The translations under genes were made by a program, and so were the position numbers. From NCBI RefSeq assembly GCF_027587175.1, contig NZ_JAPCID010000040.1:1-57110 (forward strand): a stretch of DNA of 57,110 bases, read 5' to 3'. Source of the stretch: Solirubrobacter deserti (GTDB taxonomy: Bacteria; Actinomycetota; Thermoleophilia; Solirubrobacterales; Solirubrobacteraceae). The notes under the pieces are model-generated. The model was not told the origin of the DNA and did not search any database. It saw only the letters and a list, made by a program, of their open reading frames with translations. This document shows positions 1-57,110 of the stretch, piece after piece. Within the stretch, counting starts at the first letter, position 1. Every line of letters begins with the position of its first letter.

Positions 1-288
1 GCCCCCGATCGCCTGCGCGACGGCGAAGACGCGGCCGCCGCCGAGCGCGCCGATCCGGTCGCCCGGGACGGCGTCCAGCAGCCCCACGGCCAGCTGGTCG
101 ACGTGGCCCGGCGCGACGATGTGGAATGCGTCCGCGCCGGCCACGATGCCCGGCGCGGCGTCCTTCGCACGCGGCGTCGTCAGCAGCGTGTAGCCCGGCC
201 CGCCGAGTGCGTCGACGGCGTCGTCCAGCGCGCCGCGGCCGAAGACGATGAGCCGTTCACCGTCCTGCCAGCGAAAGCTACGTGCCAA
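1..288 (-). CDS. Iron-containing alcohol dehydrogenase-like protein (maleylacetate reductase type), N-terminal part
   Basis: Partial: the 3' end lies beyond the left edge and about 96 codons are visible. A TTG start at 288 gives MARSFRWQDGERLIVFGRGA, and the gene overlaps the end of hmgA by 11 bp, so it is probably translationally coupled as the last visible gene of the tyrosine operon. The reading continues with a beta/alpha Rossmann-like pattern to ALGGGRVFAVAQAIGG, at the position of the GGGSxxDxAKA nucleotide-binding loop of iron-type alcohol dehydrogenases and maleylacetate reductases. The usual Asp and Lys of that loop read Ala and Gln here, so the activity is uncertain and a divergent homologue is possible. 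The family oxidises or reduces small alcohols or maleylacetate with NAD(P)H. The metal-binding half is not visible. Confidence 0.55.
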   Translation of the reverse strand, partial: MARSFRWQDGERLIVFGRGALDDAVDALGGPGYTLLTTPRAKDAAPGIVAGADAFHIVAPGHVDQLAVGLLDAVPGDRIGALGGGRVFAVAQAIGG

Positions 289-1459
289 CGGGGTCCTCGT
301 ACCAGGAGTACGCATAGCTCGGATCGTCCAGGTCGCGGGCGAGCGTCGTGAGCTTCAAGGGGCGGAACGTATCGCACATCACGGCGAGCTCGGACGTCTC
401 CTTCACGCCCAACGACTTCTCGACGGTGCCCGGCTGCGGGCCGTGCGGCAGGCCGCTCGGATGCAGCGTGAACGAGCCGATCTCGACGCCCTTGCGCGCG
501 GCGTAGTCGCCGTCGACGTAGTACATGACCTCTTCGCTCTGCACGTTGGAGTGGTGATAGGGCAGCGCGACCGCCATCGGGTCCCAGTCGAGCATGCGCG
601 GGCAGAACGAACAGATCACGAAGTTCGGGCCCTGGAAGGTCTGGTGCGCGGGCGGCGGCTGGTGCAGGCGGCCGGCCTTGGGCTCGAAGTCGTGGATGTT
701 GAACGTGTACGGGTAGACGTAGCCGTCCCAGCCGACCACGTCGAGCGGGTGGTAGTCGAGCACGTAGTCCTGGTAGCCGCCGCGGACGCGGACCTTCACG
801 TCGTGCTCGGCGCGGTCGCGGTGCGTGACCAGCTCCGCCGGGGGATGGAAGTCGCGCTGGGAGAACGGCGCGTGCTCGAGCAGCTGGCCGTAGCGGTTGC
901 GGTAGCGGTTCGGCGTCTCGATCTCGCCCGGGGTGTAGAAGGTCAGCCAGCGCTGGGGCTCGTCGAAGCGGAAGCGGTACGTCGTCCCGCGCGGGATCAC
1001 GACGTAGTCGTGCTTGCGGTAGGGCAGCGTCCCGAAGATGGTCTCCACGACGCCCGACCCCTCGTGGACGAAGATGACCTCGTCGCCCTCGCCGTCGCGG
1101 TAGAAGTAGTCGGCCTCGCGCTCGGGCACGCAGATCGCGATCTCGACGTCCCCGTTGTACTGCAGCACGCGCCGTCCCAGCACCGCGTCCCCGAAGGCCT
1201 CGGTGCCCATCGTGTGCGTGAGGCGGTGCACGTGCGTCTCGGGCACCCACTCCTCGAGCTCGATCGGCGTGAACTCCCCGACCTCCTTGACCCGGCAGGG
1301 CGAGAACAGGTGGTAGAGGATCGACTCGTTGCCGGAGAAGCCCTCGAAGCCCATGACCTCCTCGACGAGCAGCGGCGCGTTCCCGTTCGCCGACGAGTCG
1401 GGGTCGCGGAACTGGACGTGCCGCTTCGCGGGGACGCGGCCGAGTGACACGTAGCGCAT
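278..1459 (-). CDS. hmgA: Homogentisate 1,2-dioxygenase
   Basis: 393 aa. Cytoplasmic Fe(II) enzyme that opens the homogentisate ring to maleylacetoacetate, the second committed step of tyrosine degradation. The cupin core is visible: EVIFVHEGSGVVETIFGTLP, then PRGTTYRFRF. The metal site is seen near the C-terminus in PYHHSNVQSEEVMYYVDGD followed by HPSGLPHGPQPG, which carry the expected His/Glu/His ligands. The ATG at 1459 (MRYVSLGRVPAKRH) overlaps the serpin stop codon by one base (TGATG), so translation is coupled. An in-frame upstream extension to 1537 lies inside the serpin gene and has no family similarity. The length matches the shorter actinobacterial form of the family. Confidence 0.95.
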   Translation of the reverse strand: MRYVSLGRVPAKRHVQFRDPDSSANGNAPLLVEEVMGFEGFSGNESILYHLFSPCRVKEVGEFTPIELEEWVPETHVHRLTHTMGTEAFGDAVLGRRVLQYNGDVEIAICVPEREADYFYRDGEGDEVIFVHEGSGVVETIFGTLPYRKHDYVVIPRGTTYRFRFDEPQRWLTFYTPGEIETPNRYRNRYGQLLEHAPFSQRDFHPPAELVTHRDRAEHDVKVRVRGGYQDYVLDYHPLDVVGWDGYVYPYTFNIHDFEPKAGRLHQPPPAHQTFQGPNFVICSFCPRMLDWDPMAVALPYHHSNVQSEEVMYYVDGDYAARKGVEIGSFTLHPSGLPHGPQPGTVEKSLGVKETSELAVMCDTFRPLKLTTLARDLDDPSYAYSWYEDPVGT

Positions 1460-2325
1460 CAGTCTCTCCTCTGCACTGGGTTCACCACGCGCCCGGCGAA
1501 CAGGACCGTGCCGGTCGGCGCGTGCTCGATGGCCCACGTGAAGGGCCGGTCGAAGACGATGTGGAACTGCGGCTGGATGAAGGCGACGGCGCGCGCCATC
1601 ACCGCGGTGGTGGCCGCGGCGCGGGTGCCCTCCTCGTCGACGTCGACCCGCGCGCGCTGCAGGATCCGGCTGATCCCCTTCGCGCCCGGCCCTTCGATCA
1701 GCTCGTCCAGGTCGTGCCCGGTCTCGAAGCTCAAGCCGAGCACCTCGTTGACGTCGATCGAGCTCTCGACCGTGAACCGGGGCAGCTCAACTGTCCCGTG
1801 CCCGCGCGCCCAGTCCCGCTCGCCCGGCTCGCCGAGCGTCGCCACGAAGCGCAGGTCGTGCTCGGAGTAGGGCAGCCGGACGGCGCCGTCGGCGTACTCG
1901 AACGTGCCCTCGACGCTCATCATCGGCACGTCGCCCACGCCCTCGAACGGGGCCGGGCGCGTGTCCTCGAACGGGCGCTGCCACTTCGCGTCGAGGTACT
2001 CGGCGTCGGTGAGGACGAAGACCTCGTCCGGGTCGAGCGACTCGAGGATGCGCGGGATCATCCCGCGCGTGTGCTCGCTCGACCACGCGTTGATCGCTTC
2101 GAGGTCGAGCGGGCCGGTGTCGAGCCTGAGCTTCCGGCCCGGCCGGTAGTCCTCGTGCAGCCACGCCGCCTGGGCACTCACCACGCCCGGCACCTCGGGC
2201 GGCATCTCGAACCGCTCGAGAGCGCGCCGGGTCTCACCCGTCGCGCCCCCACGGATCACGCTCAGCGCACGGTGCAGGCCGTAGGGCGAGAAGACGACAT
2301 CACCGCTGAGCTGGTCCAGGAGCAT
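1459..2325 (-). CDS. Compact intracellular serpin (serine protease inhibitor family)
   Basis: 288 aa, against roughly 370-400 for a normal serpin. The N-terminus begins almost at the conserved FSPYGLHRALSVIRGGA segment, so the first helix is missing and the helix D-E region is short. Still present are INAWSSEHTRGMI, DAKWQRPF (breach tryptophan), VPMMSVEGTF, the hinge DEEGTRAAATTAV (about residues 230-242) and the signature FHIVFDRPFTW followed by GTVLFAGRVVNP. The Ala/Thr-rich hinge matches inhibitory serpins. Spacing compared with antithrombin puts P1 near Val247, within ARAVAF. There is no signal peptide, so it should act in the cytoplasm. It sits 3 bp after hppD and overlaps hmgA by 1 bp, an unexpected partner for tyrosine catabolism. 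The protease target is unknown. Confidence 0.88.
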   Translation of the reverse strand: MLLDQLSGDVVFSPYGLHRALSVIRGGATGETRRALERFEMPPEVPGVVSAQAAWLHEDYRPGRKLRLDTGPLDLEAINAWSSEHTRGMIPRILESLDPDEVFVLTDAEYLDAKWQRPFEDTRPAPFEGVGDVPMMSVEGTFEYADGAVRLPYSEHDLRFVATLGEPGERDWARGHGTVELPRFTVESSIDVNEVLGLSFETGHDLDELIEGPGAKGISRILQRARVDVDEEGTRAAATTAVMARAVAFIQPQFHIVFDRPFTWAIEHAPTGTVLFAGRVVNPVQRRD

Positions 2326-2328
2326 GTC

Positions 2329-3447
2329 CTACAGGTTGCCGCGCAGGGCCTGCTCGCGCTCGATGGCCTCGAACAGCGCCTTGAAGTTGCCGTCGCCGAA
2401 CCCACGCGCGCCGTGGCGCTCGATCACCTCGAGGAAGACGGTCGGGCGGTCGCCGATCGGCTTGGTGAAGATCTGCAGCAGGTAGCCCTCGTCGTCGCGG
2501 TCGACGAGGATGCCGAGCCGCTTGAGGTCCTCGAGGTCCTCGTTGATCTCGCCGATGCGCTCGGGCACGTCGTCGTAGTAGGTCTCCGGCGTGCGCAGGA
2601 ACTGGATGCCGCGCTCCTGCAACTGCTCGACGGTGCGCACGATGTCGCGCGTCGCGACCGCGATGTGCTGCGCGCCCGCGCCGCCGTAGTACTCCAGGTA
2701 CTCGTCGATCTGCGACTTGCGCTTGCCCTCGGCCGGCTCGTTGAGCGGGAACTTCACGCGCCCGTTGCCGTTGGTGACGACCTTCGACATCAGCGCGGAG
2801 TACTCGGTCGAGATGTCCTCGTCGGAGAAGTGCAGCATCTCGCGCATCCCGAAGACGTCCTCGTAGTACTTGACCCACTCGTCCATGTGGCCGAGCTCGA
2901 CGTTGCCGACGATGTGGTCGATCGCGAGCAGGCCCGTGTCGCCCGTGTCGATGTCCCGCGCCGCGAACCCGGGGTGGAAGGCGCCCTTGTACTGGGAGCG
3001 GTCGACGAACGTGTGGATGGTGTCGCCGTAGGTGGCGATCGACGCGCGGCGCAGCGTGCCGTGCTCGTCGCTCACATCACGCGGCTCCTCGACGCCACGC
3101 GCGCCGCGCGCGGTGGCCTCGCGGTAGGCGTGGTCGACGTCCGGCACGCCCAGCGCGATCACCTTCACGCCGTCGCCGTGGCGCGCGACGTGCTCGCCGA
3201 TCTCGTGGCCGGGCACCAGCGCGCCCGTCAGCACGATCCGGATCCGGCCCTGCTCGAGCACGTGTGACGCCCGGTCGCGAACGCCTGTCTCGAGCCCGGC
3301 GTACGCCACCTCCTTGAAGCCGAGCACCTTCGTCCAGAACGACGCGGCCTGCAGCGCGTTGCCGACGAAGAACTCGACGTGGTCGATGCCGTGCAGCGGC
3401 ATGAAGTCTTCGGTCTTGCTCGGAGCGACGATGGGCTGGGTCGACAT
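2329..3447 (-). CDS. hppD: 4-hydroxyphenylpyruvate dioxygenase
   Basis: 372 aa from the ATG at 3447 (MSTQPIVAPS). It converts 4-hydroxyphenylpyruvate to homogentisate with Fe(II) and O2. Two vicinal-oxygen-chelate halves are visible: GIDHVEFFVGN in the N-terminal domain, and in the C-terminal domain the ligands IDHIVGNVE (His), GAQHIAVATRDI (His) and FLEVIERHG (Glu). The closing helix GFGDGNFKALFEAIEREQ is typical. It is first in the operon hppD-serpin-hmgA-ADH and divergent from an Lrp/AsnC regulator that probably senses an aromatic amino acid or keto acid. An upstream in-frame ATG at 3513 would place the start inside the regulator and was rejected. Confidence 0.95.
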   Translation of the reverse strand: MSTQPIVAPSKTEDFMPLHGIDHVEFFVGNALQAASFWTKVLGFKEVAYAGLETGVRDRASHVLEQGRIRIVLTGALVPGHEIGEHVARHGDGVKVIALGVPDVDHAYREATARGARGVEEPRDVSDEHGTLRRASIATYGDTIHTFVDRSQYKGAFHPGFAARDIDTGDTGLLAIDHIVGNVELGHMDEWVKYYEDVFGMREMLHFSDEDISTEYSALMSKVVTNGNGRVKFPLNEPAEGKRKSQIDEYLEYYGGAGAQHIAVATRDIVRTVEQLQERGIQFLRTPETYYDDVPERIGEINEDLEDLKRLGILVDRDDEGYLLQIFTKPIGDRPTVFLEVIERHGARGFGDGNFKALFEAIEREQALRGNL

Positions 3448-3454
3448 GGGTGGA

Positions 3455-3483
3455 ATGTTCCGCCTCTCGTCCCGCACGCTCAA
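3455..3483 (-). promoter_or_regulatory. Probable promoter of the tyrosine catabolism operon
   Basis: Read on the minus strand, TTGAGC (3483-3478) and GAACAT (3460-3455) are separated by 17 bp. The predicted start point falls on or next to the hppD ATG at 3447, so the transcript may be leaderless. The region is the divergent gap shared with the Lrp/AsnC gene. Visual match only. Confidence 0.4.
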
Positions 3484-3522
3484 TCCCGATCCGTTGCGCG
3501 CATGTGGGACCATGGGCGCCTG

Positions 3523-3963
3523 ATGGACGACATCGACCGGCAGATCGTTGCGCTGCTGCGCCAGGACGCGCGGCGCTCGTTCCAGAGCATCGGGCTGCGC
3601 GTCTCGCTGTCCGCGCCGGCCGTCAAGCGCCGCGTCGACCGGCTCGAGGCCGACGGCGTGATCCGCGGCTACACCTCACGCGTGGACCCCGTCCGCTTCG
3701 GCTGGACCACCCACGCGATCGTCGCGCTGTTCTGCGAGGGACGGATGCCGGCGCACGAGGTGCGCGAGGCCGTCGAGCGCCACCCGGAGGTGGAGTCGGC
3801 CTACACCGTGGCGGGTGAGGCGAGCGCGGTCGTGCACGTGCGCGCGCGGGACACCGCGCACCTGGAGGAGACGCTGGAGCGCATCCGCGACCACCCGGGC
3901 GTGACCCGGACGCAGACGCAGATCGTGCTCAGCACGCTGTTCGAGCGCCCTTTTGAGGCCTAG
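3523..3963 (+). CDS. Lrp/AsnC family transcriptional regulator
   Basis: 146 aa from the ATG at 3523 (MDDIDRQIVALLRQDARRSF). The N-terminal winged helix-turn-helix contains GLRVSLSAPAVKRRVDRLEADGVI, followed by the alpha/beta RAM ligand-binding domain, with VESAYTVAGEASAVVHVRARD matching its core. An ATG at 3502 would add seven residues and cannot be excluded. Transcribed away from hppD with a gap of about 55-75 bp. By position it should be the amino-acid or keto-acid-responsive regulator of the tyrosine operon, possibly also autoregulatory; this is inference. Confidence 0.88.
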   Translation: MDDIDRQIVALLRQDARRSFQSIGLRVSLSAPAVKRRVDRLEADGVIRGYTSRVDPVRFGWTTHAIVALFCEGRMPAHEVREAVERHPEVESAYTVAGEASAVVHVRARDTAHLEETLERIRDHPGVTRTQTQIVLSTLFERPFEA

Positions 3964-4023
3964 CTACAGATTCAACCGCACAAATCCTTGGGGTACGCCC
4001 AAGAATTGTGGTCCAAGACTGCA

Positions 4024-4029
4024 TAGCCT
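4024..4029 (+). promoter_or_regulatory. -10 box (TAGCCT) of a leaderless desaturase promoter
   Basis: TAGCCT ends 7 nt before the ATG at 4037. No Shine-Dalgarno sequence lies in between, so transcription would start at or just before the start codon. Confidence 0.4.
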
Positions 4030-4036
4030 GCTCTCC

Positions 4037-4987
4037 ATGACCCGCCTCGAGCGCCGTGTGAACATGGCCGCAGTCTTCATCCCGTTCATCGTCACCGCCG
4101 TCGCGATCGCTGTCCTCTGGGGCGACTGGATCGGCTGGTCCGACGTCGTCGTCTTCGGAATCATGTACGTGCTGAGTGGTCTCGGCGTGACCGTGGGCTT
4201 CCACCGGATGCTCACGCACCGCGCGTTCCAGACGCACAACTTCACCCGCTACTTCTTCGCCTATCTCGGCATGCTCTCGGTGCAGGGACCCGTCATCGAC
4301 TGGGTCGCCGACCACCGCAAGCACCACGCCCACACCGACGTCGAGGGCGACCCGCACTCGCCGCACGTCGGCCACGGCGACGGCTTGTCCGGCGCACTGA
4401 AGGGCCTTTGGCACTCGCACGTCGGCTGGCTGTGGGAGACCCACGGCGAGGCCAGCGCGCGCAAGTACGCCAAGGACCTCGTCGAGGACCGCACCATGCG
4501 CATCCTCAACCGCAAGTTCCCGCTGATCGTGGTCGGCTCGCTGCTGATCCCGACGATTCTCGGCGGGCTGCTCTCGTGGAGCCTGAAGGGCGCGTTCACC
4601 GGCCTCATCTGGGGCGGGTTCGTCCGCATCTTCCTCCAGCACCACGTCACCTGGTCGGTCAACTCGGTCTGCCACTTCTTCGGCCGCCGCCGCTTCGACA
4701 TCGAGGACAAGTCGACCAACGTCTTCTGGCTCGCCATCCCGTCCTTCGGCGAGTCCTGGCACCACAACCACCACGCCTTCCCGCGCTCGGCCGCGCACGG
4801 CCTCAAGTGGTGGGAGATCGACCCGTCGCAGATGGTCATCAACCTGATGAAGCGCCTCGGCCTCGCCTGGGACGTCGTCACCATCACGCCGGAGCGTCAG
4901 GCGCAGAAGCTGATCGGCGCCGAGAAGCCGGTCAAGAAGAAGAAGCCGGCCGAGTCAGACGAGAAGGTCGCCGAGCCGGTCGCCTAG
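4037..4987 (+). CDS. Acyl-CoA / acyl-lipid delta-9-type fatty acid desaturase
   Basis: 316 aa. Membrane di-iron enzyme that introduces a cis double bond into fatty acyl chains. All three histidine boxes are present in order: GFHRMLTHRAF (HX4H), DHRKHHAHTD (HX2HH) and SWHHNHHAFP (HX2HH). Hydrophobic segments lie at about residues 10-50, 65-85 and 155-195, the usual two membrane hairpins. The C-terminus ends in a Lys/Glu-rich tail. The ATG at 4037 (MTRLERRVN) is preferred because it directly follows a -10 box; the frame also extends upstream to an ATG at 3953. The 3' end overlaps the convergent LLM gene by 33 bp. Confidence 0.92.
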   Translation: MTRLERRVNMAAVFIPFIVTAVAIAVLWGDWIGWSDVVVFGIMYVLSGLGVTVGFHRMLTHRAFQTHNFTRYFFAYLGMLSVQGPVIDWVADHRKHHAHTDVEGDPHSPHVGHGDGLSGALKGLWHSHVGWLWETHGEASARKYAKDLVEDRTMRILNRKFPLIVVGSLLIPTILGGLLSWSLKGAFTGLIWGGFVRIFLQHHVTWSVNSVCHFFGRRRFDIEDKSTNVFWLAIPSFGESWHHNHHAFPRSAAHGLKWWEIDPSQMVINLMKRLGLAWDVVTITPERQAQKLIGAEKPVKKKKPAESDEKVAEPVA

Positions 4988-5782
4988 CGCCCGGATCGTC
5001 TTCTCCGTGATCGGGCTGCAGACGAGGATCGCCTCGTCTGCGCCCAGCGCCCGCAGGTGCTCGGCGAGGTCGTCGGGCGCCACGGGCGCAGCGGTCGGCT
5101 CGCGCTCGACGGCTTCCCCCGGCATCTGCACCAGCACGCACGCGCTGCGCTCCAGGTGCGGTGGGATCTTCGCCTGCAGCTCCGCGAACCCCTCCGGCGT
5201 GTTGCCGTAGTCGGCCCACCAGGTGTTCCACACCGTGCAGTGCGGCGCCGCGATGGACAGCATCCGCGGCCCGTTGGAGCCGATCATCAACGGCACGGGC
5301 CGCGCCGGCTTCGGGAGCAGCACCACGTCGTCGGCACGGTGGAACTCGCCGTCGAACGTCACGCGCTCGCCGGCCAGCAGCCCGCGGATGATCGTGAACG
5401 CCTCCTCGAAGCGCGACACGCGCTTGTCGTACGGGATGCCGAACGCGTCGAACTCGCGCCGGTTCCAGCCCGAGCCGAGCCCGAGCGTGAAGCGCCCGCC
5501 CGACACCTCGTCGATCGTCGCCGCCATCTTCGCGATCAGCCCCGGCGGGTGGAAGCCGGCGCACGCGACCAGCGGGCCGATCCGCACCCGCTCGGTGGAC
5601 GCCGCGAGCGCGCTCATCAGCGTCCACACCTCCCACGGCGCCCGTTCCGGCCCGTCGTAGAGCAGGTGGTCGCCGACCCAGACGGAGTCGAAGCCGACCT
5701 CGTCGGCGGCCTTCGCCATGGCGAGGTACTCGGGCCAGCGCACCTCGCGCTCGACCTCAGGAAGTTGGATGCCTACGCGCAT
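4955..5782 (-). CDS. LLM-class (luciferase-like) F420- or flavin-dependent oxidoreductase
   Basis: 275 aa TIM-barrel oxidoreductase. Family features are FDSVWVGDHLLY near residue 30, ERVRIGPLVACAGFHPPGL, and GGRFTLGLGSGWNRREFDAFG, the usual cofactor-binding region of F420-dependent LLM enzymes. The substrate cannot be predicted. The ATG at 5782 (MRVGIQLPEV) is preceded by TAGTCT (5797-5792, minus strand) nine bases upstream, a possible -10 box giving a very short leader. It converges on the desaturase gene with a 33-bp overlap. No pathway partner is adjacent. Confidence 0.85.
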   Translation of the reverse strand: MRVGIQLPEVEREVRWPEYLAMAKAADEVGFDSVWVGDHLLYDGPERAPWEVWTLMSALAASTERVRIGPLVACAGFHPPGLIAKMAATIDEVSGGRFTLGLGSGWNRREFDAFGIPYDKRVSRFEEAFTIIRGLLAGERVTFDGEFHRADDVVLLPKPARPVPLMIGSNGPRMLSIAAPHCTVWNTWWADYGNTPEGFAELQAKIPPHLERSACVLVQMPGEAVEREPTAAPVAPDDLAEHLRALGADEAILVCSPITEKTIRALGDRLGDLLV

Positions 5783-5923
5783 TGGACCCAGAGACTAGGT
5801 CGAGGGCCCGCGCAGGGAGGCGCTGCCCGCGCCCCGAAGGCTCAGCGATGATCGTGGCGCCCGCGCCCGGGCGCGAACGCAAGCGCGTCGAAGACGCCCT
5901 GCCGGTGCCGTGACGCGGCGCCG

Positions 5924-6610
5924 TCAGGCGGCCGGGCGGGCTCGCACCGCGGGCGAAGGCGCAGCGGGCCGGCCGCCGAGGTGGTTGCCCCAGTCCGGAC
6001 GGAACTGCACGCTGATGCGAGCTCCGAGGCAGCGGGCGGTCTTCGGGATCGCGTGCAGCCAGGTGCGCTGGCAGCTGCCGCCCATGACCAACAGGTCACC
6101 GTGGCCGATCTGAAGGCGCAGGCCGGGGCCGCCCGACGTCGGGCGCAGCGCGAAGGGCCGCACGGCGCCGAGCGAGAGGATCGCGACCATCGTGTCGGTG
6201 GGGCTCTCGCGGGCGATGCGGTCCCCGTGCCACGCGACGCTGTCGTTGCCATCGCGGTACAGGCAGAGCCCGGCGCTGACGAAGGGCCCGCCGACCTCGT
6301 CGGCGTAGTGGGCGTTCAGTGCCGAGCGCGCCTCGTCGAGGACGGGGTGGGGCAGCGCTTCGCCCTGCCGGTAGCGGGCGAGCAGCCGCGGGACGCGCAC
6401 CGTGTTGTCGTACATGCGCATGCGTTCCTCCTGCCACGGGACGCCGGCGGCCAAGGCGTCGAACAGCTCGTCGGCCGCCGTGATGAACCCCGGTCGCACA
6501 TCCAGCCACGCCCCGTCGGACAGCACCCGGCGCTCCACGGCGGCGCCCAGGGCGGCCACGCCAGGCTGACCCGACGAGCCGAACAGCGACGGTTGCACCA
6601 CGAGGGGCAC
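5924..6610 (-). CDS. AlkB-like 2-oxoglutarate/Fe(II) DNA repair dioxygenase
   Basis: 228 aa from the GTG at 6610. AlkB enzymes remove methyl and other alkyl lesions from DNA bases by oxidative dealkylation. The whole active site is visible: WHGD (His128, Asp130), the third iron ligand His186 in RTWLHAIPK, the 2-oxoglutarate arginines Arg198 and Arg204 in RISVQFR, and GHGDLLVMGG before the third ligand. The length fits the single-domain family. The start is chosen because TATAGT lies 7 nt upstream and is directly abutted by a perfect SOS box, giving a leaderless, LexA-controllable promoter. Monocistronic as far as can be seen. Confidence 0.9.
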   Translation of the reverse strand: MPLVVQPSLFGSSGQPGVAALGAAVERRVLSDGAWLDVRPGFITAADELFDALAAGVPWQEERMRMYDNTVRVPRLLARYRQGEALPHPVLDEARSALNAHYADEVGGPFVSAGLCLYRDGNDSVAWHGDRIARESPTDTMVAILSLGAVRPFALRPTSGGPGLRLQIGHGDLLVMGGSCQRTWLHAIPKTARCLGARISVQFRPDWGNHLGGRPAAPSPAVRARPAA

Positions 6611-6617
6611 GCCGCGA

Positions 6618-6623
6618 ACTATA
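6618..6623 (-). promoter_or_regulatory. -10 box (TATAGT) of the alkB-like gene
   Basis: TATAGT on the minus strand ends 7 nt before the GTG start at 6610. The SOS box begins 1 bp further upstream and would cover the spacer/-35 region. Confidence 0.5.
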
Positions 6624-6624
6624 G

Positions 6625-6638
6625 CGAACGTACGTTCG
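6625..6638. promoter_or_regulatory. LexA/SOS box (perfect palindrome CGAACGTACGTTCG)
   Basis: A perfect 14-bp palindrome that fully matches the Gram-positive/actinobacterial LexA consensus CGAACRNRYGTTYG. It lies immediately upstream of the -10 box of the AlkB-like gene, where bound LexA would block RNA polymerase. Function inferred from the match and position. Confidence 0.7.
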
Positions 6639-6720
6639 TATCGGGGAAGAGGGTGGGGGCGGAGCCTTCGTTGCGCCAGCAGGACGAAGACCCCGCGCCC
6701 CTCGTGGGCCCGGTCGGGAC

Positions 6721-7659
6721 CTACGGTTTCTTGGGCGACTCGACGCGAATCACGAGCGCCACCGACGCCACGATGATTCCAGCGCCCAAAAGCGTGGTTG
6801 GGGTTATGGACTCGTTGAGCACGAGCCAACCCAGCGCGATCGCGACCACCGGGTTCACGTACGCGTACGTGGAGACCTTGGAGATCGGCGCGTTCTGCAG
6901 CAGCCACGCGTAAGACGTGAAGGCCAGCAGCGAGCCGAACGTGATCAGGTAGAGCAGGCCGCCGATCGAGCGCCCCGAGAACTCGCCGAAGTGCACGTCG
7001 GGCAGCTCGCCCGTCAGCACGCCGGTCGTGAACACGGCGATGCCGCCCAGCAGGCTCTGCCAGGCGGTGGAGACGAGCGGGTCGCGCGGAAGCGAGATGC
7101 GCGGTGAGGAGAACGAGCCGAGCGCCCACATGAACGCGGCGAACACGCACGCGAGCAGGCCGATCAGCGTCGCCTCGCCCTCGGGGTTGAGCAGGAGCAC
7201 GAGGCCGCCGAAGCCGATCAGCGTCGCGACCAGCGACTGCCAGGAGATCGACTCGCCGGTGAGGCGGCGCAGGAGGATCACGAACAGCGGGATGGACGCG
7301 ACCAGCAGCGCGGCCAGACCCGAGGGCACGGTCTGCTGCGCCACGGAGATGACGGCGTTCGCGCCCGGCAGCATCAGGCCGACGAAGCCGGCCGAGAGCA
7401 GCTCGGCGCGGGTCGGGCGCCACACGTGCCCGCCGCGCCGCCACGCGAGGATCGGCAGCAGGAGCAGGCCGACGGCCATGAAGCGAGCGCCCGCCCCGAG
7501 CAGGGGCGGGATGGTCTCGACCATCAGCGCGATGGCGAGGTAGGTCGAGCCCCAGACGATGTAGACGATCCAGAGCGCCGACCAGATCTTCCAGGGTGGA
7601 GCGGCCTCGGCCGAGGAGGTGGGGACGACCTCCCCGGCCGAGGCGTTCACAGCCGTCAC
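6721..7659 (-). CDS. EamA/DMT-superfamily transporter
   Basis: 312 aa with ten hydrophobic segments arranged as two EamA repeats (about residues 28-160 and 170-305). The first begins IWSALWIVYIVWGSTYLAIA, a hallmark of RhaT/YdcZ-like DMT exporters; the second contains GLLACVFAAFMWALGSFSSP. It probably exports an amino acid or other small metabolite. The GTG at 7659 overlaps the TGA of the upstream GNAT-like gene (GTGA), indicating translational coupling. A second in-frame GTG lies nine bases further on. A LysR gene is divergent from the pair and may control it. Confidence 0.88.
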   Translation of the reverse strand: MTAVNASAGEVVPTSSAEAAPPWKIWSALWIVYIVWGSTYLAIALMVETIPPLLGAGARFMAVGLLLLPILAWRRGGHVWRPTRAELLSAGFVGLMLPGANAVISVAQQTVPSGLAALLVASIPLFVILLRRLTGESISWQSLVATLIGFGGLVLLLNPEGEATLIGLLACVFAAFMWALGSFSSPRISLPRDPLVSTAWQSLLGGIAVFTTGVLTGELPDVHFGEFSGRSIGGLLYLITFGSLLAFTSYAWLLQNAPISKVSTYAYVNPVVAIALGWLVLNESITPTTLLGAGIIVASVALVIRVESPKKP

Positions 7660-7916
7660 GAGGTTCGAAGCCCCCGCGCACGGTAGGCCAGCAGGTCGAC
7701 GACGTCCGCCGTGCGGCGGAACGGATCGGCGACCTTCTCGCCGGTGTCGACCGACAGCGCCGCGACGAGCTCGTCGTCGGCCTCGGCGATGAGGACGTCG
7801 CCGGTGGGGACTTCGCGCGAGTCGAGCTCGGCAAGGCGGCGCAGGGCGGGGCCGTCAGAGCCGCGGGCGGCGCGAATGACGACTGTAGGGGCGAGGTGGG
7901 TGGCGAGAGCGGACAT
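7656..7916 (-). CDS. Small GNAT-like protein (truncated acetyltransferase fold)
   Basis: 86 aa. The reading VVIRAARGSDGPALRRLAELD followed by GDVLIAEADDELVAALSVD resembles the first half of a GNAT fold (beta1-alpha1-alpha2-beta2-beta3). The acetyl-CoA-binding motif (Q/RxxGxG/A) is absent, so it is unlikely to be an acetyltransferase by itself. Short proteins of this shape recur in actinobacteria, so it may not be a broken gene. An AGGAG Shine-Dalgarno lies 8 nt before the ATG at 7916. Its stop overlaps the start of the DMT transporter, so the two are co-translated. Confidence 0.65.
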   Translation of the reverse strand: MSALATHLAPTVVIRAARGSDGPALRRLAELDSREVPTGDVLIAEADDELVAALSVDTGEKVADPFRRTADVVDLLAYRARGLRTS

Positions 7917-8010
7917 GGCTTGACTCCTGAAACGGGGGAGAGAGGCGGGGTGTGAGGTACATCTTGCGGGCCACACTGCATCAGTTCAAATGACCTTTCG
8001 CTGGGCGTGG

Positions 8011-8016
8011 TATAAG
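8011..8016 (+). promoter_or_regulatory. -10 box (TATAAG) of the LysR gene
   Basis: TATAAG ends 8 nt before the ATG at 8025, with no Shine-Dalgarno sequence between, so the transcript is probably leaderless. The 108-bp gap to the divergent small GNAT-like gene should hold the LysR binding sites; none was recognised. Confidence 0.4.
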
Positions 8017-8024
8017 AACCACTG

Positions 8025-8954
8025 ATGCTTGACGTTCGCCGCATGCGGGTGCTCAGGGAGGTCGCCGTCCGCGGCTCGTTCAGCTCCGCCGCCGAAGCGC
8101 TGTCCTTCACGCAGAGCGCCGTCAGCCAGCAGATCGCCGCGCTCGAGCGCGAGGCCGGCACCAAGCTCGTGCAGCGCAACGCGCGCGGCATCCGCCTGAC
8201 CGAGGCGGGCGAGGCGCTCGTGCGCCACACGGATGCGATCCTCGCCCGGCTGTCGGAGGCGGAGGCCGAGCTGGAGGCGATCGCCGGCGTGCGCGGCGGG
8301 CGCCTGCGCCTGGCGGCGTTCGAGTCCGCGTCGGCGTCGCTGATGCCGCTCGCGATCGCCGCCTTCCGGGAGCAGCATCCCGGCGTGGAGCTGTCGATGA
8401 TCATCACCGAGCCGGAGGACGCGGCGCCGCTGCTCAAGAGCGGTGAGCTGGACCTTGCGCTGGGCTACGACTCGCGCGTCCGCACCGAGGCGGACGGCAT
8501 CACGCGCCACCAGCTGCTGTCGGACCCGATGTTCGTCGCCATGCCGGCCGACCATCCGCTCGTGCACAAGCGCACGCTCCGGCTCGCCGACCTCGCGGAC
8601 GACCCGTGGATCGGCAGCGTCGCCGACTGCGAGTGCAACCGCCTGGTCAACCGCGCGTGCGCGGTCGCGGGCTTCGAGCCGCGGATCGCGTTCCAGACCG
8701 ACGACTACACGGCCATGCAGGGCTTCGTGGCCGCGGGCGTCGGCGTCTGCCTGATCGCCGAGCTGGGGCTCACGAGCGTGCGCGACGACATCGTGATCCG
8801 CGCACTCGGCCGCGAGACGCCGTTGCGGCAGATCTACGCCGCGACCGCCACGGACGCGCACCGTACGCCCGCCACGCAGGCGATGCTGGAGATCCTGCAG
8901 GGCGTTGCGGCTCGCTATGAGAGCCGCCGCCCGCAGCTGCAGCTCGTGGGCTGA
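8025..8954 (+). CDS. LysR family transcriptional regulator
   Basis: 309 aa. The N-terminal winged helix-turn-helix reads MRVLREVAVRGSFSSAAEAL then FTQSAVSQQIAALEREAG, followed by a linker helix and a periplasmic-binding-protein-like effector domain from about residue 90 (GGRLRLAAFESASASLMPLA). It is transcribed away from the GNAT-like/DMT pair, the usual geometry for a LysR regulator and its target, so it probably controls export of its co-inducer. The effector cannot be predicted. The C-terminal Arg/Gln-rich tail is unremarkable. Confidence 0.92.
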   Translation: MLDVRRMRVLREVAVRGSFSSAAEALSFTQSAVSQQIAALEREAGTKLVQRNARGIRLTEAGEALVRHTDAILARLSEAEAELEAIAGVRGGRLRLAAFESASASLMPLAIAAFREQHPGVELSMIITEPEDAAPLLKSGELDLALGYDSRVRTEADGITRHQLLSDPMFVAMPADHPLVHKRTLRLADLADDPWIGSVADCECNRLVNRACAVAGFEPRIAFQTDDYTAMQGFVAAGVGVCLIAELGLTSVRDDIVIRALGRETPLRQIYAATATDAHRTPATQAMLEILQGVAARYESRRPQLQLVG

Positions 8955-8977
8955 CCGCCCGCGAGCTGAGGAGTCGT

Positions 8978-9193
8978 CTAGATCTGCTCGCCGGTGACGG
9001 CGGGGTGCTTGTCGAGATCGACGTCGTGATCGAGGCCGACGTCGTTCGGGGCACCGATTTCGATGCTGCCAGCGCCGATGGGCTCGTCTTTGCGGGCCGC
9101 GCGACGGGCGTTCTTCTCGGCGCGCTTCTCGCGCACCTTCTGCTCACGGTTGAGCTTGGCGAAAGTCGTTCGCTTCTTTGAGCTGGACGCCAT
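8978..9193 (-). CDS. Small basic protein of unknown function
   Basis: 71 aa. The N-terminal half is strongly basic (KKRTTFAKLNREQKVREKRA, then KNARRAARK) and probably helical; the C-terminal half is acidic and flexible (IGAPNDVGLDHDVDLDKHP). No enzyme motif or membrane segment is seen. A GAAGGGATGG purine-rich stretch lies about 8-10 nt before the ATG at 9193. The basic helix would suit binding to nucleic acid or the ribosome, but this is a guess. The gene converges on LysR and is divergent from the MFS gene across 160 bp of noncoding sequence. Confidence 0.6.
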   Translation of the reverse strand: MASSSKKRTTFAKLNREQKVREKRAEKNARRAARKDEPIGAGSIEIGAPNDVGLDHDVDLDKHPAVTGEQI

Positions 9194-9352
9194 ACAGGTC
9201 CATCCCTTCGTCGTTTTTAGGCCGCGCAAGGTCAGTCCGCGCGGGAGGAGACCACACACAGTAGCGGCCGCAACTAAATGTCGGATAGCCGCACCCGCAT
9301 TGACAAGGTAGCGGCAAGGACGGGGCAACGCCGCGCCTGCAACCTGGATGAC

Positions 9353-10759
9353 ATGCCAGCCACCGACTCCCAACCGACGAGCGTCATCCAGCGGTGGACG
9401 CTCGCCGCCGTACTCGCCGCCACCGCGATCCTGATGCTCGACATCGCGGTGGTGAACACCGCGCTGCCGACGCTGCAGATCGACCTCAACACCGACCTGC
9501 ACGCGCTCAAGTGGGTCCTGGACGCCTACACGCTGGCGCTCGCGAGCGTCGTGCTGACGGCGGGCTCGCTGGCCGACCGCTACGGGCGCCGCAAGCTGTT
9601 CGCCGTCGGCGTCGCCGTCTTCACCGTCTCCTCGGCGGCCGCCGCGTTCTCGGGCTCGATCGAGTTCCTGATCGCCGCCCGCGCCGTGCAGGGGCTCGGC
9701 GCGGCGCTGATGTTCGCCGTCTCGCTCGCGCTGCTCAGCAACGCGTTCCGCTCGCCCGCCGAGCGCACGCAGGCGTTCGCCGCCTACGGCGCCACGATCG
9801 GCGCGTCCTTCGCGCTCGGCCCGTTCGTGGGCGGCGTGCTGACGGAGTGGGCGGGGTGGGAGTGGGTGTTCCTGCTCAACGTCCCGATCGGCGTCGTGCT
9901 GCTCGCGATCACCGCGTCCAAGCTCGTCGAGTCGAGCGACCCGAACCCCCCGAAGATCGACATCCCCGGCCAGGTCACGCTCGTCGGCGGCCTGTTCGGG
10001 CTCGTCTACGGCCTGCTCAACGCGGCCGAGGACGGCTGGAGCGCGCCGCACGTGATCGTCGCGCTCGCGGCGGGCGCCGGCCTGATGACCGCGTTCATCA
10101 CGATCGAGGCCACCTCGCGCAACCCGATGGTCCCGCTCGGCATGTTCCGCGACCGGCGCTTCGCCGGCGCGCAGATCGCCGCGCTGGCGATCTCCGCGGG
10201 CCTGTTCTCGACGTTCATCTACATCATGGTCTACCTGCAGGAGATGCGCGGGTACTCGCCCATCGAGGCCGGGCTGTTCCTCGTGCCCGGCACGATGTTC
10301 AACCTGTTCTGCGCGGCGGCCACGGCCCAGCTCGGCAAGCGTGTGGAGCCGGTCGTGCTGATCGCGGGCGGCCTCGGCCTGGCGGCGATCGGCATGGTGA
10401 TCAGCGCCTTCACGATCACCGCGGACGCGTCCTGGCTGCAGCTGCAGGTCGGCCTGGTGATCGCGATGATCGGCACGGGCCTGTTCAACCCGGCCGTGAG
10501 CGAGGCCGCCCTCGACGTCCCCGAGCACCAGGCCGGCCTGGCGACCGGCATTCACGACACGGCCCGCCAGACGGGGATCGCGGTCGGCATCGCGGCGCTC
10601 GGCACGTTGATCTCGTCCACGGACTACGTCGGCAGCCTGCAGACGCTGTTCCTCGTCGGCGGGGCGATCGGCGCGGTGGGCGCGATCGCGGCGCTGTACC
10701 TCTTCCGGGGCCCGCGTGGCTCCGTCCCTGCGGCGGCGCCGGAGGGCGCCGCCGCCTAA
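9353..10759 (+). CDS. MFS transporter, DHA2/EmrB-like 14-TM drug exporter family
   Basis: 468 aa with about 14 hydrophobic segments. Motif D1/A region: LMLDIAVVNTALPTLQIDL after TM1 and GSLADRYGRRKLF between TM2 and TM3. The antiporter motif C region lies around GASFALGPFVGGVLTEWAGW. DHA2 members export hydrophobic drugs or antibiotics using the proton gradient. The ATG at 9353 (MPATDSQPTS) is preferred over an in-frame ATG at 9278 because the added residues are polar and not conserved. The 160-bp upstream gap holds no gene; a TTGACA at 9300 lacks a matching -10 box. No dedicated regulator is adjacent. Confidence 0.88.
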   Translation: MPATDSQPTSVIQRWTLAAVLAATAILMLDIAVVNTALPTLQIDLNTDLHALKWVLDAYTLALASVVLTAGSLADRYGRRKLFAVGVAVFTVSSAAAAFSGSIEFLIAARAVQGLGAALMFAVSLALLSNAFRSPAERTQAFAAYGATIGASFALGPFVGGVLTEWAGWEWVFLLNVPIGVVLLAITASKLVESSDPNPPKIDIPGQVTLVGGLFGLVYGLLNAAEDGWSAPHVIVALAAGAGLMTAFITIEATSRNPMVPLGMFRDRRFAGAQIAALAISAGLFSTFIYIMVYLQEMRGYSPIEAGLFLVPGTMFNLFCAAATAQLGKRVEPVVLIAGGLGLAAIGMVISAFTITADASWLQLQVGLVIAMIGTGLFNPAVSEAALDVPEHQAGLATGIHDTARQTGIAVGIAALGTLISSTDYVGSLQTLFLVGGAIGAVGAIAALYLFRGPRGSVPAAAPEGAAA

Positions 10760-10767
10760 GGCTGCGC

Positions 10768-10790
10768 CGGGCCGCTCGCGGAGCGGCCCG
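10768..10790 (+). terminator. GC-rich hairpin after the MFS gene
   Basis: Perfect inverted repeat with 10-bp arms (CGGGCCGCTC/GAGCGGCCCG) and a 3-nt loop, starting 9 bp after the MFS stop codon. No U-tract follows, so it is a candidate non-canonical terminator or mRNA 3' stabiliser. Confidence 0.5.
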
Positions 10791-10829
10791 CCCGCTCGGC
10801 GGGTCATCGCCTCCGCCCGCCTCGAGCGG

Positions 10830-10868
10830 CCGGCGCCCGCGACCCTTGGTCACGCTCGCGGGCGCCGG
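10830..10868 (+). terminator. Second long GC hairpin between MFS and GH13 genes
   Basis: Perfect 13-bp arms (CCGGCGCCCGCGA at 10830-10842 and its complement at 10856-10868) enclose a 13-nt loop. It stands between the first hairpin and the GH13 promoter. No T-run follows. It could insulate the two genes or act as an operator; termination is the simpler reading. Confidence 0.4.
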
Positions 10869-10882
10869 TGCGCAGCGCGCCT

Positions 10883-10888
10883 TAGGCT
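10883..10888 (+). promoter_or_regulatory. -10 box (TAGGCT) of the GH13 gene
   Basis: TAGGCT ends 6 nt before the ATG at 10895 with no Shine-Dalgarno between, consistent with a leaderless transcript. Confidence 0.4.
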
Positions 10889-10894
10889 GCCGGG

Positions 10895-12469
10895 ATGTCG
10901 TGGTTTCAGAGCGCGGTCGTGTACCAGATCTATCCGCGGTCGTTCGCGGACTCGGATGGGGACGGGATCGGTGACCTGCGGGGGATCATCGAGCGCCTCG
11001 ACTACCTGAAGCACCTGGGCGTCGACGTGGTGTGGCTGTCGCCGTTCTATCCCTCGCCGCAGGACGACAACGGCTACGACATCAGCGACTACCAGGACGT
11101 CGATCCGGTGTTCGGGACGCTCGCCGACTTCGACGAGCTCTCCGAAGGCCTGCACGCGCGCGGCATCAAGCTCGTGATCGACCTGGTCGTCAACCACACC
11201 TCCGACGAGCATCCGTGGTTCCGCGATCCAGCCAAGCGCGACTGGTACTGGTGGCGCGAGACGCCGCCGAACGACTGGCGCTCGTTCTTCAGCGGGCCGG
11301 CGTGGGAGCTGGACCCGGTCAGCGGCGAGTACTACCTGCACCTGTTCTCGCGCAAGCAGCCCGACCTCAACTGGGAGAACCCGGAGGTGCGCAAGGCGAT
11401 CCACACGATGATGCGCTGGTGGCTGGACCGCGGGGTCGACGGCTTCCGCATGGACGTCATCAACCTCATCTCCAAGGACCTCGCGGCGGGCGTGTACTTC
11501 AACGGGCCGCGGATGCACGAGTTCCTCCAGGAGATGCACGCGTCGGTGTTCGCGGACCGTGAGGGGCTGCTGCTCGTGGGTGAGATGCCGAACGTGACGG
11601 TCGAGCAGGCACGGCTGTACACCGACCCGGCGCGGCGTGAGCTCGACATGGTCTTCCAGTTCGAGCACGTCCAGATCGACCAGGGGCCGACGTCGAAGTG
11701 GGACCTGCACGCGTTCGAGCTGCGGGCGCTGAAGGAGACGTTCGGGCGCTGGCAGACCGGCCTGGCCGACGTCGGCTGGAACTCGCTGTACTGGAACAAC
11801 CACGACCAGCCGCGCGTGGTCTCCCGCTTCGGCGACGACGGCGAGCACCGCGTGGCCGCCGCGAAGATGCTCGGCACGGTCCTGCACCTGCACCGCGGGA
11901 CGCCGTACGTCTACCAGGGCGAGGAGCTCGGGATGACCAACACGCTCTTCAACACCATCGAGGACTTCCGGGACATCGAGTCCCTCAACCACTACGCCGA
12001 GGCCGTCGCCGCGGGCGCGTCACCGGACGACGTGCTGCTGGCGCTGCGCAAGATGGGCCGCGACAACGCGCGCACGCCGATGCAGTGGACGTCCGGCGCG
12101 CACGCCGGCTTCACGGAAGGCGAGCCGTGGATTCCCGCCAACCCGAACCACGAGTGGATCAACGCGGAGGCGGCGGTCACCGACGAGGGCTCGGTCTTCC
12201 ACCACTACCGGCGCCTGATCGAGCTGCGGCACCAGCTCCCCGTGATCGCGCGCGGGGACTTCACGATGCGCCTGGTCGACGACGAGCGCGTCTACGCGTT
12301 CACGCGCGCGCTCGAAGGCGAGGAGCTGCTCGTGCTGGGCAACTTCTCCGGCGACTCGATGCGGATCGAGATCGAGGGCTGGACCGGCGCCGAGGCGCCG
12401 CTCATCGGGGGTCCAGGGCTGGTGCTGGGTCCGTGGGAGGGGAAGGCCTTTCGGCGTTCAGCGGCCTGA
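10895..12469 (+). CDS. GH13 alpha-glucosidase / oligo-1,6-glucosidase family
   Basis: 524 aa, cytoplasmic (no signal peptide). The (beta/alpha)8 barrel shows GH13 region I DLVVNHTSDEH (about 95-105), region II GFRMDVINLISKD with nucleophile Asp187, region III LLVGEMPNV with acid/base Glu230, and region IV NNHDQPR with Asp304. GH13_31 enzymes remove glucose from the non-reducing end of short alpha-glucans. The Val after the nucleophile (RMDV) is the residue associated with alpha-1,6 rather than alpha-1,4 specificity in this subfamily, so isomaltose-type substrates are likely. The C-terminal beta-domain is complete. The 3' end overlaps the convergent permease gene by 68 bp. Confidence 0.92.
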   Translation: MSWFQSAVVYQIYPRSFADSDGDGIGDLRGIIERLDYLKHLGVDVVWLSPFYPSPQDDNGYDISDYQDVDPVFGTLADFDELSEGLHARGIKLVIDLVVNHTSDEHPWFRDPAKRDWYWWRETPPNDWRSFFSGPAWELDPVSGEYYLHLFSRKQPDLNWENPEVRKAIHTMMRWWLDRGVDGFRMDVINLISKDLAAGVYFNGPRMHEFLQEMHASVFADREGLLLVGEMPNVTVEQARLYTDPARRELDMVFQFEHVQIDQGPTSKWDLHAFELRALKETFGRWQTGLADVGWNSLYWNNHDQPRVVSRFGDDGEHRVAAAKMLGTVLHLHRGTPYVYQGEELGMTNTLFNTIEDFRDIESLNHYAEAVAAGASPDDVLLALRKMGRDNARTPMQWTSGAHAGFTEGEPWIPANPNHEWINAEAAVTDEGSVFHHYRRLIELRHQLPVIARGDFTMRLVDDERVYAFTRALEGEELLVLGNFSGDSMRIEIEGWTGAEAPLIGGPGLVLGPWEGKAFRRSAA

Positions 12470-13667
12470 GCACCTGGTAGATCACGACGGCGGCGACCGT
12501 GCCGAGCGCGATGCCCGCGAACTGGTAGTCGCCCCAGGTGAGCGTGTAGTTGCCGGCGCCGACGATGACCGCCACGCCCGCGACCGCGAGGTTCACGGGG
12601 TCGCGGAAGTCGACGCGGGCGTCGACCCAGATACGCGCGCCGAGGATCGCGATCAGGCCGAATAGGACGGTGACGGCGCCGCCGAGGACGCCGATCGGGA
12701 TCGCGGAGATGATCGCGCCGAACTTGGGCAGCAGCGCGAGCGCGATCGCGATGCCGCCCGCGATGATGTAGGCCAGCGTCGAGTAGACGCGGGTGAGGCC
12801 CATCACGCCGATGTTCTCGGCGTAGGTGGTGGTGCCCGAGCCGCCGAAGGCGCCGGCGAGCGTCGTGGCGGCGCCGTCGGCGGCGATCGAGCGGCCGATC
12901 AGCGGGTCCATGTCGCGCTCGGTCATGACCGCGACGCTCTTGACGTGCGCGGCGTTCTCGGCGATCAGGACGAGCAGCACGGCGGGCACGATCAGCACGA
13001 TCGCGTGCCAGGAGAACGCGGGCGTCGTGAAGTCGGGGAAGCCGATCCAGTCCGCGTCGCGGACGCCGTCCCAGTTGACCTTGCCGAGGATCGCGGCGAA
13101 GACGTAGCCGAGCGCGACGCCGATGAACACGCTGAGCTTCTGCAGCAGGCCGCGCAGCGCGACCGTGCCGAGCAGGATCACGACGAGCGTGAACAGCGCG
13201 ATCCCGGCCTGCGCGCTGAACTGGTCCTTGGCGACGGGCGCGAGGTTGAGCCCGATCAGCATCACGATCGCGCCCGTGACCACGGGTGGCAGCAGGAACT
13301 CGACGACGCGGTAGCCCGCGCGGTCGATCACGATCCCGATCGCCGCGAGCGCGATGCCCGACGCGACGATCCCGCCCAGCGCCTCCGCCATGCCGCCGTC
13401 GTTCATCGCGGCCGTCACCGGCGCGATGAACGCGAAGCTCGACCCCGTGAAGCTCGGGACCCTGTTGCCCGTGATCAGGACGAACAGGATCGTGCCGATC
13501 CCGGCGAACAGCAGCGTCGTGCTGACTGGGAAGTCCGTCAGCACGGGCACGAGCGCCGTCGCCCCGAACATCGCCAGCACGTGCTGGGCCCCGAGTCCGA
13601 ACATCGCCGGCCACGGCAGCCGCTCGTCCGGCGCGATGACCTGCCCTTCCCGCCGCAGCGTCCACAT
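12402..13667 (-). CDS. NCS2-family uracil/xanthine permease
   Basis: 421 aa membrane protein with about 12-14 hydrophobic segments. NCS2 hallmarks: GAQHVLAMFGATALVP in TM1, GSSFAFIAP in TM3, the acidic TM8 motif VLIAENAAHVKSV, and the TM10 region TTTYAENIGVMGLTRV. The last resembles bacterial uracil permeases, so proton-coupled uracil (or xanthine) uptake is likely. It starts 11 bp after the stop of the large LAL regulator on the same strand and may be its co-transcribed target. No Shine-Dalgarno is evident. The 3' end overlaps the convergent GH13 gene. Confidence 0.9.
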   Translation of the reverse strand: MWTLRREGQVIAPDERLPWPAMFGLGAQHVLAMFGATALVPVLTDFPVSTTLLFAGIGTILFVLITGNRVPSFTGSSFAFIAPVTAAMNDGGMAEALGGIVASGIALAAIGIVIDRAGYRVVEFLLPPVVTGAIVMLIGLNLAPVAKDQFSAQAGIALFTLVVILLGTVALRGLLQKLSVFIGVALGYVFAAILGKVNWDGVRDADWIGFPDFTTPAFSWHAIVLIVPAVLLVLIAENAAHVKSVAVMTERDMDPLIGRSIAADGAATTLAGAFGGSGTTTYAENIGVMGLTRVYSTLAYIIAGGIAIALALLPKFGAIISAIPIGVLGGAVTVLFGLIAILGARIWVDARVDFRDPVNLAVAGVAVIVGAGNYTLTWGDYQFAGIALGTVAAVVIYQVLRPLNAERPSPPTDPAPALDPR

Positions 13668-13678
13668 GTGCAGGGACG

Positions 13679-16585
13679 CTACTGCTCGCGCCCGACGGCT
13701 TTGCCGACCTCCGCCCGGCGCGACACGCCGAGCTTGGCGAACAGCCGTGTCATGTGGTTCTCGATCGTCTTCTCCGACAGGAACAGCTCGGCCGCGATCT
13801 CCTTGTTGGTGCGCCCGAGCGCGACCAGGTCCGCGACCTCGCGCTCGCGGCCCGACAGCGCGGCGAGGCCGTCCGTGCCGGCGGAGCGTCGCTTGCGCCC
13901 GGTGGTCTTGACGCCGAGCCGGCGCAGCTCGCGCGCGGCCTCGTCACGCAGCCGGATCGCGCCGTAGCCGGTCAGGTCGGACTCCGCGCGTTCGAGCAGG
14001 GCGACGTCGTCGCTCGCACGGCCGGCGAGGATGCGCGCGCGGGACGCCTGGATGACCGCGCCGACCGAGTCCGCGAGCTGGGCCGCGTCGAGGGCCGCCG
14101 CGACGGCCCGCTCGCCGCGCGCACCCCCGGCGGCGAGGTCGAGCTGCGCGCCCGCGGTGAGGACCGCGGCCTCGGCGTACGGGAGGCCGAGGCCGGCCGC
14201 GGCGGTCTCGCCCCGCTGCACCCAGTCGCGGGCGGCGTCGGGGCGGCCGAGTGCAAGCTCCGCGCGGGCCAGGATCGCGTAGAGCCACGCGCGGCGGCCG
14301 GGTTCGACGCCCGCGAACTCGGGCGCGCCGCCCGCGCTCATCGCCGCCAGGCAGCCCTCCGGCTCGCCCGCTTCGAGCTGCGCCGCCGCGACGTGCACGC
14401 GCGTCGCGCGGGAGAGCACGCTCTCGTCGAGCCCGTTCAACAGCGCCATCGCCTCGGCGCCTGAAGCGCGAGCGCGGTCCAGCTCCCCGCGCAGCGCGCT
14501 CACCCAGGCGTCGGCGGTCAGCGCGAAGCACAGCATCTGGTCGTTGCCCCACAGGCGCGCGCCTTCCACGGCCTCGTCGGCGGCCTCGGCCGCCTCGCTG
14601 AGCCGGCCGCGGACCTCGAGCGCGTGCGCGAGCCCGATCGTCATCGGGATCACGAACTGGCCCTGCCCGGAGGAGCGCGAGACCGTGATGCCGCGGCGGA
14701 AGTGGCGGATGGCGTCGTCGTAGCGCTCGCAGAAGAACTCGGCGAACCCGAGGTAGTAGGCGGTGTCCAGGCGGCCGGCGAGTCCGCCGTCGTCGAGCGC
14801 GTCGAGCTGCGTGGCCGCGTCCTCGCGCAGCGTCTGCGCCTCCGCGATCTCGCCCAGCCCGAGCGCGCCGAAGCACTGCAGCGCGGTCGCGACCGCGGCG
14901 AAGCCCGGCACGCCGATGTCGGACGCGGTCGCGCGCGCCCGTCGCGCCCAGGAGACCACCCCGTGGAAGTCGCTGTCGTAGAGCGCGTCCGCGGCGAGCT
15001 CGACCTCGAGGTCGGCGGCGCCGAACGAGCCTTCGCCCTGCGTCGTGAGCTCGGCCAGCAGGCGCGCGTGCGCGGCGGCGTGGCGGCCGAGCAGGTTCTC
15101 GCACATCGCGCACGCGGCCACGAGCCGCGCGCGCACCGGCGCGAGCTCCGGCCCCACGAGCGCCAGGCCGTCGTCCAAGGACTCCAGCGCCGCCTCCAGC
15201 CGCCCGGTGGCGGCGCGGGCCTGCGCGAGCCCGACCAGCAGCTCGAGCCGCGCCGGCAGGGTCTCCGGCGTCTCGGGCAGCAGTCGCAGCGCCGCCGCGA
15301 ACCGGTCCGCCGCCGTGGCGGGAGCGCGGGCCGCCGCGTGCTTGCCGGCCTCGACGAGCACGCTCACGGCCTCGGCGTCACCCGGCCGCGCGCAGCGCTC
15401 CAGGTGGTGCGCGCGTGCGGCGAGCGACCCGCCGCGCGCCTCCAGCGCCGCCGCCGCGCGCCCGTGCGCGGCGATCCGCCAGCCGCCCGCGGCCGAGTCG
15501 TAGATCGCGTGCCGCACGAGCGGGTGCCGGAACCGGTAGCGGCGCGCCGTGTCGGTCTCGACGAGCAGCGTGCCCGCGAGCAGCTCGTCGAGCGCGGCGA
15601 GCGCGACGTCGCGTTGCGGGGAACCGAACTCGCGGTATGCGGGAGTTTCGTTCCCCTCAAGGCCGGCGGCGGCGATCGCGAGGTCCAGGTCGACGGGGTC
15701 GCCTGCGACCGCGGCGCCCTGCGCGAGCGCGCGGCCGGCTTCGCTCAAGGCCGCGATCTCCTGCTCGAGCGCGCGCAGCACCGCGCGCGGCACGCCGGCC
15801 TCGCCCGGCTCCGCGGCGACGCTGCGCCCCGCGGCGTGCTGACGCGCGAGCTGCTGGAGGAAGAACGGGTTGCCGCCGCCGGCCTCGAAGATCTCGCCGC
15901 GCACGGGCGCCGGGACCGAGTCGCCGAGCAGGACCTCCGCGTCGGCGAACGAGAGCGTGCGCAGCGCGTGCTCGATCACGCGGCCGTCGCGCTCGGCCGT
16001 GGCCAGCGCCGTCGCCAGCAGCGGGCGCACCGGCGCGGGGCGGAACGCCAGCACGAGCAGCACGCGCCCGCGCGGCGGGCGGCGCAGCAGCGCGGCGATC
16101 GTCTCCAGCGAGGAGTCGTCGGCCCACTGCAGGTCGTCGAGCGCGAGCACGACGGGCCGCGGCTTCGCGAGGCCCTCCAGCAGCGCGCGGACGGCGCGGT
16201 GGGTGCGGTACCGCTCGTCCTGGACGCCGGTCGCCGCGCCGCCGAGCACGGCCGCGAGCTCGGGCAGCTGATCGCCGACCAACCGCTCGAGCCGGTCCTG
16301 GCCGAGGAACGCGGCGTGGTCGGCGAGCGCGTCCTCCCACACGCCGAACGGCAGCTCGCGTTCGAGTTCGGAGGCGCGGCCGTTCAGCACCAGCGCATCG
16401 CCGGCACGGGCCGCCACCTCGTCCAGCAGGCGTGTCTTGCCGATCCCGCCCTCGCCCGAGAACGCGAGCACGCCGCCCTCACGCCGCGCGAGCGCCTCGT
16501 CGATCGCGGCCAGTTCCGCCCGCCGTCCCAGGAGTTCTGATGCAGCCAACGCGCCAAATCTATTCGGCTGACGCATCCGTGCCAT
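13679..16585 (-). CDS. LAL-type LuxR transcriptional regulator (AAA+/TPR/LuxR-HTH)
   Basis: 968 aa. An N-terminal STAND/AAA ATPase domain starts [15 protein letters not shown], with Walker [11 protein letters not shown] near residue 45 and Walker [14 protein letters not shown] near residue 145. A long alpha-helical TPR-like middle follows (about 380-890). The C-terminal LuxR helix-turn-helix reads [20 protein letters not shown] then [23 protein letters not shown] regulators couple ATP and inducer binding to activation, often of carbohydrate or secondary-metabolism genes. The ATG at 16585 and another three codons downstream are both possible starts. It precedes the permease by 11 bp and is divergent from a lipoprotein gene. 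Confidence 0.9.
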
Positions 16586-16637
16586 GGGGCTAGCGCGAAT
16601 ACCTCACAACCTCCTCTCACGAACGAAAGGCAGTGAG

Positions 16638-17306
16638 ATGCATCTGAAGCGCCTGGCGGCCACGGCCGCCACGATCGCCCTTGCGGCGACCGCGACCGCC
16701 TGCGGCGGCGAAGACGAGACGACCGCCGCCACCACCACCGGCACCACGCAGAGCAAGCCGGCGCCCCTCGCCGACATCCCGTCGCTGAGCGGCCGCAGCA
16801 CCGCCGTCACGCTCGACGCCGGGTTCGTGGACGCGCTGGGCTCGTTGAAGCTCACGCCGGCGCCGGTCGGCGACGCCGAGATCACGCCGCAGGGCGTCGC
16901 CGAGTTCCCGATCACCGGTGGCAACGTCACCTACTACGAGCCGGGGACGGTCTCTCCGTACGTGCAGGGCATGATCGACCACGCCGGCTCGGGCCTCAGC
17001 CTCACCGGCGGCGGCAAGAAGGTCGAGCTGACCGACTTCGAGGTCGACCCGGGCAAGTCCGTGCTCACCGGCAAGGTGTCCGTGGACGGCGCGGTCGCCG
17101 CCGAGAGCGCGCCGCTGTTCTTCCTCGACGGCCGCACGCTCAAGCCGCTCGAGACCAACGACAACGGCACCGCCGTGCTCGAGGGCACGACCGTCAAGCT
17201 CAAGGCCGAGGCCGCGGACCTGCTCAACCAGACGTTCGGCGTCGACGCCCTCACCGAGGGCCTGAAGATCGGCGTCGCGAAGATCACGGTCAACACGGGC
17301 GCCTGA
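16638..17306 (+). CDS. Secreted lipoprotein of unknown function
   Basis: 222 aa. Signal sequence MHLKRLAATAATIALAATAT followed by AC and GGEDE: a lipobox-like ATAC places the lipidated Cys near residue 22. A Thr-rich spacer follows, then a mostly beta domain with FVDALGSLKLTPAPVGDAEI, FPITGGNVTYYEPGTVSPYV and APLFFLDGRTLKPLE. This pattern recurs in secreted proteins of this bacterial group and is loosely reminiscent of HtaA-like beta-sandwiches, but I cannot assign the family firmly. A GAAAGGCAGTGAG purine-rich ribosome site precedes the ATG at 16638. Divergent from the LAL regulator by about 50 bp, so possibly regulated by it. Confidence 0.7.
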   Translation: MHLKRLAATAATIALAATATACGGEDETTAATTTGTTQSKPAPLADIPSLSGRSTAVTLDAGFVDALGSLKLTPAPVGDAEITPQGVAEFPITGGNVTYYEPGTVSPYVQGMIDHAGSGLSLTGGGKKVELTDFEVDPGKSVLTGKVSVDGAVAAESAPLFFLDGRTLKPLETNDNGTAVLEGTTVKLKAEAADLLNQTFGVDALTEGLKIGVAKITVNTGA

Positions 17307-17307
17307 C

Positions 17308-18072
17308 TCACGCGTAGGCGACCAGGTACCGCCACTGGTTGCGCAGGCGAAAGCTGCCGTCGGGCCGGCGCAGCGGCTGCAGTGAGGTGAGGATGGCGTC
17401 GCGCACGGCGTCCTCACCCGCGGCCCGGACCGCCGCCCCGACCGGCGCGGGCGCCAGCAGCAGCTCGACGAGCTCGGCCTCGCCCGCGTAGTGGAACGCG
17501 TACTCGAGGTCGAAGGCGTCGCCCGGCGTGAGCCCGGCGGCGCTCGCGATCTGCTCCAGCACGCCGGGGCTCCACAACGGCGGGGGCGGCGGGCTGTCCC
17601 CGCCCGGGGCGAGCGCGAACACCGCGTCCTTCATGCGCGTGAGGTCGCACCACTCCGGGTTTCCCCAGACCTGGATGACGACCGGGGCGCCGGACCTGGC
17701 CACCCGCCGCGCCTCGCGCAGCGCCGCGGTCATGTCGCGGGCGAAGAAGAACGCGTTGAAGCCGAACACGGCGTCGAAGGCGTCGTCGTCGTAGGGCAGC
17801 GCCTCCATGTCGCCCACCCGCAGGTCGGCCGCGGGGACACGCTCGCGCGCCAGCGCAAGCAGCTCGGGCGAGGCGTCCAGCCCGGACACCCGCGCCCCGC
17901 GGTCGTGGGCGAGGCGCAGGAAGGCGCCCGTGCCGCACCCCACGTCGAGGACGCTCGCGCCCGCGGCGAGCGGCACCCGGCGCAGCGCTTCGCGGTAGGT
18001 CTCCAGCTGCTGGTCCTCGGTCCGGCCCCAGGCGAGCGCCCGCGCGCCCCAGAGCGTGCCCTGGGCGGTCAC
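17308..18072 (-). CDS. Class I SAM-dependent methyltransferase
   Basis: 254 aa. Motif I VLDVGCGTGAFLRLA (about residue 42), acidic motif SGLDASPELLALAR, motif post-II VGDMEALPYDDDAFDAVFG, typical of UbiE/Coq5-like small-molecule methyltransferases. The substrate is unknown. The GTG at 18072 overlaps the TGA of the cupin gene (GTGA), so both proteins are made from one mRNA that starts at the MarR-controlled promoter near 18463-18505. The gene converges on the lipoprotein gene with a 1-bp gap. Confidence 0.88.
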   Translation of the reverse strand: MTAQGTLWGARALAWGRTEDQQLETYREALRRVPLAAGASVLDVGCGTGAFLRLAHDRGARVSGLDASPELLALARERVPAADLRVGDMEALPYDDDAFDAVFGFNAFFFARDMTAALREARRVARSGAPVVIQVWGNPEWCDLTRMKDAVFALAPGGDSPPPPPLWSPGVLEQIASAAGLTPGDAFDLEYAFHYAGEAELVELLLAPAPVGAAVRAAGEDAVRDAILTSLQPLRRPDGSFRLRNQWRYLVAYA

Positions 18073-18449
18073 TGGACGAACTCGATGCCGTGGGCCTCGG
18101 CGAGGGCGACGACATCGCCGGGGTTCGCGGCGAGGGCGCGCACGAAGGCCTCCATCTCCGTGCCGGGGGAGAACACCACGTACGCGCGCGCCGGCTCGTC
18201 GCTCTCGTTGCGGACGGTGTGCGCGGCGCCGCCCGGGATGTGCACCACCGAGCCGGGCGTGGCGACGATCCGCTCGTGCTCGCGGTAGATCGTGAGCCGG
18301 CCGGCCTCGACGCGGTAGAGCTCCTCAGAGGGATGACGGTGCAGGCCCGGCGGGCCGCCCCCGGCCGGGATCGTGACCTCGGTGGCGAGCAGCGCGCTGC
18401 CGCGGGCGTGGATGGCGATCTCGTCGCTTCCGACTTTCAGGCGTTCCAT
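18069..18449 (-). CDS. Cupin-domain protein
   Basis: 126 aa single cupin barrel. Motif 1 GGGPPGLHRHPSEELYRVEAG carries the His/His/Glu ligands, and motif 2 PGSVVHIPGGAAHTVRNESD carries the last His. Such proteins are small metal-dependent isomerases, dioxygenases or sensors; the substrate is not evident. A TGGAG ribosome site lies upstream of the ATG at 18449. It forms a translationally coupled pair with the methyltransferase, and its promoter region contains two copies of a palindrome that also flank the divergent MarR gene. Confidence 0.85.
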   Translation of the reverse strand: MERLKVGSDEIAIHARGSALLATEVTIPAGGGPPGLHRHPSEELYRVEAGRLTIYREHERIVATPGSVVHIPGGAAHTVRNESDEPARAYVVFSPGTEMEAFVRALAANPGDVVALAEAHGIEFVQ

Positions 18450-18462
18450 TTGACGACTCCAG

Positions 18463-18483
18463 TTAGACAGGATGACTGTCTAA
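18463..18483. promoter_or_regulatory. MarR operator, copy 1
   Basis: Perfect inverted repeat TTAGACAG-GATGA-CTGTCTAA in the cupin/MarR divergent gap. It overlaps the likely -10 region of the cupin gene. Its shape and length fit a MarR-dimer site. Confidence 0.6.
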
Positions 18484-18486
18484 ATC

Positions 18487-18505
18487 TAGGCAGGTAGACT
18501 GTCTA
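18487..18505. promoter_or_regulatory. MarR operator, copy 2
   Basis: TAGGCAG-GTAGA-CTGTCTA, the same palindrome with one arm mismatch, offset 23 bp from copy 1. It lies just upstream of the MarR GTG start, so it probably mediates autoregulation. Confidence 0.55.
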
Positions 18506-18512
18506 AAGTCAA

Positions 18513-18962
18513 GTGTCGAGCCTGCCGGACACCACCGCCCGCCACGCGCCCGAGAACATCGCGATCCTGCTGCGCGAGCCGTTCCGGCGCATGACGGAGC
18601 AGACGATCGCGCGGCTCGCCGAGCGTGGGCACCCGCAGGTGCGTTACGCCCACGGCAACGTCTTCCAGTTCCTCGACGACGCGGGCACGCGCGTGTCCGT
18701 CCTCGCGGAGCGGGCCGGGATGACCAAGCAGTCGATGGCCCAGCTCGTCGAGCACCTCGAGACGCACGGCTACGTGGAGCGCGTGTCCGACCCCGCGGAC
18801 GGCCGCGCGAAGCTCGTGCGCACGACGGCCCGGGGGCGTGAGGTCTTCGCCGTCGTGCGCGAGTTCATCGCGGAGACGGAGGCCCTGATCGAGGCGCGGC
18901 TGGGCGCCGACAAGCTCGCGCGCCTGCGCGCGCTGCTCACTGAGCTCGACGCGGCGCTCTGA
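18513..18962 (+). CDS. MarR family transcriptional regulator
   Basis: 149 aa from the GTG at 18513. The winged helix-turn-helix contains RVSVLAERAGMTKQSMAQLV (recognition helix) and the wing YVERVSDPADGRAKLVRTTA, with dimerisation helices at both ends. The start is only 3-12 nt from possible -10 boxes and 8 nt from operator copy 2, so repression of both itself and the cupin/methyltransferase pair is likely, relieved by a small ligand. The 3' end overlaps the convergent acyltransferase gene by 26 bp. Confidence 0.88.
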   Translation: MSSLPDTTARHAPENIAILLREPFRRMTEQTIARLAERGHPQVRYAHGNVFQFLDDAGTRVSVLAERAGMTKQSMAQLVEHLETHGYVERVSDPADGRAKLVRTTARGREVFAVVREFIAETEALIEARLGADKLARLRALLTELDAAL

Positions 18963-19998
18963 GACCGGTGCGCGCGGGGACGCGCGCCCCCAGCCGCATC
19001 GCGGGCTTCTCGACGAGGTACCACGAGACCGCGGCGAGCGCGAAGGTGATCGGGAAGACCCACAGCGCCGCCGGGACGAAGCGCTCCGGCATCCGCTCGT
19101 GCAGCTGCAGCGCGTACATGACCGGGTAGTGCCACAGGTAGACGCCGAAGGACACGGTCCCGAGCCACACGACCGGCTTGGCGCTCAGCATGCGGCTCTC
19201 GCGGTAGGCGAGCGACCACAGCACCAGCCCGAACCCGATGCCGGCGGGCAGGTCGCCGACCGCATGGCCGAGTGTGCCCGTCCCGTCGCTGTGCCACCAC
19301 GAGTTGGCGAGCACGATCGCAACTCCCAGCAGGCCGACGAACCGCGGCGGTGAGCGCTGCGCCAGGACCGCCGCGGCGACGCCGCAGGTGAGCACGCCGA
19401 TGTACGAGGGGAGCGTCCAGGTCACCTCCGGCGGCCACTCGCGCAGCACGCCGGCGGTGGTCCACAGCAGCCCGCCCGCGATCAGGCCGGCGCAGGTCGT
19501 CAGCGGCCGCCGCAGCAGCGCGTAGCCGATCAGCGGCAGCACGAGGTAGAAGCTGACCTCGACGTGCAGCGACCACATCGGCGGGTCCAGCTGGTTGCGC
19601 GTCTCCTCGAACAGATTCGGGATGAAGAAGAGGAACTTCGGCAGGTCGTGCAGCGCGATCGCGCGGCCGTGCTCGGTGCCGTGCAGCAGCAGGAACGAGC
19701 CGACCACCGCGAGCCAGTAGCCCGGCACCACGCGCGCGAACCGCCGCGCCGCGTAGCGGCGCAGGTCGGGCGTCTTCCCCGCCGCCCACGGCAGCGCCAG
19801 CAGGAACCCGGACAGCACGAAGAAGAAGATCAGCGACACGCGGAACTCGCCGATCACGCGGTCCAGCAGATCGGTCCGGCCCGGCCGCGGATGGTTCGCG
19901 TCCGTGTACATCCAGACGTGCAGGACGACGATCAGCACGCACGCGAGCCCGCGCAGGCCGTCGAAGGACTCGAAGCGGGGGCGAGTTATCCGCGCCAC
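18937..19998 (-). CDS. Acyltransferase 3 (OafA/YrhL-like) membrane O-acyltransferase
   Basis: 353 aa integral membrane protein with about ten hydrophobic segments. The family start FDGLRGLACVLIVVLHVW contains the catalytic-region His, and the FVLSGFLLALPW and RRFARVVPGYW motifs follow. Family members transfer acetyl or other acyl groups onto exported polysaccharides, peptidoglycan or lipids. There is no SGNH extension. The GTG at 19998 lies 14 bp from the divergent recQ start. The C-terminal Arg-rich tail overlaps the MarR gene. Confidence 0.88.
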   Translation of the reverse strand: MARITRPRFESFDGLRGLACVLIVVLHVWMYTDANHPRPGRTDLLDRVIGEFRVSLIFFFVLSGFLLALPWAAGKTPDLRRYAARRFARVVPGYWLAVVGSFLLLHGTEHGRAIALHDLPKFLFFIPNLFEETRNQLDPPMWSLHVEVSFYLVLPLIGYALLRRPLTTCAGLIAGGLLWTTAGVLREWPPEVTWTLPSYIGVLTCGVAAAVLAQRSPPRFVGLLGVAIVLANSWWHSDGTGTLGHAVGDLPAGIGFGLVLWSLAYRESRMLSAKPVVWLGTVSFGVYLWHYPVMYALQLHERMPERFVPAALWVFPITFALAAVSWYLVEKPAMRLGARVPARTGLRAPRRAQ

Positions 19999-20002
19999 TG
20001 CC

Positions 20003-20008
20003 TAGCCT
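20003..20008 (+). promoter_or_regulatory. -10 box (TAGCCT) of recQ
   Basis: TAGCCT ends 4 nt before the ATG at 20013, in the 14-bp gap between divergent start codons. It implies a leaderless or nearly leaderless recQ mRNA. Confidence 0.35.
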
Positions 20009-20012
20009 GACC

Positions 20013-22049
20013 ATGGTGGAAGAACTGCTGCACCGACTGGCCGGGCCGAACGCGACGTTCCGCGAGCACCAGCGCGAGGCGATCACGGATCTGGTCGAGG
20101 ACCGTGCCCGCGTGCTGTGCGTCCAGCGCACGGGCTGGGGCAAATCGGCCGTGTACTTCCTCGCGACGACGATGCTGCGCGAGCGCGGCGCCGGCCCCGC
20201 GCTGATCGTCTCGCCGCTGCTGGCGCTGATGCGCAACCAGATCGCGGCGGCGGAGAAGCTCGGCATCCGCGCGCACACGATCAACTCGACCAACCGCGAC
20301 GCGTGGGCCGAGGTCCGCGACCTGCTGCGCGAGGACGCCGTCGACCTGCTGCTGATCAGCCCCGAGCGCCTGAACAACCCGCAGTTCCGGGAGACGATGC
20401 TGCCGCTGTTCGCCGAGCGCGTCGGGCTGCTGGTGGTCGACGAGGCGCACTGCATCAGCGACTGGGGCCACGACTTCCGCCCGGACTACCGGCGCATCCA
20501 GGAGATGCTCGAACGGCTGCCGGAGGGCGTCGCGGTGCTGTGCACCACGGCGACGGCGAACGATCGCGTGGTGGCGGACATCACGGAGCAGTTGGCGTTG
20601 GGGCATGCGGGCGCGTTGCGGACGTATCGGGGGCCGTTGTCGAGGGCTTCGCTGCGGTTGGAGGTCGTGGAAAAGCCGGCGCCGGCGGACCGCCTGGCGT
20701 GGCTGGCGACTTTTCTCCCCTCCCTCCCGGGTTCCGGGATCGTGTACACCCTTACCAAACGCGACGCCGATTTGGTCGCCGATTTCCTCTCGGCGCACGG
20801 CGTGCCCGCGCAGTCCTACAGCGGTGAGGTGGACACGGAGACGCGGATCACGACCGAGGAGCAGCTGCTGCGCAACGAGCTCAAGTGCGTGGTCGCCACC
20901 AGCGCGCTGGGCATGGGCTACGACAAGCCCGACCTCGGCTTCGTCGTGCACTACCAGGCGCCCGGCTCGGTGATCTCCTACTACCAGCAGGTCGGCCGCG
21001 CCGGCCGCGCGATCGACCGCGCCGACGTCGTGCTGCTGCGCGGCGCCGAGGACCGCCGGATCCAGGACTTCTTCATCGAGCAGGCGTTTCCGCGGCGCGA
21101 GCAGGTCGACCGCGTGCTCGAGGCGCTCACGGACGACAGCGCGACCACGAACGAGCTGATGGGCATCGTCAACCTCGGCAAGGGCCGGCTGGAGGCGATG
21201 CTCAAGGTGCTCGACGTCGAGGGCGCGGTGGCCCGCGACGGCACGCGCTGGACGCGTCAACCCGGCGCGACGTGGGAGTACGACGGCGACCGCTACGCGC
21301 ACGTCACCGCGCTGCGGCGGCGCGAGCAGGAGGCGATGGCCGCGTTCGGCGCCGACGGCCGCTGCCTCATGCGCGCGCTGCAGGAGGAGCTCGACGACCC
21401 CGACCCGAGCGACTGCGGCGTCTGCGCGGTGTGCACGGCGCCGAAGTTCGACAAGCCGCTGGACGAGGCGCTGGTGCGCGCCGCGGCCCTGCACCTGCGC
21501 TCCAAGCCGATTGTCCTCGACGTCAAGAAGATGGCGCCGGACGCCGAGGGCAAGATGAAGAAGCTGCCCGAGGACGTGCGGGCCGAGGAAGGGCTCGCGC
21601 TCGCCCGGCTCGGCGACGGGGGCTGGGACCCGCTCGTCCAGCGGGGCCGGAGCGACGGGCGCTTCGACGATCAGCTGGTGGAGGCGGCGGCCGAGGCCGT
21701 GCGCACCTGGCGGCCCGCGATCGGCTTGGTCACCGCGATCCCGTCCAAGCGCTCCGGCGCGCTGGTGCCGGACTTCGCGGCACGGCTGGCGGCCGCGCTC
21801 GGGCTGCCGTTCGAGCCGCTGCTGGAGCGCGTCGGCGACAACCCGCCGCAGCGCGAGATGGCCAACTCGGCGCAGCAGGTGGCCAACGTGCGCGGGGCGT
21901 TCAAGGTCGTCGCCGCGCCGCCGCCGGCCGGCGCGCTGCTGGTCGACGACATCCGCTTCAGCGGCTGGACGCTCGCGATGGTCGCCGGGCAGTTGCGCCG
22001 CCAGGGCGCAACCGCCGTGTTCCCGTTCGCGCTCTCAACCGCGTTTTAG
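20013..22049 (+). CDS. recQ: RecQ-type ATP-dependent DNA helicase with C-terminal phosphoribosyltransferase-like domain
   Basis: 678 aa. Superfamily-2 helicase motifs: Walker A QRTGWGKSAVYF (about residue 40), DEAH box VVDEAHCISDWGHDFRPDYR, and motif VI YYQQVGRAGRAIDR. The RecQ zinc-binding region has Cys in GRCLMRALQEELDDP and DCGVCAVC. No HRDC domain follows. Instead the last 150 residues resemble a type I phosphoribosyltransferase, with the PRPP-loop signature LVDDIRFSGWT at about 643-653 and VTAIPSKRSGALVPDFAARL upstream, as in ComF-like proteins. RecQ unwinds 3'-tailed duplexes during recombination repair. The role of the tail is unknown. Confidence 0.9.
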   Translation: MVEELLHRLAGPNATFREHQREAITDLVEDRARVLCVQRTGWGKSAVYFLATTMLRERGAGPALIVSPLLALMRNQIAAAEKLGIRAHTINSTNRDAWAEVRDLLREDAVDLLLISPERLNNPQFRETMLPLFAERVGLLVVDEAHCISDWGHDFRPDYRRIQEMLERLPEGVAVLCTTATANDRVVADITEQLALGHAGALRTYRGPLSRASLRLEVVEKPAPADRLAWLATFLPSLPGSGIVYTLTKRDADLVADFLSAHGVPAQSYSGEVDTETRITTEEQLLRNELKCVVATSALGMGYDKPDLGFVVHYQAPGSVISYYQQVGRAGRAIDRADVVLLRGAEDRRIQDFFIEQAFPRREQVDRVLEALTDDSATTNELMGIVNLGKGRLEAMLKVLDVEGAVARDGTRWTRQPGATWEYDGDRYAHVTALRRREQEAMAAFGADGRCLMRALQEELDDPDPSDCGVCAVCTAPKFDKPLDEALVRAAALHLRSKPIVLDVKKMAPDAEGKMKKLPEDVRAEEGLALARLGDGGWDPLVQRGRSDGRFDDQLVEAAAEAVRTWRPAIGLVTAIPSKRSGALVPDFAARLAAALGLPFEPLLERVGDNPPQREMANSAQQVANVRGAFKVVAAPPPAGALLVDDIRFSGWTLAMVAGQLRRQGATAVFPFALSTAF

Positions 22050-22583
22050 GAGCTTCTCCCACAGCCGCTGGTTGCGGACCCGGATGGTGCCGAAGACCGT
22101 GCCGCCCGTGAGGATCACGCGCGGCGCGCCCGGCGTCGGGGCGCTCGCCTGCTGCTTGAGGCTGCCCATCCGCGTCTCGGCCCGGACCTCGACCTGCACG
22201 CCCACCGGCACGAGCAGGTCGATCGTGCCGAACGGCGTGAAGGCGTCGATCACGATCTCGCGCGAGCTGATCGTCGCCTGCCGCAGGTCCAGAGTGATGC
22301 TGCCTGTCCAGGAGCGGAACTCGCTGTGCGCGGGCACGACCCACGCGCCCGTGCGCTTGACGTCGCCCAACGTCTTCTCGCTCGCGTTCGCCGCGCTCAC
22401 GGTCATGCCCGGCGCGGGCAGGTCGGCGGTCAGCGGATCGAGCTCGCCGCGCGTCTTGGCGTTGGCGGCCAGCTCGATGCGGTCCGTCAGCTCCTCCATC
22501 GTCAACCGGCCCTCGGCGGCCGCCTCGCGCAGCTGCTCGATGACGGCGTCCCGCTCGGCGTCTGAAGCTCGCACGTCCACCAC
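22035..22583 (-). CDS. DUF1707 / LiaF-C-like cell-wall stress protein
   Basis: About 182 aa. The N-terminal DUF1707 reads RASDAERDAVIEQLREAAAE then GRLTMEELTDRIELA, ending ADLPAP. The C-terminal beta-rich domain (REIVIDAFTPFGTIDLLVPV, GTVFGTIRVRN) matches the cell-wall-active antibiotic response (LiaF C-terminal) fold, which oligomerises and modulates two-component stress sensing. No membrane segment, so cytoplasmic. Tandem GTG codons at 22583 and 22580 are both possible starts; the first lies 5 nt after a TAGAGT -10 box. Its 3' end overlaps recQ by 15 bp. Confidence 0.8.
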   Translation of the reverse strand: MVDVRASDAERDAVIEQLREAAAEGRLTMEELTDRIELAANAKTRGELDPLTADLPAPGMTVSAANASEKTLGDVKRTGAWVVPAHSEFRSWTGSITLDLRQATISSREIVIDAFTPFGTIDLLVPVGVQVEVRAETRMGSLKQQASAPTPGAPRVILTGGTVFGTIRVRNQRLWEKLLKRG

Positions 22584-22588
22584 CTGCA

Positions 22589-22594
22589 ACTCTA
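22589..22594 (-). promoter_or_regulatory. -10 box (TAGAGT) of the DUF1707 gene
   Basis: TAGAGT on the minus strand lies wholly inside the 12-bp gap between the divergent DUF1707 and pfkB starts, 5 nt before the GTG at 22583. Expression of the two genes must interfere or be coordinated. Confidence 0.45.
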
Positions 22595-22595
22595 C

Positions 22596-23504
22596 GTGCC
22601 GATGGCGATCGTGGTTGGAGGAGAGGCGCTCGTCGACCTGGTCCCGCACGCCGACCACCTGGCCGCGCACCCCGGCGGCGGGCCGTACAACACGGCGCGC
22701 ACGCTGGGCCGGCTCGAGCAGGACGTGCACTTCCTCGGCTGCCTGTCCGACGACGGCTTCGGACGGCAGCTGCGCGCCGAGCTCGAGGCGGATCGGGTCA
22801 AGCTCGACACGGTGGTCTCGACCGCCAGGCCGACGACGCTCGCGCTGGCCGAGGTCGACGCGTCCGGCGCGGCCAGCTACCGCTTCTACACCGAGGGCAC
22901 GAGCGCGCCGGCGCTGACGCCGGAGGCCGCGCTGGCGGCGCTGCCGCAAGACGTCGACGTCCTCCACGTGGGCACGCTCGGCCTGATCATGGAGCCGACC
23001 GCGAGCGCGCTCCGGCGCGTGGTCGAGGCGGTTGCCGACCGTGCGCTGATCATGGTCGACCCGAACTGCCGGCCGACGTTCATCGCCGACCGCGACGCGT
23101 ACCGCGAGCAGCTCTCGCCGGTCCTGCGCCACGCGCACGTGGTGAAGGTGAGCGGCGACGACCTCGAGTACCTGTCGCCCGGCGTCGGGATGGTGGACGC
23201 CGCGCGGGCGCTGGACGTGCCGGTCGCGCTCGTCACGCTCGGCGGCGACGGCGCATTGATCGTCACGCCCGAGGACGAGGCGCACGTGGACGCGCCGAAG
23301 ATCACCGTCGTGGACACGATCGGCGCCGGTGACGCGTTCGGCGGCGGATTCCTCACGTACGTCGCCGAGCACGGCCGCGGCGTGCTGGACGACTCGGAGG
23401 CGGTGCGGGCGGCGACGCGCTTCGCGTGCGTCGTCGCCGCCCGGACCTGCGAGCGTGCGGGTGCCAGTCCGCCGAGGCGCTCAGACCTCGACGGCGACCT
23501 CTGA
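22596..23504 (+). CDS. PfkB-family carbohydrate kinase (fructokinase/ribokinase-like)
   Basis: 302 aa from GTG 22596, or 300 from ATG 22602. PfkB signature 1 region: HPGGGPYNTARTLGRL. Signature 2: VVDTIGAGDAFGGGFL, where the Asp of GAGD is the catalytic base and the preceding Gly/Ala form the anion hole. The middle holds VDPNCRP and VVKVSGDDLEYL, typical of sugar kinases. It phosphorylates a sugar or nucleoside with ATP; specificity is not clear, with fructokinase-like proteins the nearest pattern. It is divergent from DUF1707 by 12 bp, and its 3' end overlaps the convergent MFS gene by 24 bp. Confidence 0.88.
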   Translation: MPMAIVVGGEALVDLVPHADHLAAHPGGGPYNTARTLGRLEQDVHFLGCLSDDGFGRQLRAELEADRVKLDTVVSTARPTTLALAEVDASGAASYRFYTEGTSAPALTPEAALAALPQDVDVLHVGTLGLIMEPTASALRRVVEAVADRALIMVDPNCRPTFIADRDAYREQLSPVLRHAHVVKVSGDDLEYLSPGVGMVDAARALDVPVALVTLGGDGALIVTPEDEAHVDAPKITVVDTIGAGDAFGGGFLTYVAEHGRGVLDDSEAVRAATRFACVVAARTCERAGASPPRRSDLDGDL

Positions 23505-24941
23505 GCCGGGGACGGGCTCGCGCTCGCGCGGCATGCGGAGCGCCACGAGGGCGATCACGATGCCGACGATGACCGCTCCGGCGGCGACCTGGAAGGCCAG
23601 GGTGTAGCCGCCGGTGAGGGCCTGCAGGGCGTTGGCGCCGGACTGCGTGAGCTCGGCGGTGCGATCGGACGCGAGCGTGCCGAGGATCGCGATCCCGAGC
23701 GCGCCGGCGAGCTGCATGGAGACGTTGATGATGCCGCTGCCGAGGCCGGCGTCCTCCGGGCGCACGTCGCTCATCGCGATCGTCATCAGCGGCAGCATCG
23801 CCGTGCCCATGCCGAGACCCATCACCGCGAAGGCGGCGAACAGCGTCGGGAAGTAGGCGGTGTTCACGTCCGCGGTGGTGAGCAGCGTGAGCGCGCCGAC
23901 GACCAGCACCAGGCCGGCCACGACCGTCCGCTCCGGCCCGAGGCGGCTCATCACGCGCGCCGTCGTACCGAGCGACAGCGCGCCGACGATCAGCGTCATC
24001 GGCAGGAAGGCGAGGCCCGTGAGCCACGCGCCGTAGCCGAGCACGTGCTCGACGTAGAGGGAGCCCATCACCCACGTGCCGAACATGCCGGTGACGAGGA
24101 AGCCGCGCACCACCGACGCGCCGATCAGCGTGCGCACGCGCAGGATCCGCAGCGGGAAGATCGGGTTCTTGATCCGCGTCTGCAGGTACAGGAAGGCCGC
24201 GCCGAGGATGGCCGCCGCGCCGCCCCAGCCGAGCGTGTGCGCCGACGTCCAGCCGTGCTCGGCGGCGGTGATGATCGCGTAGACCGCGGTCATCATCGAG
24301 GCCGTCACGAGGATCGACCCGGCGACGTCGACGCCCTGCTCGAGGCCGAGGCCCGGGCGGTTCTCGATCAGCCGCGCGCCGAGCACGAGGACCGCGATCC
24401 CGATCGGCACGTTGACGGTGAAGATCCAGTGCCAGTCGACGGACTCGACCAGTGCGCCGCCGAGCAGCAGGCCGAGCGACCCGCCGGAGGTGACGACGAA
24501 CATGTACGCGCCCATGGCCTTCACGCGCTCGTCCACGCGCGGGAAGTCGGTGGCGATCAGCGCGAGGATGACCGAGGTGGCGATCGCGCCGCCGAAGCCC
24601 TGGGCGAAGCGCGCGGCGATCAGCGCCAGCTGCGATTCGGCGAGCCCGCAGGCGAGGGAGGCGACGGTGAAGATCGCGGTGCCGGCCAAGAAGACGGTCT
24701 TGCGACCGAGCAGGTCTCCGAGGCGGCCGGCGAGCAGCAGGAAGCTGCCGTAGGAGATGAGGTACGCGCCGACGACCCACGTGAGGTCGGCCTGCGAGAA
24801 CTGCAGATCGCGCTGGATGACCGGAAGGGCGACGTTCACGATGGTCATGTCCACGACCATCATCAGCTGCGCCAGACACACGACCACCAGCGCCATCCAG
24901 GTGCGCCGCGAGGCGCCTTCTACTTGTGGAGGGATAGTCAC
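23481..24941 (-). CDS. MFS multidrug exporter, DHA2/EmrB-QacA family
   Basis: 486 aa with about 14 membrane segments. TM1 reads VVVCLAQLMMVVDMTIVNVA; the TM2-3 loop is AGRLGDLLGRKTVF; further motifs are PIGIAVLVLGARL and DVRPEDAGLGSGIINVSMQL. DHA2 exporters expel hydrophobic drugs with proton antiport. The GTG at 24941 (MTIPPQVEGASRRTW) is preferred: a TATAGT -10 box lies 10 nt upstream and the codon itself sits inside the palindromic operator. A longer frame to 24980 would run through the operator. Divergent MarR and MFS is the classic self-inducible efflux arrangement. Confidence 0.9.
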   Translation of the reverse strand: MTIPPQVEGASRRTWMALVVVCLAQLMMVVDMTIVNVALPVIQRDLQFSQADLTWVVGAYLISYGSFLLLAGRLGDLLGRKTVFLAGTAIFTVASLACGLAESQLALIAARFAQGFGGAIATSVILALIATDFPRVDERVKAMGAYMFVVTSGGSLGLLLGGALVESVDWHWIFTVNVPIGIAVLVLGARLIENRPGLGLEQGVDVAGSILVTASMMTAVYAIITAAEHGWTSAHTLGWGGAAAILGAAFLYLQTRIKNPIFPLRILRVRTLIGASVVRGFLVTGMFGTWVMGSLYVEHVLGYGAWLTGLAFLPMTLIVGALSLGTTARVMSRLGPERTVVAGLVLVVGALTLLTTADVNTAYFPTLFAAFAVMGLGMGTAMLPLMTIAMSDVRPEDAGLGSGIINVSMQLAGALGIAILGTLASDRTAELTQSGANALQALTGGYTLAFQVAAGAVIVGIVIALVALRMPREREPVPGSEVAVEV

Positions 24942-24956
24942 TATGTCAGTGACTAT
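24934..24956. promoter_or_regulatory. Palindromic MarR operator covering the MFS start codon
   Basis: Perfect inverted repeat ATAGTCACT-ATGTC-AGTGACTAT (9-bp arms, 5-nt spacer). It includes the MFS GTG start (24941-24939) and overlaps the minus-strand TATAGT -10 box. Repression would be by direct blocking of the promoter. Confidence 0.65.
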
Positions 24957-25002
24957 ATGGCGTAAAGGACGGTCACGCAACCGCTACTCTCTGAATCGCA
25001 AC

Positions 25003-25413
25003 ATGACCAACTCGATCCTGCTGCTGATCCAGCTCACGCGCAACGCGTATCGCCGCGCGTCGGAGGACGTCCTGGGCATGAAGGTCAAGGCGTACATGCT
25101 CTTGCAGAACCTGCGTGAAGGCGCGATGCCGCAGGCCGAGTTGCCCGGCTGCATGCACCTGGACGCGAACAACACGGTCCTGCTGCTCAACGACCTCGAG
25201 AGCAAGGGGTTCGTCGAGCGCCGGCGCGACCCCGCCGACCGGCGCCGCCACATCGTGGCGATCACCGAGGCGGGGACGAAGGCGCTGGCGCGGGCGGACC
25301 GCGTGATGGCCTCGCTCGAGGCCGAGGTCTTCGCGAGCCTGTCGCCCGAGGAGCAGGCGACCTTCCGTGATCTGCTCGCCCGCGCGGTCGCGGCCGAGCC
25401 GGCTGCGGTCTAG
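25003..25413 (+). CDS. MarR family transcriptional regulator
   Basis: 136 aa from the ATG at 25003 (MTNSILLLIQLTRNAYRRAS). The helix-turn-helix holds MPQAELPGCMHLDANNTVLL and the wing FVERRRDPADRRRHIVAITE. A TACTCT at 24985-24990 could be its -10 box. It sits 61 bp from the divergent MFS exporter with the palindromic operator between, so it probably represses the exporter and responds to an exporter substrate. Cys at about residue 48 (PGCMH) lies near the DNA-binding domain; redox sensing is possible but unsupported. Confidence 0.88.
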   Translation: MTNSILLLIQLTRNAYRRASEDVLGMKVKAYMLLQNLREGAMPQAELPGCMHLDANNTVLLLNDLESKGFVERRRDPADRRRHIVAITEAGTKALARADRVMASLEAEVFASLSPEEQATFRDLLARAVAAEPAAV

Positions 25414-25451
25414 CTCAGGCGCGTGCCGTCAGGGAAGACCTCGGGGCGGCC

Positions 25452-25589
25452 TTAGCCCAAGCGCGGGCGGCCGCAGGTGTGCTCGTGGCACACCTCGGGG
25501 AGATGCGCGTGCGTGCCCTGATGGAAGTGCACGTGCGGCTCGGCGTGCGTGCCGAGCGTGCGCTTGATGGCGCTGATCAGCTTGCTCAT
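25452..25589 (-). CDS. 45-aa histidine-rich peptide
   Basis: ATG at 25589 with AAGGA about 10 nt upstream, TAA at 25454-25452. The basic helical start MSKLISAIKRTLGTHAEPHV is followed by HFHQGTHAHLPEVCHEHTCG and RPRLG. Eight His and two Cys in 45 residues give repeated HxH and CHEHTC-like spacings, suggesting transition-metal binding. No signal peptide or membrane segment. Codon third positions are G/C as in neighbouring genes, and start, ribosome site and stop all fit a real gene. It converges on the MarR gene with a 38-bp gap. Function unknown. Confidence 0.65.
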   Translation of the reverse strand: MSKLISAIKRTLGTHAEPHVHFHQGTHAHLPEVCHEHTCGRPRLG

Positions 25590-25688
25590 GTGACGGAGTT
25601 CCTTGGCGAGGGAGGGGAGGGGAGGAGCTCCAAGTGTGACAGCTGGGATACCAGATGCGTGTTAGGTGCGGTGAACGATCGCAGCCGG

Positions 25689-25694
25689 TACGGT
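25689..25694 (+). promoter_or_regulatory. -10 box (TACGGT) of the nitronate monooxygenase gene
   Basis: TACGGT ends 7 nt before the GTG start at 25702, without a Shine-Dalgarno between, so the mRNA is probably leaderless. Confidence 0.4.
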
Positions 25695-25701
25695 TGCGGC
25701 C

Positions 25702-26748
25702 GTGGAGCTCGACCTCCCGATCGTCGGCGCCCCCCTGGCGGGCGGCCCTTCGACACCGCAGCTCGCCGCTGCGGTGAGCGAAGCGGGCGGCCTCGGGTTC
25801 CTCGCGGCGGGATACCTGACCGCGGACGCACTGGCCGAGAAGCTCGCCGCGACCCGCGCGCTGACGGACCGCCCGTTCGGCGTGAACCTGTTCGTCCCGG
25901 GCCCGCGCGCCGACCCGGCCGTGTACGTCGACTACGTGCGCGGGATGAGCGAGCCGCGCTGGGACGACGACGGCTGGGACGCGAAGCTCGCGCTGCTGCG
26001 CGCCGAGCCCGTCGCGGTCGTCTCGTACACGTTCGGCTGCCCGGACCCGCTGCCCGAGCTGCCCGGAGAGGCGTGGGTGACGGTGACGAGCCCGGACGAG
26101 GCGCGCGCGGCCGTCGCGGCGGGCGCGGACGCCGTGGTCGCGCAGGGCGCCGAGGCCGGAGGTCACCGCGGTACGTGGGTGGACGCGCCGGACACTGAAC
26201 CGATCGGCCTGGTCGCGCTGCTGCAGCTGCTCGCCGAGGGCGAGTCGCCCGGTGGCGTCGAGTCGCGTGGCGGGGACGAGCCGCCCGGTGTGGGCGAGTC
26301 GCGTCGCGCGGTCGAGTCGCGTGGTGAAGGCGAGTCGCGTGGCGTGGGCGTGCCCGTCATCGCGGCCGGCGGCATCGGCACGCCCGCGGCCGTGCGCGCG
26401 GCGCGGGCGCTCGGCGCGGCGGCCGTGCAGGTCGGCACGGCGCTCCTGCTCACCCCGGAGGCCGGGACGGTCGCCGCCTATCGGGAGCGCGTCGCGGCCG
26501 GCGACGCGCCGACCGGGCTCACGCGCGCGTTCAGCGGGCGGCTCGCGCGCGGCATCCGCAACCGGTTCATGGACGAGCATCCCGACGCGCCGATCGCCTA
26601 TCCCGAGATCCACTACGCGACGGCGCAACTGCGCGCCGAGGCCCGCGCGCGCGGCGACGCGGACGGCTTCAACCTGTGGGCGGGCGAGGCGTATCCGCTG
26701 GCGCGGGAGGCGCCCGCGGCGGACATCGTGCGGAGGCTGGCCGGATGA
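25702..26748 (+). CDS. Nitronate monooxygenase-family FMN enzyme with hexapeptide-repeat insertion
   Basis: 348 aa. FMN TIM barrel of the NPD/NMO family: LPIVGAPLAGG at the N-terminus, GADAVVAQGAEAGGHRGTW with the catalytic-region His, then VPVIAAGGIGTPAAVRAARA and GAAAVQVGTALLLTPEAG for phosphate binding. The family oxidises nitronates or related activated carbons. Residues 181-216 are six tandem hexapeptides of the ESRGxG type encoded by an 18-bp minisatellite, inserted between an alpha helix (LLQLLAEG) and the next barrel strand. The core is otherwise intact. The TGA overlaps the ATG of the nitrilase gene (ATGA), so the two are coupled. Confidence 0.88.
   Translation: MELDLPIVGAPLAGGPSTPQLAAAVSEAGGLGFLAAGYLTADALAEKLAATRALTDRPFGVNLFVPGPRADPAVYVDYVRGMSEPRWDDDGWDAKLALLRAEPVAVVSYTFGCPDPLPELPGEAWVTVTSPDEARAAVAAGADAVVAQGAEAGGHRGTWVDAPDTEPIGLVALLQLLAEGESPGGVESRGGDEPPGVGESRRAVESRGEGESRGVGVPVIAAGGIGTPAAVRAARALGAAAVQVGTALLLTPEAGTVAAYRERVAAGDAPTGLTRAFSGRLARGIRNRFMDEHPDAPIAYPEIHYATAQLRAEARARGDADGFNLWAGEAYPLAREAPAADIVRRLAG
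26242..26349 (+). repeat. 18-bp minisatellite, six in-frame units
   Basis: GAGTCGC or a variant recurs at 26242, 26260, 26278 (GAGCCGC), 26296, 26314 and 26332, exactly 18 bp apart. The units encode ESPGGV, ESRGGD, EPPGVG, ESRRAV, ESRGEG and ESRGVG. The 6-codon unit keeps the frame whatever the copy number. Confidence 0.85.
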
Positions 26749-27506
26749 GGGTCGCCGCCGTCGAGGCCGAGGCGGTCCCCGGAGAGGTCGAGCGCAACCT
26801 CGAGACGGCGGCCGAGTTGATCGCGCGGGCCCGGGCTGACCTGGTCGTGTTCCCCGAGGCGTTCGTCACCGGGTACGACGACGCCGTGTTCGGCGGAGCG
26901 CTGCCGTCGTCGGACCTGGCGTGGATCGGTCCCGTGCAGGACGCGGTCGACGCGCACGGCAGCGTCGTCGTCCTGAACACGCCGCTGGACCGGGGCACGC
27001 TGAGCAGCGTCGTGCTCGCGCCGCAGGCCGAACCCTGGCTCGCCTACGACAAGCAGCACATCTACGCCGCCGAACGCACGCACTTCACGGCCGGTGAGCG
27101 TGGCACGAGCTTCACGCTGGGCGACTTCGAGTTCGCGCTCTCGGTCTGTTACGACGCGAACTTCCCCGAGCACGCCGCGGCGGCCGCGGCCGACGGCGCG
27201 CACGTCTACCTCGCCAGCGGCGCATACTTCCCGGGCGGCGCGCACCGGCGCGATCTGCACTACGGGGCCCGCGCGCTCGACAACGGGATGTACGTCGTGT
27301 TCGCCGGGCTGCTCGGCGCGCCGCACGCCTTCATCGGCGGCTCGGCCGTCTTCGACCCGCTCGGCACGAAGATCGCGAGCGCACAGGACGGCCTCGCGAT
27401 CGCCGAGCTCCACCTGCAGGCCGTCATCGCCGCCCGGGAGACCCAGCGGATGTGGACCGATCGCCGCGCGACGCTCGGCGACCGCCGCCGTCACGCGCTC
27501 GGATAG
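26745..27506 (+). CDS. Carbon-nitrogen hydrolase (nitrilase superfamily)
   Basis: 253 aa. The Glu-Lys-Cys triad is visible: Glu38 in LVVFPEAFVTG, Lys103 in AYDKQHIYAAE, Cys135 in SVCYDANFPEHA. The four-layer alpha-beta-beta-alpha core is complete and has no extra domain. Most family members of this size are amidases acting on small amides such as deaminated glutathione or omega-amides; true nitrilases are less likely. Its start overlaps the stop of the nitronate monooxygenase (ATGA), so the pair may act on one nitrogenous substrate. The 3' end overlaps the convergent TetR gene by 16 bp. Confidence 0.9.
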   Translation: MRVAAVEAEAVPGEVERNLETAAELIARARADLVVFPEAFVTGYDDAVFGGALPSSDLAWIGPVQDAVDAHGSVVVLNTPLDRGTLSSVVLAPQAEPWLAYDKQHIYAAERTHFTAGERGTSFTLGDFEFALSVCYDANFPEHAAAAAADGAHVYLASGAYFPGGAHRRDLHYGARALDNGMYVVFAGLLGAPHAFIGGSAVFDPLGTKIASAQDGLAIAELHLQAVIAARETQRMWTDRRATLGDRRRHALG

Positions 27507-28030
27507 AGCCGCGCGACGAGGGCGGTCAGGCTCTCGCGCAGGTGGTCGGCGAGCCGGTCGTCCGGCCGGAACGCCCACCACGTCACCGCGCCCTGCCAGT
27601 GCGCCGCCAGCAGCGCGCCGGAGTCGTCACCGCAGCACGCGTCGAGCGCGGCGATCAGCTCGCGCTCCCACGCGGCGCCGCGCGCTCGCAGCACCGGGTC
27701 GCGCAGGTCCTCGCGCAGGATCAGCAGGTTCTCGGCGTAGCGGTCGAAGTCCGCGTAGCCGCCCGACAGCTCCACCAGCAGCTCGACCGCGCCCGCCGGC
27801 GTCCTCGGCGCGCGCTCCGCCGCCGCGCGCGTGCGCTCGACCAACCGGTCCCACGCAAGCAGGAGCGCGCGCTGGCGCAGCCCGTCCTTGCTGCCGAAGC
27901 GCTGCACCAGCGTCGCCCCGGACAACCCGCTCGCCTCGGCGACTGACGCGAACGTCAGCCGCCCCTCGCGCAGCAGCGTCAGCGCCGCGTCGAGCACTTC
28001 ATCGTCGCTTCTTGTCTTCGGGCGCGGCAT
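27491..28030 (-). CDS. TetR family transcriptional regulator
   Basis: 179 aa. The N-terminal helix-turn-helix reads VLDAALTLLREGRLTFASVA and EASGLSGATLVQRFGSKDGL. The C-terminal ligand domain is helical and unclassified. The ATG at 28030 lies 6 nt after a perfect TATGAT -10 box (28042-28037, minus strand), so the transcript should be leaderless. Only 17 bp separate it from the divergent SDR gene. TetR binding there would silence both, so the SDR is its likely target. Confidence 0.9.
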   Translation of the reverse strand: MPRPKTRSDDEVLDAALTLLREGRLTFASVAEASGLSGATLVQRFGSKDGLRQRALLLAWDRLVERTRAAAERAPRTPAGAVELLVELSGGYADFDRYAENLLILREDLRDPVLRARGAAWERELIAALDACCGDDSGALLAAHWQGAVTWWAFRPDDRLADHLRESLTALVARLYPSA

Positions 28031-28034
28031 GGTG

Positions 28035-28042
28035 TAATCATA
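28035..28042. promoter_or_regulatory. Overlapping divergent -10 boxes of TetR and SDR genes
   Basis: Minus strand: TATGAT at 28042-28037, 6 nt before the TetR ATG. Plus strand: TAATCA at 28035-28040, 7 nt before the SDR ATG at 28048. Both boxes lie inside a 17-bp gap, so the -35 regions must lie within the opposite coding sequences and both mRNAs would be leaderless. Confidence 0.55.
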
Positions 28043-28047
28043 ACCGA

Positions 28048-28959
28048 ATGCTCGTTTATAGACCGCTGGAAGGGAAGGTGGCGCTCGTTGCGGGCGCGAC
28101 GCGCGGCGCCGGACGGGGCATTGCGACCGAGCTCGGCGCCGCGGGCGCGACCGTCTACGTCACGGGGCGCACGACGCGCACGCAGGTGTCGGAGTACAAC
28201 CGCACCACGGAGACGATCGAGGGGACCGCGGAGCTCGTGACCGAGGCGGGCGGCACCGGGATCGCCGTCCAGGTCGATCACCTCGAGCACGAGCAGGTGA
28301 AACGGCTCGTCGAGCGCATCCGCGCCGATCACGGCCGGCTCGACGTCCTGGTCAACGACGTCTGGGGCGGCGAGCAGCTGTTCGAGTGGGCATCGCCGGT
28401 CTGGGAGCACGACCTCGACAACGGCCTGCGCATGCTCCGGCTCGGGATCGACACGCACCTGATCACCGCCCATTTCGCGCTCCCGCTGCTGATCGAGCAT
28501 CCGGGCGGCCTGCTGGTCGAGGTCGGCGACGGCACGAGCGAGTACAACGCCAAGACCTACCGCGAGTCGCCGTTCTACGACCTCGCGAAGGTCGCCGTCA
28601 ACCGCATGGGCTGGGCGCACGCGCAGGACCTCGCACAGCACGACGCCACCAGCGTCTCCCTCACGCCGGGGTGGCTGCGCAGCGAGATGATGCTCGAGCA
28701 CTTCGGCGTGACCGAGTCCAACTGGCGTGACGCGCTCACGAAGATCCCCGACTTCGCGATCTCGGAGACGCCGCGCTTCGTCGGCCGCGCCGTGGCGGCG
28801 CTCGCCGCCGACCCGGACAAGGCCCGGTTCAACGGCGAGTCGCTCTCCAGCGGCGGCCTCGCCCAGGTCTATGGCTTCACGGACGTGGACGGCTCACGGC
28901 CCGACGCCTGGCGCTTCATCGCCGACGGCCGCCCCGCCGACGTCGCGCCCTATCGCTAA
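28048..28959 (+). CDS. Short-chain dehydrogenase/reductase (SDR)
   Basis: 303 aa. The cofactor loop is VALVAGATRGAGRGIATELG (TGxxxGxG variant AGATRGAGRG) and is followed by TGRTTR, which favours NADP. The usual NNAG reads LVNDVWGG. The active-site Tyr-Lys is in SPFYDLAKVAVNRM (YxxxK as YDLAK), while the usual Ser is not obvious before it (EVGDGTSEYN). The shape fits the DHRS1-like SDR group. The long insert DVWGGEQLFEWASPVWEHDL supports that. The ATG at 28048 is the only sensible start given the -10 box. It ends overlapping the convergent SDR gene by 4 bp. Confidence 0.88.
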   Translation: MLVYRPLEGKVALVAGATRGAGRGIATELGAAGATVYVTGRTTRTQVSEYNRTTETIEGTAELVTEAGGTGIAVQVDHLEHEQVKRLVERIRADHGRLDVLVNDVWGGEQLFEWASPVWEHDLDNGLRMLRLGIDTHLITAHFALPLLIEHPGGLLVEVGDGTSEYNAKTYRESPFYDLAKVAVNRMGWAHAQDLAQHDATSVSLTPGWLRSEMMLEHFGVTESNWRDALTKIPDFAISETPRFVGRAVAALAADPDKARFNGESLSSGGLAQVYGFTDVDGSRPDAWRFIADGRPADVAPYR

Positions 28960-29741
28960 CGCGTCAGCAGCCCGGCGTCCAGGACGAACTGCGACCCGGT
29001 CACGAAGCGCGCCTTGTCGCTCACCAGGAAGCGCACGGCCTCGGCGACGTCGGACGCGTCGATCCACGGCACGGGCTGCAGGTTCCCGGCGGACGCCTCG
29101 GCGATCTCCTGCGGCGTCTTGCCCTCCATCATCGCGAGCCCGTCGTTGAGCGGCGTGTCGACGCCGGTCGGGTGGATCGAGATCACGCGGATGCCGTGCG
29201 GAGCGAGCTCGATCGCCCACGACTTCGTCAACCCCGTGAGACCCCACTTGCTCGCCGCGTAGTGCGAGAGCCGCCCCATCCCGCGCAGCCCGGCGATCGA
29301 GGAGTTGTTGAGGATCACGCCCGACTTGGCCGCGATCATGTGCGGGATGATCTGCCGGGCCACGATCCACGCGCCCTTGAGGTTGATGTCGATCATCGCG
29401 TCCCACTCGGGCTCGGTCAGCTCGTGCGCGAGCCCGTAGGCGCAGATGCCGGCGTTGTTGAACAGCACGTCGATGCGGTTGAAGCGCTCGATCGCGGCGG
29501 TCACGGCGGCGTCGACGGCCTCGAAGTCGCGCACGTCGGCGACGACGGTCAAGCACTCGCGTCCGAGCCCTTCGATCTCGGTCTGCAGCGACTCCAGCTC
29601 CTCGTTGGAGCCCATGCGGTAGGCGGGGTACGACAGCTGCGCCGCCACGTCGAGCGCGACGATGTCGTAGCCGTCCTCGGCGAGCGCGAGCGCCGTCGCG
29701 CGGCCCTGGCCGTGAGCGGCGCCCGTGATGAACGCGATCAC
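28956..29741 (-). CDS. SDR oxidoreductase, probably mycofactocin-coupled type
   Basis: 261 aa classical SDR: FITGAAHGQGRATALALAED (TGxxxGxG as TGAAHGQG), LFNNAGICAYG, catalytic NNSSIAGLRGMGRLSHYAASKW (Ser, YxxxK). The GxGRAxA(L)xLAEDGYDIVALDV start and the insertion after the second strand (SYPAYRMGSNEELESLQTEI) resemble SDRs that hold a non-exchangeable NAD re-oxidised through mycofactocin. No mycofactocin biosynthesis gene is in the window, so this is inference. The GTG at 29741 overlaps the stop of the CMD gene (GTGA). Confidence 0.85.
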   Translation of the reverse strand: MIAFITGAAHGQGRATALALAEDGYDIVALDVAAQLSYPAYRMGSNEELESLQTEIEGLGRECLTVVADVRDFEAVDAAVTAAIERFNRIDVLFNNAGICAYGLAHELTEPEWDAMIDINLKGAWIVARQIIPHMIAAKSGVILNNSSIAGLRGMGRLSHYAASKWGLTGLTKSWAIELAPHGIRVISIHPTGVDTPLNDGLAMMEGKTPQEIAEASAGNLQPVPWIDASDVAEAVRFLVSDKARFVTGSQFVLDAGLLTR

Positions 29742-30259
29742 GCCGCGTACCGCTCGAGATAGTCGTCGAGGTCCACGCCCATCGCGTCGTTGAAGACGTT
29801 GGTCGCGACCATGATCGCCCCGAACGCGATCAGGTCCACGATCTGCTCCTGCGTGAGCCGCTCGGCGAGCGCGGCGTGCAGCGCGTCGTCGACCGAGTGC
29901 GGGTCCGACGCCAGCCGGCGCCCGAGGTCGACGATCAGCGAATCGAACCCGTCCAGCTCCAGCGCCGCGGGGTCCTCACCCGCGTCGATCAACAGGCGGC
30001 GGAAGAACGTCGAGCAGATCAAGCAGTCACTCTCGGTCGAGATCGCGTGGCAGAACAACCACGTCCGCCGCTCGCCGAGCACGGGTGCCACTTGATCGTG
30101 CAGCGGATACCACTGCAGCAGCGCGTCGAGCGCGACAGGGGAACGCGCGAGCGTCCACTTCATGTTGGTCATGCGCCCACCGGTCGCCACGTGCGCGGCG
30201 GCGAGCTCGCGCGAGGCGGGTGGGGCGGAGGTCTCGTCGACCGGGGCGATGCGGGCCAT
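29738..30259 (-). CDS. Carboxymuconolactone decarboxylase / AhpD-like protein
   Basis: 173 aa from the ATG at 30259. All-helical CMD fold with the redox CxxC in ESDCLICSTFFRRLLID and the helix LTQEQIVDLIAFGAIMVATN. Members either decarboxylate gamma-carboxymuconolactone or, when CxxC is present as here, act as AhpD-like peroxidase partners. It is the first gene of a coupled pair with the SDR, so redox handling of the same substrate is plausible. The divergent pseudokinase gene starts within 20 bp. Confidence 0.85.
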   Translation of the reverse strand: MARIAPVDETSAPPASRELAAAHVATGGRMTNMKWTLARSPVALDALLQWYPLHDQVAPVLGERRTWLFCHAISTESDCLICSTFFRRLLIDAGEDPAALELDGFDSLIVDLGRRLASDPHSVDDALHAALAERLTQEQIVDLIAFGAIMVATNVFNDAMGVDLDDYLERYAA

Positions 30260-30277
30260 GCAGCAATAATGCCGGGC

Positions 30278-30889
30278 GTGCGCAAGCTGGAGCCCGGGAG
30301 CGCCGTGGCGGGGTACCGGATCGAGGCCGTCGAGCGGACGGACAGGGACGCGATCGTGCTGCGCGCGGGCGAGGTGCTCCTGCACGTGAGCGAGGACGCG
30401 CGGTACCTGGACCGGGCGCGCCGCCTGCGCAGCGTCGAGCATCCGCACCTGCTGCGGCTGCGCAGCGCGCTGGAGCTGGACGGACGCCCCGTCGCGGTCC
30501 TGCAGGCGCCCGCGGGCACGCGGCTCGACCGCGCGTCGCCGCCCGACCCGATCGCGTTCGTGCAGCAGTTGGCGGGCGCGGTCGAGGCGCTCGAGGACGC
30601 GGGCGCCGACGTCCCGCCGATCACCCGCGAGCGGATCTGGGTCGACGAGCGCGGCGAGGCGCTGCTCGACGGGCTCGGCGCGCACTCGCACGGCGTCTCG
30701 CCCGCGGCCGAGCTGGCCCGCCTGCTGGAGGAGCTGGCCCCGCGCCGTTCGCCGCCGCTCGAGCTCGCGCTCACCCGGGCGCGCGACGGTGCATACCTGT
30801 CCGCGGGCCAATTCGCGGCCGACCTCGCGCGCGCCGCCGAGCCCTCGCACGAACGGCGCCGCTGGCCGTTCCGCGGCAACCTCAACTGA
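30278..30889 (+). CDS. Ser/Thr protein kinase-like protein (degenerate, probable pseudokinase)
   Basis: 203 aa from the GTG at 30278 (an ATG at 30269 adds three residues). The order of elements follows a protein kinase N- and mid-lobe: GYRIEAVERTDRDAIVLRAG in place of the Gly loop, EHPHLLRLRSALELDGRPVA for strands 4-5, then ITRERIWVDERGEALLDGLG aligned to the catalytic loop and DFG segment. The VAIK Lys, HRD Asp and DFG Asp-Phe are missing or changed, so catalysis is unlikely. A TAATGC box at 30267 is a possible -10. It ends about 11-32 bp before the giant propeller gene and may be co-transcribed with it. Confidence 0.6.
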   Translation: MRKLEPGSAVAGYRIEAVERTDRDAIVLRAGEVLLHVSEDARYLDRARRLRSVEHPHLLRLRSALELDGRPVAVLQAPAGTRLDRASPPDPIAFVQQLAGAVEALEDAGADVPPITRERIWVDERGEALLDGLGAHSHGVSPAAELARLLEELAPRRSPPLELALTRARDGAYLSAGQFAADLARAAEPSHERRRWPFRGNLN

Positions 30890-30921
30890 CCTGCAAGTGA
30901 TTGAAGTATCTTCACTGCGCC

Positions 30922-33900
30922 TTGCCCCGGGTCCCCGTTCTCACCCTGCTGCTGTGCGTCGCGCTGTCGGCGCAGGCGCTGGCCTCGGGCGAGACGACCA
31001 GCCTCCAGGGCAACGCCGCGCACGACGGGTACGTCGACGATCCGGCGCTGCGACCGCCGCTCACCCGCGCGTGGACGCGAACGTTCGACGGTGAACCCGG
31101 CTTCCCGCTGGTCGCGGGCGGCCGCGTGTTCGTGATCGTCGAGGGGGCCGACACCGTCGGGACGCTGTATGCGCTCGATCGCGCGACCGGTCGCACGCTG
31201 TGGCGCCGCGCCGTGGCGGCGTCCGGGGTGCACCTCGCCTATGACGCGGGGCGGGTGTACGTGGTGTCGCGGTTCGGCGTCGCGCAGGCCATCGACGCCG
31301 CGACGGGCGCGTCGCTGTGGGCGTTCCGCACCAACGACGGGATCTTCAACCTCATCCCGGTGGCGACCGGCGGGCGCGTCTATCTGAACGCCGACGGCTA
31401 CTTCGACGCCCGCGACGGCGCCACCGGCGCCCGCATCTGGAGCGCGTACCTGTGGGCGAAGAACCTCCCGACCGTGGGCGGCGGGTACGCGATCCTCGGC
31501 GACGGCGTCCAGGAGTTCGCGTTCAGCGACGTCGACGGCGAGACGCAATGGATGAGCCGCGACGACGAGAACGCGCATGGGGACGCGGCGGCGCTGGCGA
31601 TCCACGCGGGCCGCGTCTGGTCGGACAAGGGCCACGTGCTGGACCTGGCCACCGGCGGAAAGCTGCGCGAGTTCCAGTCCTCGCAGCGACCGGCCTTCGC
31701 CGGCTCGCTGGCGATCCTCGCGGTCGGCGGCGCACTGGTCGCCGAGGACGCCACCAGCGGCGCGCGGCGCTGGACGCGGCCGCTCGAGGGCGGCGTCAAG
31801 AGCCCGCCGCTGATCGCGGGCACGACCGTGTTCGCCGTCTCGGGCAGCGATCACGTCGAGGCGCTGGACACCACGACCGGCGCGCCGCTCGGCCGCTACC
31901 CCGTGCCGGACGCGAGCGCGATCGGGCTCGGTGCGGGTGACGGGACGCTCGTCGTGCCCACGGCCGACGGCGTCGCGGCGTTCGCGGCCGGCCCGTCCGG
32001 CCCAGGGCTGCCCGAGGTCGCGCCGGCGCCCTTCACCCCCGATGCGCCCGGCGTGAGCGACGACGCGCGCGCCCACCGGCAGGACCCTGCGCACTCCGGC
32101 GCGCTGGCGGCGAACACGCCCGCGGCGCCGCTGCGCACCCGCTGGGCGCTCGAGCTCAACGAGCCCTCCGGCTCGCTGGTCGCCGACGGCAAGGTCTTCA
32201 CGATCGACACGCGCAGCTCCACGCACCGCCTGCTGGGCCTCGACGCCCGCGACGGGCGCGAGCTCTGGAGCGCACGCCTCCCAGAGTCCTTCCACAGCCA
32301 GCGCGACGCCGACACCGCCTACGACGCGGGCCGCGTGTTCGTGGTCGGCGGCGGGTACGTCCGCGCCTTCGACGCCGCCGCCGGGACGCTGCTGTGGGAG
32401 CGGCGTGGCTCGCGCGGGCCGATCGCGTTCGGCGGCGCGGTGTACGTCACGACCGACCGCGCGGTCATGGCACTGCGGCAGACCGACGGCGCGACGCTGT
32501 GGGAGGTCGCCGTCGAGCAGCCCGGCCCGCCGACGTCGGACGGCCGCACGCTGTGGGTGAGCGCGATGTGCGGGTGGCGCGGCTACGAGCTGGCGACGCG
32601 CAAGCTGATCGCGGCGGCCTCGGGCTGCGAGCCGGCGATCTCGCCGCGCACCGCGATGGGCGCGGGGGTCTTCGCGCACCCGGACGAGAGCGTCGTCGTG
32701 GACGCCGGCGACAACACGATCCGCGATCCGTTGGAGAGCCGCGGGACGCCCGCCTTCGCGCACGGGCTGCGCTTCTCGCTCAGCGCCGGCGCGCTCGACG
32801 CCTCGCCCGCGGCGGGCGGCCCGCTGCGCTGGCGGGTGATCGGCGACGGCGGGTTCGCCTCGCCGCCGCTCGTCGTCGGGCGACAGGTGTTCATCGCCTC
32901 CGACAGCGGGCGCCTGTTCAGCGTGGACGCCGACACCGGTGCCCGCGTGTGGACGTCGGCGCCCGGCGACGAGCCGCGCGCCGGCCAGGCACTCGCGGCC
33001 GGCGAAGGGCTCCTGCTCATGCCCTCGCGCAAGCGGCTGGTCGCGTACGAGAGCGCCGACGGCGCCGGCGGGCCGGACCGCGGCGCGCCGGACACGACGG
33101 TGGAGCCGCTGCCCTCACCGGTGCGTACCCGCGACCCGCTCGTCTCGTTCGGCGCCGACCGCGACGGCTTCTTCGAGTGCCGGCTCGACGACGGCACGTG
33201 GCTGCCGTGCACGGCTCCGCACCGGCTGATCGGGCTGGCCGACGGCGCGCACCGGCTGCTCGTGCGCGCGATCGACGCGCAGGCCACGGCCGACCCGACG
33301 CCCGCGCGGCTGCGTTTCACGGTCGACGGTCCGCCGGACACCTTCATCTACGGGGAGTTGGCGCAGCGTGGGCGCCCGTCGTTCGACCTCCACGCCGACG
33401 ACGAGCACGCGAGCTTCCAGTGCCGCGTGAACGGCGGCGCGTGGTTCGGGTGCGAGGACGGCTGGCTGTCGGGCTCCTTCGCCGATGGGCTGCACACCGT
33501 CGAGGCGCGGGCGGTCGACGCCGCCGGGCAGGTGGACCCGACGCCGGCCGCCTTCACCTGGCGCCAGGACTCGGCGGCGCCCACGGGGCTGACGATCGAC
33601 GGCCCGGCGGGGACCGTGCGCGTGTCGCAGCCCACCGCGTCCGGGCGAGCCGGGGACGACGGCCACGCGGTCGTGCGGGTGCAGTGGTACACGGCCGGCA
33701 GCTACGACAGCGGATACCCGCCGATGGAGACCGAGCAGGCCCGGATCGAGGACGGCCGCTGGGGGCTGAAGGCGCCGAAGCTGCATGACCGCGCGTACGT
33801 CGTCGAGGTCGCCCACCGAGACGACGCGGGCAACGAGACGGTCGCGGTCTCGCGCTTCACGGTGGACACCAGCGTGCCGGACGGCATCGTGCCCGAGACG

Positions 33901-35391
33901 ACGGTGACGCCCTCGTTGACCACGCCGGTCGCGGACCCCGACGTGCGCGTCGAGTGGTCCTCCGACTACCTGATGGCCGGCTTCGAGTGCCGGCTCGACG
34001 GCGCGGCCTGGGGCGCCTGCCCGGCGTGGGGGTCGATCGAGGCGGCCGACGGCCCGCACCGCTTCGAGGTCCGCGCCGTCCGGCACGGCGTCGTGGACCC
34101 GACGCCGGCCGTGTTCACCTGGACGTTCGACCGCGTGGCGCCGGTCGTGACCGTGAACGTGCCGGCGACCACGACCGACCCCACCCCGCAGCTGTCCGGC
34201 ACCGCCGAGCACTGGCCGGGCGCGACCGTGAACGTGAGCCACCTCGGCTCGGACGGCGGGTGGATGACCGTCACCGCGCCGGTCGCCCCGGACGGGACCT
34301 GGCAGGTCGACGCCGCGCCGATGCAGGACGGCGAGCGCACGGTGCGCGTGAGCCAGCGGGATCCCGCGGACAACCTGGGGTCCATCATCTCCGAGCCGTT
34401 CGTCGTCACCGCCTCCGCGCCCGTGACGATCATGGAGTGGACGCCTCCGGCCCTGGTCCAGGACGGACCGTCCTTCGTGTTCCGCTCGACCGCCGTGGGC
34501 GCGCGCTTCGAGTGCCGGGCGGACGCGGGTCCGTGGACCGCCTGTGCGTCCCCCTGGCGACCGCTGACCCCCACCGACGGGGAGCACACGGTCGCGATCC
34601 GCTCGATCGACGCGGCCGGGCACGTGGAGCCGCAGCCGGTCACGCACCGGTTCACCGTCGACGGGACGGCGCCGGAGGTGTCGATCGATACCCCCGCCGA
34701 CCGGGCGAGCCTCGACGGCGGGCTGCTCGCGGGCCGCGCGAGCGAGGCCGGACCGGTGGTCGTGACGGTGTATCCGTACCGCCGCTCCTATCCGGAGGTC
34801 GAGCCCGTGTTCGTCGCCACCGTGCTGCCCGGGGCGGGCGACCGCTGGGCCGTTCGTGTGCCGAAGCTGCCGGAGGGCCGGTACGAGGTCGAGGCCGGCC
34901 AGGGCGATGCCGCCGGCAACGCCGGGCACGCGCTGCTGCGCGACGTGTGGGTCGGGCCGGCGCCGCCGTCGCCCGAGCCGACGGTGTCGCCGCAGCCGAG
35001 CGTGTCCCCGCAGCCGAGCGTGTCGCCGCAGCCGAGCGCGTCGCCCGATCCGCCGCAGCCGAGCGTCACGCCCGACCCGACCGCGTCACCGCAGCCAACG
35101 GTCGCGCCGCGCTCCGGCGTCCCGCTCCCGCCCACGCCCCGGGCGGCACCCAGACCCGCCGCGCGCCCCGTGCACGCCTCACCGGGCGCGCTCGCCCGCG
35201 CCATCCGCGCGGCGCTCAGGACCGCTGCCCCGCTCCGGTTCACCTACCGCTCGACCCGTCGCGGCACGTTGACGATCGCGGTCGGCCGGCGGACCACCCG
35301 CATCGCCTTCAAACGCGCGGGATCCAGGACTTTCTCGATCCGCGCCAGCGGGGGCAGGAAAGCGGCCGTGCGGGTCCGATTCGCGCGTTAG
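30922..35391 (+). CDS. Giant secreted PQQ-like beta-propeller / Ig-like repeat protein
   Basis: About 1489 aa from the TTG at 30922; another TTG at 30901 adds seven residues but would overlap the TATCTT box at 30907-30912. Signal peptide PRVPVLTLLLCVALSAQALA. Two PQQ/BamB-like propellers follow (about 25-370 and 385-725) with many ALDxATGxxLW blades such as ALDRATGRTLW and SVDADTGARVW. Next come four copies of an Ig-like module with FxCRxDxGxWxxC and VRAxDxxGxxDPTPA (near 33150, 33400, 33980, 34500), interspersed with Big-type domains. A Pro/Ser stalk with VSPQPS repeats and a basic C-terminal domain end it. Probably cell-wall-associated or extracellular. No sortase signal or final TM helix seen. 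Confidence 0.8.
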   Translation: MPRVPVLTLLLCVALSAQALASGETTSLQGNAAHDGYVDDPALRPPLTRAWTRTFDGEPGFPLVAGGRVFVIVEGADTVGTLYALDRATGRTLWRRAVAASGVHLAYDAGRVYVVSRFGVAQAIDAATGASLWAFRTNDGIFNLIPVATGGRVYLNADGYFDARDGATGARIWSAYLWAKNLPTVGGGYAILGDGVQEFAFSDVDGETQWMSRDDENAHGDAAALAIHAGRVWSDKGHVLDLATGGKLREFQSSQRPAFAGSLAILAVGGALVAEDATSGARRWTRPLEGGVKSPPLIAGTTVFAVSGSDHVEALDTTTGAPLGRYPVPDASAIGLGAGDGTLVVPTADGVAAFAAGPSGPGLPEVAPAPFTPDAPGVSDDARAHRQDPAHSGALAANTPAAPLRTRWALELNEPSGSLVADGKVFTIDTRSSTHRLLGLDARDGRELWSARLPESFHSQRDADTAYDAGRVFVVGGGYVRAFDAAAGTLLWERRGSRGPIAFGGAVYVTTDRAVMALRQTDGATLWEVAVEQPGPPTSDGRTLWVSAMCGWRGYELATRKLIAAASGCEPAISPRTAMGAGVFAHPDESVVVDAGDNTIRDPLESRGTPAFAHGLRFSLSAGALDASPAAGGPLRWRVIGDGGFASPPLVVGRQVFIASDSGRLFSVDADTGARVWTSAPGDEPRAGQALAAGEGLLLMPSRKRLVAYESADGAGGPDRGAPDTTVEPLPSPVRTRDPLVSFGADRDGFFECRLDDGTWLPCTAPHRLIGLADGAHRLLVRAIDAQATADPTPARLRFTVDGPPDTFIYGELAQRGRPSFDLHADDEHASFQCRVNGGAWFGCEDGWLSGSFADGLHTVEARAVDAAGQVDPTPAAFTWRQDSAAPTGLTIDGPAGTVRVSQPTASGRAGDDGHAVVRVQWYTAGSYDSGYPPMETEQARIEDGRWGLKAPKLHDRAYVVEVAHRDDAGNETVAVSRFTVDTSVPDGIVPETTVTPSLTTPVADPDVRVEWSSDYLMAGFECRLDGAAWGACPAWGSIEAADGPHRFEVRAVRHGVVDPTPAVFTWTFDRVAPVVTVNVPATTTDPTPQLSGTAEHWPGATVNVSHLGSDGGWMTVTAPVAPDGTWQVDAAPMQDGERTVRVSQRDPADNLGSIISEPFVVTASAPVTIMEWTPPALVQDGPSFVFRSTAVGARFECRADAGPWTACASPWRPLTPTDGEHTVAIRSIDAAGHVEPQPVTHRFTVDGTAPEVSIDTPADRASLDGGLLAGRASEAGPVVVTVYPYRRSYPEVEPVFVATVLPGAGDRWAVRVPKLPEGRYEVEAGQGDAAGNAGHALLRDVWVGPAPPSPEPTVSPQPSVSPQPSVSPQPSASPDPPQPSVTPDPTASPQPTVAPRSGVPLPPTPRAAPRPAARPVHASPGALARAIRAALRTAAPLRFTYRSTRRGTLTIAVGRRTTRIAFKRAGSRTFSIRASGGRKAAVRVRFAR
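34984..35037 (+). repeat. 18-bp minisatellite encoding VSPQPS
   Basis: Three direct copies of an 18-bp unit begin at 34984, 35002 and 35020, with degenerate copies on to about 35103. They encode the Pro/Ser stalk of the propeller protein and could vary in number without frameshift. Confidence 0.8.
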
Positions 35392-35456
35392 CGGTTGTGT
35401 TGAACGGGTGAAACGTCACTCGACGCGGCGTCAGCAGCTGTTACCACATACAGGGC

Positions 35457-36227
35457 ATGCCGTACGTCGATCTTCACTGCCACATCCTGCCTGGCCTCGA
35501 CGATGGGGCCCGCACGCTCGCCGACGCCGTCCGCTACGCCCGCGTGCTGGACGCCGAGGACGTGCTCGACGTCGCCTGCACGTCGCACATCAAGCGCGCG
35601 CACTTCCCGGACATCGACATCCTCGAGCTGGAGGGGCGCCGCGCCGAGCTACAGGCGGCGATCCGCGCCGAGGGCCTGCAGGTCACGCTGCACCCGGGCG
35701 GAGAGCTCGCACACGAGGACGCGTTGGCGCTGCACGACCGCGAGCTGGAGCTGATCGCCCAGGGCCCGTCGCACGCGCAGTGGCTGCTGCTCGAGTGCCC
35801 GTTCGCGGGGCTCGACGACGACTTCGACGCAGCGGTGGACCGGCTCACGCGCCTCGGATACGGGCTGCTGCTCGCACACCCCGAGCGCGTCGTCGGCGGC
35901 GACCTCGAGCGCCTGGACCCGCACCTGGAGGCCGGCGCGCTGCTGCAGGTCAACGTCTCCAGCCTGCTCGGCGCCCACGGGCCGGCCGCGCAGCGCATCG
36001 GCGCGCGTCTGGTGCAGACCGGCCGCGCGTACTGCCTGGCGTCGGACACGCACCCGGGCACCCGCGAGGAGATCCTGCCGTTCGGCTCCGACGCGTTGCG
36101 CCGGCTCGGCGTCAGCGAGGTCCAGGCGTTCCGGCTCACGCAGTCCAACCCGCGCTTCCTGCTCCGTGAGGGCAACCCGCGCCTGGCGCTCCCGGAAACG
36201 GAGGAGCGCGCCAACCCTACGCGCTGA
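35457..36227 (+). CDS. CpsB/CapC-like PHP-domain phosphatase
   Basis: 256 aa. The PHP-fold start YVDLHCHILPGLDDGARTLA holds the HxH metal pair. Further metal ligands lie in CTSHIKRAH, LAHPERV and LASDTHPG. This is the manganese-dependent tyrosine phosphatase family (CpsB, YwqE) that dephosphorylates the bacterial tyrosine kinases controlling capsule chain length. No BY-kinase is in the window, although a polysaccharide operon begins 10 kb further on. The ATG at 35457 has no strong ribosome site. PucR-type regulator follows by 21 bp on the same strand. Confidence 0.85.
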   Translation: MPYVDLHCHILPGLDDGARTLADAVRYARVLDAEDVLDVACTSHIKRAHFPDIDILELEGRRAELQAAIRAEGLQVTLHPGGELAHEDALALHDRELELIAQGPSHAQWLLLECPFAGLDDDFDAAVDRLTRLGYGLLLAHPERVVGGDLERLDPHLEAGALLQVNVSSLLGAHGPAAQRIGARLVQTGRAYCLASDTHPGTREEILPFGSDALRRLGVSEVQAFRLTQSNPRFLLREGNPRLALPETEERANPTR

Positions 36228-36248
36228 CGGAGTAAGTTCGGTCCCTTC

Positions 36249-37364
36249 GTGGACCGAGGGCTTCAGGAGATCGTCGATTCGTTGTCCCTGAGCCTGGGTC
36301 GGCCCGTCCTGATCGACGACGCCGAGCTCAGGCCGCTGGCGTACAGCACCCAGTTCGGCGAGCTGGACGCCGTCCGCACCGCCAGCATCCTCGGCCGGCT
36401 GGCGCCCGACGAGGCCCGCGTCGCCCTCTTCGCCGAGGGCATCCGCACCGCCACGGCGCCCGTTCACATCCCCGCCCGCCCGGACATCGGCATGCGCGCG
36501 CGGGTGTGCATCCCGCTCGTCGGCGCCGGCCGCCGGCTCGGCTACCTGTGGCTGTTCGAGGACCCGCCCGTGACCGCGGAGGAGCTCCGGCAGGCGCGCG
36601 CCGCCGCCGCCGAGGCGGCCGCGCTGGTCGGCCCGGACGCCGACGCGCAGCTGGTGCGCCGTCGCCACGAACAGCAGCTCGTCACCGCGCTGCTCGGGGA
36701 TGACCCCGAGGCGGCCGCGCACGAGCTCGACGAGGCGCACTACCTGCCGCTGCGCCCCGTGCGCGTGTGGGTCGCGGCGCCGGCGGGCCCGGCGGGGGAG
36801 GAGTGGAGCGCGGAGGCGCTGGACCGGCTGCGCGCGCGGCTGGCGGCCAAGCAGGCGCTGTGCGCCGAGCTCGAGCAGCGGCTCGTGTGCCTGGCGGGGG
36901 AGCGCGGAAGCGCGGCGGTGCTGGAGGCGCTGGGAGCGCTCACCTCACCGCGGGCGCTGATCGGCCAGGGCGACGCGGTCGAGCACCTGCGCGACGCGGG
37001 CACGTCCTATCGCCGCGCGCTGGCGGCGCTGCGGGTCGCGGCCCATGAGGAGTCGGGGACCGCGAGCTGGGACGCGCTCGGCGTGGAGCGCGTGGTCACC
37101 GCGTTGCCGGACGCGGCGCTGGAGGATCTCCCTGAAGGGCTCCGGAAGCTGCTCGCCGGGGACCAGTCGCTCGTGCGGACGCTGGAGGCCTATCTCGATC
37201 ACGCGGGCGACGTCAAACGCACCGCCGCGGCGCTGTCCCTTCACCGCGGCGGCTTGTACTACCGCCTGCGCAGAATCGAGGACGTGGCCGGCGTGAACCT
37301 GCACGACGGCGAGGATCGGCTGCTCTGCCACCTCGCCCTGCGACTGGCCCGGCTCAGTAGCTAG
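36249..37364 (+). CDS. PucR/CdaR-type transcriptional regulator
   Basis: 371 aa from the GTG at 36249. The N-terminal GAF-like sensor region covers about residues 1-130 (IVDSLSLSLGRPVLIDDAEL). The C-terminal PucR helix-turn-helix reads TLEAYLDHAGDVKRTAAALS then LHRGGLYYRLRRIEDVAGVN. Family members activate catabolic or differentiation genes. TAAGTT at 36233-36238 lies 10 nt upstream and could be a separate -10 box just after the PHP gene's stop codon. Targets are unknown; the upstream PHP phosphatase gene is the only close co-directional neighbour. Confidence 0.87.
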   Translation: MDRGLQEIVDSLSLSLGRPVLIDDAELRPLAYSTQFGELDAVRTASILGRLAPDEARVALFAEGIRTATAPVHIPARPDIGMRARVCIPLVGAGRRLGYLWLFEDPPVTAEELRQARAAAAEAAALVGPDADAQLVRRRHEQQLVTALLGDDPEAAAHELDEAHYLPLRPVRVWVAAPAGPAGEEWSAEALDRLRARLAAKQALCAELEQRLVCLAGERGSAAVLEALGALTSPRALIGQGDAVEHLRDAGTSYRRALAALRVAAHEESGTASWDALGVERVVTALPDAALEDLPEGLRKLLAGDQSLVRTLEAYLDHAGDVKRTAAALSLHRGGLYYRLRRIEDVAGVNLHDGEDRLLCHLALRLARLSS

Positions 37365-37374
37365 GGCGGGCCCT

Positions 37375-37791
37375 CTACGCGAGCTGCAGACGCGGGAGCA
37401 GCTCGGCGAGCTGAGCGGAGACGCGGCGCAGCGCCTGCGCGGAAGACGTGACCTCGATCGGCGCACCGCGGTCCGCGACCTCCTGGACGGCGTGCGCGAC
37501 GGCGATCAGGCAGCTCTCCATGCCGGCGACGGCGACGCCGGCCTCCTGCAGCTGCCGCGGGTCGTCGGAGACGTCCTCGAGCTCGGAGACGAGCCACACG
37601 ACCTCCCCGGCGGCGACGCCGGCACCCACCGCGAGGCGGCAGATCTGGTCGACGACGGCGGCGGTGTGGCCGTGCGAGTCGGCGCGGGCGGCCTCCATGG
37701 CGGCGTCGAGGGCGAGGCGGTTGGACTGCTCGGCGAGGGCGATGATGGACGCGACGAGATGATCAGGGCGATTGGGCTTGAAGCGGGACAT
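37375..37791 (-). CDS. Minimal chemoreceptor-tip (MCP signalling hairpin) protein
   Basis: 138 aa, all helical. Residues about 13-52, IIALAEQSNRLALDAAMEAA then RADSHGHTAAVVDQICRLA, match the highly conserved hairpin tip of methyl-accepting chemotaxis proteins (IAxQTNLLALNAAIEAARA...GFAVVAxEVRxLA). No sensor domain, HAMP or membrane segment is present, and the return helix is short. A second helical half (LQEAGVAVAGMESCLIAVAH) may give a four-helix bundle. Start ATG at 37791; no clear ribosome site. It lies 45 bp downstream of the epimerase gene on the same strand. No che genes are in the window. Possibly a soluble CheW/CheA ligand or a relic. Confidence 0.65.
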   Translation of the reverse strand: MSRFKPNRPDHLVASIIALAEQSNRLALDAAMEAARADSHGHTAAVVDQICRLAVGAGVAAGEVVWLVSELEDVSDDPRQLQEAGVAVAGMESCLIAVAHAVQEVADRGAPIEVTSSAQALRRVSAQLAELLPRLQLA

Positions 37792-37836
37792 GGGGGACGT
37801 ATCGGGACGTCCCCTCAAGGCCCGGTTGGGCGAAGG

Positions 37837-38817
37837 TCAAGAAGCGGTCAAGCTCCGCACGGGCGCGAGCGCGGCCGGGCGCTCGCGCACCCAGTCGAGC
37901 TCGGCGGCGAGCCCGTCCTGCAGCGTCGTGCGCGCGGTGAAGCCCAGCTCGGCGTGCGCGCGGGAGGTGTCGGCGCCGGTGTCGGCGACATCACCCTCCT
38001 GGCGTTCGGCGTGGCGCACGTCGAGCGGGCGGCCCGCGATCCCCGCGAGCGTCTCGAGCGCGCGGTTGAGGCTCACGCTGCCGCCGCCGCCGATGTTGTA
38101 GACGCGGCCGGGCGGCGTGGCGGTGCTCCCGGCGGCGATGGTGGCGGCGACGATGTCGCCGACGTAGGTGAAGTCGCGCGACTGGGTGCCGTCGCCGAAG
38201 ATCTCGATCGGGCGGTTGCCGACGATCGCCTCGCAGAAGCGCCGGAAGGCCATGTCGGGGCGCTGGCGCGGGCCGTAGACCGAGAAGTACCGCAGCGCGA
38301 CGGTGTTGACGTCCAGCTCCTCGCCGTAGAGCGCGGTCAGGTGCTCGGCGGCGAGCTTGGTCACGCCGTACGGGGAGAGCGGATGGGGCGTGACGTCCTC
38401 CGGCGTGGGGAGGGTGAGCGCGTCGCCGTACACCGACGACGAGGACGCGTACACGAAGCGCTTGCCGTCGAAGTCCACGAGCGCCTCGAGCAGGCGCTGG
38501 GTGGCGGCCACGTTGTGGTGCGTGTAGCGCTCGAAGCGCGAGCCCCAGCTGGAGCGCACGCCCGGCTCGCCGGCGAGGTGGTAGACGACGTCGCAGCCGT
38601 CGATCAGCGCGTGCGCGTCGAGCTCGACCAGGTCGCCGGTGACCAGCTCGAACGCGTCGTGGTCGGCGGCCTGCGCCAGGTTCGCCTGCTTGTCGGCGCG
38701 CGCGTAGTTGTCGTTGAAGCAGTCCACGCCGAGCACGGCGTGCCCGGCCTCCAGCAACGCGTCCGTGAGGTGCGAGCCGATGAACCCCGCGGCACCGGTG
38801 ACGAGCGCTCTAGCCAT
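37837..38817 (-). CDS. NAD-dependent nucleotide-sugar epimerase/dehydratase
   Basis: 326 aa extended SDR. Cofactor motif ALVTGAAGFIGSHLTDALLE, strand VVYHLAGEPGVRSSW, catalytic ASSSSVYGD and YGVTKLAAEHL (YxxxK), then ALRYFSVYGPRQRPDMAF. This set is that of UDP-glucose/UDP-glucuronate 4-epimerases and near relatives. It should provide a nucleotide sugar for the polysaccharide operon. The ATG at 38817 overlaps the ABC exporter gene by 8 bp, making it the last enzyme of the overlapping series. The nature of the sugar cannot be fixed by eye. Confidence 0.9.
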   Translation of the reverse strand: MARALVTGAAGFIGSHLTDALLEAGHAVLGVDCFNDNYARADKQANLAQAADHDAFELVTGDLVELDAHALIDGCDVVYHLAGEPGVRSSWGSRFERYTHHNVAATQRLLEALVDFDGKRFVYASSSSVYGDALTLPTPEDVTPHPLSPYGVTKLAAEHLTALYGEELDVNTVALRYFSVYGPRQRPDMAFRRFCEAIVGNRPIEIFGDGTQSRDFTYVGDIVAATIAAGSTATPPGRVYNIGGGGSVSLNRALETLAGIAGRPLDVRHAERQEGDVADTGADTSRAHAELGFTARTTLQDGLAAELDWVRERPAALAPVRSLTAS

Positions 38818-40492
38818 GGGGGACCTCCTCCGTGATGCGTCCGTGGTCGAGTTCGAGGATCAGGTCGGCGGTGGCGGCCAGCCGCGCCGAGTGGGTGATG
38901 AGGATGCATGTCCGGCCGCGCATCAGGCGGTCCAGGCCTTCCAGGACCTGGTTCTCCGCGTCCTGGTCGAGCGCCGTGGTGGGCTCGTCCAGGATGATGA
39001 TCGGCGGGTCGCGCAGCAGCGTGCGGGCGATGCCGAGGCGCTGACGCTGGCCGCCGGACAGGCCGGTGCCCTGCGGGCCGAGCTCGGTGTCGTAGCCGTC
39101 GGGGAGCTGCTCGATGAAGTCGTGGGCGGCCGCGGCCTTGGCGGCCTCGATGACCTCCGTGTCGCTGGCCTCGGTGCCGTAGGCGATGTTCGCCTTGACG
39201 GTGCCGGTGAACAGGACCGTGTCCTGCAGGACGACCGCGACCTGGTCGCGCAGCCACTGCTGGGCGCAGTCGCGCGCGTCGCGGCCGTCGATCAGCACGC
39301 GGCCGTCGGTCGGGTCGTAGAAGCGGGCGACCAGTGCGGCCAGCGTGGACTTGCCCGCACCGGACGGGCCGGTGAGGGCGAGGCGCTGGCCGGCGGGGAT
39401 GCGCACCGTGACGTGTTCGAGGGCGGGCCGCTCGTTCCCGTAGCGGAAGCTCACGTCCTGCAGCTCGATCTCGCCGGTGGCGCGGCCGCCGCGGTAGGCG
39501 TGCGGGCGGTCCTCGAGCACGTCGTCCTCGGTCAATACCTCGGCGATCCGGTCCGCGCGGGCGAGCGCGGCGGTGAGCTTGGCCGCCTCGCGCGCGAACG
39601 AGCGCATCGGCGAGGACGCCTTGCGCGTGTAGGAGACGAAGATGATCAGCTCGCCGACGGACATGTCGCCGTTGGACACGCGGATGACGCCGACCACGGT
39701 GACGATCGCCGTGGCGAGCGCCCGCAGCACGCCGACGCTGCCGTCGAAGCGGGCCTGCAGGCGCGCGACCTCGACGCCGAGCTGCTGGCGCTGTTCGGAG
39801 CGGGTGCGCACGCGCTCGGCCTCCCGGTCCTCGGCGCCGAACGCCTTCACGACGGTCATGGCGGACAGCGCCTCGTTCGCGATGCTGGCCAGATCGCCCT
39901 CGTGGCGGCGCTGGCGGCGGGCGCGCTCGCGCACCTTGCGGCGGAAGACGAAGCTGATCAGGATCAGCAGCGGGGACGTGACGAGGCTCAACAGCGCGAG
40001 CACCGGGTCGATGACCAGCAGCACGACCGTCATGCCGAACGCGAGCAGCGCGCTCTGCAGCATCTCCCCGAGCGTGTCGCTGAACAGCTCGCCCATGTCG
40101 TTGACGTCCTCGGTCACACGCGTCAGCAGGTCGCCCTTGGGCGTGCGCTGGTGGTAGGCGAGCGACAGGCGCTGCAGGTGGTCGTAGACGGCGACGCGCA
40201 GCTGGTGGGCGATCCGCTCGCCGGCGCTCTGCAGCCACAGGCCGGTGAAGTAGGTGGACGTCGTCTCCGCGACGGCGATCGCGAGGATCAGCCCGCCGAT
40301 CGCGAGCAGGACGGTCACGTCGGGCGTGAACGGCGGCTGCCGGTCGCCGATCACGTGGTCGACGATCAGCGCGATCGGCCACGGCTTGGCCAGCTCGGCG
40401 AGCGCGAGCACGGCCGCGCCCGCGCCCGCGCCGGCGAGTGCGCGCCACTGGCGCAGGACGTACGGGCGCAGGACCTGGCTGCCGGTGCTCAT
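38810..40492 (-). CDS. ABC exporter, fused membrane and ATP-binding domains
   Basis: 560 aa half-transporter. Six TM segments in the first 300 residues (e.g. VTVLLAIGGLILAIAVAETT), then the nucleotide-binding domain: Walker A GPSGAGKSTLAA, Q-loop VVLQDTVLFTG, signature LSGGQRQRLGIAR, Walker B IIILDEPTTALD and the H-loop His in LITHSARL. MsbA-like exporters flip lipid-linked or hydrophobic substrates. Placed between glycosyltransferase and epimerase genes, it probably exports a lipid-linked glycan. Its ATG overlaps the upstream glycosyltransferase stop (ATGA) and its stop overlaps the epimerase start. Confidence 0.92.
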   Translation of the reverse strand: MSTGSQVLRPYVLRQWRALAGAGAGAAVLALAELAKPWPIALIVDHVIGDRQPPFTPDVTVLLAIGGLILAIAVAETTSTYFTGLWLQSAGERIAHQLRVAVYDHLQRLSLAYHQRTPKGDLLTRVTEDVNDMGELFSDTLGEMLQSALLAFGMTVVLLVIDPVLALLSLVTSPLLILISFVFRRKVRERARRQRRHEGDLASIANEALSAMTVVKAFGAEDREAERVRTRSEQRQQLGVEVARLQARFDGSVGVLRALATAIVTVVGVIRVSNGDMSVGELIIFVSYTRKASSPMRSFAREAAKLTAALARADRIAEVLTEDDVLEDRPHAYRGGRATGEIELQDVSFRYGNERPALEHVTVRIPAGQRLALTGPSGAGKSTLAALVARFYDPTDGRVLIDGRDARDCAQQWLRDQVAVVLQDTVLFTGTVKANIAYGTEASDTEVIEAAKAAAAHDFIEQLPDGYDTELGPQGTGLSGGQRQRLGIARTLLRDPPIIILDEPTTALDQDAENQVLEGLDRLMRGRTCILITHSARLAATADLILELDHGRITEEVPHG

Positions 40493-41553
40493 GCGATCAG
40501 CTCGTGCAGGAGGTCGCGGGTGGTGGCGGCGCCGTCGAGGTCGAGCGCGGCCGGTGCGGGCTCGTGGTGCAACAGGTCCGGGTCGACGTGGTCGGAGACC
40601 CGCACGAGTCCGAGTTGCTCGAGTCGGTGCGCGCGGCGGGTCTGCTCGTCCTCCTCGGGCGTCGCGTACGGGACCATCAGCGCCGGGACGCGGGCGCGGA
40701 CGACGTCGAGCGCGGTGTTGTAGCCGCACTGGCTGATGCTCGCGCGGGCTTGTCGGAGCTCCTTGGCCAGGTCCGGGACCGAGCGGATGAGCTCGACGTT
40801 GGGCGGCGCGGCGCGTTGCAGCGCGCGGAAGTCGTCCTCGGGCATCAGCGGGCCGGCGATCGCGCGCATCGGCGTGCCGTTGAGGGTCTCGATCGCCTGT
40901 TGCAGCAGCGGGCGCCCGACCCGGCCGCCGCCGGCGCTGATCACGACGTGGTCGCCGCGGGGCGGCGCGTCCTCGTCGTCGCGGGCGGTGACGAAGCCGG
41001 TGTAGTGGACGGGGACGCTGAGCGGCGTCGGCGGCTTGAACGTCTCCTCGAGGCGGGCGAAGCGCGGGTCGGAGTGGACGAGGAGCGCGTCCAGGTGCGC
41101 GTCGGCCAGCTTGCGCGCGCGGTCGTCGCGCTCGGGGTCGCCGCTGACGAGTATGTCGCGCAGGCTGCAGGCCTTGAACGCGTCGTGCGCGGCGCCGAGC
41201 AGCGGCACGATCTCGCGCGCGAACTTCGCCCGGCCGAACGGGAACAGCTCCACGAGCACGACCTGCGGCTTGACGTCGCGCAGCGTCGTGAGGATGCGGT
41301 GCAGGCGGACGTCCCACGCGCGTTCCGTGGTGTAGCGGGGATCGGCGGAGCCGAACCCGTTGCCGTTGAGGCCGAGCGGCGGCAGCGCCACGATCTCGAC
41401 GTGCGGCGGCGGGGCGATCCCCTTTGGCAGCTGCCCGCCCGCGATCAGCACGACCCGGAAGCGCTCCGCCAGCCGGTCGCACAGCGCGTACGAGCGCATC
41501 AGGTGTCCGAGGCCCACCGAGTGCTGGCAGTAGAACAGCAGCGCGGGCTTCAT
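40489..41553 (-). CDS. MurG-like (GT-B fold) glycosyltransferase
   Basis: 354 aa. N-terminal FYCQHSVGLGHLMRSYALCD holds the Gly-rich acceptor loop. The C-terminal donor-binding half contains VVISAGGGRVGRPLLQQAI and the signature SISQCGYNTALDVVRARVPA then LMVPYA, as in family 28 enzymes. The final helix is HEPAPAALDLDGAATTRDLL. It probably adds a nucleotide-activated sugar to a lipid- or polymer-linked acceptor at the inner membrane face. The ATG at 41553 overlaps the stop of the APH-like gene (ATGA). Confidence 0.87.
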   Translation of the reverse strand: MKPALLFYCQHSVGLGHLMRSYALCDRLAERFRVVLIAGGQLPKGIAPPPHVEIVALPPLGLNGNGFGSADPRYTTERAWDVRLHRILTTLRDVKPQVVLVELFPFGRAKFAREIVPLLGAAHDAFKACSLRDILVSGDPERDDRARKLADAHLDALLVHSDPRFARLEETFKPPTPLSVPVHYTGFVTARDDEDAPPRGDHVVISAGGGRVGRPLLQQAIETLNGTPMRAIAGPLMPEDDFRALQRAAPPNVELIRSVPDLAKELRQARASISQCGYNTALDVVRARVPALMVPYATPEEDEQTRRAHRLEQLGLVRVSDHVDPDLLHHEPAPAALDLDGAATTRDLLHELIA

Positions 41554-42617
41554 GCGAGCAGCCTCGGAAGCCGGGCGATGAGCTGCGGCCGGTAGCGGCT
41601 GATCGCGGGCAGCGCGACCCGCGCGAGCAGCGACGCCCTCGTGTACCAGCTGAGCGCTTCGCGGTCGAGCGTGCCGTAGCCTTCCAGGAACGGCCGCGCG
41701 TCCGCGCCCGCCACCAGCAGGTTCGCGACCACCTGTCCAACGTCCGCGGCGGCGGGCCCAACCGCCAGATGCTCGAGGTCGAGCAGCGCGACCGTGCCGT
41801 CCTCGAGCAGCACCGCATTGCCGAGATTCGCGTCCCCGTGCACGAGCACCTCCGGCTGCTCAGGCGGCGCCCCGAGCCGCTCGACGAACCGCTTCGCGGC
41901 GTCGCCCGCCTCGGGCCGCGCGGCCGCGATCACCTCCGCCGCCGTCACGAGCCGCGCGCGGTCGAGCCGCACGAAGTTTCCTAAAGAGGGACTGTCCCTC
42001 TTTATGTCGCGCGCGCCCGGATCGACGCCGTTTTGGCTCTGCGCCGTGGCGTTTCCTAAAGAGGGACTGTCCCTCTTTAGGTTGTGGAGCGCGCGGAGGC
42101 TGCGGCCGAGGCCGTGCAGGTCCGGCGGGCGGCCCGGCAGCGCCTCGATCGTGAGGACGCCGTCTTCGTCGGCGAGGAGGCGCGGGACGCGGACGGCGTC
42201 CTGGTCCGCCAGCGCGCGCAGGCCGCGGCGTTCGCCGTCGGCGCGCTGCACCTTCGCGTAGGCGCCGTCGAGCTGGGCGGTCGCGGACTGCTCGGCCGCC
42301 CACGCGATCAGGCGGCCCGGCAGGCGCGGCAGCGCTGCGAGCTTGCGGTCGTGCGGGAACGGATACAGCGCGGCGTCGACCTCGGGCGCGGGCACGCCGT
42401 CACGGCGGCCGGAGCGGGCCGCGGCGAACGCGGTCGTCTCTCCCACCCGGTAGCGGTAGACGACGCGCACGCTGTCGCCCACGCGGTACTTCACGTACAT
42501 CCGCTCGCACGCGTCGACGGGGACGCCCGCGTGCAGGCGCTGGGACAGCACGCCGGCCATCGTCTCCGGGCGCAGGAGCGCGTCGCGGCGCGGCAGGACC
42601 GGGTCAGGCGCGAGCAC
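41550..42617 (-). CDS. APH/choline-kinase-like phosphotransferase with two palindromic-element insertions
   Basis: 355 aa from the GTG at 42617. The catalytic loop VLVHGDANLGNAVL (HGDxxxxN) and metal-binding ALLDLEHLAVG identify the aminoglycoside-phosphotransferase fold. The N-lobe is MYVKYRVGDSVRVVYRYRVG. Residues about 180-214 hold two copies of KRDSPSLGN separated by ATAQSQNGVDPGARDI, each encoded by a palindromic DNA element. They lie in the linker between LGRSLRALHN and FVRLDRARLV. In sugar-polymer operons such kinases may phosphorylate a sugar or lipid acceptor. Overlaps both neighbours (14 bp with heparinase-like, ATGA with GT). TTA leucine codons, rare here, occur in the insertions. 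Confidence 0.85.
   Translation of the reverse strand: MLAPDPVLPRRDALLRPETMAGVLSQRLHAGVPVDACERMYVKYRVGDSVRVVYRYRVGETTAFAAARSGRRDGVPAPEVDAALYPFPHDRKLAALPRLPGRLIAWAAEQSATAQLDGAYAKVQRADGERRGLRALADQDAVRVPRLLADEDGVLTIEALPGRPPDLHGLGRSLRALHNLKRDSPSLGNATAQSQNGVDPGARDIKRDSPSLGNFVRLDRARLVTAAEVIAAARPEAGDAAKRFVERLGAPPEQPEVLVHGDANLGNAVLLEDGTVALLDLEHLAVGPAAADVGQVVANLLVAGADARPFLEGYGTLDREALSWYTRASLLARVALPAISRYRPQLIARLPRLLA
41976..42006. repeat. Palindromic insertion element, copy 1
   Basis: Palindrome at 41980-42006 with 13-bp arms, one mismatch in the second arm and a central T. Core AAAGAGGGACTGTCCCTCTT. It shares 29 identical bases (41976-42004) with copy 2, 75 bp away. It is clearly less GC-rich than the surroundings and encodes IKRDSPSLGN in frame on the minus strand. 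Confidence 0.85.
42051..42081. repeat. Palindromic insertion element, copy 2
   Basis: Perfect palindrome at 42055-42081 (13-bp arms around a central T, or a 12-bp stem with a CTG loop as RNA). Encodes LKRDSPSLGN in frame with the APH-like kinase. Same sequence as copy 1 over 42051-42079. Confidence 0.9.
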
Positions 42618-44115
42618 GCGGCTCCAATACGGTCACGAACCGCGCGCGCTTGCCGACGGCGACCGCGCTCACGACCTTCGCCGCCTGCTTGATCCCGTAC
42701 TCAGGGCTGATCCAGCCGTCCTCGAGCGCCACGGAGCGGGCGCCGCTGATCGTCAGCTCGGCCTCGGGCGTCACGACGCCGTCCGCGCGCAGGTGGGCGG
42801 GCCCGGGCGGCAGGTGCCAGCGCAGGTCGTAGCGGTGGCGGTGCGCGCCCTCCAGCTCGTCCTCGATCACCCAGCGGCCGTCGGTGAGCGTGACGCGGCG
42901 GCGGTGCACGGCCTCGTAGCAGGGTGAGCGCACCTCGCCGGCAAGGGTGGTCTCGTCGCCGCCGAGGAACGTCGCCTGCGCGCTCGGCAGCGAGGAGCGC
43001 GAGCGCGTGTACGGCGTCTGGTCGAAGCCGTCCACGCACACGGTGTTGTGCGCGGCGGTGCCGCGGAACCAGTGGCGCCAGTTCGGCTTGCCTTCGGCGT
43101 AGGTGTAACGCCCGGGGTCCAGCACGAGCGGCCGGCCGTGTGCCCACGCCTCGAGGCTCAGCGCGTCGTAGTGGCCGTGCCCGCCGTCACCCAGCGGGCC
43201 GCAGTCGAAGATCAGGTAGCGGTCGCGCGTGCGCTGGATGAAGTAGCCGCCGTCGGGATAGGCGCCGGCCTGCGGCTCGAGCAGGTCCTCGCGGGCGAGC
43301 AGCCGACCTGCGAGCCGCAGCAGCGCCGTGTAGTCGCCGGTGTCTGCGTCGCTCAGCGCGGGGATCGTGCCGTCGGGGCGGCGGCAGTCGCGGGCGAACG
43401 CGCACGCGAGCGCGAGCCGCTCGTCGAAGCCCGCGGGCAGCGGCACGCCGAAGCGCCGGCAGTTCTCGCGCGCGCCGACGAACGAGCGCAGCGCGATGCA
43501 GTGGTAGTGCGTGGAGCGCTCGCGGTGCACGCCGTCCGGGCCGAAGTCGGTGAGCAGGTTCTCGTGCAGCTCGGCGAGCGGGGGCTCGATCCCGAGGCCC
43601 GGCAACGCGAGCGCGACGATCAGCAGCGCGTACAGCTCCAGCGTGCGGTGGTTGCGCTCGGGGGAGAGGTTCGCGCGCACGTGCCGGGCCTGCGCGCCCA
43701 GGCTCTCGTACAGTGCGTGCGCGACGCCGGCGTCGGCCTCCGGCAGCCGCTGCCAGGCGTAGATCCAGTTCAGCACGCGCCGGGCGGTGACCTCGCTGTC
43801 GTCGTGGCCGGGCTGGACCTGCAGGATGTAGCTCGCCACCAGCCGCTCCCACGCGTGCAGGTAGCGGGCGTCGCCGCTCGCGCGGAACGCGTCCGCGAGG
43901 TCGAGCCCGTAGTAGAACTTGACCCAGTCCAGCCGCCACTCCTCGTCGTTCGGAAGCGGCGCGTCCAGCCAGTCCGGCTCGAGGCCGAGCGTGCGCGTCT
44001 CCCCGTTGAACGTGAAGCGCCCGCTCGCCACCGCGTCCGCGAGCGCCCGGTCGCGGTGCTCGTGCTCGTTGACGCAGAAGACGGGGCGCGGGCGGGCCGA
44101 GAGCATGACGATCAC
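42604..44115 (-). CDS. Heparinase II/III-like polysaccharide lyase or modifying protein
   Basis: 503 aa. An alpha/alpha-toroid N-terminal half (about 30-290: DWVKFYYGLDLADAFRASGD, SPERNHRTLELYALLIVALA, HRERSTHYHCIALRSF) is followed by the beta-sandwich of the heparinase II/III family (GDGGHGHYDALSLEAWAHGR, AAHNTVCVDGFDQ). The catalytic-type His and Tyr residues appear in HYHCI and GHGHYDAL. There is no signal peptide. Such proteins are common in exopolysaccharide clusters and may act on the nascent or failed polymer. The GTG at 44115 overlaps the GT4 stop codon (GTGA). Confidence 0.85.
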   Translation of the reverse strand: MIVMLSARPRPVFCVNEHEHRDRALADAVASGRFTFNGETRTLGLEPDWLDAPLPNDEEWRLDWVKFYYGLDLADAFRASGDARYLHAWERLVASYILQVQPGHDDSEVTARRVLNWIYAWQRLPEADAGVAHALYESLGAQARHVRANLSPERNHRTLELYALLIVALALPGLGIEPPLAELHENLLTDFGPDGVHRERSTHYHCIALRSFVGARENCRRFGVPLPAGFDERLALACAFARDCRRPDGTIPALSDADTGDYTALLRLAGRLLAREDLLEPQAGAYPDGGYFIQRTRDRYLIFDCGPLGDGGHGHYDALSLEAWAHGRPLVLDPGRYTYAEGKPNWRHWFRGTAAHNTVCVDGFDQTPYTRSRSSLPSAQATFLGGDETTLAGEVRSPCYEAVHRRRVTLTDGRWVIEDELEGAHRHRYDLRWHLPPGPAHLRADGVVTPEAELTISGARSVALEDGWISPEYGIKQAAKVVSAVAVGKRARFVTVLEPRARA

Positions 44116-45413
44116 CGCTCGATCGCCTCCCGGAAGAGCGCCGCGAGGTCCTGCGCGAGCCGCTCGCCGTCGAAGCGCTCGCGCACGGTCGCGCGGCCGT
44201 TGTCGGTGAGCCGGCGCGCGAGCGCGCGGTCGTGGTGCAGCCGGACGAGCGCGTCGGCCAGCGCGGCCGGATCGTCGGGCGGGACGAGCAGGCCGTTGAC
44301 CTCGTGCTGCACGAGCTCGGGGATGCCGGACACGTTCGACGCCACCACCGGCGCGCCCGCGGCCATCGCCTCCACGAGCACGTTCGGGATGCCGTCACGG
44401 TCATTGGGCAGCAGCCGCGAGGGCATGCACAGCGCGCCCGCGCGGCGGTACTCGTCCAGCAGCTCGGCCGGCCCGACGGGACCCGGCAGCGCGACCGGCA
44501 CGCCATGGCGCTCGATGTGCGCGCGCAGCGCGGCGCCGTCCTTGTCGTCCTGCCCGACGATCGCCGCCTCGAACGGGATCCCGCGCTCGCGCAGCTCGGC
44601 ACACGCGTCCACGAGCGTGTCGAAGCCCTTCTTCGCGACCAGCCGCCCGACGCCCAGCACCCGCAGCGTCCCGTTGGTCTGCGGCCGCGGCCGCTCCTGC
44701 TCGAGCAGCCGCGTGAAGTCCGCCGACAGCCCGTGGTAGACGAGGTGCACCCGCGCGCTCGGCGCGATCCGCCGCAGGTGCGCGACGTTCGCCTCCGTGC
44801 ACGTGACCGCGAACGCCGCGGCGTCGAGCTTGCGCTGCAACCAGCCCTTCGGGTTGAGCTCGGGCGCGTAGATGTCCCGCGCGTGGCCGGTGAAGGAGAA
44901 CGGCAGGCCGGCGATGCAGGCCGCGAGCCAGGTGATCGTCGTCGTGCCGTGCGCGAAGTGCGCGTGCAGATGGCGGACGTCCGGGGCGGCGAGCAGGCGG
45001 TCCGCCAGCGTGACCGCCTGGACGAGCTCCTTGACGTAGATCTTCCGCGGGCCCGACAGCGGCGTGCGCCGGTCACGCCACGCCTGGGCGAACGCGGTGC
45101 GCGTGGCCCGCGCCACCCCGTGCGGACGCCGCCGCGCGCACCGGCGCAGCGCCGGCACGAACGCCCGCACGTCGCTCCAGCGCCACCGGTGCAGCGGCTT
45201 CGTCAACCCGACCGGATCCGGCAGGTACTCCGGCCGCGCGACGATCGCATCCAGGACGGGATGGTCGTGGCCCTGCTCGCGCGCCTCCACCGGCTTGATC
45301 ACGAACAGCCGCAGCGGCACGCCCGCGCGCTCCACGCGGTGGATCTCGGAGGCGATGAACGTCTCCGAGACCCGCGGGAACCCCATCAGGATGTAGGCGA
45401 CCGACCCGTTCAC
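44112..45413 (-). CDS. Family 4 glycosyltransferase
   Basis: 433 aa GT-B enzyme from the GTG at 45413. Start AYILMGFPRVSETFIASEIH matches the exopolysaccharide GT4 group. Donor-binding features: GVGRLVAKKGFDTLVDACAE, GPAELLDEYRRAGALCMPSR, and the E-x7-E motif region GIPNVLVEAMAAGAPVVASN. It is the first gene of the overlapping polysaccharide operon and probably starts or extends the repeat unit at the cytoplasmic membrane. An ATG at 45415 is in another frame and runs straight into a stop. Upstream lie two direct GCTAAAG copies (about 45455-45475, minus strand) of unknown meaning. Confidence 0.9.
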   Translation of the reverse strand: MNGSVAYILMGFPRVSETFIASEIHRVERAGVPLRLFVIKPVEAREQGHDHPVLDAIVARPEYLPDPVGLTKPLHRWRWSDVRAFVPALRRCARRRPHGVARATRTAFAQAWRDRRTPLSGPRKIYVKELVQAVTLADRLLAAPDVRHLHAHFAHGTTTITWLAACIAGLPFSFTGHARDIYAPELNPKGWLQRKLDAAAFAVTCTEANVAHLRRIAPSARVHLVYHGLSADFTRLLEQERPRPQTNGTLRVLGVGRLVAKKGFDTLVDACAELRERGIPFEAAIVGQDDKDGAALRAHIERHGVPVALPGPVGPAELLDEYRRAGALCMPSRLLPNDRDGIPNVLVEAMAAGAPVVASNVSGIPELVQHEVNGLLVPPDDPAALADALVRLHHDRALARRLTDNGRATVRERFDGERLAQDLAALFREAIER

Positions 45414-45468
45414 ATGTCGATGACACGGGGCCGGCCGCGAACGTCACGCGCCTTTAGCGGATCTTTAG

Positions 45469-46017
45469 CTAGCCGTAGAGGCGGAACGTGGCCTCGAACG
45501 GCTCGAACATGTCGTTGTTGGGCTTGTACACGGCCAACGAGAGCCGAACGCGGGGACGCTGGCCGGCGCGGAGCGCGCGCTTGACCACCCGATGGCCGGC
45601 TCGGCTGAGCGGGAGCACGAAGCCGCGTTTCCTGCCCGGCGCGGATCCGGCCCTCGCGGGTCCTGAACCGGGCTTGGTCATCCACTCCGCGAAGCCTGAG
45701 TCCGTGTAGCGGGTCGGGGCGGCACGGTTCTCGACCCGCAGCTCCCCGTCGGAGACGACGAACTCGTTGGCGATCGTGCCGTCGGGCCCGAGCGTGGTCC
45801 GGGTGCCGACTTCGTAGAACAACGAGGGTCCACGCACCTTGGGCCAGTCGACCTCGTAGATGAAGCGCGGCGTCAGCCTGTCCTTGTCGAGGCCCGCGGT
45901 GTAAGTGGACCCGTTCGCGGGCGCGACGGGCGTCACGGTGAGACCCGCGGCGGACGCGGCGTTGGGCGCGACGAGCGCGACACAGGCGATCGCGGCCGCG
46001 AGAACTGCGCGGTACAT
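45469..46017 (-). CDS. Secreted protein of unknown function
   Basis: 182 aa from the ATG at 46017. Signal peptide MYRAVLAAAIACVALVAPNA with predicted cleavage after ASA. The mature part is beta-rich with VTPVAPANGSTYTAGLDKDR, RFIYEVDWPKVRGPSLFYEV and a C-terminal RPRVRLSLAVYKPNNDMFEP, resembling an Ig-like or fibronectin-like single domain. A GAAGGAAAG ribosome site lies about 11 nt upstream. It stands just before the GT4 operon on the same strand but has its own promoter. Family not recognised. Confidence 0.7.
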   Translation of the reverse strand: MYRAVLAAAIACVALVAPNAASAAGLTVTPVAPANGSTYTAGLDKDRLTPRFIYEVDWPKVRGPSLFYEVGTRTTLGPDGTIANEFVVSDGELRVENRAAPTRYTDSGFAEWMTKPGSGPARAGSAPGRKRGFVLPLSRAGHRVVKRALRAGQRPRVRLSLAVYKPNNDMFEPFEATFRLYG

Positions 46018-46069
46018 CAGGCGGTACTTTCCTTCTGTGGCTGAGGCAGGTCGTTCGTGACCAGCGGTG

Positions 46070-46097
46070 AACGTATCCCGATCCACCACCGAATCAA
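46070..46097 (-). promoter_or_regulatory. Promoter of the small secreted protein gene
   Basis: Minus strand TTGATT (46097-46092), 16-bp spacer, TACGTT (46075-46070). The leader would be about 45-50 nt and carries a Shine-Dalgarno, in contrast to the leaderless promoters nearby. Confidence 0.45.
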
Positions 46098-46117
46098 CCC
46101 ACCACCGTCGATCGGAC

Positions 46118-46882
46118 ATGGCTGAGCTGCCGCTGGGAGTCGTCCTGCCCAACGAGGTCGCCGATGCGGACCCGCGCGAGATCGCGCGGCTGGCGCAGCG
46201 GGTCGAGGCGCTCGGGTTCGCGTCCGTGTGGCTGCCGGACCATCTGCTGCCGCCGCGGCCGTTCGGGGACGTCTATGGCGGTGTGCACGAGGCGCTGATC
46301 CTGCTCGCGAACATCGCCGCGCGCACGGAGCGGGTCACGCTGGGCATGTCGGTGCTGGTGCTTCCGCTGCGTGAACCGGTGCTGCTGGCCAAGCAGCTCG
46401 CCACGCTCGAGCGGCTCGCGCCCGGCCGCGTGATCCTCGGCGCGGGCGTCGGCTGGGAGCGAGAGGAGTTCGCCGCGCTCGGCGTCCCGTTCGAGCGGCG
46501 GGGCGCGCGGACGGACGAGCAGCTCGCGCTGATCGAGCAGCTCCACCGCACCGGAACGGGCCCGGCCGGCGGCGTGCTCGAGCCGCGGCCGAGCGCGCGC
46601 ATCCCGCTGATGATCGGGGGCAAGTCCGACGCGGCGCTCAAGCGAGCGGCGCGGATCGGCGACCTGTGGCAGGCGTACAACGTCACGCCCGGGGAGTTCC
46701 GCGCGCTCAAGGCACGGCTGCGCGAGTTCGCCGACGGGCGCCACGTGTCGGCCGGGACCGTGATCGGCGGCGACGCTACCGCGGAGGACGTCGAGGTGTG
46801 GCGCTCCGCGGGGGCCGAGCACCTCGCGATCCATCCCGGCCGGCTGGATGGGGCGGCGGAACGGCTCGCGAGGCTCGTGTAG
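46118..46882 (+). CDS. LLM-class F420-dependent oxidoreductase
   Basis: 254 aa from the ATG at 46118 (MAELPLGVVLPNEVADADPR). TIM barrel with FASVWLPDHLLPP, ERVTLGMSVLVLPLREPVLL and GRVILGAGVGWEREEFAALG, the standard F420 LLM pattern, and a closing IPLMIGGKSDAALKRAARIG. Substrate unknown. It begins a series of four overlapping genes: its TAG shares one base with the GTG of the deacetylase (TAGTG). An upstream in-frame ATG at 46067 lies within the divergent promoter region and was not used. Confidence 0.87.
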   Translation: MAELPLGVVLPNEVADADPREIARLAQRVEALGFASVWLPDHLLPPRPFGDVYGGVHEALILLANIAARTERVTLGMSVLVLPLREPVLLAKQLATLERLAPGRVILGAGVGWEREEFAALGVPFERRGARTDEQLALIEQLHRTGTGPAGGVLEPRPSARIPLMIGGKSDAALKRAARIGDLWQAYNVTPGEFRALKARLREFADGRHVSAGTVIGGDATAEDVEVWRSAGAEHLAIHPGRLDGAAERLARLV

Positions 46883-47556
46883 TGCTGCGGGAGGCGCTCG
46901 ACGCCCTGGCCGCTCCCGTCGACGTGTTCTTCCGCGACGACGACGCCGGCTGGGAGGACGCCCGGCTGTTCGAGCTCCTCGCGCGCTTCGCCGAGCACGG
47001 GCTGCCCGTCGATCTTGCCGTGATTCCCGCCGACCTGCACGACGCGTTGGCCGCGCGGCTGATCGACAGCCATGCCGGTCTGCACCAGCACGGGTACGCG
47101 CACACCAACCACGAGGTCGAGGGACGCAAGTGCGAGTTCGGGCCGGCGCGCGACAAAGCGGCGCAGAACGACGACATCGCGCGGGGGCGAACGCAGCTGC
47201 GCGAGCGGCTCGGCGACCGGCTCGACCCGTTCTTCACGCCGCCGTGGAACCGCTGCACGCGCGACACCGCGGAGGTGCTCGTCGAGCTCGGCTTCAGCCT
47301 GCTCAGCCGCGAGCACAAGGCCGAGCCGTTCGGCCTGCTGCCCGAGCTGCCGGTGCACCTCGACGTCGCGCGGCTCTCGCCGCAGGCGCTGGACGAGCGC
47401 TTCGCGGCCCAGCTGCGAACCGGCGGGCCGGTCGGCGTGATGTTCCACCATGGCGTGATGGAGGCCGAGGACATGGCGCGCGCCAGCGAGCTGCTGCAGC
47501 TGCTCGCGAACCACGAGCAGGTGCGCCCGTGCAGGATGGCCGAGCTGTGCCACTGA
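46882..47556 (+). CDS. Polysaccharide-deacetylase-like (carbohydrate esterase 4-type fold) protein
   Basis: 224 aa from the GTG at 46882. It reads DVFFRDDDAGWEDARLFELL, with the Asp cluster at the position of the NodB catalytic motif, then LHQHGYAHTNHE, which supplies the metal-binding HxxxH, and FFTPPWNRCTRDTAEVLVEL. No signal peptide, so it probably acts on a soluble substrate inside the cell. Family members remove N-acetyl groups from sugars; the short form also includes enzymes of unknown function. Overlaps LLM by 1 bp and the isochorismatase by 10 bp. Confidence 0.8.
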   Translation: MLREALDALAAPVDVFFRDDDAGWEDARLFELLARFAEHGLPVDLAVIPADLHDALAARLIDSHAGLHQHGYAHTNHEVEGRKCEFGPARDKAAQNDDIARGRTQLRERLGDRLDPFFTPPWNRCTRDTAEVLVELGFSLLSREHKAEPFGLLPELPVHLDVARLSPQALDERFAAQLRTGGPVGVMFHHGVMEAEDMARASELLQLLANHEQVRPCRMAELCH

Positions 47557-48074
47557 CCGACCACACGGACTGCGTGCTCGTCGTGATCGACGTGCAGCCC
47601 GGGTTCGGCGGCGACGCCGACGTACTCGCCCGCGGGCACTGGCTGACGAAGCTCGCCCGCGCGCTGGACGTGCCGATCGTCCTCACCGAGGAGGAACCCG
47701 AGCGGCACGGGCCCACCCGGCCCGGCTTCGTAGAGCCGGGGACGCCGGTGTTCCGCAAGCCGACGTTCGGGCTCGCGGGCACGCCGGAGATCCTCGCAGC
47801 GGTGACCGGCACGCACCGCAACACCGCCGTGCTCGTCGGGTTCGAGACGGACGTGTGCGTGTACCAATCCGCGGTCGGGCTGCTCGACGCCGGCCTGCGC
47901 GTGATCGTCGTCGAGGACGCCACCGGCTCGCCGGGCGAGATGCACGCGCGCGGCCTCGCCCGGCTGCGTGACGCGGGCGTGACGCTCACGCACTGCAAGG
48001 CGCTCGGCTACGAGTGGGTGCGCACGGTCGAGGGCGCGAAGATCCTGCCGCGGCCCGCTCCGTTCGCGCTGTGA
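47547..48074 (+). CDS. Isochorismatase-family cysteine hydrolase
   Basis: 175 aa from the GTG at 47547. Triad Asp in VLVVIDVQPGFGG, Lys in VFRKPTFGLAG, Cys in GFETDVCVYQSAVGLLDAG. This matches the nicotinamidase/isochorismatase-like hydrolases that cleave small amides such as ureidoacrylate, biuret or N-carbamoyl compounds. Specificity cannot be read from the sequence. Its TGA overlaps the GTG of the Tat-secreted gene (GTGA). The first ten bases lie inside the deacetylase gene. Confidence 0.88.
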   Translation: MPLTDHTDCVLVVIDVQPGFGGDADVLARGHWLTKLARALDVPIVLTEEEPERHGPTRPGFVEPGTPVFRKPTFGLAGTPEILAAVTGTHRNTAVLVGFETDVCVYQSAVGLLDAGLRVIVVEDATGSPGEMHARGLARLRDAGVTLTHCKALGYEWVRTVEGAKILPRPAPFAL

Positions 48075-50008
48075 GGCGGCGGGAGTTCCTGGCGGGCGCG
48101 GCGCTGGTCGCGGCCAACCCGCGCGTCGCGCTCGGGCAGGCGCGCCCGCCCGACGGGCCGGTGATCACCGCGCCGCCGCTCACGAACGCCGAATACCTGG
48201 CGCTGGCGGACCGGATCATGGCCCGGCTCGACCACACGTGGGTGCGCCACAAGCAGGCCTACAGCGCGGGGACGCTGAACGTCGGCACGATCTACAACGC
48301 CGCGATCCTCACCGTGCACGCGACCGCGGCCGAGGTCGGCCACACCGGCGGGCGCGCCCGCAACGACGCCCGCGCGCGCCGGCTCGTCGCGCAGCTGATC
48401 GACAAGCCGGTGTTCTTCACCGGCCCGCGCGGGCGGCGCGGGAAGATGTACCACTCGCCCGGCTGGCTCGCCGACCTCGAGCTGCCGGACGCGCCGCAGG
48501 ACAAGTCGATCGACCCGAAGGTGGCGGAAGGGCTCGTCGCGGCCTACCGCGCCCGCGACGCGCTCGAGCTCGACGCCGCCACGATCGAGCGGCTCACGTT
48601 CTGCGTGGACCGCGTCGCGCGGGACTCGTTCTTCCGCTTCCCGAACGTGCGCCTGAACCAGTTCAACTGGAACGCCGAGCTGTACCTGGCGGCCGCGACG
48701 CTCACCGGCAACCCCGAGCTGCTGCGGCGCGACTACCGCCGCCAGCTGCGGCGCTTCATCCGCGACGACCGCAACCTCGGCCCGAGCTACCGCTTCAACT
48801 ACCTGCCGCACTTCCCCGCCGACGATCCCTCCAACCTGGACAGCGCCGAGTACGCGAACATCACGCTGCACGCGCTGCACGCCTACGAGCCGGCGCTCGC
48901 GGTGGGGATGACGCCGCTGCCGGCGCGCGAGATCGCCCACCTGCGCGCCTGGGTCCGGCGCGCGCTGTTCGGCTACTGGACGCACAGTGGGATGCTCAAC
49001 TGGGACACGGGCCTGGGCATCGCGCGCTGGATGAAGGCCAAGACGTGGGCGTACGCGCTGCAGGGCCTGCTCACGATCGCCAGCACGCCGCGCTTCCACG
49101 AGGACCCGCGCTACGGCGGCTGGGCGAAATGCATCTTCGACCGCTCGCTCGCGCTGTACGACACGATGCTCACCGACGGCAACACCTACGCCTACCCGTC
49201 GCCCCACCTCTACGGCGCGACCACCAAGCACCAGGCGACGGGCGACCAGCGCGTGTTCTCCGCCCGCATGGCGGCCAACGCGGCCCGTGCGATCACGCTC
49301 GGCCTCGGCACGATGCCCGCCGACGAGCCGCCGCCGTTCTTCGCCTACGACTCGGACATCGGTCGCCTCGCCGTCTCGACGCCCCGCTATGCGACCGCCA
49401 TCGTCGCGTCCAACCGCGGCGCGTTCCCGTACGGCGGCGTGGAGCCCGCGCGGCTGCTGGACGGCGAGGGACACGCCATCAACCTCGGCGGGCGGGGAAA
49501 TGCGGCCTTCGGCTTGGTGATCAGAGGCCCCTCCGGGCGCTTCGCCACCCAGACCGCCGACAGAGGGGAGATCCGACTGGTCGATCCGCGCCGTCCCGGC
49601 CCGTTCGAGGACCTGCGCGCCACCACGCGGATCGCGAACGAGGACGTCACCGTCACCGCCACGCACCGCTTCACCGCGACCGCGATCGAGACCACCTGGC
49701 AGCTCACGCGCAAGCGCCGGGTGACCGTCGACGCGCAGTTCCCCACCGCCCGCGGCACGACGATCGAAGCCGTCTACGGCGACGGCCGGATCGTGCGTCT
49801 GCCGCCGGGTCGCGCCGGGGTGCGGCTCGACGGGATCGTCCGGCTCGAGCTCGGCGACTACACCGTCACGCTGCCCGGCCTGGCCGGCGGTTCGGCGCGC
49901 GCGCTGCGCACCACGCCGCAGGCCACGAACCCGCGTCCCGGGCCGACGCTCGCGGTTCGCCTCCCCCGAACGGCCGACCGACTCACTGCCAGAATTTCCA
50001 AGCGATGA
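48071..50008 (+). CDS. Tat-exported alpha/alpha-toroid protein, possible polysaccharide lyase
   Basis: 645 aa. The N-terminus MRRREFLAGAALVAANPRVA is a twin-arginine signal, so the protein is exported folded. The first 400 residues are helical with Trp/Tyr-rich stretches (RFPNVRLNQFNWNAELYLAA, FGYWTHSGMLNWDTGLGIAR, WAYALQGLLTIASTPRFHED), consistent with an alpha/alpha toroid. The last 200 are beta-rich (TRIANEDVTVTATHRFTATA). The two-part shape recalls heparinase II/III or alginate lyases, but no family signature is certain. The start is fixed by the Tat motif and a GTGA overlap with the isochorismatase gene. Confidence 0.7.
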   Translation: MRRREFLAGAALVAANPRVALGQARPPDGPVITAPPLTNAEYLALADRIMARLDHTWVRHKQAYSAGTLNVGTIYNAAILTVHATAAEVGHTGGRARNDARARRLVAQLIDKPVFFTGPRGRRGKMYHSPGWLADLELPDAPQDKSIDPKVAEGLVAAYRARDALELDAATIERLTFCVDRVARDSFFRFPNVRLNQFNWNAELYLAAATLTGNPELLRRDYRRQLRRFIRDDRNLGPSYRFNYLPHFPADDPSNLDSAEYANITLHALHAYEPALAVGMTPLPAREIAHLRAWVRRALFGYWTHSGMLNWDTGLGIARWMKAKTWAYALQGLLTIASTPRFHEDPRYGGWAKCIFDRSLALYDTMLTDGNTYAYPSPHLYGATTKHQATGDQRVFSARMAANAARAITLGLGTMPADEPPPFFAYDSDIGRLAVSTPRYATAIVASNRGAFPYGGVEPARLLDGEGHAINLGGRGNAAFGLVIRGPSGRFATQTADRGEIRLVDPRRPGPFEDLRATTRIANEDVTVTATHRFTATAIETTWQLTRKRRVTVDAQFPTARGTTIEAVYGDGRIVRLPPGRAGVRLDGIVRLELGDYTVTLPGLAGGSARALRTTPQATNPRPGPTLAVRLPRTADRLTARISKR

Positions 50009-50038
50009 GTCCGCGCTCCTGGGATCGTCTCTGGTCCT

Positions 50039-50842
50039 ATGAGTGGAGCTGCGGTAGAGGCACAGGGGCTGGTCAAGACCTACAAGGGCAGAGGCGGCGA
50101 GGTCGAGGCCGTCAAGGGCGTCGATCTGCGGATCGAGCCGGGTGAGATCTTCGGCTTCCTCGGTCCGAACGGGGCCGGGAAGAGCACGACGGTGCGCATG
50201 CTCACCACGCTGCTCACGATCACGCGCGGCAGCGCGACCGTTGCGGGCGTGGACGTCGCGCGCGACCCGGACCAGGCGCGCCGCCGGATGGGCGTCGCGC
50301 TGCAGGAGGCCGGGCTGGACCCGCGCCAGACGGGCCGCGAGCTGCTCGTCCTGCAGGCGCGGCTGTTCGGGATGGGCGGCGGTGAGGCGGCCGAGCGCGC
50401 CGGCGAGCTCCTGCGCCTCGTCGAGCTCGAGGACGCCGCCGACCGGCTGATCAAGGGCTACTCCGGCGGCATGAAGCGTCGCCTGGACCTCGCCAGCGCG
50501 CTCGTCCACCGGCCCGAGGTGCTGTTCCTCGACGAGCCCACCACCGGCCTGGACCCCGCGAGCCGGATCACCGTGTGGGAGGAGGTGCGCCGCATCAACG
50601 AGCTCGGCACGACCGTCTTCCTCACCACCCAGTACCTGGAGGAGGCCGACCAGTTGTGCGGCCGGCTCGCGATCATCGACGGCGGCCTGATCGTGCGTGA
50701 AGGCACCCCGGAGAGCCTGAAGGCCGAGCTGCGCGAGCGCACCGGCCTCAGCCACGACCCGACGCTCGACGACGTGTTCCTGGACGCCACCGGCCGCACC
50801 CGCGCCAAGGCCGAGGGCGCGGTCTCGGAGGTCGTCGCATGA
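50039..50842 (+). CDS. ABC-2 transporter ATP-binding protein (DrrA-like)
   Basis: 267 aa. Walker A GFLGPNGAGKSTTVRML, Q-loop VALQEAGLDPRQTG, signature KGYSGGMKRRLDLASAL, Walker B VLFLDEPTTGLDPAS and the H-loop region FLTTQYLEEADQLC, where the usual His of switch H reads Gln (TTQYL), as is normal in DrrA-type proteins. It powers export of a drug or lipid with the ABC-2 permease that overlaps it by 4 bp (ATGA). The start at 50039 is 30 bp after the Tat gene and has no obvious ribosome site. Confidence 0.92.
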   Translation: MSGAAVEAQGLVKTYKGRGGEVEAVKGVDLRIEPGEIFGFLGPNGAGKSTTVRMLTTLLTITRGSATVAGVDVARDPDQARRRMGVALQEAGLDPRQTGRELLVLQARLFGMGGGEAAERAGELLRLVELEDAADRLIKGYSGGMKRRLDLASALVHRPEVLFLDEPTTGLDPASRITVWEEVRRINELGTTVFLTTQYLEEADQLCGRLAIIDGGLIVREGTPESLKAELRERTGLSHDPTLDDVFLDATGRTRAKAEGAVSEVVA

Positions 50843-51594
50843 ACCAGACCTGGGTGCTCGGCCAGCGCGCGCTGCGCGAGGCGTGGCGGACGCCGGAAGC
50901 GATCCTGCCGACCCTGTTCATCCCGTTGTTCTTCCTCGTGGTCAACGTCGGCCAGGCCGCGCGGATCTTCCCGTCCGCCTCGACCGACTTCCTCAACGGT
51001 CAGAGCTACGGCGCCTTCCAGCTCCCGGCCAGCCTGCTGCTGGCGGCGAGCTTCGGCACCGCCGCGCTGTACCTCGTCGAGGACATCGAGGGCGGCTACT
51101 TCGACAAGCTGCGCGCGGCGCCCGTCTCGCGCGCCGCGCTCGTCCTCGGCCGTCTGTTCGCCGAGTTCGTCAAGGGCGTCGTGATCGCCGTCGCCATCAT
51201 CGCGCTCGGCATGGTCTTCGGCATCGAGATCGCCAGCGGCCCGCTCGGCTTCGTGCTGCTCGTGCTGCTCACCGCGCTGTGGGCGGTGGTGTTCGTCGGC
51301 CTGCTGCAGCTGATCGCGCTCAAGACCCGCAACGCCGCCGCGACCAACTCCGGCAGCCTGATCTTCTTCCCGCTCATGTTCCTGACGCCGAACTTCGTCC
51401 CGCGTGAGCTGCTCACCCGCCCGATGGAGATCGCCGCGACCTTCAACCCCGTCACCTACCTGATGGAGTCACAGCGCTCGCTGATCCTCGACGACCTCGA
51501 CTGGGGCACGATCTGGCCCGGCTTCGCCGTCGTCCTGGTCGTCGGCGCGATCATGCTCGCCGCCAACGTGCGGCTCATCAACCACTACGACTAG
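50839..51594 (+). CDS. ABC-2 family permease (DrrB-like)
   Basis: 251 aa with six hydrophobic segments: LPTLFIPLFFLVVNVGQAA, PASLLLAASFGTAALYLVED, VVIAVAIIALGMVFGIEIAS, LGFVLLVLLTALWAVVFVGL, SLIFFPLMFLTPNFVPRELL and FAVVLVVGAIMLAANVRLI. The P-x-P-type conserved end of the ABC-2 fold (FNPVTYLMESQRSLI) is present. Partner of the DrrA-like ATPase. Substrate unknown, but drug or glycolipid export is typical. The stop is 31 bp from the convergent amidotransferase gene. Confidence 0.9.
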   Translation: MNQTWVLGQRALREAWRTPEAILPTLFIPLFFLVVNVGQAARIFPSASTDFLNGQSYGAFQLPASLLLAASFGTAALYLVEDIEGGYFDKLRAAPVSRAALVLGRLFAEFVKGVVIAVAIIALGMVFGIEIASGPLGFVLLVLLTALWAVVFVGLLQLIALKTRNAAATNSGSLIFFPLMFLTPNFVPRELLTRPMEIAATFNPVTYLMESQRSLILDDLDWGTIWPGFAVVLVVGAIMLAANVRLINHYD

Positions 51595-51625
51595 ACCGGC
51601 GATCGCGCGTACGTGCGGCGACCGG

Positions 51626-52396
51626 TCAGGCGACGAGCGACAGGCTCGGGCGCGCGGCGGCGGCGTCGACCAGCGCGCGCATGACCGCCGCGTGCTCGGG
51701 GCGGTGCGTGAGGACCTCGGCGTGCCACTGCACGCCGAGCAGGAAGCGGGCGCTGGGATCGCAGACCGCCTCGGGCAGACCGTCCGGTGCGTGAGCGATG
51801 ACCTCCAGGCCGCCGCCGAGGGCGTCGACCGCCTGGTGGTGGAAGGTGTTGACGGTGAGCCGGCGGCGGCGCGTGACGCGGTGCAGGAGCGAGCCGGCCT
51901 CGGCGGTCACGGCGTGGGTGACCTCGTGCGGCGCCTCGGCCTGGCGGTGGTGGGCGATGTGCTGGTGCAGCGTCCCGCCGCGCGCGACGTTGAGCGCCTG
52001 CATCCCGCGGCACACGGCGAGCACGGGCAGGTCGCGCTCGCGCGCGGCGCGGTGCAGGCGCAGCTCGTAGTCGTCGGCGGCGCGGTCGATGTTCGGGCCC
52101 AGCTCGGGGGAGGGCGCCTGGCCGTAGGTGCCGGGGTCGAGGTCGGGGCCGCCGCTGAAGAGCAGGCCGTCGACGCGCTCGAGCAGGTGGTGCGCGTCGT
52201 CGCCGAAGCCGTGCGCGGGGAGCACGACGGCGATCCCGCCCGCCTCCTGGACGGCGTGCACGTACGTCAGGCGCAGGTTCAGCCGCGGCGGCGCGCAGGT
52301 GCGCGCGTCACGTCCCGGGGCGGGCGCCAGCGCGGTGCCGGGCGCCGCGAGGAGCTCGTGCGTGACGATGCCGATGAGTGGGGGACGTGGGTGCAA
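51626..52396 (-). CDS. Class I glutamine amidotransferase-like hydrolase (gamma-glutamyl-GABA hydrolase, PuuD-like)
   Basis: 256 aa from the TTG at 52396. Nucleophile elbow LPVLAVCRGMQALNVARGG and the His-Glu pair in LLGVQWHAEVLTHRPEH complete the triad. LLFSGGPDLDPGTYG and RRLTVNTFHHQAVDALGGGL are typical of the PuuD/peptidase C26 group, which hydrolyses gamma-glutamyl-GABA in putrescine breakdown. No other polyamine gene is adjacent. The start is uncertain: the TTG lies 8 nt after TACTTC on the minus strand, a possible -10 box, and no ATG or GTG precedes the family start. Confidence 0.87.
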   Translation of the reverse strand: MHPRPPLIGIVTHELLAAPGTALAPAPGRDARTCAPPRLNLRLTYVHAVQEAGGIAVVLPAHGFGDDAHHLLERVDGLLFSGGPDLDPGTYGQAPSPELGPNIDRAADDYELRLHRAARERDLPVLAVCRGMQALNVARGGTLHQHIAHHRQAEAPHEVTHAVTAEAGSLLHRVTRRRRLTVNTFHHQAVDALGGGLEVIAHAPDGLPEAVCDPSARFLLGVQWHAEVLTHRPEHAAVMRALVDAAAARPSLSLVA

Positions 52397-52445
52397 GATT
52401 GGGGGAAGTACGCCCGGTTGTGAAGGCCGTTACATGTGTTCTCGG

Positions 52446-52910
52446 TCACACGAGCGCGCGCTTGAGGACGAGCTCGTCGCCCTCGGCGCGCAGGCACTCG
52501 AAGCCCGCGGCGGCGTAGGCGGCGCGCGCGGGCGCATTGGCGCTCCGGACGCTGAGCATCACGGCCTCGAACCCGCGTTCGTGCGCCCACGCGCAGCACG
52601 CGTCCACCAGCGCGCGGCCCGCCCCGCGGCCACGCGCCTCGGGCGCGACCCACATCGCGTTGATGACGGCCGCCGCGCCCTCGCCTGGCCGCACGAGCGC
52701 CATCCCGACCCACTCGTCGGCGCCGCGCACCGCCACGAAGGTGCGCTGCTCGGGGTTCGCCGCGCTGCGCTCCCACCACTCCGCCGGCCGGGCGGCGTCG
52801 CGCTCGTAGGTCGAGCCGAACGCGTCCGGGTCGCTCGCCAACGACCGCAGCCGGATCTCCCGCAGCCGGTCGGCCTCGTGGGCGAGGACGTGCCGGACCG
52901 TCAGAGCCAC
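52446..52910 (-). CDS. GNAT family N-acetyltransferase
   Basis: 154 aa from the GTG at 52910. The fold is complete: VRHVLAHEADRLREIRLRSL, strand FVAVRGADEWVGMALVRPGE, motif A AMWVAPEARGRGAGRALVDA with the RGRGAG pyrophosphate loop, then SVRSANAPARAAYAAAGFEC. Acetylates an amine of a protein or small molecule. It is the last gene of a minus-strand series (methyltransferase, hydrolase, GNAT) and its start overlaps the hydrolase stop by 10 bp. Confidence 0.9.
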   Translation of the reverse strand: MALTVRHVLAHEADRLREIRLRSLASDPDAFGSTYERDAARPAEWWERSAANPEQRTFVAVRGADEWVGMALVRPGEGAAAVINAMWVAPEARGRGAGRALVDACCAWAHERGFEAVMLSVRSANAPARAAYAAAGFECLRAEGDELVLKRALV

Positions 52911-53638
52911 GCGCGCAGCTGCGCCGCGTACGCGTCCCGGAACGCGGTCGTGTCGTGGATCGTGTGTGGTGCGCCCGCGAACCGCACGACGCGCACGTCC
53001 GGGTGCGTACGGGCGAGCTGCGCCTCGTGACGGGTCGGGAAGGCGGCGTCGAACGCGTCGTCGGCGGCGAGGATCAGCACGGGGACCTCGACGGGCGACG
53101 TGGGGTCGGCGGCGGCGAGGAGCGAGCCGTCGACCACCCGGTCGAGCACCTCGGGGTCCAGGCGACGCAGCGCATGGGCGCGCGCCGCGAGCGCCTCGGG
53201 GGTCTGGAGGTCGCGGCAGTCGAGCTCGGCCTCGATCTCCGCCTCGGTCGCTCCGCGCGCCTGCCACGCGCGCACCGCCGCCTGCTGGTCGCGGAAGGCC
53301 GGGATGCCCGGGTTGCGCTCGTGCTCGACCGGGTCGCCCATGTACAGCGGCGGGTCCTCCAGGAACAAGCGCGTGACGAGGTCCGGGCGCTGCTGCGCGA
53401 GCGTCCACGCGGTGACGCCGCCGAGCGAGTGCCCGACGACCGCCGCCCGGCCGAGCTCCTCGAGCACCGCCAGCGCGTCGTCCACGTAGTCCGGCAGCCG
53501 GTAGGTGCCGGGCCGGCGGGGCGCGTCGCCGTGGCCGCGGAAGTCCACGCGCACGGTGCGCCGGTCCTCCAGCTCGAGCCACTGGTAGGTCGCGGCCGAG
53601 CCGCTCACCCCGTGCAGGAACAGCACCGGCTCCGTCAT
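52901..53638 (-). CDS. Alpha/beta hydrolase
   Basis: 245 aa. Oxyanion region VLFLHGVSGSAATYQWLELE, nucleophile elbow AAVVGHSLGGVTAWTLAQ (Ser), catalytic Asp near VLILAADDAFDAAF, and His in FAGAPHTIHDTTAF. The lid is helical with EDPPLYMGDPVEHERNPGIP. Likely an esterase or lactonase of broad type; the substrate is not evident. The ATG at 53638 overlaps the methyltransferase stop (ATGA), and the stop overlaps the GNAT start. Confidence 0.88.
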   Translation of the reverse strand: MTEPVLFLHGVSGSAATYQWLELEDRRTVRVDFRGHGDAPRRPGTYRLPDYVDDALAVLEELGRAAVVGHSLGGVTAWTLAQQRPDLVTRLFLEDPPLYMGDPVEHERNPGIPAFRDQQAAVRAWQARGATEAEIEAELDCRDLQTPEALAARAHALRRLDPEVLDRVVDGSLLAAADPTSPVEVPVLILAADDAFDAAFPTRHEAQLARTHPDVRVVRFAGAPHTIHDTTAFRDAYAAQLRAWL

Positions 53639-54426
53639 CGGCGGGCGACCAGCGTGTACAGCAGCGGCAGCACCTCACCGTTCACGCGCAGGCGGCAGCG
53701 CCCGTCGGCCTCGGGCGTGAGCAGCCCGCGGCCGTCGCGCGCTGCGTCCATGTGCTCGGCCAGCGCCTCGATCCGCAGCCCGGCGCCGAGCGCCGCCGTC
53801 ACGACCTCACCGAGCGAGTGCGCGTATTCGACGGTCGCCGTCGCGCTGACGTCCGCCTCAGGGTCCGCGTAGGAGCCAGGCTCGTCGAACGTCCGCGCGC
53901 CGTCGAACGCGTACGGGAAGTCGAGTTGCAGCGGCTCGACCGAGCCGACCATCAGGAACAGCGGGTGCAGCTCGACGAGCACCAGCCGCCCGCCCGGCCG
54001 CAGCGCGCTCGCCGCGCTGCGCATCCACGCGTCGAGGTCCCCGATCCAGCACAGCACGCCCAGCGTCGCGTAGACGAGGTCGAAGCGCCCGTGCAGCGCG
54101 GCCGGCAGGTCCATCGCGTTCGCCTCGACCCACTCGGCCTCGACGCCCGCGCGCGCCGCCAGCTCGGCGGCGGCCGCCAGCGAGCCGGGCGAGAAGTCCG
54201 CGCCGGTCACGCGCGCGCCGCGCCGGGCGAGCGAGATCGAGTCGAAGCCGATGTGGCACTGCAGGTGCAGCACGTCCAGGCCGGTCACATCCCCGACCGC
54301 CGCCGCCTCGTACTCGTTCAGCGAGTCGCGGCCAGCCACGAGCGCATCCTTGTCGTAGTAGGCGTCGCGGCCGTGGACGGTCGCCAGCGCGTCCCAGTGG
54401 GCGCGGTTCACAACGAGCGGGTCCAT
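53635..54426 (-). CDS. SAM-dependent methyltransferase
   Basis: 263 aa from the ATG at 54426. Motif I is the variant DVLHLQCHIGFDSISLARRG (HLQCHxGxDxxxL), typical of a broad actinobacterial class I methyltransferase group, then VTGADFSPGSLAAAAELAAR and FDLVYATLGVLCWIGDLDAW. The C-terminal half holds LVLVELHPLFLMVGSVEPLQ and SYADPEADVSATATVEYAHS. Substrate unknown. First gene of the operon with hydrolase and GNAT. Promoter shared with the divergent peptidase through a palindromic GGTATACC. Confidence 0.87.
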   Translation of the reverse strand: MDPLVVNRAHWDALATVHGRDAYYDKDALVAGRDSLNEYEAAAVGDVTGLDVLHLQCHIGFDSISLARRGARVTGADFSPGSLAAAAELAARAGVEAEWVEANAMDLPAALHGRFDLVYATLGVLCWIGDLDAWMRSAASALRPGGRLVLVELHPLFLMVGSVEPLQLDFPYAFDGARTFDEPGSYADPEADVSATATVEYAHSLGEVVTAALGAGLRIEALAEHMDAARDGRGLLTPEADGRCRLRVNGEVLPLLYTLVARR

Positions 54427-54436
54427 CCGGCGCAAC

Positions 54437-54444
54437 GGTATACC
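54437..54444. promoter_or_regulatory. Bidirectional -10 element (GGTATACC palindrome)
   Basis: TATACC reads identically on both strands in the 27-bp gap between divergent ATGs at 54426 and 54454. It ends 10 nt before the methyltransferase start and 9 nt before the peptidase start. One element could serve both directions. Confidence 0.45.
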
Positions 54445-54453
54445 TGGAAGCCG

Positions 54454-55161
54454 ATGCGGTACGCCGTGCTCATCGTCGGCCTCGTGCTCGCCGCGGCGGC
54501 CGTCGCGTTCGCCCAGACGCCGGAGCCCGTTCCGGCGCCGACGCCGACGCCGGTCGCGACCGAGACGCCCACCCCGACCGCCTCCGGCGAGCCGCTCGAC
54601 CAGCCCAGCGCCCCGCCCGACTTCGCCGCGATCGACTGGCGCAGGTCGCAGGCCAAGGGCAGCTGGGCTCGCAACGGGCGGCTCGTGCGCGGCGTCCTGC
54701 TCCCCGAGCTGGGCGAGGACTTCTTCACCTGGGACCCGATCAAGAACCAGATCCCGAACCGCGAGTGGCGCCGCTACGGCACCGACCGGCTGATCCGGTT
54801 CGTGCTCAGCGTCATCCACGCCTACCGGCTCGAGCACGACGGCGCGCAGCGGATCGGGATCATGGACCTGTCGCGCACGCACGGCGGGCGCTTCGGCCCC
54901 GAGTTCGGCGGCCTGGGGCACGCCTCACACCAGAACGGGCTGGACATCGACATCCTCTACCCGCGCAAGGACGGCACCGAGCAGCGGCCGACCAAGCCCT
55001 CACAGGTCGATCGTGAGCTCTCCCAGGCGCTCGTGGACCGGTTCGTCGAGGCCGGTGCGGTCAAGGTCTTCGTCGGCCCGCGGCTGAACCTCAAGGGCCC
55101 GAAGAACGTCGTGGTCCCGCTGGTCCACCACGACGACCACCTGCACGTGCGAATTCGCTAG
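54454..55161 (+). CDS. Secreted LAS-type murein endopeptidase (MepA/penicillin-insensitive-like)
   Basis: 235 aa. Signal peptide MRYAVLIVGLVLAAAAVAFA and a Pro/Thr-rich linker (PTPTPVATETPTPT) precede the catalytic domain. Zinc site and catalytic residues: GHASHQNGLDIDILYPR supplies His and Asp of the HxxxxxxxD-type motif and VHHDDHLHVRIR the final HxH. RTHGGRFGPEFGGLGH is typical of MepA-like proteins. It should cleave peptide cross-links in peptidoglycan outside the cell. The 3' end overlaps the convergent membrane glycosyltransferase by 4 bp. Confidence 0.87.
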   Translation: MRYAVLIVGLVLAAAAVAFAQTPEPVPAPTPTPVATETPTPTASGEPLDQPSAPPDFAAIDWRRSQAKGSWARNGRLVRGVLLPELGEDFFTWDPIKNQIPNREWRRYGTDRLIRFVLSVIHAYRLEHDGAQRIGIMDLSRTHGGRFGPEFGGLGHASHQNGLDIDILYPRKDGTEQRPTKPSQVDRELSQALVDRFVEAGAVKVFVGPRLNLKGPKNVVVPLVHHDDHLHVRIR

Positions 55162-56636
55162 CGCCGGACTTCGTACAGCCGCGCCCGCACGACGTTCTTG
55201 CCGGACGGGAACGTCGTCACGCCGCCGATCGGCTGCAGCCGGGCGCTGGCGTCCAGCGCGGCGCGCCACTCGCGCGTGCGGATGCGCACCGCGCGCGCCC
55301 ACGGCGACTGCGACAGCCGCCCGCCCGCCTCCGGCGTGACGATCAACACGCGCTGTCCGGGGTCCAGCCGCTTGATCACCGGCAGCAACTCGGTCAGGGC
55401 CTGCCCGCCGCGCAGGCGCGCGAGCCCGTCGCGCCAGTCCGTCTGGCGCGGGTCCTGCACCAGCCCCATCGGGGTGAGGTAGACGACGCCGCCCGGCAGG
55501 TACCGGTGCAGCGCCGGAACCTGCTCGGGCTGCGTGCTGACGACCAGATCGCCGGGCCGGATCGACGGCGAGATGGTGGTGGAGACCGTGCGCACGTTGC
55601 TCTTGGCGCCCGACGGCCCGCTCACGGCCCACACGCCCGCGACGCCGACGAGCGCGAGCACCGTCCAGCGCGGCCCGCGCGCGACCACCGAGGCGAGCGC
55701 GAGCAGCAGCGGGCCCATCAGGACCGCCGAGTAGCGGGTGGCCCAGGCGGGCTCGACCTGCGACGCCAGCCACGCCAGCAACGCGGTGCCGATAGCCACG
55801 CCGAGCAGCATCCGGACCGCGCGATCGACCGGCGGGAGGCGGCGCACGGCGAAGAAGACCGCGATCGCCAGCAGCGGCAGCGCGACGTGTCCGAACAGGC
55901 CGCCCGGGATGATCAGCAACAGCAGCGGGGACGGCCGCTCGGCCCATGGCGCGGCGGTGTGCTCGGCCTGGAAGAGCACGACCGGCAGCCACGGCAGGTA
56001 GGCGACCGCGAGCAGGATCGCGAGCCGGACGCCGTCGCGCGGCTCCACTTCGCGGCGGCGCCACAGGTGCAGCCACACGGCGCCCATCGCGGTCACCAGG
56101 AACAGCGCCCACGTGTGGGTGTAGAGCAGCAGCGCGAGCCACACGCCCAGCCACGCGACGTGCCGCCGCTCCCCACGCACGAAGGCGAGCGCGAAGCTCG
56201 CCGAAGCGAGGATCGACAGCAGCACGACCAGCGAGTACATGCGCGTCTCCTGCGCGTAGTACGTCAGGAACGGCGCGCCCGCGGCGCCCGCCGCCGCCAG
56301 CACCCCGGCGCGGCGGGTGAACACCCGCGTGCCTGCCCAGAAGGAAGCCGGGATGGCGGCCAGCGCGAAGACGAGGCTGAGCGCGCGGGTGGCGGCTTCG
56401 GTGGTGCCGAACAGGACCATCCAGCCGTGCAGGAGCAGGTAGTACAGCGGCGGGTTGCCGTCCTGGCCGAGCGCGCCCGGGATGTCGCGCAGGTCGTGCG
56501 AGGCGATCCCGACCGCGATGCCCTCGTCGATCCAGTAGCTGGCGTCGAGCGCGCTGGTGCGCAGCAGCAGCGAGACGCCCATCAGGGCCGCCAGGGCGGC
56601 GGCCCACAGGACGGGTTGGCGTTCCACGCGGTTCAC
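55158..56636 (-). CDS. GT39/ArnT-like membrane glycosyltransferase
   Basis: 492 aa from the GTG at 56636 (MNRVERQPVLW), preceded by AAGG at ribosome-site spacing. About 11-12 TM helices. The first external loop has DASYWIDEGIAVGIASHDLR with the conserved Asp-Glu of GT-C enzymes, then GNPPLYYLLLHGWMVLFGTT and YYAQETRMYSLVVLLSILAS. The C-terminal soluble tail reads VLIVTPEAGGRLSQSPWARA. The family transfers a sugar from a polyprenyl-phosphate donor to proteins or lipids on the outer face. An in-frame start at 56717 lies in the end of the LuxR gene and was rejected. Confidence 0.85.
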   Translation of the reverse strand: MNRVERQPVLWAAALAALMGVSLLLRTSALDASYWIDEGIAVGIASHDLRDIPGALGQDGNPPLYYLLLHGWMVLFGTTEAATRALSLVFALAAIPASFWAGTRVFTRRAGVLAAAGAAGAPFLTYYAQETRMYSLVVLLSILASASFALAFVRGERRHVAWLGVWLALLLYTHTWALFLVTAMGAVWLHLWRRREVEPRDGVRLAILLAVAYLPWLPVVLFQAEHTAAPWAERPSPLLLLIIPGGLFGHVALPLLAIAVFFAVRRLPPVDRAVRMLLGVAIGTALLAWLASQVEPAWATRYSAVLMGPLLLALASVVARGPRWTVLALVGVAGVWAVSGPSGAKSNVRTVSTTISPSIRPGDLVVSTQPEQVPALHRYLPGGVVYLTPMGLVQDPRQTDWRDGLARLRGGQALTELLPVIKRLDPGQRVLIVTPEAGGRLSQSPWARAVRIRTREWRAALDASARLQPIGGVTTFPSGKNVVRARLYEVRR

Positions 56637-56689
56637 GGCCCTTGGAGTCTGCCCCGCGCGCGTGAGCAGCGGCGGGATGCCAATGGCTC

Positions 56690-57110
56690 TTAAGCGGGCA
56701 CCGGCGTCGCGGGCCACAGCGCCGCGGCCAGCTCGTCACGGGACCGCACGCCCAGCTTCGCGAACGTGTGGGTCAGGTGCGTCTCGACCGTGCGCGTGGT
56801 GACGAACAGCTCCTGCGCGATCTGCCGGTTGGTGCGCCCTTCCGCGGCGAGCGTGGCGACACGGCGCTCCGCCGCCGTCAGCGCGTCGCAGCCCGAGAGC
56901 GCCGCGCGTCGCGGACGCGCGCCCGCCGCGACGAGCTCGGCCCGCGCGCGCTGAGCGAGCCGCCGCGCGCCCCCGCGGTCGGCGTGATGCAGCGCGCCGC
57001 GCAGGACGTCACGCGCGGCCTCCAGGCGGCCGCTGCGCCGCAGCGCGGCGCCGAGCTCGACGAGCGCGCGCAGCTGCTCGAGCCGGGCGGGCGCGGGGAA
57101 CTCCTCGGCG
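56690..57110 (-). CDS. LAL/LuxR-type transcriptional regulator, C-terminal part
   Basis: The 5' end lies beyond the right edge; 140 codons are visible and the TAA is at 56692-56690. A helical TPR-like segment ARLEQLRALVELGAALRRSG and LEAARDVLRGALHHADR precedes the LuxR helix-turn-helix: LTAAERRVATLAAEGRTNRQ, IAQELFVTTRTVETHLTHTF, AKLGVRSRDELAAAL. The layout matches the C-terminus of the 968-aa LAL protein earlier in the window, so it is probably another large ATP-dependent regulator. It precedes the GT39-like gene by 53 bp on the same strand. Confidence 0.85.
   Translation of the reverse strand, partial: AEEFPAPARLEQLRALVELGAALRRSGRLEAARDVLRGALHHADRGGARRLAQRARAELVAAGARPRRAALSGCDALTAAERRVATLAAEGRTNRQIAQELFVTTRTVETHLTHTFAKLGVRSRDELAAALWPATPVPA

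What the first reader, a model, noticed from the sequence alone, without database searches (positions are those of the whole stretch)
1459..2325. A serpin locked into a tyrosine-degradation operon
The sequence shows a serpin with an intact hinge and C-terminal signature, 3 bp after hppD and overlapping hmgA by one base. Serpins inhibit proteases, and a role inside aromatic catabolism is not known to me. It is about 90 residues short, lacks helix A and has no signal peptide, yet keeps an inhibitory-type Ala/Thr-rich hinge. It may protect HPPD or HGD from an intracellular protease, or be a new minimal serpin fold. P1 falls near Val247 by spacing with antithrombin.
Basis: partly seen in the sequence, partly recalled or inferred. 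Interest (0 to 1): 0.78.

Follow-up and report, generated by a model that had tools for sequence, protein, structure and literature searches.

The report
Trimmed serpin fixed in tyrosine operon
A soil bacterium carries, between two tyrosine-breakdown genes, a gene for an unusually small relative of the protease-trapping proteins called serpins; the relatives in its genus that were examined keep it in the same place, but its job there is untested.

Summary
A 288-aa serpin (PF00079, E 7e-42) lies 3 nt after hppD and shares one base with hmgA (TGATG). All 7 Solirubrobacter genomes held (6 distinct sequences) have hppD-serpin-hmgA. In the same taxonomic family outside the genus, 19 of 20 genomes with both enzymes have hppD directly before hmgA without a serpin, 8 as hppD-TGATG-hmgA. 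One insertion at the base of the genus split an existing operon, and the serpin was kept.

Against 28 full-length serpins of the class it lacks helix A and the stretches that hold helices D, E and G/H, while beta segments keep nearly full length. A hydrophobic N-terminus is seen in 20 of 28 of those and 0 of 6 of these. Hinge, R245 (P3) and V247 (P1) are invariant; P1'-P7' varies. dN/dS is 0.29-0.68, against 0.09-0.34 for its neighbours.

Best reading: a cytosolic, helix-stripped inhibitory serpin co-expressed with tyrosine catabolism, target unknown. A non-inhibitory role is not excluded: shutter residues are shifted, and AlphaFold on the single sequence failed. Filed as a new variant of a known kind.

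The parts
1459..2325 (-). short serpin gene (288 aa, no export signal)
   Evidence: PF00079 E 6.8e-42; intact orthologues in 7 of 7 genus genomes; no hydrophobic N-terminus
2329..3447 (-). hppD, 4-hydroxyphenylpyruvate dioxygenase (372 aa)
   Evidence: TIGR01263 444.7 bits, cut-off 277
278..1459 (-). hmgA, divergent homogentisate 1,2-dioxygenase (393 aa)
   Evidence: PF20510 and PF04209 above cut-off; TIGR01015 below its cut-off
3523..3963 (+). divergent Lrp/AsnC-type regulator, 75 nt from hppD; regulator of the operon by position only (inferred)
   Evidence: PF01037 and PF13404 (run on the longer ORF 3379-3963); match beside hppD in all seven genus genomes, in most loci cut by the locus end
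1564..1635 (-). codons for P17 (E231) to F254: hinge and reactive-centre loop
   Evidence: alignments
1585..1587 (-). codon of V247, putative P1; R245 (P3) is two codons before; both invariant in 6 distinct sequences
   Evidence: invariant columns
1466..1470 (-). AGGAG, Shine-Dalgarno-like site for hmgA inside the last serpin codons, 6 nt from the hmgA ATG
   Evidence: AGGAG at the same place in all 6 distinct sequences
1..288 (-). start of an iron-containing alcohol dehydrogenase-like gene next to the 3' end of hmgA (cut by the contig edge); not shown to belong to the operon
   Evidence: full copy L023:8011-9105 hits PF00465 and PF25137

Best explanation
The gene encodes a cytosolic serpin that has lost most outer helices but kept the beta-sheet core, hinge and reactive loop. 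It entered the hppD-hmgA operon once, in the ancestor of Solirubrobacter, and is translated between the two enzymes. I think it still works as a suicide inhibitor: a serine protease cleaves near V247-A/S248, the loop inserts into sheet A and the protease is trapped. Coupling to tyrosine breakdown would supply the inhibitor when the cell lives on amino acids from protein, when many proteases are being made, so that misplaced or stray proteases in the cytosol are neutralised. Shown: the gene, its place, its conservation, the loss of helix stretches, the conserved hinge, P3 and P1, no export signal. Inferred: inhibition, a Val-preferring (elastase- or subtilisin-type) target, one transcript, the link to growth on protein.
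For: 7 of 7 genus genomes carry it intact between the same two genes. Purifying selection: dN/dS 0.29-0.68 in 15 of 15 pairs. P15 G, P14 T, P12-P10 AAA, P8 T, P3 R and P1 V are invariant in 6 of 6 distinct sequences, although the proteins are only 58-82% identical. Strand s5A before the hinge (QRARVDVD) is invariant. The Trp194 equivalent is kept in 6 of 6 and in 28 of 28 full-length class serpins. TGATG and an AGGAG inside the serpin end are present in 6 of 6. A hydrophobic N-terminus is found in 0 of 6 short and 20 of 28 full-length serpins, on guessed starts for the latter. The genome has 18 S8 and 7 S1 family matches; 17 of 18 S8 genes have a start choice with a hydrophobic N-terminus, one (L134, 574 aa) has none (crude scan). 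PMC8233489 (passages) proposes that hub-type prokaryotic serpins do intracellular housekeeping against cytoplasmic proteolysis.
Against: The stretches of about five helices are missing and no structure supports that the rest can hold the metastable state (one search failed). Shutter positions differ from most class serpins: N49 equivalent D/E, S56 equivalent G, N186 equivalent D, H334 equivalent Q in 6 of 6; PMC8233489 takes breach and shutter departures in a Streptomyces clade as a hint of non-inhibitory function. P13 is R or T, where 18 of 28 class serpins have E. The serpin evolves faster than its neighbours, and the loop (9 of 17 positions invariant) is only a little more conserved than the whole (121 of 288). 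No target is known; the tie to growth on protein is reasoning only.
Confidence: 0.45

Rival explanations
1. Non-inhibitory serpin-fold protein: a binding partner, assembly aid or ligand carrier for HPPD or HGD, with the hinge retained by descent or for reasons of folding.
For: Fixed place between the two enzymes in 7 of 7; loss of helix stretches and shifted shutter residues; long stem branch (2.53); faster protein evolution.
Against: The hinge has stayed small-residue in 6 of 6 while the whole diverged to 58% identity, which non-inhibitory serpins often fail to do (recalled). In 19 of 20 serpin-less relatives the same enzyme pair is adjacent, so HPPD and HGD need no such partner there.
Confidence: 0.3
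2. Cytosolic guard of the two operon enzymes only: it protects HPPD or HGD from one defined intracellular protease.
For: Translated next to both enzymes in all members; no export signal.
Against: Same-family genomes with the adjacent enzyme pair manage without it; no protease among the neighbouring genes that I named by Pfam (not every ORF was scanned); no target identified.
Confidence: 0.13
3. Hitch-hiker: a gene inserted by chance and kept because losing it would disturb hmgA translation, with weak or no function of its own.
For: The AGGAG before hmgA now lies in the serpin end; dN/dS is roughly 1.5 to 4 times that of the neighbours for the same pairs.
Against: dN/dS is below 1 in 15 of 15 pairs, no stop or frameshift in 7 of 7, and hinge, P3 and P1 are conserved.
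Confidence: 0.12

Closest known systems
Inhibitory serpins (PF00079), e.g. conserpin, PAI-1, alpha-1-antitrypsin
   Same: Sheet strands, helix F stretch, hinge and loop, C-terminal part; the best profile match among solved structures is a PAI-1 chain, 4kds, E 2.6e-28. Q at the H334 and G at the S56 position also occur in PAI-1 (alignments).
   Different: About 90 residues shorter: the stretches of helices A, D, E and G/H are missing (element names recalled).
Full-length serpins of the same bacterial class (28 aligned)
   Same: Homologous core and hinge.
   Different: They have 38-52 residues from hC to s2A (here 21), 38-44 from s2A to hF (27), 44-62 from s2B to s2C (30; but 64 in G136 through a Pro/Ala/Thr-rich insert); 20 of 28 have a hydrophobic N-terminus; none has V in the P1 column.
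Hub-type intracellular prokaryotic serpins (PMC8233489, passages)
   Same: Proposed intracellular role; inhibitory-type hinge.
   Different: The passages I saw describe no trimmed scaffold and no metabolic operon; the word 'operon' does not occur in the paper's text.
Chloropin (PMC10090351, passages)
   Same: Bacterial inhibitory serpin that may act inside the cell.
   Different: Has a long helix D near which heparin and DNA bind; here the helix D stretch is absent.

Membership tests
Serpin superfamily by homology (PF00079) | Profile match over the curated cut-off | tested here: met
   144.4 bits against 27
Canonical serpin architecture | Three beta sheets with about 8-9 helices, about 330-380 residues (recalled) | tested here: not met
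   Beta segments near full length, but helix A, D, E and G/H stretches missing by segment length. So a homologue of serpins, not a canonical one; hence 'new variant'
Inhibitory serpin | P17-P8 hinge of small residues (E-x-G-T-x-A-A-A-x-T) | tested here: met
   6 of 6 distinct sequences, with P17 E in 5 and D in 1
Inhibitory serpin | Shutter and breach residues (N49, S53, S56, N186, W194, H334; recalled) | tested here: inconclusive
   S53 and W194 kept in 6 of 6; N49, S56, N186 and H334 changed in 6 of 6; of 28 full-length class serpins 6 also have Q at 334, 4 have D at 186 and 2 have G at 56
Inhibitory serpin | Covalent SDS-stable complex with a target protease; stressed-to-relaxed transition | not testable with these tools
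   needs protein
Inhibitory serpin | Exposed reactive loop in the native fold | tested here: inconclusive
   AlphaFold2 on the single sequence failed, pLDDT 34.6
hppD-hmgA operon of this bacterial family | hppD directly followed by hmgA | tested here: met
   19 of 20 genomes outside the genus with both genes; in the genus the serpin lies between

The most novel reading that the evidence does not exclude
A natural inhibitory serpin reduced to its beta-sheet core, working in the cytosol as part of a catabolic operon. Helices A, D, E, G and H would then be dispensable for protease trapping, and a serpin would be tied to aromatic catabolism, for which my paper searches listed no precedent. A second linkage may exist: in another class of the phylum, 2 genomes of one family carry a full-length, exported-type serpin downstream of hppD.
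Probability: 0.33. Interest if true: 0.78.

Novelty: new variant of a known kind. Interest (0 to 1): 0.62.

Why it matters
[quoted passage not shown] Here a genus keeps one serpin in one metabolic context, with a natural before-and-after comparison (the operon with and without it), which makes its role testable by one deletion. If it inhibits, it shows which parts of the serpin scaffold are needed for the conformational trap, a basic question in serpin folding and serpin disease.

Tried and rejected
AlphaFold2 on the single sequence gave pLDDT 34.6 and pTM 0.22; I drew nothing from it and made no fold search. The genome-contig scan found only that record. The viral-contig scan found no relative.

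Considered and rejected: a pseudogene or chopped full-length serpin (intact frames and matching segment losses in 7 of 7 genomes); a start set too late (in the window a stop lies two codons before the ATG; in G138 the frame is open further up, across hppD, so there the start rests on position); a recent gain by one strain (all genus members have it and the six distinct sequences form one branch, 100/100); presence in the whole bacterial family from the start (only 15 of 232 genomes of the order have a serpin at E 1e-5; the 8 outside the genus are full-length or nearly so, with no hppD or hmgA in their flanks).

The second hppD-serpin neighbourhood was followed up. Among 125 loci outside the genus (119 with a serpin match at E 1e-8; about 100 genomes by my own count from the tables; flanks from nothing at contig ends to about 9 kb) hppD was found in 5 loci of 2 genomes, G577 and G797, and hmgA in none. 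Serpin matches not fetched: G316, G363 and the second match of G298, G507. In G577 the serpin starts 51 nt (GTG) or 60 nt (ATG) after hppD on the same strand; in G797 an opposite-strand pyridoxamine-oxidase-like gene lies between. G649, of the same genus as G577, has no match. It may be chance; I computed no probability.

Limits. dN/dS is a simple Nei-Gojobori count on 6 distinct sequences. Partial hppD matches of G009, G013, G059 and G060 and the second hmgA match of G085 were left out of the gap count; those four genomes have no hmgA match. Full-length starts are rough guesses and one row (L021) is cut. Loops were compared by alignment column. Phylum loci with frames of 330 residues or fewer, and those without a match to the queries used, were dropped from the tree, whose root is a midpoint. 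The protease N-terminus scan is a crude hydrophobicity test on up to three start choices.

Paper searches: serpin with homogentisate (30 papers, 20 listed), bacterial or prokaryotic serpin with helix A or intracellular (11,590, 20 listed), Solirubrobacter with serpin (3), serpin with helix D, deletion, smallest or minimal (118, 25 listed), bacterial serpin with operon (5), serpin with 4-hydroxyphenylpyruvate dioxygenase and operon (1), truncated serpin and the like (3), smallest serpin with helices (13). No listed title or abstract start describes this arrangement; unlisted papers were not seen. Passages of three papers were read.

Full report
The thing itself. The ORF at 2325..1459 on the minus strand encodes 288 residues and matches the Pfam serpin model at E 6.8e-42; phmmer against solved structures ranks conserpin and PAI-1 first. 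It is the only serpin found in a genome of 97.3% completeness (two pieces of one frame). The gene before it is hppD (TIGR01263); the gene after it is a divergent hmgA that passes both Pfam HgmA models but not the NCBI equivalog cut-off. A divergent Lrp/AsnC-type regulator starts 75 nt from the hppD start. Further genes named by Pfam are a fatty acid desaturase, a luciferase-like monooxygenase, an EamA transporter and a LysR regulator on one side and an iron-containing alcohol dehydrogenase on the other; not every ORF was scanned.

Conservation of place. A relative is present in all 7 genomes of the genus, one of them the same species with an identical serpin; the public copy is Solirubrobacter sp. 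CPCC 204708. In all seven, tblastn shows regulator, hppD, serpin and hmgA in this order. The distance from the last hppD codon to the hmgA ATG is 868-1026 nt in the genus. Of 146 genomes of the family, 36 have hppD and 29 hmgA at the threshold used. Outside the genus 20 have full-length matches to both on one contig and strand; in 19 hmgA follows hppD after 2-114 nt (stop codon counted), in one (G002) it lies upstream. In 8 the figure is 2 nt, that is hppD-TGATG-hmgA, as the printed junctions show. In the genus the hppD end is RGNL-TAG, then 2-6 nt, then the serpin ATG; the serpin ends TGATG into hmgA with AGGAG in its last codons, in 6 of 6 distinct sequences. This is a clean insertion into an existing operon with the coupling re-made. 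One exception to note: one hmgA match of the 20 (G120) is cut by its contig end.

Outside the genus. In the order, 15 of 232 genomes have a serpin: the 7 and 8 others, which are full-length or nearly so. In the class draw it is 32 of 399, in the phylum draw 70 of 396. None of the 29 loci L063-L091 has hppD or hmgA in its flanks.

Architecture. Against 28 full-length class serpins the segment lengths are (short; full-length median and range): hC to s2A 21 (26 in G136) against 44.5 (38-52); s2A to hF 27 against 43 (38-44); hF to end of s3A 37 against 39 (37-41); s3A to s3C 20 (10 in G137) against 26 (24-26); s3C to s2B 16 against 20 (20-37); s2B to s2C 30 (29 in G137, 64 in G136) against 47 (44-62); s2C to P15 52-57 against 56.5 (53-63); P15 to s4B 27 (28 in G136) against 27 (23-30); s4B to s5B 15 against 15 (4-15). 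So the largest losses are in the three helix stretches, with smaller losses elsewhere. Before the s6B motif there are 11-18 residues, against 44-212 in 27 of 28 (one row is cut). The names of the missing helices use the recalled order of serpin elements. In G136 the G/H stretch is filled by a Pro/Ala/Thr-rich run. The shared losses place the trimming before the genus radiated. The N-terminus begins at s6B/helix B; a hydrophobic stretch near the N-terminus is found in 0 of 6 short and 20 of 28 full-length serpins (starts of the latter guessed).

Selection and the loop. Serpin pairs are 58-82% identical with dN/dS 0.29-0.68; hppD pairs 82-96% and 0.09-0.34; hmgA pairs 87-95% and 0.13-0.28. So the serpin is constrained, but less than its neighbours. 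Invariant columns include G233, T234, A236-A238, T240, V242, R245 and V247, while 1 of 7 positions from P1' on is invariant. By alignment column, V at P1 is in 6 of 6 and in 0 of 28 class serpins; R at P3 is in 6 of 6 and in 4 of 28. Over the whole protein 121 of 288 positions are invariant, so the loop's conservation (9 of 17 from P17 to P1) is moderate. Arg245 is as conserved as Val247 and could be the true P1 if the loop is read two residues shorter.

Against inhibition. Positions equivalent to N49, S56, N186 and H334 carry D/E, G, D and Q in 6 of 6. G56 and Q334 also appear in the PAI-1 alignments, so they are compatible with inhibition; the acidic pair is less easily explained. P13 is R or T. 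The stem of the clade is long (2.53 changes per column).

Tree. The six distinct short serpins form one branch with support 100/100; their place among the 55 other rows is not resolved (midpoint root).

Possible targets. The genome has 18 S8 and 7 S1 matches. By a crude scan 17 of 18 S8 genes have a start that gives a hydrophobic N-terminus; the exception is a 574-residue subtilase in L134. This is a lead only.

A second neighbourhood. In another class of the phylum G577 has a full-length lipoprotein-type serpin 51-60 nt after hppD on the same strand, and G797 has its relative (56% identical) after hppD with an opposite-strand gene between. Relatives of that serpin, e.g. in G642 and G688, are not beside hppD within the regions read. 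It is of a different branch and exported type, so this is at most a parallel, and possibly chance.

Literature. PMC8233489 (passages) says that most prokaryotic serpins have N-terminal transport peptides, that their physiological role in many prokaryotes is enigmatic, and suggests intracellular housekeeping for hub-type ones. PMC10090351 (passages) describes chloropin with a longer helix D. My searches listed no paper on a serpin in tyrosine catabolism.

Verdict. Real, conserved, and unusual in place and build; mechanism unproven. New variant of a known kind.

Noticed in passing
L144:8770-11202 (G577) and L198:603-3580 (G797): Full-length exported-type serpin downstream of hppD in 2 genomes of another class; in G797 an opposite-strand pyridoxamine-oxidase-like gene lies between.
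   Followed up: partly
L134:799-2523: Subtilase of 574 aa in the window's own genome with no apparent export signal and a Gly/Pro/Ile-rich tail; the other 17 S8 matches look exported by a crude scan.
   Followed up: partly
L009:1486-2505 (G136): The genus member with the longest serpin (339 aa) carries a Pro/Ala/Thr-rich run where helices G/H would be.
   Followed up: partly
G559:C1:402547-403828 (L156, L158): Serpin matched in two pieces that lie in different open frames; looks broken by a frameshift or an assembly error.
   Followed up: no
window 1-288: Iron-containing alcohol dehydrogenase-like gene beside the end of hmgA; the contig edge cuts it, and its last residues in the window differ from the otherwise near-identical record L023.
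   Followed up: partly
   Followed up: no
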